A DNA stretch of 44,600 nt from Dehalococcoidia bacterium (lineage in GTDB: Bacteria; Chloroflexota; Dehalococcoidia; Lucifugimonadales; Lucifugimonadaceae), in the NCBI GenBank assembly GCA_002708085.1, contig PAOU01000007.1, forward strand, positions 52,419-97,018. The letters are read 5' to 3'. The notes under the pieces were generated by a model, which saw only the letters and a list, made by a program, of their open reading frames with translations, had not been told where the DNA came from and searched no databases. The position numbers and the translations under genes are program-made. Below are positions 1-44,600 of the stretch, piece after piece. Position 1 is the stretch's first letter, and every line of letters begins with the position of its first letter.

Positions 1-404
1 ATATTTCCAAGATAACATGATTTTCTTGAAATATTAAAAAGTTTAGTGTCAAAATTATTTGTAAATTTAATATCATTAAGATTCCAGTTAATTGGGTATC
101 CAAACAGATTTCCTATAGATGTTGAGATCATAATGTGTCCATGTGTAGCATTTTCAGAAGTTGAATCGGATAATCCAATATTAATTAAGTAATTGCTTTT
201 GATATTTTTTGTTAACCAATCTAATGCTACTAATGATCTTGATTCATTAGAGCCTGTGATTAAGAAACAAATTTTGGTATTTGGAAATTCGGAAATATAC
301 CCTTGAAAACATATTATTTCACCTGGGCAATCAATAGGTTCAAGTCTAGAAATATTTAAGTTAACAAATAATTCATTAATATTGGTACTTACGAATGTAA
401 TCAT
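1..404 (-). CDS. Partial CDS (C-terminus off window), possibly nucleoside phosphorylase/nucleosidase-like
   Basis: Open frame read by hand from ATG at 404 to the window edge: MITFVSTNINELFVNLNISRLEPIDCPGEIICFQGYISEFPNTKICFLITGSNESRSLVALDWLTKNIKSNYLINIGLSDSTSENATHGHIMISTSIGN... ; 'LINIGLS...HGHIMIS' vaguely resembles the phosphorylase-superfamily core. ATGA overlap with the stop of the next gene. Not in the ORF track because it is truncated. Confidence 0.45.
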   Translation of the reverse strand, partial: MITFVSTNINELFVNLNISRLEPIDCPGEIICFQGYISEFPNTKICFLITGSNESRSLVALDWLTKNIKSNYLINIGLSDSTSENATHGHIMISTSIGNLFGYPINWNLNDIKFTNNFDTKLFNISRKSCYLGN

Positions 405-1435
405 GAGGATCTTCCAGACAAATATGATCCTAATTCTTTAAAGTCATTTTTAAATGAGATAGGTATTTCTAAATTAGTTATAATTTTTTCTCCTTCTAGC
501 CAATATTGATTTATTAATTTTTGACAATATTTTTCACTTCCTGCCTTATCTAATATTTCTATAACTTGTTTTACATCAAACTCTGAAATAGATTTTTGTG
601 ATAAAAAGTTATGGATTTTTTTAGATATTGATAAGTTTTGATGTGATAAGCCATGAATTATAGGAAGACTCTTCTTCTTTTTTTTAATATCTGATCCTAT
701 TGGTTTTCCGGTTTTGTCTGTTCCCCAAATACCTAGAATATCATCTCTAATTTGAAATATGCTTCCCAAAATTTTTCCTAAAGAAGAAAATTGATATTCT
801 AGATCTTCATTACTGTAATTCGATGTTAAAAGCCCCAAAATTAATGAACATTCTATTAAGGTAGATGTTTTAAGGTTAATCATTCTTAAATATTCAGGAA
901 TTGTAATTCTAATTTGGGATTCGTAATGGATATCTAAAAACTGTCCTTCCATCATTCTTAGATATGAAAGAGTTAAAAGTTTTTGAGTTTTCTTTATTAT
1001 TTTTAATGGCAATTTATCATTAGTTATGTTGCCTATCTCTAGATTCCCCAAAGTTAATAATGCATTTCCAGATACAATTGATGAAGGAATGCCCCATATT
1101 GCCCATAAACTAAGTCTGTGTCTTCTGAATTTATCTTGATCTTCTATATCATCATGAATAAGAGAGAAATTATGGACAAATTCTAATGCTACTGCTGCTC
1201 TTATACTTGTTCTTAAATCACCATTCAAGGAATCTGAAGTTAATAAACAAAGAGAAGATCTGAGAATTTTCCCAGAGTAATCTTTAATTTTGTTTCCATT
1301 TACATCAGTCCATCCTAGAAAATATTTTAAATGATCATATATCGGCATATCATGTCCGCTAAAAGCATTTTTCATGTTTTTAGATATATTTTCTTGATAT
1401 CTATTTAAAAAAGAAGGATGTTTATTTGATGACAT
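401..1435 (-). CDS. Polyprenyl (geranylgeranyl-type) diphosphate synthase
   Basis: First Asp-rich motif 'LIHDDIEDQDKFRR', second 'IRDDILGIWGTDKTGKPIGSDIKKKKKSLP'. Confidence 0.85.
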   Translation of the reverse strand: MSSNKHPSFLNRYQENISKNMKNAFSGHDMPIYDHLKYFLGWTDVNGNKIKDYSGKILRSSLCLLTSDSLNGDLRTSIRAAVALEFVHNFSLIHDDIEDQDKFRRHRLSLWAIWGIPSSIVSGNALLTLGNLEIGNITNDKLPLKIIKKTQKLLTLSYLRMMEGQFLDIHYESQIRITIPEYLRMINLKTSTLIECSLILGLLTSNYSNEDLEYQFSSLGKILGSIFQIRDDILGIWGTDKTGKPIGSDIKKKKKSLPIIHGLSHQNLSISKKIHNFLSQKSISEFDVKQVIEILDKAGSEKYCQKLINQYWLEGEKIITNLEIPISFKNDFKELGSYLSGRSS

Positions 1436-1569
1436 TTTAAATTGTTTAATATTTATATTTATTTTAAATAATAAGAATCTTTTACAAAAGGGGAAATAGG
1501 TGATAGTTTTTTATCAACAAATCTGATAATATCATTATTAGATATTTTATAACTGTATTGTAATATTAA

Positions 1570-2502
1570 ATGACTAAGAGCTATTACGAAGTATTAGGAA
1601 TTAGTAAAAATTCTGATAAAAAGAATATTGTTTCTGCTTTTAGAAAATTAGCTAGGAAATTTCATCCTGATGTTAATAAAAAAAATTCTTATAACGAGCA
1701 AAAATTTAAAGAGATTAATCAGGCATATCAAGTATTATCTGATGATAAATCTAGAAAAGATTATGATGAATTTGGAGATAATTGGATACATGCAGATCAA
1801 ATAAGATCTAATGGTATCAACAACTCATTTAAATTTGATGGTAATTTGAATAGTGACTTTTTCTCATTTAATGATTTCTTTAATCTAAATAATCGATCTA
1901 GAAGTAATTCCAAATATCAAAATTCTCATAAAATAGAAATTTCAGTCACTTTGAAAGAACTATATTTTGGTACGAAAAGAATAATTACCATTAAAGAAAA
2001 AATTAATTGTGCTAAATGTGATTCAAGTAAAAATTTTCAAAATATCAAATGCACACTGTGTAATGGATCTGGCAAAACGGTTAAATCTAAAAATATTGAA
2101 TTTGAAGTCCCTAGAGGATTGAAAAATGAAGGAATTATAAAATTACGAAGACCAGATTCAAAAGTCATTAATATTATGGTTAAACAAGTTAAAGAAGATA
2201 ATTTTATTAGAAAAAATAATGATTTATTTACTAAGGTGAATGTAGATTATTTAGATGCTATTTTAGGAGGTGAAGTTGTTGTGAGTACATTGGATAAACC
2301 TATTAGTTTAAAAATACCTGCGGGTACTAAAAATTCAACACTTTTTAAAGTTAAAGATAAAGGAATGCCAAGTTTAAATTCCAATAAATTAGGTTCTTTA
2401 ATTGTAGAAATTGATGTTTCTATTCCATCTGAAATTTCTATGAAAGAGAAAACCATTTTAGAGAAATTAAGAATTTCTAAGAGAGAAAATGATGCACTTT
2501 GA
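1570..2502 (+). CDS. dnaJ: DnaJ-family co-chaperone with reduced zinc finger
   Basis: J domain with HPD ('FHPDVNKKN'), only two CxxC motifs (CAKC...CTLCNGSGK), DnaJ C-terminal domain. Confidence 0.85.
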   Translation: MTKSYYEVLGISKNSDKKNIVSAFRKLARKFHPDVNKKNSYNEQKFKEINQAYQVLSDDKSRKDYDEFGDNWIHADQIRSNGINNSFKFDGNLNSDFFSFNDFFNLNNRSRSNSKYQNSHKIEISVTLKELYFGTKRIITIKEKINCAKCDSSKNFQNIKCTLCNGSGKTVKSKNIEFEVPRGLKNEGIIKLRRPDSKVINIMVKQVKEDNFIRKNNDLFTKVNVDYLDAILGGEVVVSTLDKPISLKIPAGTKNSTLFKVKDKGMPSLNSNKLGSLIVEIDVSIPSEISMKEKTILEKLRISKRENDAL

Positions 2503-2827
2503 TTATGATGAACCTTGTTATGCTATAAGTGTTACTGCTAGATTCATAGGAGTTCATGTTCAAACTTTGAGATATTATGAAAGAGCAGGTTTAGTTAGCC
2601 CTAAAAGATCTAATGGAAATACTAGGTTATATTCTAGAAAAGATGTTGATAGGTTACTTCAGATAAAACAATGGATAGAGGATTTAGGCGTTAACTTAGC
2701 AGGCGTAGAAATTATTGAGCGTTTAAATGAAAGAGTTCTCGAGTTGGAAATTCAAGTACAAGATTTAATAAAAGAATTAATTATTTTAAGAGATAAAAAT
2801 AATAAAAGTTTAAATTCAGGAAGATAG
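2489..2827 (+). CDS. hspR: MerR-family heat-shock regulator, HspR-like
   Basis: 'YAISVTARFIGVHVQTLRYYERAGLVSPKRSNGNTRLYSRKDVDRL' MerR HTH; overlaps dnaJ by 14 bp and precedes a Clp ATPase. Confidence 0.8.
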   Translation: MMHFDYDEPCYAISVTARFIGVHVQTLRYYERAGLVSPKRSNGNTRLYSRKDVDRLLQIKQWIEDLGVNLAGVEIIERLNERVLELEIQVQDLIKELIILRDKNNKSLNSGR

Positions 2828-2847
2828 AATTTAGTAAAGAGGTATAG

Positions 2848-5166
2848 ATGGTTTTTCCTAGACAAGAAGAATATACAGATGAAGCTAAAGAAGCTTTAAA
2901 TAAAGCTAGTGCATGGCTAAATGATATGAGGAATAGTCAAATGGATGCTGAGCATCTATTAATGGGTTTAATTTCAATTGATAATGGCATGACTGAAAAG
3001 ATTTTATATGCTTTAGATGTAAAAATAGAAAACATGATAGTTGATTTAGAGAAAGCCATTAGAGCATTTCCAAAATTAGGAGAGTCGAATTCTGAAACTA
3101 GACAGATATATGCAACTCCCAGATTATTAAAAGTTATTGATCATTCATTGCAAGAGAAAAAAAGGTTAAAAGATGAATATATTGCCTCAGAACATTTGTT
3201 ACATGGATTAGCTTCATTAGAAGACGGAGAAATATCAACAATATTTGCTAAATATGGAGTTTCTCAAGAAAGAATTTATCATGCTTTAAAAGATATACGT
3301 GGAAGTCATAGAGTTACAGATCCCAGTGCTGAAAGTAAATATCAGGCCTTGGAAAAATATAGTGTAGATTTAACTAAATTAGCTAGAAATTCAAAATTGG
3401 ACCCTGTTTTAGGGAGAGAAATAGAGATTAAGAGAGTTATTCAGACATTGTCTAGAAGAACAAAAAATAACCCTGTTTTAATAGGTGATGCTGGTGTTGG
3501 AAAAACAGCTATAGTAGAAGGTTTAGCTCAATTGATTATAGAAGATGAAGTGCCTTCATCACTCCAAGGAAGAAGGGTAATAAAATTAGAAATGTCTTCT
3601 TTGTTAGCAGGAAGTAAATTTAGAGGAGAGTTTGAAGAAAGATTAAAAGCAGTGATGGACGAAATAAGAGCAGCTTCAGGAGAAATTGTTTTGTTTATTG
3701 ATGAACTACATACTGTTGTTGGAGCAGGAGGTGCAGAAGGAGCTATTGATGCTTCTAATATGATGAAACCAGCTTTAGCACGAGGAGAGCTTCAGGTAGT
3801 TGGAGCTACAACTCCTGAAGAATATAGAAAGTACATAGAATCTGATAAAGCTTTGGAAAGAAGATTTACGCCAGTTAATATAGATGAACCTTCTCCGGAA
3901 ATAGCAGTTGAAATGCTTAATATATTAAGTAAAAGATATGAAGATCATCATGAAATAAAAATCTCTAATGATGCTATTGAGTCTGCAGTGAATCTTAGTG
4001 CAAGATACATCACTGATAGGTTTTTACCAGATAAGGCGATAGATTTAATTGATGAAAGTGCTGCAAAATTAAGAATTGAAATTGAAGGAAAACAAAATAA
4101 AAACTCTGATCAGAAATTTGGAAAATTAACTCCTGAAAATATAGCCGAACTGATTTCAGAAAGAACCTCAATACAAGTTGCAAGACTCGTGGAAAAAGAT
4201 AAGTCTAGATTGTTGAAATTAGAAGAAAGATTACATGAAAGAGTGATTGGACAAAATAAGGCAGTAGAAGCTTTATCTGATGCAATTAGACGGCAAAGAT
4301 CAGGCGTAAGTGATCCTAATCGTCCTATAGGAACTTTTATTTTTTTAGGTCCTACTGGAGTAGGAAAAACAGAACTTGCTCGAGCTTTAGCAGAAAGTTT
4401 ATTTGATGATGAAGATAATTTGGTAAGAATAGATATGTCTGAATATCAAGAAAAACATACTGTTTCTAGATTAATAGGTTCTCCTCCAGGTTATATAGGT
4501 TATGATGATTCAGGACAATTAACTGAAGCTGTTAGAAGAAGACCATTCAGAGTAGTTCTTTTTGATGAAATAGAGAAAGCTCATCCAGATGTTAGTAATG
4601 TATTATTACAAGTTTTAGATGATGGTCGTTTAACTGATAGTCATGGAAGAGTGATAAATTTTAGAAATACAGTAATTATCATGACTAGTAATTTAGGTTC
4701 CCAACATATTTCTAAAGAATCAGTAGGTTTTAAAATTCAATCTAATGATGAAGAATGGAATAACAAAAAATCTAGAGTAGAGGAGTCTCTTTCTAATCAT
4801 TTTAGGCCTGAATTTTTAAATAGAATTGATGAAACTATTATCTTTGATTCATTAGATGATAATGATCTTCTTAAAATCGTGGATATTGTAGTGTCAAAAG
4901 TGAGAAACCGTATGGAAGACTTAGGAGTAAAAATTGATGTTTCAAAGGGTGCCCTTAAATGGTTAGTAGAAAAAGGTTTCGATAAAATGTTCGGAGCACG
5001 TCCTCTTAGAAGAGCTGTTCAAAGAAATTTAGAAAATCAATTAGCTAAGAGAATTTTAAGTGGAGAATTTAAGAAACGAAGTAATATTAAAGTTCAAGTA
5101 AAAAAAGATAATCTAGTGTTTTCTTTAAATAATAAAACAAAAAAATCTACTAATAATCTAAAATAA
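2848..5166 (+). CDS. Clp/Hsp100 AAA+ ATPase, ClpC-like without middle domain
   Basis: N-terminal Clp repeats, two Walker A motifs (GDAGVGKT, GPTGVGKT), 'RPEFLNRIDE'; VGF loop ('ISKESVGFKIQ'); D1-D2 linker short with no M-domain or UVR coiled coil. Confidence 0.85.
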   Translation: MVFPRQEEYTDEAKEALNKASAWLNDMRNSQMDAEHLLMGLISIDNGMTEKILYALDVKIENMIVDLEKAIRAFPKLGESNSETRQIYATPRLLKVIDHSLQEKKRLKDEYIASEHLLHGLASLEDGEISTIFAKYGVSQERIYHALKDIRGSHRVTDPSAESKYQALEKYSVDLTKLARNSKLDPVLGREIEIKRVIQTLSRRTKNNPVLIGDAGVGKTAIVEGLAQLIIEDEVPSSLQGRRVIKLEMSSLLAGSKFRGEFEERLKAVMDEIRAASGEIVLFIDELHTVVGAGGAEGAIDASNMMKPALARGELQVVGATTPEEYRKYIESDKALERRFTPVNIDEPSPEIAVEMLNILSKRYEDHHEIKISNDAIESAVNLSARYITDRFLPDKAIDLIDESAAKLRIEIEGKQNKNSDQKFGKLTPENIAELISERTSIQVARLVEKDKSRLLKLEERLHERVIGQNKAVEALSDAIRRQRSGVSDPNRPIGTFIFLGPTGVGKTELARALAESLFDDEDNLVRIDMSEYQEKHTVSRLIGSPPGYIGYDDSGQLTEAVRRRPFRVVLFDEIEKAHPDVSNVLLQVLDDGRLTDSHGRVINFRNTVIIMTSNLGSQHISKESVGFKIQSNDEEWNNKKSRVEESLSNHFRPEFLNRIDETIIFDSLDDNDLLKIVDIVVSKVRNRMEDLGVKIDVSKGALKWLVEKGFDKMFGARPLRRAVQRNLENQLAKRILSGEFKKRSNIKVQVKKDNLVFSLNNKTKKSTNNLK

Positions 5167-5190
5167 TGCTTTTCTTTAAATTTTTTAATT

Positions 5191-6393
5191 TTGGTGTATG
5201 TTTTGAGAAAATCTAAGAAACCTGTTTATTCAATAGGGATTATATTAGCTGCAGGAAATAGTACTAGAACTGGTGGAAAAGATAAGATGTTTATTAGGTT
5301 CCAGGGTATTCCTTTGATTATCCATAGCATTTCCAAGTTTAGTAATCATGAATTGATTGACTATACTATTGTAGTTGTTCCAGAAAATAAGAAGTTAATA
5401 ATGGAAAAAATAATAATTCAATGGAATTTAAAAAATATTCTTGTTGTATCCGGAGGAGAAAGGAGGCAAGATTCTGTTTTAAATGCTCTTTCAGAAGTTA
5501 GAAAAAATGAAATTTTTAATAAAGTTAAATTGGTTGCTATTCATGATGGAGCTAGACCATTTTTTAGTGAAAAATTATTAAATCAAGGATTTGATTTAGC
5601 AGATAAGTATCATGCTGCTATTCCTGTAATTCCTGTGAATGATACTGTAAAAATTGTTGATAATAATGGATTTGTTGAAAACACTTTAGACAGGGGGTCA
5701 ATTTTTAGAGTTCAAACTCCTCAAATTTTCAGTTTGGATCTAATTATTAAAGCACATAAGGATAAATCACAAGAATTTACAGATGATGCATCAATGGTTG
5801 AGCTTTTAGGGGAAAAAGTGAAAGTTTTTAATGGAGAATATAAAAATGTAAAGATTACCACTGCTTCTGATTTAGAAAATTTAAATATTATTAACTTTGG
5901 AAAAAATAATAATTCTATTTATGGTCTAGGAATAGATAGCCACCGACTAAAATTAGGAATAGATTTAATATTGGGTGGAATAAAAATAGATCACAATAAA
6001 GGTCTTGATGGACATAGTGATGGTGATGTTCTTTTGCATTCTATTTGTGATGCAATATTAGGTGCATTAGGATTAGTTGATTTAGGTTATCATTATCCTT
6101 CTAGCGATCTTAATTTACAGGGAATAGATAGTTCAGAAATGTTAAATAAAATTTTAAATATGATGAAAGAGAAGAACTTTGAACTTAATCACTTGGATTC
6201 TACTATAATCACTCAAGAACCTAGAATTTCAGATTATAGAGAATCGATAGAAAATAATTTGTCTAATTTATTAGGGATAAATGAATTTTCAGTGAATTTA
6301 AAAGCTACTACTACAGACTTTTTGGGTTTTATCGGAAAATCTGAAGGAATTGCTGCACAATCAATAGTAACTTTAAATAAACTAAATAATTAG
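5191..6393 (+). CDS. ispDF: Bifunctional IspD/IspF (MEP pathway)
   Basis: IspD 'GIILAAGNSTRTGGKDKMF' fused to IspF 'YGLGIDSHRL...GHSDGDVLLHSICDAILGALGLVDLGYHYP'. TTG start. Confidence 0.92.
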   Translation: MVYVLRKSKKPVYSIGIILAAGNSTRTGGKDKMFIRFQGIPLIIHSISKFSNHELIDYTIVVVPENKKLIMEKIIIQWNLKNILVVSGGERRQDSVLNALSEVRKNEIFNKVKLVAIHDGARPFFSEKLLNQGFDLADKYHAAIPVIPVNDTVKIVDNNGFVENTLDRGSIFRVQTPQIFSLDLIIKAHKDKSQEFTDDASMVELLGEKVKVFNGEYKNVKITTASDLENLNIINFGKNNNSIYGLGIDSHRLKLGIDLILGGIKIDHNKGLDGHSDGDVLLHSICDAILGALGLVDLGYHYPSSDLNLQGIDSSEMLNKILNMMKEKNFELNHLDSTIITQEPRISDYRESIENNLSNLLGINEFSVNLKATTTDFLGFIGKSEGIAAQSIVTLNKLNN

Positions 6394-6400
6394 GGATATT

Positions 6401-7768
6401 TTGAAATTTTACGATAGTTTAGATAAGAAAAAGAAAGATTTAGATATAAAAAATCAAAAAGTAACTATCTACGTATGTGGAGTTACCACTTCAGATTATT
6501 CTCATTTGGGCCATGCATTTTCTTCAATGGTGTTCGAGGTTCTTCAAAAATATTTGGAATATAAAAAAATTCAAGTTACTAGAATCCAGAATTTCACAGA
6601 TGTCGATGACAAAATAATTGCTAAAGCTATTAAAGAAGAATTGACTATGAATCAAGTTTCTGAAAAATATATTAATGCTTTTATTGAAGATATGGATAAA
6701 TTAAAAATTAAAAAAGCAGACTCTTATCCTAAAGCAACTGATGAAATTCCAAATATTATTAATTTTATAAAAAAATTAGAAAGTAAAGGTTTTACTTATA
6801 ACTTGAATGGCAGTGTGTATTTCAAAGTAAAGAACAAAGAAGATTATGGTAAATTGAGCAGAAGAGATTTAGATAACATTGTTCAGGGAACTAGAGTAGA
6901 CATTGAAGAAAACAAACAACACCCTGGAGATTTTGCCTTATGGAAGAAATCTAAAGATGATGAGCCTTTTTGGGATTCCCCTTGGGGTAAAGGTAGGCCT
7001 GGTTGGCATATTGAATGTAGTTCTATGGTAATGACTAATTTTGGAAGTTCTGTTGATATTCATGGAGGAGGTTTAGATCTTTTATTTCCTCATCATGAGA
7101 ATGAAATAGCACAGTCTGAAGCAATTACTGGAGATAGATTTGCTAAATTTTGGATGCATAATGGATTGCTAAAAATTTCTGGAGATAAGATGAGTAAATC
7201 TACTGGAAATCTTATAAGGCTTAGAGATGCTTTGGAAATTCATTCTCCTAATTCTTTGAGATTATGGATGTTAAGTTCTCATTATAGAAATCCAATTCTT
7301 TACGATAAGAAAAACATTATTGCTCAATCTAAAGCCCTTAAAAGATTAAGAGAAGCAACACTCATTTCTAATACAGGAAATACTCATTCAAATTTTTCAG
7401 TTAAAAAATACAGAGAAGTTTTTGAAAAATATATGGATGATGATTTAAATACTCCTAAGGCTCTAAGTGTTTTATTTGATTTGTCTAGAGAAATAAATAA
7501 GTTGAATTCATTAGGGAAAGAAATTCAAGAAGCACAGAGGTTATTAAAAGAACTTGCAATGATTTTAGGATTAGATTTAGATAAAGATGAAGAGGAAGAA
7601 AAAATAGAAATTGATGAAGTTTACATAGATCACTTAATCAAAAAGAGAAATCAGTTTAGAAAAGAAAAATTATTTAAAGAAGCTGATGAAACTAGAGAAG
7701 AATTAAAAAAAATGGGAGTTGAAATTAGAGATTCTCAACAAGGAACTGTTTGGAAAAAAATTAGTTAA
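6401..7768 (+). CDS. cysS: Cysteinyl-tRNA synthetase
   Basis: 'YVCGVTTSDYSHLGHAFSSM', 'GRPGWHIECSSM', 'KMSKSTGN'. TTG start. Confidence 0.93.
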   Translation: MKFYDSLDKKKKDLDIKNQKVTIYVCGVTTSDYSHLGHAFSSMVFEVLQKYLEYKKIQVTRIQNFTDVDDKIIAKAIKEELTMNQVSEKYINAFIEDMDKLKIKKADSYPKATDEIPNIINFIKKLESKGFTYNLNGSVYFKVKNKEDYGKLSRRDLDNIVQGTRVDIEENKQHPGDFALWKKSKDDEPFWDSPWGKGRPGWHIECSSMVMTNFGSSVDIHGGGLDLLFPHHENEIAQSEAITGDRFAKFWMHNGLLKISGDKMSKSTGNLIRLRDALEIHSPNSLRLWMLSSHYRNPILYDKKNIIAQSKALKRLREATLISNTGNTHSNFSVKKYREVFEKYMDDDLNTPKALSVLFDLSREINKLNSLGKEIQEAQRLLKELAMILGLDLDKDEEEEKIEIDEVYIDHLIKKRNQFRKEKLFKEADETREELKKMGVEIRDSQQGTVWKKIS

Positions 7769-7970
7769 ACCTTACATTAAGTACAGCTACTACTACGAAA
7801 ATTATACCCAAGATTATAGTTGATCTGAATAATGTTCTTTCAAAGCCTCTTCTTACTCTGAATGAATTTTCTCCTTGTCCAAAAAGTGCAGTGCCTGTGC
7901 CTCGAACTTGAAGCAAAATTACAATTATTAATAGTACTGAAACAATTATTTCTATGATACTGTAAATCAT
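7761..7970 (-). CDS. secG: Preprotein translocase subunit SecG
   Basis: 69 aa, two TM segments around 'LLQVRGTGTALFGQGENSFRVRRGFER'. Confidence 0.85.
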   Translation of the reverse strand: MIYSIIEIIVSVLLIIVILLQVRGTGTALFGQGENSFRVRRGFERTLFRSTIILGIIFVVVAVLNVRFN

Positions 7971-8000
7971 TTTTCTCCTCTATTTATTAACAACATACTA

Positions 8001-8948
8001 TCAATAATTTAAAATTTCAAAAATAGCATTTGAAAGTTTATCAGGATCATGATGACCCTTGAAATTCATATTCATTAAATCTGAGTATTTTACTTCAATA
8101 TCAGAAGAATTGAAATTTTCATGTATTACACATGTGCTTGTTGGGAATTCTTCACCTAATTCTTCAATTCTTGAATTTACCAATATTGAAGATATTTTTA
8201 AGTCTGGAGCAAATTTTTTGATTGATTTTAGATGAGATATTGCATCATAATTTGTTGTTTCTCCAAGTTGTGTAGCTATATTACATACATAAATTACTGG
8301 ATTTTTAGTATTGTTAATTTCTTCAATAATTTCTGGGACTAATAAATTTGGAATAATACTAGTGTATAGACTTCCTGGACCAATAATTATTACATCTGAA
8401 TCTTTAATAGCTTTTAAAGCTTGAGAAGAAGGTGTTACATTATTAGGATTTAATTTTATATCAATTATACTTGAATTTGAGTTAGTTATTTCACTTTCTC
8501 CTTCTACAATGATTCCATCTTTCAATTTTGCAACTAAATTTACTTGTTCAAATGTAGAAGGGATCAGTTGACCAGTAACATTAAGTACCTTACTTGATTC
8601 TTTAATTGCTTTATCAAAACTACCAGTCACTTTCTCCATAGCCATAATGAATAAATTTCCAAATGAATGTCCATTCAATTCTGAGTTACTTTCAAATCTA
8701 TATTGGAATAATTCTTTTAATAAAGGTTCTGCGTCTGATAAAGCTACTAGACAATTTCTAAAATCTCCAGGAGGAAGAATCCCATATTCTTTCCTTAGCC
8801 TACCTGAACTGCCTCCATTATCTGCGACAGTTATTACTGCAGTTAAATCTACGGGTTTTGTACGTAAAGCTCTTAGTAAAGTTGAAAGACCTGTGCCACC
8901 ACCAATTCCAACAATTTTTTTATTTTTTTGTGAATTAGTTTTTGACAT
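8001..8948 (-). CDS. yvcK: YvcK/CofD-like protein (gluconeogenesis factor family)
   Basis: 'KIVGIGGGTGLSTLLRALR', 'TVADNGGSSGRLRKEYGILPPGDFRNCLVALS', 'GPGSLYTSIIPNLLVPEI'. Confidence 0.9.
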   Translation of the reverse strand: MSKTNSQKNKKIVGIGGGTGLSTLLRALRTKPVDLTAVITVADNGGSSGRLRKEYGILPPGDFRNCLVALSDAEPLLKELFQYRFESNSELNGHSFGNLFIMAMEKVTGSFDKAIKESSKVLNVTGQLIPSTFEQVNLVAKLKDGIIVEGESEITNSNSSIIDIKLNPNNVTPSSQALKAIKDSDVIIIGPGSLYTSIIPNLLVPEIIEEINNTKNPVIYVCNIATQLGETTNYDAISHLKSIKKFAPDLKISSILVNSRIEELGEEFPTSTCVIHENFNSSDIEVKYSDLMNMNFKGHHDPDKLSNAIFEILNY

Positions 8949-8950
8949 TT

Positions 8951-10420
8951 TTACTTTCGTAAATCTTGGAGTTTTTCTTTGATTACTGATTCCGAAATTT
9001 TAGGATCTGCTTTACCTTTAGAAATTTTCATAATCTGACCAACTAAGAATTTTATTACTGTTTCCTTACCAGACAAGTAATCTTTAATAGCATCAGGATT
9101 AACTTTTATAACTTCAGAAGCAATTTCTGAGAGTCCTTCAACATCTTGAATCTTTTTTAAACCTTTTGTTTCAACAATATTTTTAGGGTTTTTTTTAGTT
9201 TTAAACATTTCTAATAGTACTTCTTTTGCTACTGCATTGCTTATTTCTCTTTTTTGGAACATTTCTATTAGTTCACGAAGGTCTTGTGGCGAAATTTCCA
9301 GTTCATTTATGTTTTTAATCTGATTATTATTCATTAGACGTAATACTTCTCCGTTAAGCCAATTTGCTGTTTCTTTACTAAATTCATGTAGTTGATTTTT
9401 AGGAGAATTACTAAATTTCTGAATAACTTTTTCAAAATATTTTGAAATATTCATAGAAGAAGTGAGCAATTTTGAGTCATATTCTGATAAACCATAATCA
9501 TTACAAAATCTATCAGTTTTTTCAGAAGGTAATTCGGGTAAAGTATCTTTTATTGATTTTATCCATTCAAAGTCAAATTTGAAAATCGGGATATCTGGTT
9601 CTGGAAAATACCTATAATCATGAGCATCTTCTTTGGATCTTTGTGAAATACTAATTCCTTTTTCATCATCCCAACCTCTAGTTTCTTGTATAACTCTATT
9701 TCCTGATTCAGTAACCTTTATTTGTCTTTTAGTCTCAAAATCTATAGCTCTAGTTACAGCTTTAATTCGATTCATATTTTTTATTTCTACTCTATCGTTT
9801 AGCACATTGGAGTTTTTAGGTTTGACGCTAATGTTAGCATCACATCTAAAACTACCTTCTTCCATACTTGCAGATCCGATTTCTAAGTATTGAATAATTG
9901 ATTGGAGTTTCGAAATATATGATTCTGTTTCATCAGTAGTTCTTAAATCAGGTTCAGATACAACTTCTAGAAGGGGAACACCAGCTCTATTTACATCCAT
10001 TAATGTAGATTCTTCATTTGGGATAGCATTATGAATTAATTTAGCTACATCTTCTTCCATGTGAACTCTATTAATTCTAATATTTTTACTATCTGAAATT
10101 TTCATATTACCACTAAACGCTATAGGCTGATCAAACTGGGAAATTTGATATCCTTTCATAAGATCAGGATAAGAATAATTTTTTCTGTCAAATTTTGTGA
10201 TATGAGCAATTTCGCAATCTAATGCTAGCCCTAGTTTTATAGCAGATTCTATTGCTGTTTTATTTACTACTGGTAAAGATCCAGGTAATGCTAAACATAC
10301 AGGACATACAAATGTGTTAGGCTCTTGATTTTGGTAGTTATTGGGACAACTACAGAACATCTTACTTTTAGTGTTTAATTGAACATGAATTTCTAAACCT
10401 ATTACTGTGTCATATTCCAA
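8951..10420 (-). CDS. gatB: Asp/Glu-tRNA amidotransferase subunit B
   Basis: 'YDTVIGLEIHVQLNTKSKMFCSC', 'DYRYFPEPDIP', C-terminal YqeY-like domain. Track starts at 10498; TTG at 10420 fits the conserved N-terminus better. Confidence 0.93.
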   Translation of the reverse strand: MEYDTVIGLEIHVQLNTKSKMFCSCPNNYQNQEPNTFVCPVCLALPGSLPVVNKTAIESAIKLGLALDCEIAHITKFDRKNYSYPDLMKGYQISQFDQPIAFSGNMKISDSKNIRINRVHMEEDVAKLIHNAIPNEESTLMDVNRAGVPLLEVVSEPDLRTTDETESYISKLQSIIQYLEIGSASMEEGSFRCDANISVKPKNSNVLNDRVEIKNMNRIKAVTRAIDFETKRQIKVTESGNRVIQETRGWDDEKGISISQRSKEDAHDYRYFPEPDIPIFKFDFEWIKSIKDTLPELPSEKTDRFCNDYGLSEYDSKLLTSSMNISKYFEKVIQKFSNSPKNQLHEFSKETANWLNGEVLRLMNNNQIKNINELEISPQDLRELIEMFQKREISNAVAKEVLLEMFKTKKNPKNIVETKGLKKIQDVEGLSEIASEVIKVNPDAIKDYLSGKETVIKFLVGQIMKISKGKADPKISESVIKEKLQDLRK

Positions 10421-10580
10421 TTTTTTTTCCCCGGATATTAAATATTTGTAATTATTGTATTGTAAACATTTTTGAATAGATAGATTACGAATATACAATA
10501 TATTTTAAATTCATAGGAATTTAATAAACAAATGAAAAATAATGAGTATAATTACAATATAATTTAATTTAGGAGGCATA

Positions 10581-12044
10581 TTGGATAAATCAAATACAAT
10601 TTCTAGAAAATCTAATATTTCGGATAAAGAATATAAGTGGGGATTTAATACTAATGTTGAGACAGATTTAGCTCCTAAAGGTCTTAATGAAGATATTGTA
10701 AGGTTAATTAGTTCGAAAAAAAACGAACCTTCTTGGATGTTAGATTGGAGATTGAAATCTTTTCTACATTGGAAAGAGAAATCTGTTTCATCTGGAGAGC
10801 CTACTTGGCCTAAAATTAATTATCCTGAAATAGATTATCAAGATATTTATTATTATGCAGCACCAGTTACAGAAGATAAGCCTAAATCATTAGATGATGT
10901 GGACCCTGAAATGTTAGAGGCTTTTGAAAAATTAGGTGTTCCACTTCAAGAAAGAGCAAAATTGGCTGGTGTAGCTGTAGATGCTGTTTTTGATAGTGTT
11001 TCTGTTGCCACTACATATGAAAAGCAATTAAAAGAATTAGGCATTATTTTTTGCTCTTTTAGTGAAGCAGTAAAAAATCATCCTGATCTTGTGAAAAAAT
11101 ATTTAGGGAGTGTTGTTCCTTATTCTGATAATTTTTTTGCAACTTTAAATTCTGCAGTTTTTAGTGATGGTTCTTTTGTATATATCCCGCCGGGTGTTAG
11201 ATGTCCTATTGAATTAATGACCTATTTTAGAATTAACACTGAAGGATCTGGTCAATTTGAAAGAACTTTAATTATTGCTGATAAAGATTCTTATGTGAGT
11301 TATTTGGAAGGTTGTACTGCTCCGATTAGAAAAAGCCATCAATTACATGCTGCAGTTGTTGAGTTAGTAGCTCTGGATAATGCTGAGATAAAATATTCTA
11401 CTCTTCAAAATTGGTATCCAGGAACAAAAGAGGGTGTAGGGGGAGTATATAATTTCGTAACAAAGCGTGGAAAATGTTTGGGAAAAAAATCAAAAATATC
11501 TTGGACTCAAGTAGAGACAGGTTCTGCCATTACTTGGAAATATCCTAGTGTATTGTTACAGGGTGATGATTCTATTGGAGAATTCTATTCTGTCGCACTA
11601 ACAAATAATCATCAACAAGCTGATACTGGGACAAAGATGATTCACATAGGTAAGAACACCAAGAGTACGATTGTTGCCAAAGGTATTTCAGCGGGATTTG
11701 GTAATAATACATATAGAGGGCAAGTTAGAGTCCTTCCGTCTGCAGATAATGCTACTAATTTCACACAATGTGATTCTCTTTTAATAGGAGATAAATGTGG
11801 TGCTCATACTGTTCCTTATATTGAGGTAAAAAATCCCACTGCTAGATTAGAGCATGAAGCTTCTACATCTAAGGTAAGTGATGATCAATTATTTTATTTA
11901 ATGCAAAGAGGAATTTCAGAAGAAGATGCTCATCATATGATAATTACAGGGTGGAGCAAGGAAGTTTTTAAGGAACTTCCTTTTGAATTTGCAATGGAAG
12001 CAGGACAATTATTGAAAGTAAGTCTAGAAGGAGCAGTCGGATAA
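10581..12044 (+). CDS. sufB: Fe-S cluster assembly protein SufB
   Basis: '[49 protein letters not shown]'; AGGAGG before TTG start. Confidence 0.95.
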
Positions 12045-12045
12045 A

Positions 12046-12786
12046 ATGTTAAAAATTAATAACTTACATGCAGAAATATTAGGTGGAGAAAAAATTCTGA
12101 ATGGAATAAATTTGAATATTAATTCAGGAGAAGTACATGCACTTATGGGTCCTAATGGAAGTGGAAAAAGTACATTGGCAAATGTAATAGCTGGTAGAGA
12201 TACTTATAATGTATCTGATGGAGAAATAATTTTTCAGAACGATGATATTTCTGAATTTTTACCTGATGAAAGATCTAGGAAAGGCATTTTTATGGCATTT
12301 CAATATCCCGCTGAAATTCCTGGTGTTAGGCCATGGCAGTTTTTAAAAGCAGCTGTTGATGCTAAAAGATTAACAGAAGGACAAAAAGAAATGTCTGTAA
12401 GAGAATTTTCTTCATTTTTTGATGAAAAAGCTAAAGAAGTAGGCATAAACTCTAATTTATTAAAAAGATCATTAAATGAAGGCTTTTCAGGTGGTGAGAA
12501 AAAAAGAAATGAAATGCTACAGATGTTAGTTCTTCAACCCAAGTTATGTGTTATGGATGAAACTGATTCAGGATTAGATGTTGATGCTTTAAAAACTGTT
12601 GCTCAAGCAGTTAATGGATTAACTGATTCTAATAGATCTTTTTTGATTGTTACTCATTATCAGAGATTACTTGATTACATAAAACCAGATTTTGTTCATA
12701 TTCTTGTAAATGGGAAAATAGTTAATTCAGGTGACTATGAATTAGCATTAGAAATAGAAAAATCAGGATATGAAACTTACCTATGA
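12046..12786 (+). CDS. sufC: Fe-S assembly ATPase SufC
   Basis: 'ALMGPNGSGKSTLANVIAG', 'FSGGEKKRNEMLQML', 'DETDSGLDVDAL'. Confidence 0.95.
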   Translation: MLKINNLHAEILGGEKILNGINLNINSGEVHALMGPNGSGKSTLANVIAGRDTYNVSDGEIIFQNDDISEFLPDERSRKGIFMAFQYPAEIPGVRPWQFLKAAVDAKRLTEGQKEMSVREFSSFFDEKAKEVGINSNLLKRSLNEGFSGGEKKRNEMLQMLVLQPKLCVMDETDSGLDVDALKTVAQAVNGLTDSNRSFLIVTHYQRLLDYIKPDFVHILVNGKIVNSGDYELALEIEKSGYETYL

Positions 12787-14105
12787 CACTTGATCACTTA
12801 GAAAATTATTTAAAAGTTTTTGAGGAAATTAATAAATCTTCAGTTATTAATGGAAAACCTGATTTACAAAATTACAGAAAGAAAAATTGGGATGAATTCG
12901 TAAAAACAGGCATTCCAGTACAAAGGCGTGGTAATGAAAGATGGAAGTATACTAACTTGAAACCTCTTTTGGATTTATTTCAGACTCCTATTAAAATAAA
13001 TGATGAAGATTTAAAAAAATACTTAGAATCCAATATTCCTGTTTTAGATGATCAAATATTAATTGTCTTAGTTAATGGAATGTTTTCCAAAAATCTCTCA
13101 TCTAATTTTGAAAATATCAAAGGTTTTAATTTAATTACATTAGATGATTCTATTTTTGAGATAGATGAATTTTATAAAAACTCTAAACTTAATCAAGATC
13201 CTTTTATTTCTCTTAATTATGCTTGTTTGAGTGATGTTATTAAAATAAATGTTGAAAAAAATGATTCCGATGCAGTTATTAATGTTGTATATGTTTCTGT
13301 TGGAGATAATTCTAAAAAAACTATAAATAACCCTAGAGTTTTAATATCAGGAGAAAAAGAATCATCCTTTTCTTTAATTGAAACGTATTTAGAAATTTCT
13401 GATTCATCTAATTCTAATTTTAGCAATTGTGTTACAGAGATAATTCTAAAAGAAGATTCTTTGTTAAATCATTATAGAATTTTATTAGAACAGAATGATT
13501 CTTTCCATATTGGAAATACTAGAGTATATCAATCTAAAGGAAGTGAATTTAATTCTATATCTTATTCACGCTCTCCTCAGATTGGTAGCAATGAAATAAA
13601 AGTTCATTTACAAGGTAGTGAAAGTAAATGTACTTTAAATGGTTTATATATTACTACTGGAACTCAACATATGGTAAACGATATTAGCATTAACCATGAA
13701 AAGCCTAATTCAGAAAGTCATCAGTACTTTAAAGGAATTTTATCTGGTAAGTCTAGAGCTATTTTTAGTGGAAAAGTTTTAGTAGAGAAAGATGCCCAGA
13801 AAACTTTTGCGGATCAAAAAGATTTAAACTTGTTACTTTCAAAAGGTGCAGAAATAGACACGAAACCAAGTTTGGAAATTTATGCTGATGACGTTCAATG
13901 TACTCATGGGGCTACTGCTGGACATGTTGATAAAGATACGTTGTTTTATCTCATGTCTAGAGGGTTAGACAAGAAAACTGCAACTGGATTATTGATTAAA
14001 GGTTTTGCTGATGAGATTATAAATAATATTTTATTAGATGAACTTAAATCTTTTGTTCATAATGATTTAGCAAATATTCTTCCAGAATTAAATTTTGAGG
14101 GATAA
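12783..14105 (+). CDS. sufD: Fe-S assembly protein SufD
   Basis: SufBD C-terminal core 'DVQCTHGATAGHVDKDTLFYLMSRGLDKKTATGLLIKGF'; overlaps sufC by 4 bp. Confidence 0.92.
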   Translation: MTLDHLENYLKVFEEINKSSVINGKPDLQNYRKKNWDEFVKTGIPVQRRGNERWKYTNLKPLLDLFQTPIKINDEDLKKYLESNIPVLDDQILIVLVNGMFSKNLSSNFENIKGFNLITLDDSIFEIDEFYKNSKLNQDPFISLNYACLSDVIKINVEKNDSDAVINVVYVSVGDNSKKTINNPRVLISGEKESSFSLIETYLEISDSSNSNFSNCVTEIILKEDSLLNHYRILLEQNDSFHIGNTRVYQSKGSEFNSISYSRSPQIGSNEIKVHLQGSESKCTLNGLYITTGTQHMVNDISINHEKPNSESHQYFKGILSGKSRAIFSGKVLVEKDAQKTFADQKDLNLLLSKGAEIDTKPSLEIYADDVQCTHGATAGHVDKDTLFYLMSRGLDKKTATGLLIKGFADEIINNILLDELKSFVHNDLANILPELNFEG

Positions 14106-14110
14106 TTATT

Positions 14111-15349
14111 TTGAATAAGAATTTAGATCCTAAGAAGATTAAAAAAGATTTTCCAATTTTTGAAAGAACTATTAATGGTTACCCATTAATTTATCTTGAT
14201 AATGCTGCAACTACACAAAAACCTCAGTCTGTAATTGATTCTCTATCTTCTTATTATCAATATTCAAATGCAAATGTATTCAGAGGTGTTCATACTTTAA
14301 GTATAGAGGCTACAGATTTATATGATGAAGCTAGAAAAAAAGTTCAACAGTTTATAAAAGCTAAACATATAGAGGAAATTATTTATACTAGAAATACTTC
14401 TGAAAGTATAAATTTGGTTGCTTACAGTTGGGCTCTAAAAAATCTCAAAAAAGGAGATAAAATGTTCATTTCTCCTTTTGAGCATCATTCAAATTTAGTG
14501 CCTTGGCAGCAAATATGCCGTAAAGTAGGAGCGCAATTATTATATATTCCTTTGAATGATTCAGGAACAATTGATTGTGAAAAATTTTCAACTCAGATAG
14601 ATAAAAATACTAAACTTATATCTGTGACTCATATGTCAAATGTATTAGGTGAAATTAGTCCTATTAAAGATTTAACTGAATTGGCACATAGATTTGGAGC
14701 ATTAATTATGGTTGATGGGGCACAAAGTGTTCCTCATATGTCTATAGATGTACAAGAAATGAATTGTGATTTTCTTGCTTTTTCTTCACATAAAATGTTG
14801 GGCCCTACAGGAATAGGAGTTCTTTATGCAAAAAAAGAAATTTTGGAATCTATGGATCCATTTCTTTTTGGAGGAGACATGATAAGTGAAGTCACTTATG
14901 AAGATGCCAAGTGGAATGATTTACCTTATAAATTTGAAGCTGGTACTCCTAATATAGCTGATGCTATTGCTACAGGAATAGCTATAGATTATTTGCAAGA
15001 CATTGGAATGGAAAATGTTTTTAATCATGAAAAAAGTTTAGTTTCTTATGCATTAGAAAAATTTTCTTCTTTAGAAAATATTGATATTTTGGGTTCTCAA
15101 AATCCATCTTTGAAAGGTGGAGTGATTTCATTCAATCACAAGTTCATTCACCCTCATGATTTAGGTACAGCTTTGGATAGACATGGAATTGCTATACGTA
15201 CAGGTCATCATTGTGCAATGCCATTAATTAGAAGTTTTGGTTTAGTTGCAGCTTCTCGTGCAAGTTTTTATATTTATAATGGTAATGAAGATATTGATAA
15301 ACTAATAAATTCAATATCTGAAATAGAGGATTATTTTAAAAATGAATGA
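14111..15349 (+). CDS. sufS: Cysteine desulfurase SufS
   Basis: 'IYLDNAATTQKPQ', 'SSHKMLGPTGIGVLY', 'IRTGHHCAMPLI'. Confidence 0.95.
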   Translation: MNKNLDPKKIKKDFPIFERTINGYPLIYLDNAATTQKPQSVIDSLSSYYQYSNANVFRGVHTLSIEATDLYDEARKKVQQFIKAKHIEEIIYTRNTSESINLVAYSWALKNLKKGDKMFISPFEHHSNLVPWQQICRKVGAQLLYIPLNDSGTIDCEKFSTQIDKNTKLISVTHMSNVLGEISPIKDLTELAHRFGALIMVDGAQSVPHMSIDVQEMNCDFLAFSSHKMLGPTGIGVLYAKKEILESMDPFLFGGDMISEVTYEDAKWNDLPYKFEAGTPNIADAIATGIAIDYLQDIGMENVFNHEKSLVSYALEKFSSLENIDILGSQNPSLKGGVISFNHKFIHPHDLGTALDRHGIAIRTGHHCAMPLIRSFGLVAASRASFYIYNGNEDIDKLINSISEIEDYFKNE

Positions 15350-15776
15350 ATTTAATGAATTGGATGAAATGTATAGAGAAGTGATTCTTGATCATTATCG
15401 TTCTCCTAGAAACAATCAACCTTTACTTGAACCTACTAAAGAAATTGAGAGTAATAATCCATTTTGTGGAGATGAAATTAAATTACAACTTAAGATACAG
15501 AATGAAATTGTTACTGAAATAGGAATCTCTGGTAGAGGTTGTGCTATTAGCCAGGCATCTGCTTCGTTAATGGGAGAAGCTCTATTAGAGAAGAATATTA
15601 ATGATTCGCTTGAACTATATAGTAGTTTTAGAGAATTATTGACAGGAAATTTATCAGAAGATCAATTAGATAACTTAGGTGATTTATTAGCTCTTGAAGG
15701 TGTGAAAAAATTTCCGATCAGGGTGAAATGCGCTCTTTTATCTTGGTCTGCTTTTAATGATTTGATAGAAGTTTAA
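15342..15776 (+). CDS. sufU: Fe-S scaffold/sulfur acceptor SufU
   Basis: 'YREVILDHYRSPRNN', 'NPFCGDEI', 'GRGCAISQASASLMGEAL'. Confidence 0.92.
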   Translation: MNEFNELDEMYREVILDHYRSPRNNQPLLEPTKEIESNNPFCGDEIKLQLKIQNEIVTEIGISGRGCAISQASASLMGEALLEKNINDSLELYSSFRELLTGNLSEDQLDNLGDLLALEGVKKFPIRVKCALLSWSAFNDLIEV

Positions 15777-15786
15777 CCAAAATCAA

Positions 15787-15834
15787 TGACTCTCCAGGAT
15801 AGGATTCTAACCTATGACTAGCTGATTAACAGTT
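15787..15834 (-). pseudogene. tRNA-Asn(GTT) 3'-half remnant
   Basis: Minus strand AACTGTTAATCAGCTAGTCATAGGTTAGAATCCTATCCTGGAGAGTCA: CTGTTAA anticodon loop, T arm ATAGG-TTAGAAT-CCTAT (5-bp perfect stem), GGAG...TCA end. No acceptor 5' strand (CTCCAGG) or D arm upstream; that sequence is the end of the HpcH CDS. Confidence 0.65.
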
Positions 15835-15837
15835 ATA

Positions 15838-16653
15838 TCAATAAGGTTTTTTGGTAGCTTCATTTCCTTGATTCATAATCTTTTTATCTTTTTTTAATTG
15901 GCTAAAATCTTGATGAATTGCATTTGTTAATAAAGATGAATCACTTCCATGTAGTATGAATCTAGATCCTAGCTCTATAGAAAGCCTTGATAATTCTATA
16001 GTTGCATGATGAATCATTACAGGAATATGATGTTTTTCCGAAATTTTTATAATTTTTTTTAGTGCATTTATATATTTTTGGTGATCGAGTTCATCAGGTA
16101 TCCCCATTGAAGTAGTTAAATCATTTGGGCCAACAAAAACTCCATCCATTGGAGCACTTAATATTAAATCTTCTAAATTTTCTAGTGCAGGTTCACTTTC
16201 AATTCCTAGTATAAAAATTCTGTCTTTGTTCCTTTCATTTAAATATTTTTTAGATTTTTCATTAGGAAATTTTTTTTCATTCATTACTTTTTCTAAATAT
16301 GTTCCCTTTAATGGATTATTATAGGCTCTAGCTGAACACATTTTTACATCCTCAATTTTTTCTGTGTAAGGCACAAGAACTCCATCTGCGCCTGCATCAA
16401 TTGCCATACCTACTAATACAGGATCAGGGTTTGTGATCCTAATGATTGTTGTTATATCTAATGATTTAAACATTTGAGATAATTGGGATATTTGAGCTCT
16501 GTCTCTAGGTGCATGTTCTGCTTCAATGACTACATAATCAAGATCAGATTTAGAAAAACTTGAGCTCCATCTGGTTCCTTCTAATGCCCATATCATTGTT
16601 CCATAAACTTTTCCTCCAGATTGTAATTTTGATTTTAACTCTAATGGTTTCAT
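15838..16653 (-). CDS. HpcH/HpaI-family aldolase
   Basis: 'YVVIEAEHAPRD', 'GMAIDAGADGVLVPYTE', 'GVFVGPNDLTTSMG'. Confidence 0.88.
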   Translation of the reverse strand: MKPLELKSKLQSGGKVYGTMIWALEGTRWSSSFSKSDLDYVVIEAEHAPRDRAQISQLSQMFKSLDITTIIRITNPDPVLVGMAIDAGADGVLVPYTEKIEDVKMCSARAYNNPLKGTYLEKVMNEKKFPNEKSKKYLNERNKDRIFILGIESEPALENLEDLILSAPMDGVFVGPNDLTTSMGIPDELDHQKYINALKKIIKISEKHHIPVMIHHATIELSRLSIELGSRFILHGSDSSLLTNAIHQDFSQLKKDKKIMNQGNEATKKPY

Positions 16654-16723
16654 GGTTCCTGTCTTACTATATTATTTATTTTTTCTAGTAATAATTACTA
16701 TATTAAATTATTTTTTAGTAATA

Positions 16724-17893
16724 TTAATTTTTAGTTTCAATTTTTTGAGTACACATTTTTTCAATTTTTTCTTCCGAAATTTCTATACCTAATCCTGGTT
16801 TTTGGGGAACATCAAGATAACCATTATCAAACTTAAATGGTTGTGTTTCTAAAGTAATATTTTCTCGTAAAGGATTATCAGTTCTATCATATTCCATGCC
16901 GGGTTCTTGTAGGAAATGCTGAGGATTGTCCATCCTAGGAGTATTTGGAATTGTACTTGCTATATGTAAAGATGCAGCAATCATTACAGGTGTTCCCCAA
17001 ACATGAGGTATTGTTTGGATACCCATAGTAGAAGCCATATTTATAATTCTCTTGAATTCTGTAATTCCTCCAACATTAGCTACATCAGGTTGAACTATGT
17101 CATATGCTTGATTAACTAAGAAATCTTTGAATTGAGAAGATGTTCTTAAAGATTCACCCCCTGAAATTGCAATAGGAGAAATCTTTTTTAATTCAGCGTA
17201 TGAATTCCAGTCATAATAATGTAGTGGCTCTTCAAACCACAATATGTTAAATTCGGCTAGTTTTTTTAATAATTTCTTTGCAGTGTATAGATTATATGCT
17301 TGATTCGCATCAACCATTAAATAAATGTCATCTCCTATTGCTTTTCGTATTTCTTTAATTCTTTCTATGTCTGATTCTGGTTTTATGGCCCCTATTTTCA
17401 TTTTCATTCCTTTAAAACCTATTTTTTTGTAGTATTTAGCTTCATCAACTAGGTTTTTGGGAAAATCATTCTCTGAGTAATATAGACCTGTTGCGTAAGT
17501 AAGTATTTTGTCTCTTATTTTTCCACCCAATAATTCAGAAACAGGAAGATTATATGTTTTACCAGTAATGTCCCATAGTGCGATATCTATTGCACTAATA
17601 GCACATCCTCCAATTCCTACTTGTAAAACTGCATTATTTAATGCAAGGTACATCTTTTCCCATAATTTTTCTCTATTTAATGGATTTTCAGAGATAATTT
17701 GAGATTTTAAGGTGCTATGGATGACAGAAATTGTTTCTTGAGTTCCATATCCTTCTCCCCAGCCTTCTATGCCTTCGTCAGTTGAAATTTTAACAAGTAC
17801 AGCAGATCTCTTTGTTGCTTTTCCGTTTGACCACCAAAAAGGTTTTTTCAGTTGGGATTCAATAAGATAAGTTGTTATTTTAGTTATTTTCAT
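16724..17893 (-). CDS. Enolase-superfamily (mandelate racemase/muconate lactonizing-like) enzyme
   Basis: 'GMKMKIGA', 'LMVDANQAYN', 'WFEEPLHYYD', 'ISGGES', 'DIVQPDVANVGGITEF', 'IPHVWGTPV'. Confidence 0.9.
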   Translation of the reverse strand: MKITKITTYLIESQLKKPFWWSNGKATKRSAVLVKISTDEGIEGWGEGYGTQETISVIHSTLKSQIISENPLNREKLWEKMYLALNNAVLQVGIGGCAISAIDIALWDITGKTYNLPVSELLGGKIRDKILTYATGLYYSENDFPKNLVDEAKYYKKIGFKGMKMKIGAIKPESDIERIKEIRKAIGDDIYLMVDANQAYNLYTAKKLLKKLAEFNILWFEEPLHYYDWNSYAELKKISPIAISGGESLRTSSQFKDFLVNQAYDIVQPDVANVGGITEFKRIINMASTMGIQTIPHVWGTPVMIAASLHIASTIPNTPRMDNPQHFLQEPGMEYDRTDNPLRENITLETQPFKFDNGYLDVPQKPGLGIEISEEKIEKMCTQKIETKN

Positions 17894-18003
17894 GCTTTAC
17901 CTAAAACTAATTTATACTGCTTTAAAGTTTTTGTAACTAGTTGATTTTTTTTGAAAATGATAAAATGGAAAAAATTTTATTTATAAAGGAGGTGATGGAC
18001 AAG

Positions 18004-19083
18004 ATGTTTAAAAAAACATTTATAATTTGTTTATCTTTAATAATTTCCTATTCATTTTTGATATGATGTCAAGCAGAAGAAGAATCTGAAACTTCATCAG
18101 CTACTTCAGGTAGCACATTGGATGTAGTTAAAGAAAGAGGAGAACTGAAGTGTGGAGTCAATGATAATTTAACTGGATTCGGGGTTGTAATGCCTGATGG
18201 TTCATTTGAAGGATTTGATATTGATTACTGTAAAGCTATCGCGGCTGCAATTTTGGGAGATTCTAGTAAAGTAGAATATGTCCCATTAACTGCTTCTGCT
18301 AGATTTACAGCTTTAGGTTCAGGAGAAATAGATGTTTTGATTAGAAACACTACTTGGACTGCATCTCGTGATAGGGAATTAGCTCAAGATTTTACAGCTA
18401 CTACATTCTATGATGGTCAAGGCATGATGGTTTATGCTGATAGTGGATATAAGACTATTGAAGATATGTCTGGAGCTACTGTATGTGTTCTTCAAGGAAC
18501 CACTACAGAATTAAATCTTGATGATAGATTTACAAAGTCTGGCATTCCTTACACACCGTTAACATTTGAAACTAATGATCCTTTACAGGCAGCTTTTGAA
18601 GAAAAAAGATGTGATGGTTGGACTACTGATAAATCAGGACTTGCTTCCAAGAGAGCAGAATTTCCTGCATCTGCAGGTGGGCCTGATGCTCTTGTAGTAC
18701 TAGCTGAAACTCTTTCTAAAGAGCCTTTAGGACCACTTACAAGAGATAATGACAGTGAGTTTTATGATGTTGTACAGTGGGTAGTTTTTGGTATGATGCA
18801 AGCAGAAGAAAGTGGGATTAATAGTTCTAATGTTTCTTCAATGGCTGCTAATCCGAAAGACCCTGGTATGGCTAGGTTATTAGGAGTTGGTTTTGATGGT
18901 GGAGAAGTTCAAGATTTCCAATTTGGAATACCTAAAGACTTTATGCAAAAGGTTATATCACAAGTAGGAAATTATGGAGAAGTTTATGATCGGCATCTAG
19001 TTCCTTTGGGACTTACTAGAGAGGGATCATTTAATGCTCTTTGGACCGATGGCGGATTAATTTATGCTCCTCCATTTAGATAA
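18004..19083 (+). CDS. Polar amino-acid ABC transporter substrate-binding lipoprotein, interrupted by in-frame TGA at 18064-18066
   Basis: GGAGGTGATGG then ATG 18004: MFKKTFIICLSLIISYSFLI*CQAEEESETSSATSGSTLDVVKERGELKCGVNDN... in frame with track ORF 18118-19083, which has AapJ/GlnH-type SBP motifs. Confidence 0.8.
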
Positions 19084-19111
19084 ATCTTAAGATTTAAAAC
19101 TACATAAATAT

Positions 19112-19135
19112 TGTGCGTCGGAAACCCGGCGCACA
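19112..19135 (+). terminator. GC-rich intercistronic hairpin between binding protein and permease genes
   Basis: TGTGCGTCGG-AAAC-CCGGCGCACA, 10-bp stem with one T.G wobble, then AT-rich sequence. Confidence 0.7.
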
Positions 19136-19149
19136 TATTGTATTTGTAT

Positions 19150-20343
19150 ATGTTTAGAACATTTATTTTTCAGAATTTTATTGATTGGATTGATAGAATT
19201 AGTTTTCTAAGAAAAAGAAAAACTAGGAGAATATCATTCCAATTATTATTTCTTGGTTTTTTAGGTTTAATTATTTGGTATTTTGTTTCTAAGGCTTTAC
19301 AGTTAGATCTTGGTTTTAGTCATCTGAATAGTAGGGCAGGATTTGGTTTAAGCCATACTTTTTTTATAGATTACTCGAGTAATGATAGTAGATGGAAGGC
19401 TTATTTCACTGGTGTAATTAATACTATTAGAATTTGCTCTTTAGGTATCTTACTCACCACAATTTTAGGAACGATTATGGGAGTTGCTAGGCTTTCGTCT
19501 AATTTTTTAATTTCTAGAATTTCAGCATTGTATATAGAAATATTAAGAAATACTCCTTTACTCGTTCAAATAGTATTTTGGCAAATAGTATTTTTAAAAT
19601 TACCTCAAATTTCTAATGCTATAACTACAGGAGGTTATACAGCTATATCTAATAGAGGGATTTTGATTCCTTGGATTGAGGCAAATCCAAAATTTGATAT
19701 ATTTTTTGCAATAGTAGTTATTGCAATTTTAATTTCTATATTTTTAAAAGTATTTTTAAATAGAAGAGAAGAAGAAAAAGGACAAAAATTATATTCTAAT
19801 TTTATACCTTTAATAATGTTTTTTGGTATTTCTTTATTAGGCTTATTGTTTACCGGAATTCCTTTTAATTGGAATATTCCTTCGGTTGCTCAGAATGAGT
19901 TTGGGACTTATATGCAATCAGGGGGATTTGAATTATCACCAGAATTTTTGGCATTGTTATTTGCTTTGGTTTTATATACTGGTACTTTTGTAACTGAAAT
20001 TGTAAGAGGAAGTATTCAATCTCTTCCTAAAGGTCAAACTGAAGCAGCATTAGCATTAGGGTTTTCAAGTTACCAGAGAATTATTTTAGTAATTCTTCCA
20101 CAAGCATTGAGATCTATTATTCCTCCTCTTACTAACCAATATTTGAATTTAACCAAGAATTCTTCTTTAGCTGTTGTAATTGCTTATCCAGATCTTTTTA
20201 TGGTTACAAGAACTATTATTAATAACTCTGGTCATGCTCTTCCAATGTTTTTCGTTGTTCTATTTACCTATTTAAGTCTAAGTTTAATTATTTCTTTGAT
20301 AATGAATCTTTTGAATCGTCAAGTTACTAAGGTGAGGGTTTAA
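19150..20343 (+). CDS. Amino-acid ABC transporter permease (AapQ-like)
   Basis: 'NTPLLVQIVFWQIV', 'VTEIVRGSIQSLPKGQTEAALALGFSSYQRIILVILPQALR'. Track start 19111 lies in the hairpin; ATG at 19150 preferred. Confidence 0.88.
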   Translation: MFRTFIFQNFIDWIDRISFLRKRKTRRISFQLLFLGFLGLIIWYFVSKALQLDLGFSHLNSRAGFGLSHTFFIDYSSNDSRWKAYFTGVINTIRICSLGILLTTILGTIMGVARLSSNFLISRISALYIEILRNTPLLVQIVFWQIVFLKLPQISNAITTGGYTAISNRGILIPWIEANPKFDIFFAIVVIAILISIFLKVFLNRREEEKGQKLYSNFIPLIMFFGISLLGLLFTGIPFNWNIPSVAQNEFGTYMQSGGFELSPEFLALLFALVLYTGTFVTEIVRGSIQSLPKGQTEAALALGFSSYQRIILVILPQALRSIIPPLTNQYLNLTKNSSLAVVIAYPDLFMVTRTIINNSGHALPMFFVVLFTYLSLSLIISLIMNLLNRQVTKVRV

Positions 20344-21524
20344 TGAGATTAATAAATGAAATTACAAGAGATGGTTTTTTTTGGATAAAAGAAAATTTAT
20401 TTCAATCTTATCTAAATTCATTAATGACTTTATTAATTGTTGTTTTTATAGGTTATTTATTCTTAGATTTTTTAGGCTTTTTGATTAATGCAGATTGGAC
20501 TGTAGTAGAAGTAAACAGGAGACTTTTATTATTAGGAAGGTTACCTCTTGGAAATGAGATAAGAGGATGGTTAATTCTTTGGTTTTCTATGATATTAATT
20601 TCATCTTCTATAGGAATATGGGGTTCTCCAAATATAAAAGATTTTCTAATTATTTTTATTATTTCTTTAGTGATTTTCTTTATTTTTGGGACTTTAAATT
20701 CTATTTACCATATTTTAATTACTTATTTAATTTCTTTCTCTCCTTATTTCTTCTCAAAATATTTTCTTAGAAAAAAATATTTTGAATTATCAAAGAGAGT
20801 ATTAATATTTTCTTGGATTTTAATTATTCCAATTTTTATTATAATTCTTTTAATTGGAAATGGTCCTAAACCTAATCTATGGGGCGGGTTTTTACTAAAT
20901 ATTATTTTAGCTTCAGTTGCTATAGTTGCAGGGTTTCCATTGGGATTGATTTTAGGATTGGGAAGAGCAAGTTCATTCCCTGTAATTAAGATAGCTAGTA
21001 CTTTTTATATTGAAGTTATAAGAGGAGCACCTTTAGTTGCTTGGTTATTATTAGCATGGTTTGTTTTACCAACTTTTTTGCCAAATTTATTTGGTTTGAA
21101 TGAAGTAAGTATTGTTGTAAGAGCGATGATTGTATTATCTATATTTGCTAGCGCATATATTGCTGAGGTAATAAGAGGAGGATTACAGTCAATACCAAAA
21201 GGTCAATTGGAAGCAGCCGATGCTTTGGGTTTAAGTACTATAGATTCTACTTTCAATATCATATTGCCTCAAGCAATCAGAGTAGTAATACCGGCTTTAG
21301 TTAGTACATTTATTGCTATGTTTAAAGATACTTCATTAGTGTTTATACTTGCTCTTACTGATTTGTTACAAGTGGGAAGATTAATTCCTGAACAGGAACC
21401 AGAATTTTTTGGTAGGCAATTAGAAGCTTTATTAGTAGTAGCATTTTTGTTTTGGGTTGTTTCAATTTCTTTATCGAATTTAAGCTCTAGACTAGAGAAA
21501 GCTATGGGTATAGGAGTAAGATAA
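20343..21524 (+). CDS. Amino-acid ABC transporter permease (AapM-like)
   Basis: 'YIEVIRGAPLVAWLLLAWFVLP', 'IAEVIRGGLQSIPKGQLEAADALGLSTIDSTFNIILPQAIR'. Confidence 0.88.
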   Translation: MRLINEITRDGFFWIKENLFQSYLNSLMTLLIVVFIGYLFLDFLGFLINADWTVVEVNRRLLLLGRLPLGNEIRGWLILWFSMILISSSIGIWGSPNIKDFLIIFIISLVIFFIFGTLNSIYHILITYLISFSPYFFSKYFLRKKYFELSKRVLIFSWILIIPIFIIILLIGNGPKPNLWGGFLLNIILASVAIVAGFPLGLILGLGRASSFPVIKIASTFYIEVIRGAPLVAWLLLAWFVLPTFLPNLFGLNEVSIVVRAMIVLSIFASAYIAEVIRGGLQSIPKGQLEAADALGLSTIDSTFNIILPQAIRVVIPALVSTFIAMFKDTSLVFILALTDLLQVGRLIPEQEPEFFGRQLEALLVVAFLFWVVSISLSNLSSRLEKAMGIGVR

Positions 21525-21539
21525 TAGAGGAGGTTTAAA

Positions 21540-22280
21540 ATGAAAAATAAAAAAGAAATAATTATTACAGAGAATGTTGAGAAGTCATTTGGGAACTTCC
21601 AGGCTTTAAAAGGAATTACGGCAACAGTGAAAGAAAGTGAAGTTGTTGTAGTTTTTGGTCCTTCTGGTTCAGGTAAATCTACTTATATAAGAACTTTGAA
21701 TAGACTAGAATCTCATGATTCAGGAAGAATAATTATAGATGGTGTTGAACTGAACGATGATGTGAAAAACTTAGAGAAAGTTAGATCAAATGTAGGTATG
21801 GTATTTCAGTCATTTAATTTATTTCCTCATCTATCAATATTAGGGAATATTACTTTAGCTCCTAGAAAAGTTAAGAGAATGAAAAAGAAAGAAGCTGATG
21901 ATCTAGCCATGGGTTTACTTGAAAGAGTAGGTATTCCTGAACAAGCAGAAAAATTCCCAACACAACTATCTGGGGGGCAACAACAAAGAGTAGCTATAGC
22001 ACGAGCATTGGCTATGCAACCAAAAATAATGTTATTTGATGAACCAACTTCAGCATTAGATCCGGAAATGATTAAAGAAGTTTTAGATGTAATGAGGGAA
22101 CTGGCAGATTCAGGTATGACAATGATATGTGTTACCCATGAAATGGGTTTTGCAAGAGAAGTGGCAGATAGATTTCTATTTTTTGATCAAGGTTTATTGA
22201 TAGAAGAGGGTTCTCCTGATCACTTTTTTTCTAATCCTAAAGAAGATAGAACTAAACTTTTCTTGAGTCAGATATTGTAA
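21540..22280 (+). CDS. Amino-acid ABC transporter ATPase (AapP/GlnQ-like)
   Basis: '[18 protein letters not shown]', '[34 protein letters not shown]'; RBS GAGGAGG. Confidence 0.93.
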
Positions 22281-22287
22281 TATTTTC

Positions 22288-22863
22288 ATGAGTCCTTCTG
22301 AATCCTTTGAAAATATTGAAGATTATAAAAAAATAAATAGAGATTTTGAAATTGTTTTAGCAACTAGGGCCAGCAGGTTAGCAGCTAAAATATTGGATTT
22401 ATTTTTTTTTCTAGCAATGATTGTTCTTGGTTTAATGTTAGCTAGTTTTTTTGGTGAAATGAGTTTTAGAGATATGTATTTTTGGTTAATTGAGTTGCAA
22501 ACCAATGAGATTTCCACTTCTAAAAGTATTAATTCATCTCCAGAAGGATTTCAAATTTTATTGATAGTATTATCCTTTTTTTCTGTAATATTTATTCAAG
22601 CTAGGTTGTTGGTAAGAGATGGGCAGACTATAGGAAAAAAAATCATTGGAATAAAGATTATAAATGCATTTAATTTGGGTAAAGTAAAGTTGATTAACAT
22701 TATTTTTATAAGATGGATATTTTTTGAGATTCTGTCTGTTCTTCCTTTTGGAACTATTATTGTTTTAGCAGATGTTGTCTTTATTTTCAGAAAAGACAGA
22801 AGATGTCTTCATGATATGTTATCAGGTACAGTTGTATCTCAAAAAAACGAAAATCTTTCCTGA
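22288..22863 (+). CDS. RDD-family membrane protein
   Basis: 'RASRLAAKILDLFFFLAMIVLG', 'RDGQTIGKKIIGIKII', 'RRCLHDMLSGTVVS'. Confidence 0.75.
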   Translation: MSPSESFENIEDYKKINRDFEIVLATRASRLAAKILDLFFFLAMIVLGLMLASFFGEMSFRDMYFWLIELQTNEISTSKSINSSPEGFQILLIVLSFFSVIFIQARLLVRDGQTIGKKIIGIKIINAFNLGKVKLINIIFIRWIFFEILSVLPFGTIIVLADVVFIFRKDRRCLHDMLSGTVVSQKNENLS

Positions 22864-22867
22864 ATTT

Positions 22868-24184
22868 TTAAGGAGTATTTTCTTCTATTACTTTAGTTAA
22901 TTTAGTCCTTACATCATTGGATTCTAAAGTATCATCAGATTCAAAAACGGGATTTAGTTCCTCTAAATCATTTTCTAAATTAAATAATTTTCCATCATCA
23001 TATAGTTTCCATTTTTCATCTCTTGCAAAAACATATTTAAATTCTCTATTTGATCTTGCATCTCTTCGAGGATTTTTAGGATCATAATAAAAATATAACC
23101 AATCCCTAGGGTTTCCTTTTTGACCAGATAGTTGAGGAAGAAATGATTGTCCATCAATAATGAAATCATTTAAGGGTGTTTTGGTAATATCTAAAATTGT
23201 AGCTAAAATGTCAGTTGAATCTATTAAATCTAAATTGACTCCAGGGTTTATGGTTCCTGGCATAGAGCATATTAGTGGTACATGGGTACCTCTATCATTA
23301 GGTAACCCTTTCCCACCTTGAATTGAGGTAGATCCCATTTCAGAGCTTACTTCAACAGGAGTTCCATTATCTCCAATATAAATTACAAGTGTGTTTTCAC
23401 TTAAATCTAGTTCATCTAGTTTGTGAATTATTCTTCCCACTATCTTGTCATGATACTCTACCATATCCTTATAATATTTAGGGTCATCTTCCCACCCTTC
23501 AACTTCTTCAAATGTTTTTCCTTTTCCTAATGAGATATTTGTTGGAGGATCAAATTCTTCATATTCTGGACTATCTGGGGTGGGCTCAAAAGGTCTATGA
23601 GTTAGAGCCATAGGAAAATATACAAAGAAAGGTTCTTCTTGGTTTCTATCAATGAAGTCTAATATATAATCACAAAAAATATCTTCTCCATATTGGCCTT
23701 TTGTATTATCTAAATAAGATCCATTTTGGTATATAACTGGATCCTTATATCTTGAACCTTTATCTTCTGTATGATGAGCATGCCATACGCAATATTCATC
23801 AAATCCTGCATCTTCAATCTTTTGTCCTTTATTTCTCATTTGAGGTTCTACATCAGGTGGATTGTAAGAATATAATTGCCATTTTCCCGATATTAGAGTT
23901 TTATATCCAGCTTCAGTCATTATATGACCAAAGGTTTTTTCGTCTGGTTTCATTAATCCGAATCCAATATAGTTTCTAGAATTATATTTACCTGTCATAA
24001 GTTGTAATCTAGTAGGTGTACATAAGGGTTGAACATGAGCTTCTGTGAAGTTAATTCCGTCTGTTGCTAATTTATCTAATACTGGTGTTTCATAAGACGT
24101 TCCACCGTTACATCCTAATACTTCATATCCCAAATCATCTGACATTATTAAGATCACATTAGTTTTGTTGTGTTTTTTGCTCAT
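22868..24184 (-). CDS. Type I sulfatase / arylsulfatase-like
   Basis: 'NVILIMSDDLGYEVLGCNGG', active-site signature 'LCTPTRLQLMTGKYNSRNY' (CxPxR), 'IYIGDNGTP'. Confidence 0.9.
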   Translation of the reverse strand: MSKKHNKTNVILIMSDDLGYEVLGCNGGTSYETPVLDKLATDGINFTEAHVQPLCTPTRLQLMTGKYNSRNYIGFGLMKPDEKTFGHIMTEAGYKTLISGKWQLYSYNPPDVEPQMRNKGQKIEDAGFDEYCVWHAHHTEDKGSRYKDPVIYQNGSYLDNTKGQYGEDIFCDYILDFIDRNQEEPFFVYFPMALTHRPFEPTPDSPEYEEFDPPTNISLGKGKTFEEVEGWEDDPKYYKDMVEYHDKIVGRIIHKLDELDLSENTLVIYIGDNGTPVEVSSEMGSTSIQGGKGLPNDRGTHVPLICSMPGTINPGVNLDLIDSTDILATILDITKTPLNDFIIDGQSFLPQLSGQKGNPRDWLYFYYDPKNPRRDARSNREFKYVFARDEKWKLYDDGKLFNLENDLEELNPVFESDDTLESNDVRTKLTKVIEENTP

Positions 24185-24235
24185 TATTCCTCCAGTAATT
24201 TGTATATTTTTAAAATAACATGGTTACTTAATAAT

Positions 24236-25048
24236 TTATATGGTTACTCCTCCATCTACAGCTATAATACCTCCTGTAATCATATTAGAATCTTCAGATG
24301 CAAGAAAAGTAGATAAATTTGCTATATCTTTAGGAGTTTGGAGCCTCCCTAGGGGTATTTGACTTAATCTTTGATTATAATTTTCTGGATTATTAATACT
24401 TGTATTCCAGTCATTTGGACTATAATCAGAATCATTTCTTATGAAATTTGTATCTACATGCCCAGGGCAAACTAAATTACATCTAATTTTGTCTTTCGCA
24501 AAAGCTACTGCTGTACTTTTAGTTAACCCTATCAATCCTGTTTTACTCGCAGTATAAGCTGGGCTAGATGCTGAACCTTTTAGTGAAGCTAATGATCCAA
24601 TATTGATAATTGATCCTTTACCGGATAATTTAAAAAATGGAATTAATTCTTTTATTCCTATAAAAACACTTGTCAGATTTACATTTAAAATTGTGTTCCA
24701 ATTTTCTAAATTTTGATTAATAAATTTCTCTCGAAAATTAGTTCCATAGCAATTAACTAATATTGAGATTTTTCCAAATTCTTCAATTGTTTTAGATGAT
24801 AATTTCTTCCATGATTCTTCATCTGTTGAGTTGAGATGAACATATTTAACCTTATTTTCAGAAGAAAAACTTGAATTTTCTTTAGCTATTAGGTTACCTT
24901 TTTCTTCATTAATATCTGCTATTATTACGTTTGCTCCTTCTCTGACAAATGATTCAACATGAGCACTTCCAATATCTCCTGCACCACCAGTAATTATTGC
25001 TACTTCATTCTTTAATCTGGTCATATTATTATCCGTAAACGAGTTCAA
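24236..25048 (-). CDS. Short-chain dehydrogenase/reductase
   Basis: 'AIITGGAGDIGSAH', 'NIGSLASLKGSASSPAYTASKTGLIGLTKSTA'. ATG at 25024 (MTRL) may be the true start. Confidence 0.9.
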   Translation of the reverse strand: MNSFTDNNMTRLKNEVAIITGGAGDIGSAHVESFVREGANVIIADINEEKGNLIAKENSSFSSENKVKYVHLNSTDEESWKKLSSKTIEEFGKISILVNCYGTNFREKFINQNLENWNTILNVNLTSVFIGIKELIPFFKLSGKGSIINIGSLASLKGSASSPAYTASKTGLIGLTKSTAVAFAKDKIRCNLVCPGHVDTNFIRNDSDYSPNDWNTSINNPENYNQRLSQIPLGRLQTPKDIANLSTFLASEDSNMITGGIIAVDGGVTI

Positions 25049-25068
25049 TTAACAGGTATCCGTTAACG
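25030..25068. promoter_or_regulatory. Two near-identical 12-mers, possible operator pair
   Basis: TATCCGTAAACG (25030-25041) and TATCCGTTAACG (25057-25068), one mismatch, 27 bp apart, upstream of the SDR if it starts at 25024. Confidence 0.35.
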
Positions 25069-25105
25069 TAATTTAACACGTTTAAGTATTTTATTTCTAC
25101 TAAAC

Positions 25106-26581
25106 TCATTTTGCTTTTTCAGTTTTGAATGTGTTTAAGTATTCAACTATATGTGCTTGTTCAATTTCATTAAGCTTTATATAAGCTTGTTTACTATTTT
25201 CTGCTTCTCCTCCATGAACTTTTATAGCCTCAGAGATTAAAGTTGCCCTTCCATGATGTAAAAAAGGAGGCTCACTAGCAAATCCCCATAATTTTTTCGT
25301 GATCCATTGATCAGTAGGAACATTATTTCTTGTTGCTAGTTGTTTGACTTTTTCATTATTCAACAAATCTCCCATTTTATGTCTCTTCAAATCAGAAAAT
25401 AGGGGAATAAGCAATTCATCATTTTCATTTATTTTTAAGTTTGGATAATAATCTTTTAAATCTATATAAATTCCCTTTGTGTCTTCTGCGGATAAATGAT
25501 CTTTAGGGTTAAAAGGTCCAGGGTCTGAAAATAAGGTGTTTTTAAGTGGCAAATAGGGTCTATGACAATCAGAGCATCCAATTTTTGAGAATAATAATTG
25601 TCCATTTTTGGCCGCTTCTTTTTCAATATCGGTCTTTGGTTCTTCCCATTTAGGTATAGGAAGTAATGCTTGAAAAATTGTTAGAGCAGTAATATCTCCC
25701 ATCGTCAATTCATTAATTACACCATCACCATCATGGTCTTTAGAATCTGATAATAAGTCCATAGCCTTATGAATATCTTCTCGATCTTCGAAAGTTTCTG
25801 AAGATTGCATTCCATGATGATGATTCATTGCGTTATTTGTAAAAACTCTTAGGGAAGGAACTACACCTTTTTGAGTAAAAGGTTTAATGATTAAATCTTT
25901 ATCAACCCCTACTATCTCCGATGTGTCTAAAGTACCATTGGGTTTAGCAGTTAAAAATCCAAACGAAATTTCTTTAGTAATCAATTCTATTCTGACTTCT
26001 CTAGATTCATTCAAAGAAATTATTTCAGCGCTTGCTCTTTGAGCTATTAATTCTTTAGACATTTCTCTAGCCAATAGTTCAACTAGTCCAGAACCAAACA
26101 TTCCTAAAGTGTTTCTTTCATTTCCTATCTCTTTTAGAGTGATATCCTTTCCAAGATCTTCAGTTTCAAAGTCTAAGAAGGGAGATTTTTCCGCTGAAGA
26201 AAAAACGTTAGTTACATTACTTCCACCACCACCAATTATAGGCATGTTATGGCAATCAGAGCATGCGCTAGTTTCAGGTCCAGAAATCCGATTAAAATTT
26301 TCTTGGAATAATTTTTTATCTCTTCTAGTTCTATTTCCAGAACTTTGTGGTCTGCCAAATCCATCTAATGAATTAAAATTTGCTGTAAATAATTTTTCTC
26401 CATGTAAAATTAGTTCTTCTATAGTAATTTGACCAGATTCAATATCTTGTTGTTTTAAGTGGGTTTTTATTGAAGGCTCATCTCCAATGAAGATATTTTC
26501 GTTAGTTTCTGTACTACATCCAATACTAATAGTGAATAGACAGAAAAGAACTAATAAATATTTTATCTGTCTAGTCATCAT
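25106..26581 (-). CDS. Di-haem oxidoreductase-family (putative peroxidase/thiol oxidoreductase, DUF1111-like) lipoprotein
   Basis: Two CxxCH motifs ('ACSDCHNMPIIGGGG', 'GCSDCHRPYLPL'); lipobox 'FTISIGC'. Confidence 0.85.
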   Translation of the reverse strand: MMTRQIKYLLVLFCLFTISIGCSTETNENIFIGDEPSIKTHLKQQDIESGQITIEELILHGEKLFTANFNSLDGFGRPQSSGNRTRRDKKLFQENFNRISGPETSACSDCHNMPIIGGGGSNVTNVFSSAEKSPFLDFETEDLGKDITLKEIGNERNTLGMFGSGLVELLAREMSKELIAQRASAEIISLNESREVRIELITKEISFGFLTAKPNGTLDTSEIVGVDKDLIIKPFTQKGVVPSLRVFTNNAMNHHHGMQSSETFEDREDIHKAMDLLSDSKDHDGDGVINELTMGDITALTIFQALLPIPKWEEPKTDIEKEAAKNGQLLFSKIGCSDCHRPYLPLKNTLFSDPGPFNPKDHLSAEDTKGIYIDLKDYYPNLKINENDELLIPLFSDLKRHKMGDLLNNEKVKQLATRNNVPTDQWITKKLWGFASEPPFLHHGRATLISEAIKVHGGEAENSKQAYIKLNEIEQAHIVEYLNTFKTEKAK

Positions 26582-26585
26582 ATAT

Positions 26586-27542
26586 TTAAAAATCTGATAA
26601 TAATTCTAAGGAACTATAGGAAGGGAAATCCAAAAAATATAATGTGAAATGCTGTACTCCAGATTCTACATAATTATTTATTTTTTCTTTACATTCATCT
26701 ATTTGTCCTATTATAAAATTAGATTCAATAATCTCTTTAGACTCCTGTCTAGTGGGTACAACATTACCTGCAGTTTTCAAGAAATACCTAAACCAATCAA
26801 TAATTTCGTCATTAATACCTTTGTCAGTAATTAGTATTCTTGATTCCATTGTTTTTTCAATTCTAGAATAATCAGTTCCTTCGTTTTCACAATGAGATTT
26901 TAATATGGATAACTTTCTAGAATATTCTTTGGCAGTAACTGCAGGAATATTCCAAATATCTGCATATTTAGCTACTAATTTTAATGTTCTTTTTTCACCA
27001 CCTCCACCTATCAATAATGGAGGGTAAGGTTTTTGAGTTAATTTGGGAGTTAATTTTGTGTTAGGTGTAGGAAAATGATTATAATCTGGATGTTTATTGT
27101 CTTTAAAAATATTTAGAATTATTTCTATATATTCTTCAAAAGCATCCATTCTGATTCCTACTTTTTCTATCCAAGGAAACCCATATGCATTTTGTTCTTC
27201 TTTATACCAACCTGCACCAATTCCTAGATCAAATCTTCCTGAACTTAAAAAATCTAGTGTGGAAGTCATTTTTGCTAGTAATGTAGGCTCTCTATGTGAG
27301 TATCCTAGTACAAGTGGTCCCATTCTAATTCTTTCTGTTTGTTGTGCAATTACACTAAGAATTGTCCAAAGTTCATGTTCTCCCTTTTCATGGCCTAAAT
27401 GAAAATGATCTGCACCCCATAAAGATGAATATCCTAATTCTTCAGATTTTTTCGCAAAATTAATAATTTCATTAATATTTATTTCAGATGTTTTTGCACT
27501 TGATCCTGAAAAAATTGGTAAACATACTCCAAATTTAGTCAT
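26586..27542 (-). CDS. LLM-class flavin-dependent oxidoreductase
   Basis: 'KKSEELGYSSLWGADHFH', 'RIRMGPLVLGYSHREPTLLAKMTSTLDFLSSGRFDLGIGAGWYKEE', 'PLLIGGGGEK'. Confidence 0.9.
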   Translation of the reverse strand: MTKFGVCLPIFSGSSAKTSEININEIINFAKKSEELGYSSLWGADHFHLGHEKGEHELWTILSVIAQQTERIRMGPLVLGYSHREPTLLAKMTSTLDFLSSGRFDLGIGAGWYKEEQNAYGFPWIEKVGIRMDAFEEYIEIILNIFKDNKHPDYNHFPTPNTKLTPKLTQKPYPPLLIGGGGEKRTLKLVAKYADIWNIPAVTAKEYSRKLSILKSHCENEGTDYSRIEKTMESRILITDKGINDEIIDWFRYFLKTAGNVVPTRQESKEIIESNFIIGQIDECKEKINNYVESGVQHFTLYFLDFPSYSSLELLSDF

Positions 27543-28557
27543 ACATTCTCCTTAGTTCCGGGATTACTTGTTGGTTAAATATTCTTGCACCATCAAGAGA
27601 AGGAGAATCAAGAAACCAAAACATAAAATTTGTTACTCCTAATTCTATGTACTCTTTTAATTTTGAAATAATTATTGATGGGTTACCTGATACGTTTGAT
27701 TTATTCCAGTTTTCCCAATCTCCAAAATAGTTGTTTTTAGGATTATTTAAATTTATTTCTTTTTTAATTCTTTCAATATCTTCTTCATCTTTTCCAATAA
27801 GGATTTCTAATTCAACAGACTTGTTTAAGGTATTAAAATCTCTGTTATGGTCATTAAAAACCTTTTTTAATTTCTTTTGAGTTTCCTTGTATTCTTGTAT
27901 TCCAACAGGAGTCACATTCCACCAATCTCCATATTTTGCTATTATTTGGAATATTTTTTTGTTCCATTCTCTAACTTGGTTACTTTCAGTTAAACTGCCA
28001 ATCCATATTTGAGGGTGTGGTTTTTGTAATGGTTTTGGATATAAAAGAGGTTCATGAATATTATAATGTGTACCTTGAAAAGAAATAGGTTTTTGAGTCC
28101 ACATTAACTTAATAATTTTTATAGCTTCTTCAAGTTGTTCAATTCTTTCTGAATCTGATAAAAAATCATAACCGTAGGATGTGACTTCATTTTTTGTTCC
28201 TGGGTGTCCTCCATCAATGAAAAAATTAATTCTGCCATTAGTAATAATATCTAGAGTAGAATACATTTTTGCGGTTAATGAAGGGTTTCTTAGAAGATTG
28301 TTGAAATGAATATGGCCCAATCTAAGTCTTTTTGAAATATTTGAGGCCCATGATAAAGTCGTTAATCCTTCAAGTATTGGTGTATCATTGCTCATATTTA
28401 AATGATCTGCAACCCAAATGGAATTGAAATCCATTAAGTCTATTTCCCTTACTAAACTATCCAAGGTATTTGGGTTTAAAGAATTTACCATAGGAGTTCT
28501 AGCCATTCTATCATTCCCGCCAGGGAATATAGGTAAGCAAAATCCAAAATCGATCAT
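27535..28557 (-). CDS. LLM-class flavin-dependent oxidoreductase (second paralogue)
   Basis: 'FNSIWVADHLNM', 'TAKMYSTLDIITNGRINFFIDGGHPGTKNE', 'PHPQIWIGSL'; overlaps the downstream paralogue by 8 bp. Confidence 0.88.
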   Translation of the reverse strand: MIDFGFCLPIFPGGNDRMARTPMVNSLNPNTLDSLVREIDLMDFNSIWVADHLNMSNDTPILEGLTTLSWASNISKRLRLGHIHFNNLLRNPSLTAKMYSTLDIITNGRINFFIDGGHPGTKNEVTSYGYDFLSDSERIEQLEEAIKIIKLMWTQKPISFQGTHYNIHEPLLYPKPLQKPHPQIWIGSLTESNQVREWNKKIFQIIAKYGDWWNVTPVGIQEYKETQKKLKKVFNDHNRDFNTLNKSVELEILIGKDEEDIERIKKEINLNNPKNNYFGDWENWNKSNVSGNPSIIISKLKEYIELGVTNFMFWFLDSPSLDGARIFNQQVIPELRRMYD

Positions 28558-28609
28558 TCTTGTCCTCTTTTAATTTATTATATTTATATAATCTTTATAC
28601 ATTTTTAAA

Positions 28610-31600
28610 TTATTGAAAAGTTTGTTCTTCTGTGGAAATAGATTTAAGAATATTTTTTATACCTATAATCGAACTAAGAAAAACTATAATTACAGCTGAA
28701 ATGATAATTGAATAATATATTGACCAATTCACTTTCAAATATATTGGGAGATATAACAGAGTAGAAGTTGAATAGAATACTTCAATAAGTTCATTTACTA
28801 AAATTTTCGTTATAAAACTACTGGTAAAAATTCCTAATAAGATTCCTACAATTATTACTATCAAATATTCTAATATGACATGAGTAAATATTATTCTAGA
28901 ATTTATTCCAATTCTTTTTGATGAAATCCATTCTGAAGATCTTGTAATTACTTGAATAGATACGAAACTTATACTTCCTAGAACTAGTAAAACTGGGATA
29001 ATATATAAAGACAAAATGTTTAACCCATCCAATCCTCCCTCTGTTACTTTATTATCTTTTAAAGATTCTATTAAGTTATCTTTTATAAAATATTTTTGTT
29101 GGTTTTCTTGAACAGAAAAATCTAACATTGAAGAATTTAATTTTGAATCAGATTGATTTGATTCTATTGAATTAGAGAAAAAATTTTCAGTTGAAATATT
29201 ATTTTTTGAAGATGCAAATATCTCAGTAGAATTAAATCTTAATGGACCTCTAATTTCTAAAAAATTTATTAAATCATCACCATCTAGAATTATAAATCCA
29301 TTTTCTGAAGGATCTAGTGTTGGAAACAATTCAAGGCTATCTACTATTTTGAGTTGTACATAATGACCGCCTAATTTAGCGATAAATTTTTCTCCTACTT
29401 GATGAAGATTTTCTTTTAAGAATGATTTACTAGTAATAATTGGTAATTCGTTAAATGAAGATAAGTATATGCCTCTGATACCTTCATCTGATCCAGAACC
29501 AAAATTAATTTCCATATATTCAGAATCAGATTCTCCTTCCAGATAATAAAAATTTAAATTTGTATCTATTCCTTCAGAAGTTGGAAGAGTTTGCCAAGAA
29601 TTTGACTCGTTTATAGGAATAACACCTAAATAATTAAACCTACCTTCGCTATTATTTAAATTATTATTTGTTGAAAAATTTATCTCTTTGATTTTAAGAG
29701 TGAATTCTGTTGATAAATCTTCTGGAGAAGTTTCATAAACAAGTATTCCTACTATTTCTATAGATTCTTTTATTTCCTCATCTAAATTTATGTAGTAGCT
29801 AGACCAATTTATATCAGGATGATTTTTTTGATGGCAATCAAATACTTTACAATTAGAGATTGGAATAGTTTCATGTCTTCCATTATTGAATTTTACTCTT
29901 AACCATAATTGCACGTGAGAAGGGATTGGAGTTGAATTATTAATAGTTAATCCTATTGACTTTATATTCTCTTTAATAAAAAGTTTTTCTTGTGAATTAT
30001 TTATTTGGATTTTGGGCATTAATTCAGATATAGATTTTGAAGAAAAATCTTCTCTATACCATATTGATTTTTCTATTAATTCTGGTTGTACTGCAAGGAA
30101 TTTAAAGTCTTTTTTTCCTAATTTCCCGACTCCTCTAAAACTCAATGATTGATTATATTGACTTAATACATCTATATTGATTTCAGTTTTATTCAGAGAT
30201 TTTTCAAGAGGAACATCATTTATTCTGATGTCTCCACCTACTTGGTATGAAAGAGAATCATTAATATGATTATCGACTGTATTTATAATTGTTCTAGAAG
30301 ATAAAATTGTACATGTTGAAATCCAAAATATTAACAATATCCACGAATATTCATTTGGCTTTCTAGTAACATTTATTAAACTGAATCTTAACCATAGAGG
30401 CTTATTAACATTTATTCTAAGTTTTTCGGTAATAAGATTTATTATTTGAAATAATCTTAATACCAAAAAAATCAAACCAAGAATCCAAAACATTGGAATT
30501 GCCATTTTTAAGATTGCTATTAGGGCTATATTATCATTACTGTAGTTTGCTAAATATTGAAAATTTGAAATGAGTGATTCCCAAAAACTTACAGACGCTA
30601 AAGAAATAATGATTAAGTCTATGTAATACCTTTGAAAGAATGAAGAACTTCTAAATTTATCGAAAATTTTCTGATTTTCTATTGAATTGTTTTGAAGGAA
30701 TCTTTTAATAAATATTGGAATTGAAATAGCGATGATACTTATAAATGAAGCTAAAATCCCACTCAAAAAATTTACCGAAAAGCCATTCTTAGATTCATTA
30801 TTTAAAATTTCACTTGAATCAATTATATAAGTTGTCAAATAATTTCCAATAAATGATCCAAGAAGACAGATAGGAAACACAAATAAAAATAACCAGAAAA
30901 TTATATCTGCAAACAATTGTTTTCCTTTCAATCCTCTCATTTTTAATATGTAAAATTCTGAATTAAATTTTTCTCCTAGTTGTAATATTGGAAGTAGTGA
31001 AATGATTAGAGATGTCATTATTAACAAAGATCCTATTATCAATAGAGAAGGCAGAGTATTTTTATAATCATTTAAATTAGATTCTAATCTTTCTGCTATT
31101 GGATTAATAATTAAGGAACTTGGAAATTTAAGACTAAGTTGATTTTGAATATTTTTTATATATTCAATAGATTTTGATGGACCAAAGTCGAAAATTAGAT
31201 TATCAGATAGAAAGAACATCCAATATAAACTAGTTGACCCTTCAGATCTTTCATTTAACTTCAAGAGATCTTTTGAATTTATTGATAAGGGTGTTTCTAG
31301 TATTCCATTTGCATTTACTCGAGGATTTACTACACTGGTTTGGCCCATCCAAAATTCATCATTTTCATCTAAATCAAATATTTTAGAAACATGAAACTTA
31401 AGTGGTTCAGGATATAATGGATCTGGAATATAGATTATATCTCCCACTAAGATGTCTAACATTTTTGAGGTGTTTTTAGAAATATAAATATTAAAAACTC
31501 CTTCTTTATTTTCATCAGTGGAATCTAAGATAGAAACATTTTCAAATAAATTATCTATAGTAACAACTGAGAGACTGTAATCTTTTATAGAAGAAGAATG

Positions 31601-31969
31601 TTGGGAAACATTTTTCTTATATATTATATTTTTTAATGGAGATTTATTTTTGGAAATATCAAGTTTTATAATTTTCGAATTGTCAGTAATGAAACCAGAT
31701 TCTTGATTAACTAATTCTTCTATTAATTCTGATTTATTTGCTAAATAGTCTTCCGATAAAGACGCATTTGTATTATTCAACCAAATATTTTTATTACTAA
31801 CTCCAAGACTATTTACTGTCTTGTTGATTACATTATCTTCTAAATAATTTATATAGATAGTTAAAGATGAAATTATTATTCCTAGAGATAAAGTAGATAG
31901 TAGAAAAATAATTGATATAAATTTAGATTTAAAAAAATAACCTTTTAAGATGCTGAAAGTGAGTTTCAT
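28610..31969 (-). CDS. Large FtsX/MacB-type ABC permease (1119 aa), no cognate ATPase adjacent
   Basis: TM clusters near residues 15-45, 300-430, 450-530, 545-570 and 990-1110, with large extracytoplasmic segments. Confidence 0.65.
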   Translation of the reverse strand: MKLTFSILKGYFFKSKFISIIFLLSTLSLGIIISSLTIYINYLEDNVINKTVNSLGVSNKNIWLNNTNASLSEDYLANKSELIEELVNQESGFITDNSKIIKLDISKNKSPLKNIIYKKNVSQHSSSIKDYSLSVVTIDNLFENVSILDSTDENKEGVFNIYISKNTSKMLDILVGDIIYIPDPLYPEPLKFHVSKIFDLDENDEFWMGQTSVVNPRVNANGILETPLSINSKDLLKLNERSEGSTSLYWMFFLSDNLIFDFGPSKSIEYIKNIQNQLSLKFPSSLIINPIAERLESNLNDYKNTLPSLLIIGSLLIMTSLIISLLPILQLGEKFNSEFYILKMRGLKGKQLFADIIFWLFLFVFPICLLGSFIGNYLTTYIIDSSEILNNESKNGFSVNFLSGILASFISIIAISIPIFIKRFLQNNSIENQKIFDKFRSSSFFQRYYIDLIIISLASVSFWESLISNFQYLANYSNDNIALIAILKMAIPMFWILGLIFLVLRLFQIINLITEKLRINVNKPLWLRFSLINVTRKPNEYSWILLIFWISTCTILSSRTIINTVDNHINDSLSYQVGGDIRINDVPLEKSLNKTEINIDVLSQYNQSLSFRGVGKLGKKDFKFLAVQPELIEKSIWYREDFSSKSISELMPKIQINNSQEKLFIKENIKSIGLTINNSTPIPSHVQLWLRVKFNNGRHETIPISNCKVFDCHQKNHPDINWSSYYINLDEEIKESIEIVGILVYETSPEDLSTEFTLKIKEINFSTNNNLNNSEGRFNYLGVIPINESNSWQTLPTSEGIDTNLNFYYLEGESDSEYMEINFGSGSDEGIRGIYLSSFNELPIITSKSFLKENLHQVGEKFIAKLGGHYVQLKIVDSLELFPTLDPSENGFIILDGDDLINFLEIRGPLRFNSTEIFASSKNNISTENFFSNSIESNQSDSKLNSSMLDFSVQENQQKYFIKDNLIESLKDNKVTEGGLDGLNILSLYIIPVLLVLGSISFVSIQVITRSSEWISSKRIGINSRIIFTHVILEYLIVIIVGILLGIFTSSFITKILVNELIEVFYSTSTLLYLPIYLKVNWSIYYSIIISAVIIVFLSSIIGIKNILKSISTEEQTFQ

Positions 31970-31991
31970 TTATTTCAATCTCAAAGAAGAT

Positions 31992-32861
31992 TTAAGAATT
32001 TCTCCACCCAACTCCTGGTGTTTCTAATAATTCTTGAGTTGCTGAAATATCCAATTTCCCCCACTTAATATCTGGATCAGGTTGAGGTATAGAATCAACT
32101 AATAATTTTGTGTAAGGATGTTGAGGGTTATTTATAACAACCTCTACAGAACCTGCTTCTTTAAGATATCCTTTATACAGAATTAATATATTATCTGCTA
32201 CCTGATACGCAGTAGTTAGATCGTGAGTAATATAAACTATAGATATTCCATGTTTTTCTCTTAGCAATTTAAGTTCTTCTAATATTGTTGCTCTTAAAGA
32301 TGCATCAACCATAGAAACAGGTTCGTCTGCAATTATTATTTTTGGTCTTAAAAGAAAAGCTCTAGCCACCATTATTCTCTGTCTTTGCCCTCCACTTAAT
32401 TGATGAGGAAATCTTCCTAAAGTCTCATCAGGTCTAAGGCCAACTTCTTCTAAAGCGCTTAATATCATTTTATCAGAATCACTCTTGTTGGAAGTGATTC
32501 CAAATTTTTTTAATGGAGTTGTTAGAACATGATCAACTTTATAAAAAGGATTATAAACTTCAAATGGATCTTGGAATATGGTTTGAACTTCTTTTTTAAA
32601 AGTGAGTTTTTCTTCGGAATTCATTTTATTCAATGATTTTCCTTTGTATAAAAGTTCTCCGCCAGATTTATCTAAAAGCCCAGCTAAAAGACGAGCCATA
32701 GTTGTTTTACCGCTTCCACTTTCACCAGCTATACAGGTGATAGAAGGAGGGGTCTCTTCAACTGAAAATGAAATTTCTTTTAGAGCTAAATTTCTTTTCT
32801 TTAAGAATGTTCCACTAACGTATTCTTTACTTATATTAGTTGCTTGTAAAAGGCTTGCCAT
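31992..32861 (-). CDS. Oligopeptide/dipeptide ABC ATPase (OppF/DppF-like)
   Basis: 'GESGSGKTTMARLLAGL', 'LSGGQRQRIMVARAFLLRPKIIIADEPVSMVDASLRA'. Confidence 0.9.
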   Translation of the reverse strand: MASLLQATNISKEYVSGTFLKKRNLALKEISFSVEETPPSITCIAGESGSGKTTMARLLAGLLDKSGGELLYKGKSLNKMNSEEKLTFKKEVQTIFQDPFEVYNPFYKVDHVLTTPLKKFGITSNKSDSDKMILSALEEVGLRPDETLGRFPHQLSGGQRQRIMVARAFLLRPKIIIADEPVSMVDASLRATILEELKLLREKHGISIVYITHDLTTAYQVADNILILYKGYLKEAGSVEVVINNPQHPYTKLLVDSIPQPDPDIKWGKLDISATQELLETPGVGWRNS

Positions 32862-32867
32862 ATTTTC

Positions 32868-33845
32868 CTATTTTTTTGTTTTTACTTTTCCATAATCTGA
32901 ACAGATATCACATTTCTGAATAAAATGATCTTTACTGATTTCTACCCATGGGATTTCTTTTCTATTTTCTTTTTCTATTCTGAGACAAAAACTACATCCT
33001 GGAGCTAGATTTAGCAGGGATGGTGGTAATCCTGGAATTCCAATTAAAGGTCTTTTTCCTTTAGTATCGGGTAAACTTTCTATAAGTAATCTGGTATATG
33101 GATGAGTAGGATTTTTAAAAATATCATTTACTGAACCAATTTCTACTAGTTTTCCTGCATACATTATTCCAATTTTATCAGCAAATTGAGCCATTAATCC
33201 CATATCATGACCAATTAAAACACATGCAGCACCTAATTCTTCTTGTACCTTAGATAAAGTTTCTATTACCTGTCTCTGTACAATTACATCTAAAGCACTT
33301 GTTGGTTCATCCGCAATAATAACTTGAGGTTTCAAAGAGATTGATATAGCAATACAAACTCTCTGTTTCATTCCTCCACTTAATTCATGAGGGAATAAAT
33401 TTAAGACTTTAGGATCCAACTCCACGCTTTCCATAAGTTCTCTAAGGAATGTTTCTCTTTCTGCTTTTTTAAATTTAAAACTATGGTCAGAAAGAGCATC
33501 TACTACTTGTTTTCTTATTCTAGCAACAGGGTTCAATGAATTCATTGCTCCTTGAGGAATCATTGAAATACCACTTAGTCTTGTTTTTCTCATATTTTCT
33601 TCACTGAGATCTAATAAATTAGTCTGTCCCAAATTTATTGAACCTTCTTCTATTATTGCTGGAGGTTTATGAGATCTCATTAAGGCTAAGGCAATTGTAG
33701 ATTTTCCAGAACCTGATTCTCCTACTAAACCTAGTTTTTCTCCTTTTGAAAGGTTAAAAGATACTCCTTCTACAGCTTTAACTGGACCACCACTGGTGTG
33801 ATAGTATACCTTTAAATTTTCTACACTTAGTGCGAAATTTGTCAT
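32868..33845 (-). CDS. Oligopeptide/dipeptide ABC ATPase (OppD/DppD-like)
   Basis: 'GESGSGKSTIALALMR', '[33 protein letters not shown]', C-terminal Cys cluster 'APGCSFCLR...KCDIC'. Confidence 0.92.
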   Translation of the reverse strand: MTNFALSVENLKVYYHTSGGPVKAVEGVSFNLSKGEKLGLVGESGSGKSTIALALMRSHKPPAIIEEGSINLGQTNLLDLSEENMRKTRLSGISMIPQGAMNSLNPVARIRKQVVDALSDHSFKFKKAERETFLRELMESVELDPKVLNLFPHELSGGMKQRVCIAISISLKPQVIIADEPTSALDVIVQRQVIETLSKVQEELGAACVLIGHDMGLMAQFADKIGIMYAGKLVEIGSVNDIFKNPTHPYTRLLIESLPDTKGKRPLIGIPGLPPSLLNLAPGCSFCLRIEKENRKEIPWVEISKDHFIQKCDICSDYGKVKTKK

Positions 33846-34684
33846 ACTTTAGTCCTTAATCTTGGATTAGCTATTCTATCTAACCCTGCAGTAATCATGA
33901 AAAGACCTATAAAGAGCAAAACCATTACTATTATAGGAGGCATGAACCACCACCAAAGTTCTCTTATTAAAGCTCCATAATGAAGGACCCAAAAAATCGT
34001 TAATCCTATTGAAGGTTCATTTTGGGGTCCAAGGCCTAGAGCTGATAGTCCAAGCGAAGCTAATACTGCACCTGCAGAAGCACCAACAAGACTAGCTGCA
34101 ATAAATGGGAGAAGATTAGGGATCATTTCTTTAAAAATTATTTCTAGGTCATTCACACCGTTAAGTTTTGCTACTTGGATATATGCTCTTTCTCTCATTG
34201 TCAGTACTTGGGCTCTTGTAACTCTAAGTGCACCCATCCAACCAAAAGCAGCTATCAGAAGCCCTAACATTGTATTACTCATAACGTCTAGAAGAGACGC
34301 TAAAACTATCAAAATCATTAATACTGGTATGGTCATGAATACATCAGAAATAAATCTTATGAAATTATCTATATAACCTCCAAAATATCCACTTATGAAT
34401 CCTAGAATTGTTCCAACTCCAACTCCTACAAATGCTGCAATCAATCCAATTTTTAAAGTTCCTGGAGTTCCATATACTATATCTGCAAAAACATCTCTAC
34501 CTTGTTGATCAGTACCAAGCCAATGATCTAATGAAGGTGGTTGAGCAGGTCTTCCTGCACCAACATCTGCTCTTTCCCTGTCTACGAACCAACTTCCTAT
34601 AACACCAAAAAATATTACGAATATTAAAGTAATTATTCCTGCGGTTAACATTCTATTATCGTTAATTAATTTTAGTGCTTTCAT
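33842..34684 (-). CDS. Oligopeptide/dipeptide ABC permease (DppC-like)
   Basis: 'HWLGTDQQGRDVFADIVYGTPGTLKIGLIAAFVGVGVGTILGFISGYFGG'. Confidence 0.92.
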   Translation of the reverse strand: MKALKLINDNRMLTAGIITLIFVIFFGVIGSWFVDRERADVGAGRPAQPPSLDHWLGTDQQGRDVFADIVYGTPGTLKIGLIAAFVGVGVGTILGFISGYFGGYIDNFIRFISDVFMTIPVLMILIVLASLLDVMSNTMLGLLIAAFGWMGALRVTRAQVLTMRERAYIQVAKLNGVNDLEIIFKEMIPNLLPFIAASLVGASAGAVLASLGLSALGLGPQNEPSIGLTIFWVLHYGALIRELWWWFMPPIIVMVLLFIGLFMITAGLDRIANPRLRTKV

Positions 34685-34694
34685 TATTAATCTC

Positions 34695-35702
34695 TTATGA
34701 TTGTTGTTCCTGCAAGTTTATTCTTGGATCTATCAATGGATATAACAAGTCAACTACAAATAAAGCGAACCCTAAAGAAACAATTACAAAAATCATTATT
34801 CCTTGCATTAAGAAATAATCATTTGAAGATATCGCAGTATATAGTAGATTTCCTAGTCCAGGATAAGCAAAAATCACTTCTACTAATACTGATCCTGCTA
34901 AAATAGTTCCAAGGCTAATTGCAAGTCCTGTTACTTGAGGTAACATTGCATTCCTTACGCCGTAACTTAGGAAAATTCTATTTTCTTTTAATCCTTTATA
35001 CTCAGCGAACTTCATATAATCCTCACCCATAGTAGTAATCATCATTCCTCTCATTCCAAGCCCCCAAAAACCTATTGAAGTAAGTACTATTGATCCTGCT
35101 GGCATAATTGCGTGTGAAATAACACTTAACACCATTTCAATACTCCATTCAGGTCTGACCCCGAAGCCGTATGCTCCAGATGTAGGTAGAATGGGCCAGT
35201 ATATTGCAAAAGTATAGATCATGACTATTCCAAGAAGGTAATAGGGAATAGCAGAAAGAGTCATTAGGAAAGGGACAAAAATCTTTACAAAATTTCCAGT
35301 TTTTGGCCATGCAAGTAAAGCTCCGAAAACAGTACCCACTACAAAAGCTATTACAGTGGCCACAGATAACATCCCAATCGTCCATGGAGCCGATCTCATT
35401 ATTTCATTAATTACCGGAGTAAAATCTGCTATAGTTTTTCCAAAATCTAAACGAATTACATCATTCCAATAATTAATGTATTGTTTCCATAATGGTTGAT
35501 CTAGACCGAATTTCTTTTCCCATACTTCAATCATTTCTTCCATTTTTCCTACATTAACTCCGCCTTGAGCGGCCAATTGATAAAGTCTTTCTTTAATGGG
35601 ATTTGTGTCTCTGAGTCTAGGAATTATGAAATTTATACTTACGGCAACGACAATAACAGCAAGAAATAGGAGAAATCTTTTAAGTACATATTCTGCGTTC
35701 AT
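34695..35702 (-). CDS. Oligopeptide/dipeptide ABC permease (DppB-like)
   Basis: 'KRFLLFLAVIVVAVSINFIIPRL', 'ILAGSVLVEVIFAYPGLGNLLYTAISSNDYFLMQGI'. Confidence 0.92.
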   Translation of the reverse strand: MNAEYVLKRFLLFLAVIVVAVSINFIIPRLRDTNPIKERLYQLAAQGGVNVGKMEEMIEVWEKKFGLDQPLWKQYINYWNDVIRLDFGKTIADFTPVINEIMRSAPWTIGMLSVATVIAFVVGTVFGALLAWPKTGNFVKIFVPFLMTLSAIPYYLLGIVMIYTFAIYWPILPTSGAYGFGVRPEWSIEMVLSVISHAIMPAGSIVLTSIGFWGLGMRGMMITTMGEDYMKFAEYKGLKENRIFLSYGVRNAMLPQVTGLAISLGTILAGSVLVEVIFAYPGLGNLLYTAISSNDYFLMQGIMIFVIVSLGFALFVVDLLYPLIDPRINLQEQQS

Positions 35703-35965
35703 TGAGTTGATTTTTGTAATTTATTTATGATTTATAATTCTTCAACAAAAATAAAGCCATGTAAAGTTAAATTTTTAAATAACACAGTTTTTTTTCAATT
35801 AGATTATTATTTCAAGCAATTTTTTAATATTTTAATTGACTTTTAATGCTTTTTTGATGAAAATCTCTGTAAGTTAACTCTAAGATATTTCAGTTAGTTC
35901 AAAATTTTATTAGAATTTCTGAATATTTTTTATTGTTATATAACAAAAACTTAAGGAGAAAATTT

Positions 35966-37933
35966 ATGATTAAATTAAATTCCAAAGTTATGGTATTTGC
36001 TTTAGTGACTGGATTATTTTCTTTTGTGATAGCTTGTGGTGGAACTACTACAGAGACAATTGTTGAAAAAGAAATTGTTGAAGTAGTAAAAGAAGTTCCA
36101 GTGGAAAAAGAGGTTATTAAAGAAGTTGAGGTTGAAAAAGTTGTTGTAGAAGAGAAAGAAGTTATTAAAGAAGTTGAAGTTGTTAAAAAAGAAATTGTAG
36201 AAGTTGAAAAAATAGTTGTACCTCCAGATTATAAAGCTGGGCACAGAGGTGATGTGGCTAGAGAAGACACATTAATTATTACTGGGTTTGGACCTGGTGC
36301 TTCTGAATGGACTGGTTTTGATAACTTAAACCCATACTCTGCTGGTGGACTTGGACGAGTACGAGGTATTCTTAACAAGACTATTTATGAATACATGTAT
36401 TACTACAACCACAACACTGGTGAACAGATTCCATGGCTAGCTACCTCTTATACTACTCATGAAGATGGTATGGGAGTAGACTTTACTTTAAGACAGGGAA
36501 TTAAATGGTCAGATGGAGAAGATTTTTCATGTGATGATGTTAAATACACTGTTGAATTGTTAAGAGATACACCTGAATTAGTATTTGCTAGTGATATGGG
36601 TGAATGGGTGAAAAATGTTACTTGTGTAGATGATCACAATGTTACAATTAACCTTAACAAACCTAATGTTAGATTTTTCTACTTCTATTTCGTAGAGAAC
36701 TCTGAAATTCATATTCAAATTCTTCCTAAACACGTTTGGGAAAAAGAAGATCCTCTAGAGTTCACTAACTGGGATCCTGATAAAGGATATCCTGTAGGAA
36801 CTGGTCCATATGTAGCTGTTGAAGCTACCGGACAAGGACAGATCTTTGATCGAAATGATGCTTGGTGGGCAGCAGAGACTGGTTTCTCTCACCTTCCAGT
36901 ACCATTGAGAGTTGCTTATATTCCTCCAGGAAGTGCTGATACAGCAGTTGCTAGAAATATAAACAACGAATTTGACGTTGCTTCAATTATGCAACCAGGT
37001 GTTTTCCTAGTTGCTAAAAAGAAGAACCCTAACATTCAGAGTTGGGCTGTAAAAGGTCCGTCTTGGGGTGCTGCAGACGCTTGTGTGTACACTCTAGGTG
37101 TTAACACTGAATGGGGTCCTATGAGTGATGTTAATGTTCGAAGAGCTATTAACAGAACTGTAGATAGACAACTATTGGTTGACTTAGCTTATGAGGGTTC
37201 AACTGTCACAAGAGGAGTTCCGTACTCTACTTATGGTGGATTGAAATTATATGAAGATGCTCAGGCAGATCTTATTGCTAAGTATGATCCAGAGAAACAT
37301 GATTTAGATGAAGCTGCAACACATATGGCTGCTGCAGGTTATGCTAAAGATGGAGACGGTCAGTGGGCCAAAGATGGTGCTAAGTTAGAGTTTGATCTAC
37401 ATGTACCTGGTTGGTTAAAACCAATGGGTCCAGTGCTAGAAAAGCAGTTAAAAGATGGTGGTTTTGCCGCTACCTTTGTATTACATGATCCAGATAATGG
37501 ACCTATGTTTGATGCTGTAAGAACTGGTAAAGCTGACATGTGGGTACTAGTTCACTGTGGAAGTAGTAATGAACCTTGGGGAACATTACAGCACTATCAC
37601 AGTAAATTTAGTGCACCTTCACAGGGAGAAATGAACAGTTATATTTGGGGTAATAGTCATTACAAAAACCCAGAATATGATGCAATCATTGACAAAATGG
37701 ATGAAATCCCTGGATCTGCTAATGACCCTGCTTACATGGCATTAGCTGATCAAGCATTAGAACTATTCTTAAGTGATGTTATTGAAATTACTCTTGCTGA
37801 AGAAAGGCATGTAGTAACATTCAATACTGCTCATTGGAAAGGTTTTGCTAATGAAAATGATCCATATGTTGCTCCATATAGCTTATGGGCTGCGTTCATT
37901 CTAGAAGTTTTGAATGTGACAAAAGCTAAATAG
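35966..37933 (+). CDS. Family 5 extracellular solute-binding lipoprotein with Val/Glu/Lys repeat tether
   Basis: AAGGAG before ATG 35966 (track start 35933 is TTG); lipobox 'FSFVIAC'; tether 'VEKEIVEVVKEVPVEKEVIKEVEVEKVVVEEKEVIKEVEV'; SBP body 'FTLRQGIKWSDGEDFSCDDVKYTVE'. Confidence 0.92.
   Translation: MIKLNSKVMVFALVTGLFSFVIACGGTTTETIVEKEIVEVVKEVPVEKEVIKEVEVEKVVVEEKEVIKEVEVVKKEIVEVEKIVVPPDYKAGHRGDVAREDTLIITGFGPGASEWTGFDNLNPYSAGGLGRVRGILNKTIYEYMYYYNHNTGEQIPWLATSYTTHEDGMGVDFTLRQGIKWSDGEDFSCDDVKYTVELLRDTPELVFASDMGEWVKNVTCVDDHNVTINLNKPNVRFFYFYFVENSEIHIQILPKHVWEKEDPLEFTNWDPDKGYPVGTGPYVAVEATGQGQIFDRNDAWWAAETGFSHLPVPLRVAYIPPGSADTAVARNINNEFDVASIMQPGVFLVAKKKNPNIQSWAVKGPSWGAADACVYTLGVNTEWGPMSDVNVRRAINRTVDRQLLVDLAYEGSTVTRGVPYSTYGGLKLYEDAQADLIAKYDPEKHDLDEAATHMAAAGYAKDGDGQWAKDGAKLEFDLHVPGWLKPMGPVLEKQLKDGGFAATFVLHDPDNGPMFDAVRTGKADMWVLVHCGSSNEPWGTLQHYHSKFSAPSQGEMNSYIWGNSHYKNPEYDAIIDKMDEIPGSANDPAYMALADQALELFLSDVIEITLAEERHVVTFNTAHWKGFANENDPYVAPYSLWAAFILEVLNVTKAK
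36060..36222 (+). repeat. Low-complexity in-frame repeat (GTTGAAAAAGAAGTTATTAAAGAAGTT-like) encoding the tether
   Basis: Two near-copies of GAAGTTATTAAAGAAGTTGAAGTT-type units within the lipoprotein N-terminus. Confidence 0.75.
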
Positions 37934-37957
37934 TTATAGCACATATAAGATGAATTT

Positions 37958-37991
37958 ATTGGGGGATGTTTAGTCATCCCCCAATTTTTTT
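37958..37991 (+). terminator. Rho-independent terminator after the solute-binding protein gene
   Basis: ATTGGGGGATG-TTTAGT-CATCCCCCAAT followed by TTTTTT. Confidence 0.92.
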
Positions 37992-38782
37992 TACCACTTA
38001 TCACAACCTTCTGAAATAGGGCTATTCTGATTATTATTGATGTCACCACTTACAGATCCTGTTTCAGAGTTGATGTAATAAATCAAAGTTTTTGGTCCTA
38101 GAAACTTATCAGGTTTTAAATCCCAAACGATTTTCCAATCATTTGATTCATTGATGAAAGAAGATTTTTGTTTTTTGAGATCGTAATCCATGTTTACCCA
38201 TTGATCACAAGTTCCTCCAAAAAATCCCCAAGTTTTACTTTTTAGGAATTTCATTAATTCATCATTAGCTGAATCAATGCTAGGGATTTTAGCATTTTCT
38301 CTTATGAGATTTTCTTGATCAACTGATTCTGGATTTTTAGATTCTGTATCAGATTTTATAATTTCTTTTGTTTTGCTTGGGTAACCTTCTTTTTCACAAG
38401 CTTCAGTTAATTCTTTTAAAGCCAAATATGATTCAACATGAATTTCCATATGCTCGTATGTGTCATCATATGCAAGAGGCATAAATGTAGGATAGTCATA
38501 ATAATTCGCTACAGCTTCTTCTGCTGCTCTTATAAATCTACCTGATGTAACAAGTATTTCATCAGAAGATTTCATTGAAGTTATTTCAAGTTCTCGAATT
38601 TTAATGTTTATTTCATTAATAGGCATTTCATCTCTCATTACTCCTTCAGTAAGTTCAAAAAAAACTATACAAGCTGGTTCTGAATCATAATAAGAAACAG
38701 TGTTTTTACATCCAAATATAAAAAATATGAGAATAATTACGTGAAAATTCTTTAGTAACGAAGTTATTTTTGGAGCTTTCAT
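37991..38782 (-). CDS. Hypothetical lipoprotein
   Basis: Signal peptide/lipobox 'VIILIFFIFGCKNT'; no family recognised. Confidence 0.7.
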   Translation of the reverse strand: MKAPKITSLLKNFHVIILIFFIFGCKNTVSYYDSEPACIVFFELTEGVMRDEMPINEINIKIRELEITSMKSSDEILVTSGRFIRAAEEAVANYYDYPTFMPLAYDDTYEHMEIHVESYLALKELTEACEKEGYPSKTKEIIKSDTESKNPESVDQENLIRENAKIPSIDSANDELMKFLKSKTWGFFGGTCDQWVNMDYDLKKQKSSFINESNDWKIVWDLKPDKFLGPKTLIYYINSETGSVSGDINNNQNSPISEGCDKW

Positions 38783-38890
38783 AATGTAATATTTATTTTC
38801 AATTTTATTTAGTTTAATTAATGGGAGATTATATTATTAATTAAGAATTTTTTGTAATTACAATTTTTTAAAATATTTTTTGGAGACGAA

Positions 38891-40156
38891 ATGACTTTAA
38901 AATTAGGAATTATAGGATGTGGTGGTATGGGACTTAGACATATGCATGGTATTTCAGAATTAATGAAATATAGTGAAATTATGAAATTAGAAGCAGTATG
39001 TGATCTTCATGAATCTGCAGCAAATTTTGTTGCTTCAAAAGCTGAAGAAATTACAGGAAAAAGGCCAACTGTTTTTACTAGCCTTGAAAAAATGTTACAG
39101 GAATCTGATATAGATGTTTTAGATATAGTTACAGATACTCGAACACATCATAAATTTGCTATAGAAGCTATGAAAAGTGGAGTACATGTGATGACTGAAA
39201 AGCCTATGGGGGTAACTCTAAAGGCTTGTAGGCAAATGATGGATTCACGAAAAAAAAATAATGTAAAGTTAGCTGTAGCTGAAAATTATAGAAAAGACCC
39301 CATGAATCGTTTAGTTAAAGAATTGATAGACAATGGGGCGATTGGTACTCCACAAATGCTTTTGGATATTTCTGTTTCCGGTGGAGGACACCTAATGCAT
39401 GCTACTGGATGGAGAGCAAAAAAAGTAATGGCTGGAAGTTTAATATTAGAGCAAGGCGTGCATACATCTGACTTAATTCTATATTTTTTGGGTGATGCAG
39501 AATCAATTTATGCCACTACTGGAATTATGCAGAAAGAAAGAATTGTAGGGAAGAGGCCACCAGGTATAGAACAGTTTTACGGGCATAGGGTTGAGGATCA
39601 ATTTGAAGGTCAGTCTAAAGTAATCATAGATGCGGAAGATACTGCATTTTCTGTAATAAAATTTCAAAGTGGAGCTATTGGCCAAATGACTATGACTAGT
39701 GGTGCAAATGGTTATGGTTTTGGAAATCAGACTATACATGGTACTGAGGGAACACTAAAACTTCCCGGAAGTAGAAATGGTAATAGTCCAATTATTTCTA
39801 GGGATAATTTATCTGATTCCATTACAGGAGATGATCTTCTGGATTTAGTTCCTGAATGGCAATTAGATGATATTACTTCATTATATTTTGATGGTAGTAG
39901 AAGAATCTCTAGCTATGATTATCCATTTGAGGCAGTAGATAGAAAACTTATTGCTATTGAGCTACATGATTTGGCGGAAGCAATAATAAATAACTCTACA
40001 CCTGAGGTAGATGAGATTGTAGGAGTGAAAGCATTATCATTAGCTTATGGAGCATTAGAGTCTGGAGATACTGGTCAAATAGTTAACTTAAAAGATATAG
40101 AATCAGGTAAGGTGAATCAGTATCAGTCTGAAATTGATTCTGAATTGAAAATTTAA
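38891..40156 (+). CDS. Gfo/Idh/MocA-family oxidoreductase
   Basis: 'LGIIGCGGMGLRHMHGI', 'HVMTEKPMGVTLKACRQMMDSRKKNNVKLAVAENYR'. Confidence 0.92.
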   Translation: MTLKLGIIGCGGMGLRHMHGISELMKYSEIMKLEAVCDLHESAANFVASKAEEITGKRPTVFTSLEKMLQESDIDVLDIVTDTRTHHKFAIEAMKSGVHVMTEKPMGVTLKACRQMMDSRKKNNVKLAVAENYRKDPMNRLVKELIDNGAIGTPQMLLDISVSGGGHLMHATGWRAKKVMAGSLILEQGVHTSDLILYFLGDAESIYATTGIMQKERIVGKRPPGIEQFYGHRVEDQFEGQSKVIIDAEDTAFSVIKFQSGAIGQMTMTSGANGYGFGNQTIHGTEGTLKLPGSRNGNSPIISRDNLSDSITGDDLLDLVPEWQLDDITSLYFDGSRRISSYDYPFEAVDRKLIAIELHDLAEAIINNSTPEVDEIVGVKALSLAYGALESGDTGQIVNLKDIESGKVNQYQSEIDSELKI

Positions 40157-40177
40157 ATCATAAGGAGAATCTTAGCA

Positions 40178-40648
40178 ATGTTATTAGAAGGACAGAAAGC
40201 TCCAAGTTTTGAGTTAATGGGTTCTGGTGGATCTTTAATTAATCTTGATAATTTGAAAGGAAATATAGTAGTTCTTTATTTTTATCCTAAAGATGATACT
40301 CCAGGATGTACTATTGAGGCGTGTGAATTTCGTGATATGAAAGAAGTTTATGATCAAACAGGTATTAAAGTGTTTGGCGTGAGTGCAGATGACTTTGATT
40401 CTCATCAAAATTTTATTAATAAATTTGACTTAAATTTTGAATTGATAATAGATGAAAACCATGAAATTTGTCAGAAATATGGAGTTCTTTATGAAAAAAA
40501 TGATAATGGGAATTCTAAATTGAGTATTAAGAGAATAACTTATTTGTTAGATGAAAATGGAATTATTATGAAAATTTGGAAAGATGTTGATCCTAATGGT
40601 CATGCACAAGAAATAATTAATTTTATTGAAACTTCCAAGAAAAGTTAA
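40178..40648 (+). CDS. bcp: Thioredoxin-dependent peroxiredoxin (Bcp/PrxQ)
   Basis: 'VVLYFYPKDDTPGCTIEACEFRD' with CxxxxC. Confidence 0.93.
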   Translation: MLLEGQKAPSFELMGSGGSLINLDNLKGNIVVLYFYPKDDTPGCTIEACEFRDMKEVYDQTGIKVFGVSADDFDSHQNFINKFDLNFELIIDENHEICQKYGVLYEKNDNGNSKLSIKRITYLLDENGIIMKIWKDVDPNGHAQEIINFIETSKKS

Positions 40649-40720
40649 AAAAAGAGTTGTTTTTATCTAGAAGTTATTTTTTTGAGATGGCAAAATAATA
40701 AATAAATAGAGGTATAAATT

Positions 40721-40819
40721 ATGAAAGGTCCTAGTATATACAAGTTTTTGACAAGTTTTCCTGTAATAATCGTATTAATAGTTATTGTAGTTATTGCAGT
40801 AATCTTTATTGCTGTATAA
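40721..40819 (+). CDS. Membrane microprotein, 32 aa
   Basis: MKGPSIYKFLTSFPVIIVLIVIVVIAVIFIAV*; AGAGG upstream; one strong TM segment. Below the ORF-track size cutoff. Confidence 0.5.
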   Translation: MKGPSIYKFLTSFPVIIVLIVIVVIAVIFIAV

Positions 40820-40829
40820 GAGAGAAAAA

Positions 40830-40979
40830 ATGATTCCTCCAAATGATGAATGGGGATCAATGAAAGTTACACTTACATGGTCCAGTGCTTTTAAAATTGC
40901 TTTGGCAGTAGTAATAGTTAATGTAATAACTGTTCCGATTGTTCTTATAGGAATAGTAGCATTTATTGGAGATATTTAG
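40830..40979 (+). CDS. Membrane microprotein, 49 aa
   Basis: MIPPNDEWGSMKVTLTWSSAFKIALAVVIVNVITVPIVLIGIVAFIGDI*; one TM segment; ends 1 nt before the convergent gene. Confidence 0.5.
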   Translation: MIPPNDEWGSMKVTLTWSSAFKIALAVVIVNVITVPIVLIGIVAFIGDI

Positions 40980-40980
40980 A

Positions 40981-41628
40981 TTAGTCAAATATATTGATAA
41001 TTTTTTCTAAATTTTCTATCTCGTTATTATTTTTAGAGATAAGATTCTTAGCTATTTGACTAGAAGTAATAGAAGGTAATTCGCTACCAGATAATTTAGA
41101 TAAAGTTTTATTTAAATTGTGAGAAAGAACAGAAATTTTCAAATTTATTTCATTGTTTTCTAACATTCTTTTCAATTCTTTATCGAATTTGAAAATTGTT
41201 AAATATCTATTTAAATCATTAATATGAATTCCTGTTTGATTTGATATCTCATTTAAATTCATTTTTTCATTATCAATGAGAAATTTTATTCCAATTGACT
41301 TATGAGAAGGAGTGAGTAATTCAGATAATGAAGGATATTGTAAAGATAGAGCCCATGCTTCATCAGAATTTACCATTTCATTTATAATTCCAACTACTAC
41401 AGTTGAATAACCAAGATGTTTAAATGCTAAATATCTTTTTATTCCTAATATAATTTCAAAATTCCCATTTTTTAATTTTCCCACTAGTAGTGGTTCCATA
41501 AGTCCTTTTTCTTTTATGTCTTGAGCCACAGATTTTATATCTTCATTAGAATAATTATCTTCAAGATGATTAGGTGAAGGCTGAATATTTTTTATGGGTA
41601 ATTGTTTAAACTCAGTAATGTAATTCAT
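40981..41628 (-). CDS. Divergent ParB/Spo0J-like protein, orphan
   Basis: 'LPIKNIQPSPNHLEDNYSNEDIKSVAQDIKEKGLMEPLLVGKLKNGNFEIILGIKRYLAFKHLGYSTVVVGII' then HTH-like 'LNEISNQTGIHINDLNRYLTIFKF'. No ParA nearby. Confidence 0.75.
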   Translation of the reverse strand: MNYITEFKQLPIKNIQPSPNHLEDNYSNEDIKSVAQDIKEKGLMEPLLVGKLKNGNFEIILGIKRYLAFKHLGYSTVVVGIINEMVNSDEAWALSLQYPSLSELLTPSHKSIGIKFLIDNEKMNLNEISNQTGIHINDLNRYLTIFKFDKELKRMLENNEINLKISVLSHNLNKTLSKLSGSELPSITSSQIAKNLISKNNNEIENLEKIINIFD

Positions 41629-41728
41629 AATTATTAAGAAATTTTATTCTTTTAAAAGAATAACATGAGACATATGATATTTTGAAATTATTTAATTTTA
41701 TGTTGTGATAATACAGCCCCTATAGGTA

Positions 41729-41760
41729 AGGGTCGTTATCAAGTTTTAAATAATGACCCT
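41729..41760. terminator. Hairpin after the dehydratase gene
   Basis: AGGGTCGTTAT-CAAGTTTTAA-ATAATGACCCT, 10 of 11 pairs; no clear U-tract. Confidence 0.55.
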
Positions 41761-41765
41761 ATATC

Positions 41766-42725
41766 TTATAATTTTAGTGCTTCGATAAGATTGTTCACTG
41801 AAGCATTCCCTCCAGAAGCAACTAGAACTACTTTTTTTCCTTTTATTTTCTTCTTTAAACCGATTGCTGCAGCTAAAGTAGATGCTCCTGCAGATTCAAC
41901 AAGTGATTTTGTGTTTAATAGAAATATTTTCATAGCTGAGAATATTTCTTTTTCCTCAGATAAGACAAAATCATCTAAGCTGTCTATTAAAATTGATTGA
42001 GGTAATTCATATCCTTTTCCAGTAGCTAATCCTTCACATTTAGAATTAGATTTTGATTCAGTTAATTGTTTTTCTTTCCAAGATAAATAACCTGCAGGAG
42101 AAGCTGAAGATTGAACTGCTATAATTTTAGTTTTTTTATTTAATCCGTTTCTTACTATGCAAGCTCCAGAGGCTCCACTTCCTGCTCCCAAGGGCACTAT
42201 AATAAAATCTGGATCTATTTCATCAAAAATTTCTAATGAATAAGTAGCTACACCTGCAATTAATTTGTCTTCATTGGCTCCATCTACATAGATATAGTTG
42301 TTTTTTTCTGCTATTTCTTGAGCATTGAATTTTGATTCATCGTAACTATTTCCTTTTGAAATAACCTGAGCTCCTAGATTTTCCATAGATTCAATTTTTG
42401 ATGGGTTGATTCCAACAGGGCAACAAATTATTGATTTATATCCAAATACTCTTGCAGAATATGCTATAGATTGGCCGTGATTTCCAGTTGAAGGTGTAAC
42501 TAACACTGATGAAGAATTAGGTTTTTCAAGATAAGTTCCGTAATTTAATCCCCCTCTAACTTTGAACGATCCTAATATTTGAAAATTTTCATGTTTTACC
42601 CAAACTTCAGCATCTAAAATCTTATCAAGGCTGGGGTAATGGATTAGGGGAGTAATAGTTATATATTTTTTAATAGCCTTTTTAGCTGATTTAACATTTT
42701 CAATTGTCGGAATTACATATTTCAT
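41766..42725 (-). CDS. PLP-dependent threonine/serine dehydratase-like enzyme
   Basis: 'KHENFQILGSFKVRGGLNYG' (PLP Lys), 'TPSTGNHGQSIAYSARVFGYK', 'PLGAGSGASGA'. Track start 42737 is GTG; ATG at 42725 preceded by GAAGG preferred. Confidence 0.88.
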   Translation of the reverse strand: MKYVIPTIENVKSAKKAIKKYITITPLIHYPSLDKILDAEVWVKHENFQILGSFKVRGGLNYGTYLEKPNSSSVLVTPSTGNHGQSIAYSARVFGYKSIICCPVGINPSKIESMENLGAQVISKGNSYDESKFNAQEIAEKNNYIYVDGANEDKLIAGVATYSLEIFDEIDPDFIIVPLGAGSGASGACIVRNGLNKKTKIIAVQSSASPAGYLSWKEKQLTESKSNSKCEGLATGKGYELPQSILIDSLDDFVLSEEKEIFSAMKIFLLNTKSLVESAGASTLAAAIGLKKKIKGKKVVLVASGGNASVNNLIEALKL

Positions 42726-42737
42726 AAAAACCTTCAC

Positions 42738-42863
42738 AAAAGAAGAACTCCCACTTATTGCTAAGTGAGAGCTTCCTCCCGATACGGAATTGGTGATCGC
42801 TTTCTCCCTCTCCAGCGTCCCTTAATTGAGAGTTTGTTCGCTTTCATCCTGTGTCGTCACACA
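42738..42863 (-). ncRNA. Candidate structured 5' leader / cis-regulatory RNA, family not identified
   Basis: GC-rich relative to surroundings; hairpin TGTGT-GACG-ACACA, CTCTC...GAGAG pairing, terminal hairpin CTCTCACTTA-GCAA-TAAGTGGGAG followed by TTCTTCTTTT. Confidence 0.55.
42748..42771 (-). terminator. Terminator/attenuator-like hairpin in the dehydratase leader
   Basis: 10-bp stem (one G.T), GCAA tetraloop, T-rich tail TTCTTCTTTT on the minus strand. Confidence 0.65.
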
Positions 42864-42869
42864 ATCAAT

Positions 42870-42898
42870 AGAATATTACAAAATAAAAAAGTTGTCAA
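42870..42898 (-). promoter_or_regulatory. Sigma-70-type promoter for the dehydratase leader
   Basis: Minus strand TTGACA - 17 nt - TATTCT. Confidence 0.75.
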
Positions 42899-42936
42899 TA
42901 CCTGTTAGCGAGTATTTTAAAAACTTTTTTTATAAT

Positions 42937-42962
42937 TGGCCCTCGACGTTAATCAAGGGCCA
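42937..42962 (-). terminator. Terminator-like hairpin downstream of guaC
   Basis: TGGCCCTCGA-CGTTAA-TCAAGGGCCA, 9 of 10 pairs; AT-rich sequence follows on the minus strand. Confidence 0.55.
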
Positions 42963-43042
42963 TATTTCCGCATCAGTTTCTTTATTGAAAAGAAACCATA
43001 ATTAACCTTAATCTTTCCCAGAAAAAAGTAAAACTGATAATT

Positions 43043-44062
43043 TTATTTACTAGTTTTCAAAATAAAAGTGGTGCATTTAGGAATTTCCTTTATAGTTCTT
43101 GCTCCTACATAAGTAGCTGCAGATCTTAATCCTCCTAAAATATGTCTTAAGGTGTTTTCTACTTTTCCTTTATAGGGGACAGTTACAGTTTTACCTTCAC
43201 TTGCCCTGTAACTTTCTATTTCTCCATAGTGTCTTTCCATAGCTGTATCAGAGCTCATTCCATAGAATCTTTTATATTTAATTCCATCTTCTTCAAATAA
43301 TTCTCCTCCAGATTCTAAATGACCAGCGAACATTCCTCCCAGCATTACAAAATCCGCTCCAGCTCCAAAAGCTTTAGAAATATCTCCAGGGTATTTACAC
43401 CCTCCATCTGAAATCACATGACCACCTAATCCATGGGCTGCATCGGAACATTCCAATATTGCTGATAGTTGTGGATACCCAACTCCAGTTACTATTCTAG
43501 TAGTACACACAGATCCTGGTCCGATTCCAACTTTCACAATATCTGCTCCTGCTAATATTAAAGCTTCAGTCATTTCTCCTGTTACTACATTTCCTGCAAT
43601 AATTGGATTTGGAAAAGCATCTCGGACTGTTTTTACTGTATCAATAAATTTTTCTGTATAACCGTTAGCTACATCTAAACAAAGAAATTTAGGTATTTTT
43701 TGTTTATTGGTAGTTAAGTTTTTAATTAAATCTTTTATTTGGGATAAAGAATCAATCCCTGCAGTTAGAGAAAGATATTCAGGGTTTATGCCACTTTTAA
43801 GTGCATTTACCCAATCTTCAGTATTGTAAAATTTATGAATAGCTGTAAGCATTTGATTTTTTGATAGCACTTCAGCCATTTCAAAAGTTCCTATAGTATC
43901 CATGTTTGCAGCTATAATAGGAATTCCTGTCCAAGATGACTCAGAAAATTTAAATTTAAAAGTTCTGGTTAAATTAACAAGTTTTCTAGAGTAAAGAGTA
44001 CTCCTTTTAGGTCTTATTAATACATCTTCAAAATCAAGTTTTACTTCTCTTTCTATTCTCAT
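43043..44062 (-). CDS. guaC: GMP reductase
   Basis: '[18 protein letters not shown]', '[23 protein letters not shown]', '[16 protein letters not shown]', '[21 protein letters not shown]'. Confidence 0.88.
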
Positions 44063-44080
44063 ATTTTTACAGAGATTATT

Positions 44081-44575
44081 TTAATCGGTTATATATGGTA
44101 ATCCTCGCCTCATCCCATTTTCATCATCCATGCCATAACCAAAGACCCAAGTATCTTCTACAATAAAACCTGTCCAGTCAATAGTAATATTGTTAATTTT
44201 CTCAATTTCTTTTTCCAATAAGACTACAGTTTTTATTTCCCTTGGAGTAAATTTTTCTTCCAACCATGGAATTATATCAGCCAATGTCTTTCCTGTATCA
44301 TAAATATCTTCAATAATTAATATTGGTTCTCCAATTTCAGGGTTGGAATCAGAAAAATACCATTCTTCATCCATGTCATAGGCATAACACATTAAGAGTT
44401 TGTTTTGAATTTCATCAGAGAGTGATTTAACTAAATCTACTGCGAATGGAACACCTCCAGATAATGGGACGACAATGGATAGATATTTAAAATCGTTGTT
44501 TTCCAAATAAAAATCTGAGATTTTTTGGGATAATTCAATGATTTTTGATTGTATTTTTTTTGAAGTTATTTCCAT
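44081..44575 (-). CDS. Purine phosphoribosyltransferase (hypoxanthine/xanthine-type)
   Basis: PRPP-binding motif 'ILIIEDIYDTGKTLADI', 'VVPLSGGVPFAVDLVKSL'. Confidence 0.8.
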   Translation of the reverse strand: MEITSKKIQSKIIELSQKISDFYLENNDFKYLSIVVPLSGGVPFAVDLVKSLSDEIQNKLLMCYAYDMDEEWYFSDSNPEIGEPILIIEDIYDTGKTLADIIPWLEEKFTPREIKTVVLLEKEIEKINNITIDWTGFIVEDTWVFGYGMDDENGMRRGLPYITD

Positions 44576-44600
44576 TTTTAACTATTTTTCCTTATTCAAT

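Follow-up and report, generated by a model that had tools for sequence, protein, structure and literature searches.

A decayed tRNA-Asn 3' half between sufU and a conserved aldolase gene of a marine SAR202 bacterium, possibly the attachment scar of a lost element

An insert of approximately 64 bp separates the convergent genes sufU and HpcH/HpaI aldolase in a marine SAR202 bacterium (genome G000), and its best explanation is a decayed secondary-site attachment scar of an element that has since disappeared, a reading to which a probability of roughly 0.58 can be given. The insert is situated in a window, i.e. the whole stretch of 44,600 nucleotides analysed, on contig C7 of this 687-kb genome, which is 60% complete. 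The junction between both genes was compared among G000, its sister species G007, and five further congeners (G001, G002, G003, G006, and G009). The genus genomes compared in detail are draft assemblies consisting of many contigs. The features concerned are listed in Table 1.

The main part of the insert is a stretch of 48 nt, running from the anticodon loop to the CCA end, that was confirmed as a genuine tRNA-Asn(GTT) 3' half by sequence comparison with real tRNA-Asn genes (E = 3e-12), as the first-pass annotation had read it from the CTGTTAA loop to the acceptor end. A DNA search of the family with the tRNA-Asn gene of G001 and its flank as query retrieved the window fragment with 83% identity over 68 nt (E = 3.1e-12) and the fragment of G007 with an E-value of 2e-15, and the reverse search with the window fragment retrieved intact tRNA-Asn(GTT) genes in G001, G002, G005, and G009. 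Without gaps, the window matched at 35/46 positions at best, compared with at most 28/46 for 300 shuffled queries (mean 24.8, standard deviation 0.9). The window fragment is decayed, with one inserted base and a C56A change in the T loop, the latter already noted from the window alone. The G007 fragment is less decayed, matching tRNA-Asn at 42/46 positions with C56 still in place. In the fragment alignment, the 5' half of the window fragment was at chance level, indicating that it is not an intact, functional tRNA gene. Accordingly, tRNA detection programs were silent on the fragment because of the absent 5' half: ARAGORN called zero tRNA genes over the window, and a permissive Rfam scan of positions 15600-16000 gave no tRNA match. 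A genome-wide RF00005 search of G000 returned the fragment as the only hit below the threshold, with a score of 11.9 bits and an E-value of 7.8 (model positions 43-63). Relaxing the ARAGORN thresholds gave spurious calls in the hundreds, which were discarded. An intact tRNA-Asn gene and a second copy of the 48-mer were also searched for in G000, and neither was found in this 60%-complete assembly, in which 13 tRNA genes are present. A 19-nt match on G000:C5 was rejected as a second copy, since it was short and weak (E = 0.44), with only a tRNA-Leu at that locus. In a search with the G001 gene, tRNA-Asn was absent from the assemblies of G004, G006, and G008 as well.

Table 1. Features at and around the sufU/aldolase junction (window coordinates) and cassettes at the tRNA-Asn-crcB hotspot (locus coordinates)
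Feature	Position	Strand	Remarks
sufB-sufC-sufD-sufS	10581..15349	+	Core Fe-S operon; open reading frames; gene order identical in relatives
sufU (NifU_N, PF01592)	15342..15776	+	Ends in DLIEV*; relatives end in DLIDQY*, one residue longer
Insert of ~64 bp	15771..15834	-	tRNA-Asn(GTT) 3' half, anticodon loop onwards, followed by a 3' trailer of ~16-18 nt
tRNA-Asn 3' half	15787..15834	-	Anticodon loop CTGTTAA, variable region, T arm ATAGG/CCTAT, acceptor 3' strand; TCA replaces CCA
HpcH/HpaI aldolase (PF03328)	15838..16653	-	Ancestral convergent neighbour of sufU in the genus; KPY* intact
MR_MLE enolase-superfamily racemase/dehydratase	16724..17893	-	Start of the lineage-specific block, only in G000 and G007
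ABC amino-acid-type transporter	18118..22280	+	SBP_bac_3, two permeases, ATPase
RDD protein and sulfatase	22288..24184	+ (RDD), - (sulfatase)	Directly after the aldolase in relatives
Hotspot cassettes	L161 (G002:C42) 148-2334; L077/L080 (G005); L079 (G009) 9924-11387; L078 (G001) 7464-10879		One to three genes

Comparison of the junction among the seven genomes revealed a clean insertion. In the five species without the insert, the site is empty and the stop codons of sufU and the convergent aldolase gene overlap by 4 bp (TTAA/CTAG). In G000 and G007, the insert occupies the identical junction and splits this overlap. Read in the orientation of the tRNA, with slashes at the insertion point, the empty site of G006 is ..ATTAATAT/TTATCTATC.. 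and the filled site of G000 is ..ATTGATAT/64 bp/TTCTATC... The KPY* C-terminus of the aldolase was left unchanged and SufU became one residue shorter, its present stop codon apparently being supplied by the trailer of the insert. The gap between both stop codons measures 61 bp (15777-15837), instead of the 59 bp first given. A target-site duplication was sought at the insert, and none was visible; direct GTTAA repeats flank the insert at both ends, although repeats of this length carry no weight in AT-rich DNA. Furthermore, a trailer of approximately 10-13 nt past the CCA end is common to the window fragment, G001, and the G005 remnant. This shared stretch, albeit short and AT-rich, suggests that DNA and not a mature tRNA was copied.

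Fragments of the same kind occur elsewhere in the family. In an alignment of 12 of them, that of the window included, the upstream part was near chance level (1-11/25 matches), the anticodon loop and the 3' part were mostly intact, and the 5' breakpoint was common. In most of the fragments, homology to the tRNA starts at the anticodon loop, as expected of an integrase attachment site of the anticodon-loop type. Within the genus, every other 3' half is located downstream of tRNA-Asn, the copy in the window and G007 alone being found off this position. The distance from tRNA-Asn to a gene presumed from sequence resemblance to be crcB is 1 bp in G003 and 56 bp in G007, the intact tRNA-Asn gene of the latter adjoining crcB on a different contig from the fragment, as opposed to approximately 11.8 kb in G001, approximately 11.4 kb in G005, and at least 10 kb in G002, each size being derived from a single contig. 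Further tRNA-Asn 3' halves are present within the G001 and G005 intervals, of which the genes differ, and three 3' halves in G002 (C42:148, 1492, and 2289) enclose a racemase gene and a gene encoding 219 amino acids. The racemase cassette has tRNA-Asn sequence on both sides, and no recombination genes, in G002 (3' halves C42:148 and 1492), in G005 (at the end of contig C11, where it closes on tRNA-Asn sequence), and in G009 (where it closes on a decayed half, L079:11342-11387). In G001, a trio of Alpha-E, ATP-grasp, and proteasome-like genes is flanked by tRNA-Asn and by a shorter 3' remnant (T arm). Judged from these gene orders, the sister species seem to have a hotspot of cassette insertion and turnover between tRNA-Asn and crcB.

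Integrase genes near such fragments were found in other genera. G112 carries an apparent island of approximately 24 kb on one contig (L163/L164, G112:C78:93-24129), comprising an intact tRNA-Asn gene, a 434-aa tyrosine integrase, and a 3' half at the far end. Similarly, a 382-aa integrase is located 130 bp from a 3' half in G055, which belongs to another genus, and integrase fragments lie beside tRNA-Asn or its halves in G020 and G011. The sole integrase-family match of G000 (335 aa) is on contig C11, none being present near the fragment on C7. Those integrases of the genus that are not of the Xer type were rejected as neighbours of tRNA-Asn, as the copies of G002 and G008 adjoin tRNA-Met and the G007 contig contains tRNA-Pro. 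The G002 and G008 genes encode 369-aa integrase-family proteins and are convergent with, and directly downstream of, tRNA-Met in an identical gene context (L218 7657-8863; L221 7589-8791), each possibly representing a resident tRNA-Met integrase. Two further 3' halves, on G054:C110 and on G107:C107, may lie off the hotspot, no relative being alignable across either locus. A tRNA-Asn-like second copy is present approximately 0.7 kb downstream of the intact gene in G059:C178 (L167 3698-3771), its T-arm region being replaced by unrelated sequence.

As to the source of the insert, two types of tRNA-Asn anticodon stem were encountered. Type A (GCTGA/TCAGC) was found in G001, G002, G005, and G009, and slightly altered forms of it occur in the other genera sampled. 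Type B (CGATCGG/CCGAT) was found in G003 and G007 (L171 9957-10031 and L172 6576-6650, for G007 and G003, respectively), although G003 groups with the type A species in the protein tree. The remnant of G007 resembles type A, unlike the present tRNA-Asn gene of G007 itself; the scar would be either older than the change to type B or derived from a type A carrier. In both type B genomes the tRNA-Asn-crcB hotspot is empty, a correlation based on two genomes of type B and four of type A. It might be speculated that, with the primary site removed by the type B stem, an incoming element was diverted to sufU as a secondary site and left a type A half behind as its scar, although this is rather improbable. 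Elements of this family would then recognise the tRNA-Asn anticodon stem-loop as their site, and the change in tRNA sequence would act as immunity to integration.

The reading of the insert as an attachment scar is supported by the empty versus filled site, the common breakpoint, the hotspot, the nearby integrases in other genera, and the trailer past the CCA end. An element integrating at tRNA-Asn by means of a tyrosine integrase, with crossover in the anticodon loop, would have brought along a tRNA-Asn segment and entered a secondary site at the sufU/aldolase junction; upon later loss of the element, only the tRNA 3' half forming one of its ends would have remained. Such an origin from an integrase attachment site had been proposed at first pass and is plausible in view of the hotspot in sister species and the common anticodon-loop breakpoint, the accompanying island boundary being unsupported. 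The absence of an integrase, a second att half, cargo, or a visible target duplication at the junction counts against a scar, as does the fact that this off-hotspot copy is the only one of the genus. The likeness of the junction to an attB site, judged by eye, extends to approximately five of seven overlap positions at best, and a search of viral_contigs for the free element with a single type A att pattern gave zero matches. The main rival explanation is ectopic copying without an integrase, either of a piece of approximately 64 bp of the tRNA-Asn locus into a break, as filler DNA or by template switching, or of a tRNA 3' half by reverse transcription. Both the small, clean insert without cargo or target duplication and the sole off-hotspot copy in the genus are in line with this explanation, and nuclease cleavage in the anticodon loop would yield the same 5' end. 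However, the identical 5' breakpoint is found in other fragments that are tied to the hotspot or located near integrases, and the mature-tRNA route in particular does not fit a copy that continues past the CCA end into a trailer resembling genomic flank. The common breakpoint and the trailer thus weigh against ectopic copying, which is considered unlikely.

The remaining explanations concern the surroundings, the age, and a possible role of the insert. On the view suggested at first pass, an island would start with the aldolase gene and the insert would be the tRNA 3' half displaced to its far end, gene content changing at this point from core to accessory genes. Indeed, a lineage-specific block of racemase and ABC transporter genes (16724-22280) occurs approximately 0.9 kb from the fragment in G000 and G007. 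Yet, this block starts beyond the aldolase gene, between the latter and the RDD gene, and local scans revealed no tRNA fragment at either of its ends or anywhere else in the window. Moreover, the order sufU-aldolase-RDD-sulfatase is kept, without the fragment, in 5/5 other species checked (G001, G002, G003, G006, and G009), and the aldolase occurs family-wide (71/76 genomes match with an E-value no higher than 1e-20, mostly by clear orthologues), that of the window being closest to the genus orthologues. Hence, as far as gene order indicates, the fragment is not an island edge and does not divide core genes from an island; the conserved sufU-aldolase synteny, which the first-pass annotation itself had named as evidence against its proposal, largely refutes the latter, leaving it very improbable. 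Confinement of both fragment and block to the same two genomes could also reflect a single event, in which an incoming element with att, aldolase, racemase, and transporter genes replaced the resident aldolase gene by homologous recombination. This is hard to reconcile with an aldolase identity to relatives of 54-60%, in line with the 49-63% of the flanking sufU and sufS, and with the ancestral KPY* end, so that there is little to recommend it. Regarding age, a six-protein tree placed G000 and G007 together as sister to the other five species, this split being fully supported, so that parsimony alone is neutral on whether the fragment dates back to the genus ancestor and was subsequently deleted in those five. 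Fourfold-site identity, however, is 69% between G000 and G007 and 38%, thus near saturation, between G000 and G003. As the G007 copy still matches at 42/46 positions, free drift since the genus ancestor is hardly possible; such an old fragment is highly improbable, and the sequences indicate that insertion most likely took place on the G000/G007 stem. Finally, retention of the insert as a terminator acting in both directions, on sufU and on the aldolase gene, would explain its position between convergent genes, the retained T-arm hairpin, and an identity between G000 and G007 of approximately 86%, counted from the alignment, versus 69% at fourfold sites. Its folding was no better than that of shuffled sequences on either strand (z -1.0 to 0.65), no terminator was called at the insert by prediction, and its divergence, judged by eye, is similar to that of the neighbouring aldolase-racemase spacer and hence no good sign of constraint, making this role extremely doubtful. 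The fragment is decayed and without sign of function. Within the neighbouring block, G007 keeps the ABC ATPase beside the racemase but not the solute-binding protein and both permeases (window 18118-21524 versus L076 8463-8608), reflecting either a three-gene deletion or a three-gene gain.

SAR202 bacteria are known for large families of enzyme paralogues, and to our knowledge their route of gene gain is little described. No dedicated paper on SAR202 islands at tRNA genes or on a tRNA-Asn-crcB hotspot was found in the open-access literature searched. The scar itself is minor, but it corrects a tempting yet wrong island call, and the junction offers a clean, roughly dated pair of empty and filled insertion sites. 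The hotspot is more useful than the scar, metabolic cassettes apparently being turned over at tRNA-Asn-crcB in streamlined SAR202 genomes.

The putative scar belongs to an already known kind and is not a new system. Displaced tDNA fragments having sites centred on the anticodon are a standard feature of tRNA-targeted islands (Islander, PMC4383910). The 3' fragment starting from the anticodon loop (subsite A) corresponds to these islands, as does the G112 island, bracketed by an intact tRNA-Asn gene and a fragment with an integrase inside; in contrast, the window locus has no intact tRNA gene, integrase, or island, the fragment alone being inserted. Use of a secondary site by an element with a preferred attB is described for SGI1 (PMC2297512), an element that is still present, unlike the one for which only a scar is found here, so that we infer the link. 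Within the same class, Dehalococcoidia, the ssrA islands of Dehalococcoides consist of modules arrayed in tandem downstream of a single RNA gene, the 3' end of which is repeated between them, and many modules lack integration genes and were called possible cis-mobilizable elements (PMC3146451). Tandem modules with 3'-end repeats of an RNA gene are found at tRNA-Asn too, although the ssrA islands make use of tmRNA, with a site in the T loop and a recombinase of the serine type, whereas the present case involves tRNA-Asn, an anticodon-loop breakpoint, and nearby integrases of the tyrosine type. Likewise, additive flexible islands of Methylophilaceae carry the final 20 nt of tRNA-Lys as repeats and contain cargo units down to 330 bp (PMC10872708); the tRNA and the phylum differ, but these too are pelagic, streamlined genomes with small cargo bounded by tRNA-end repeats.
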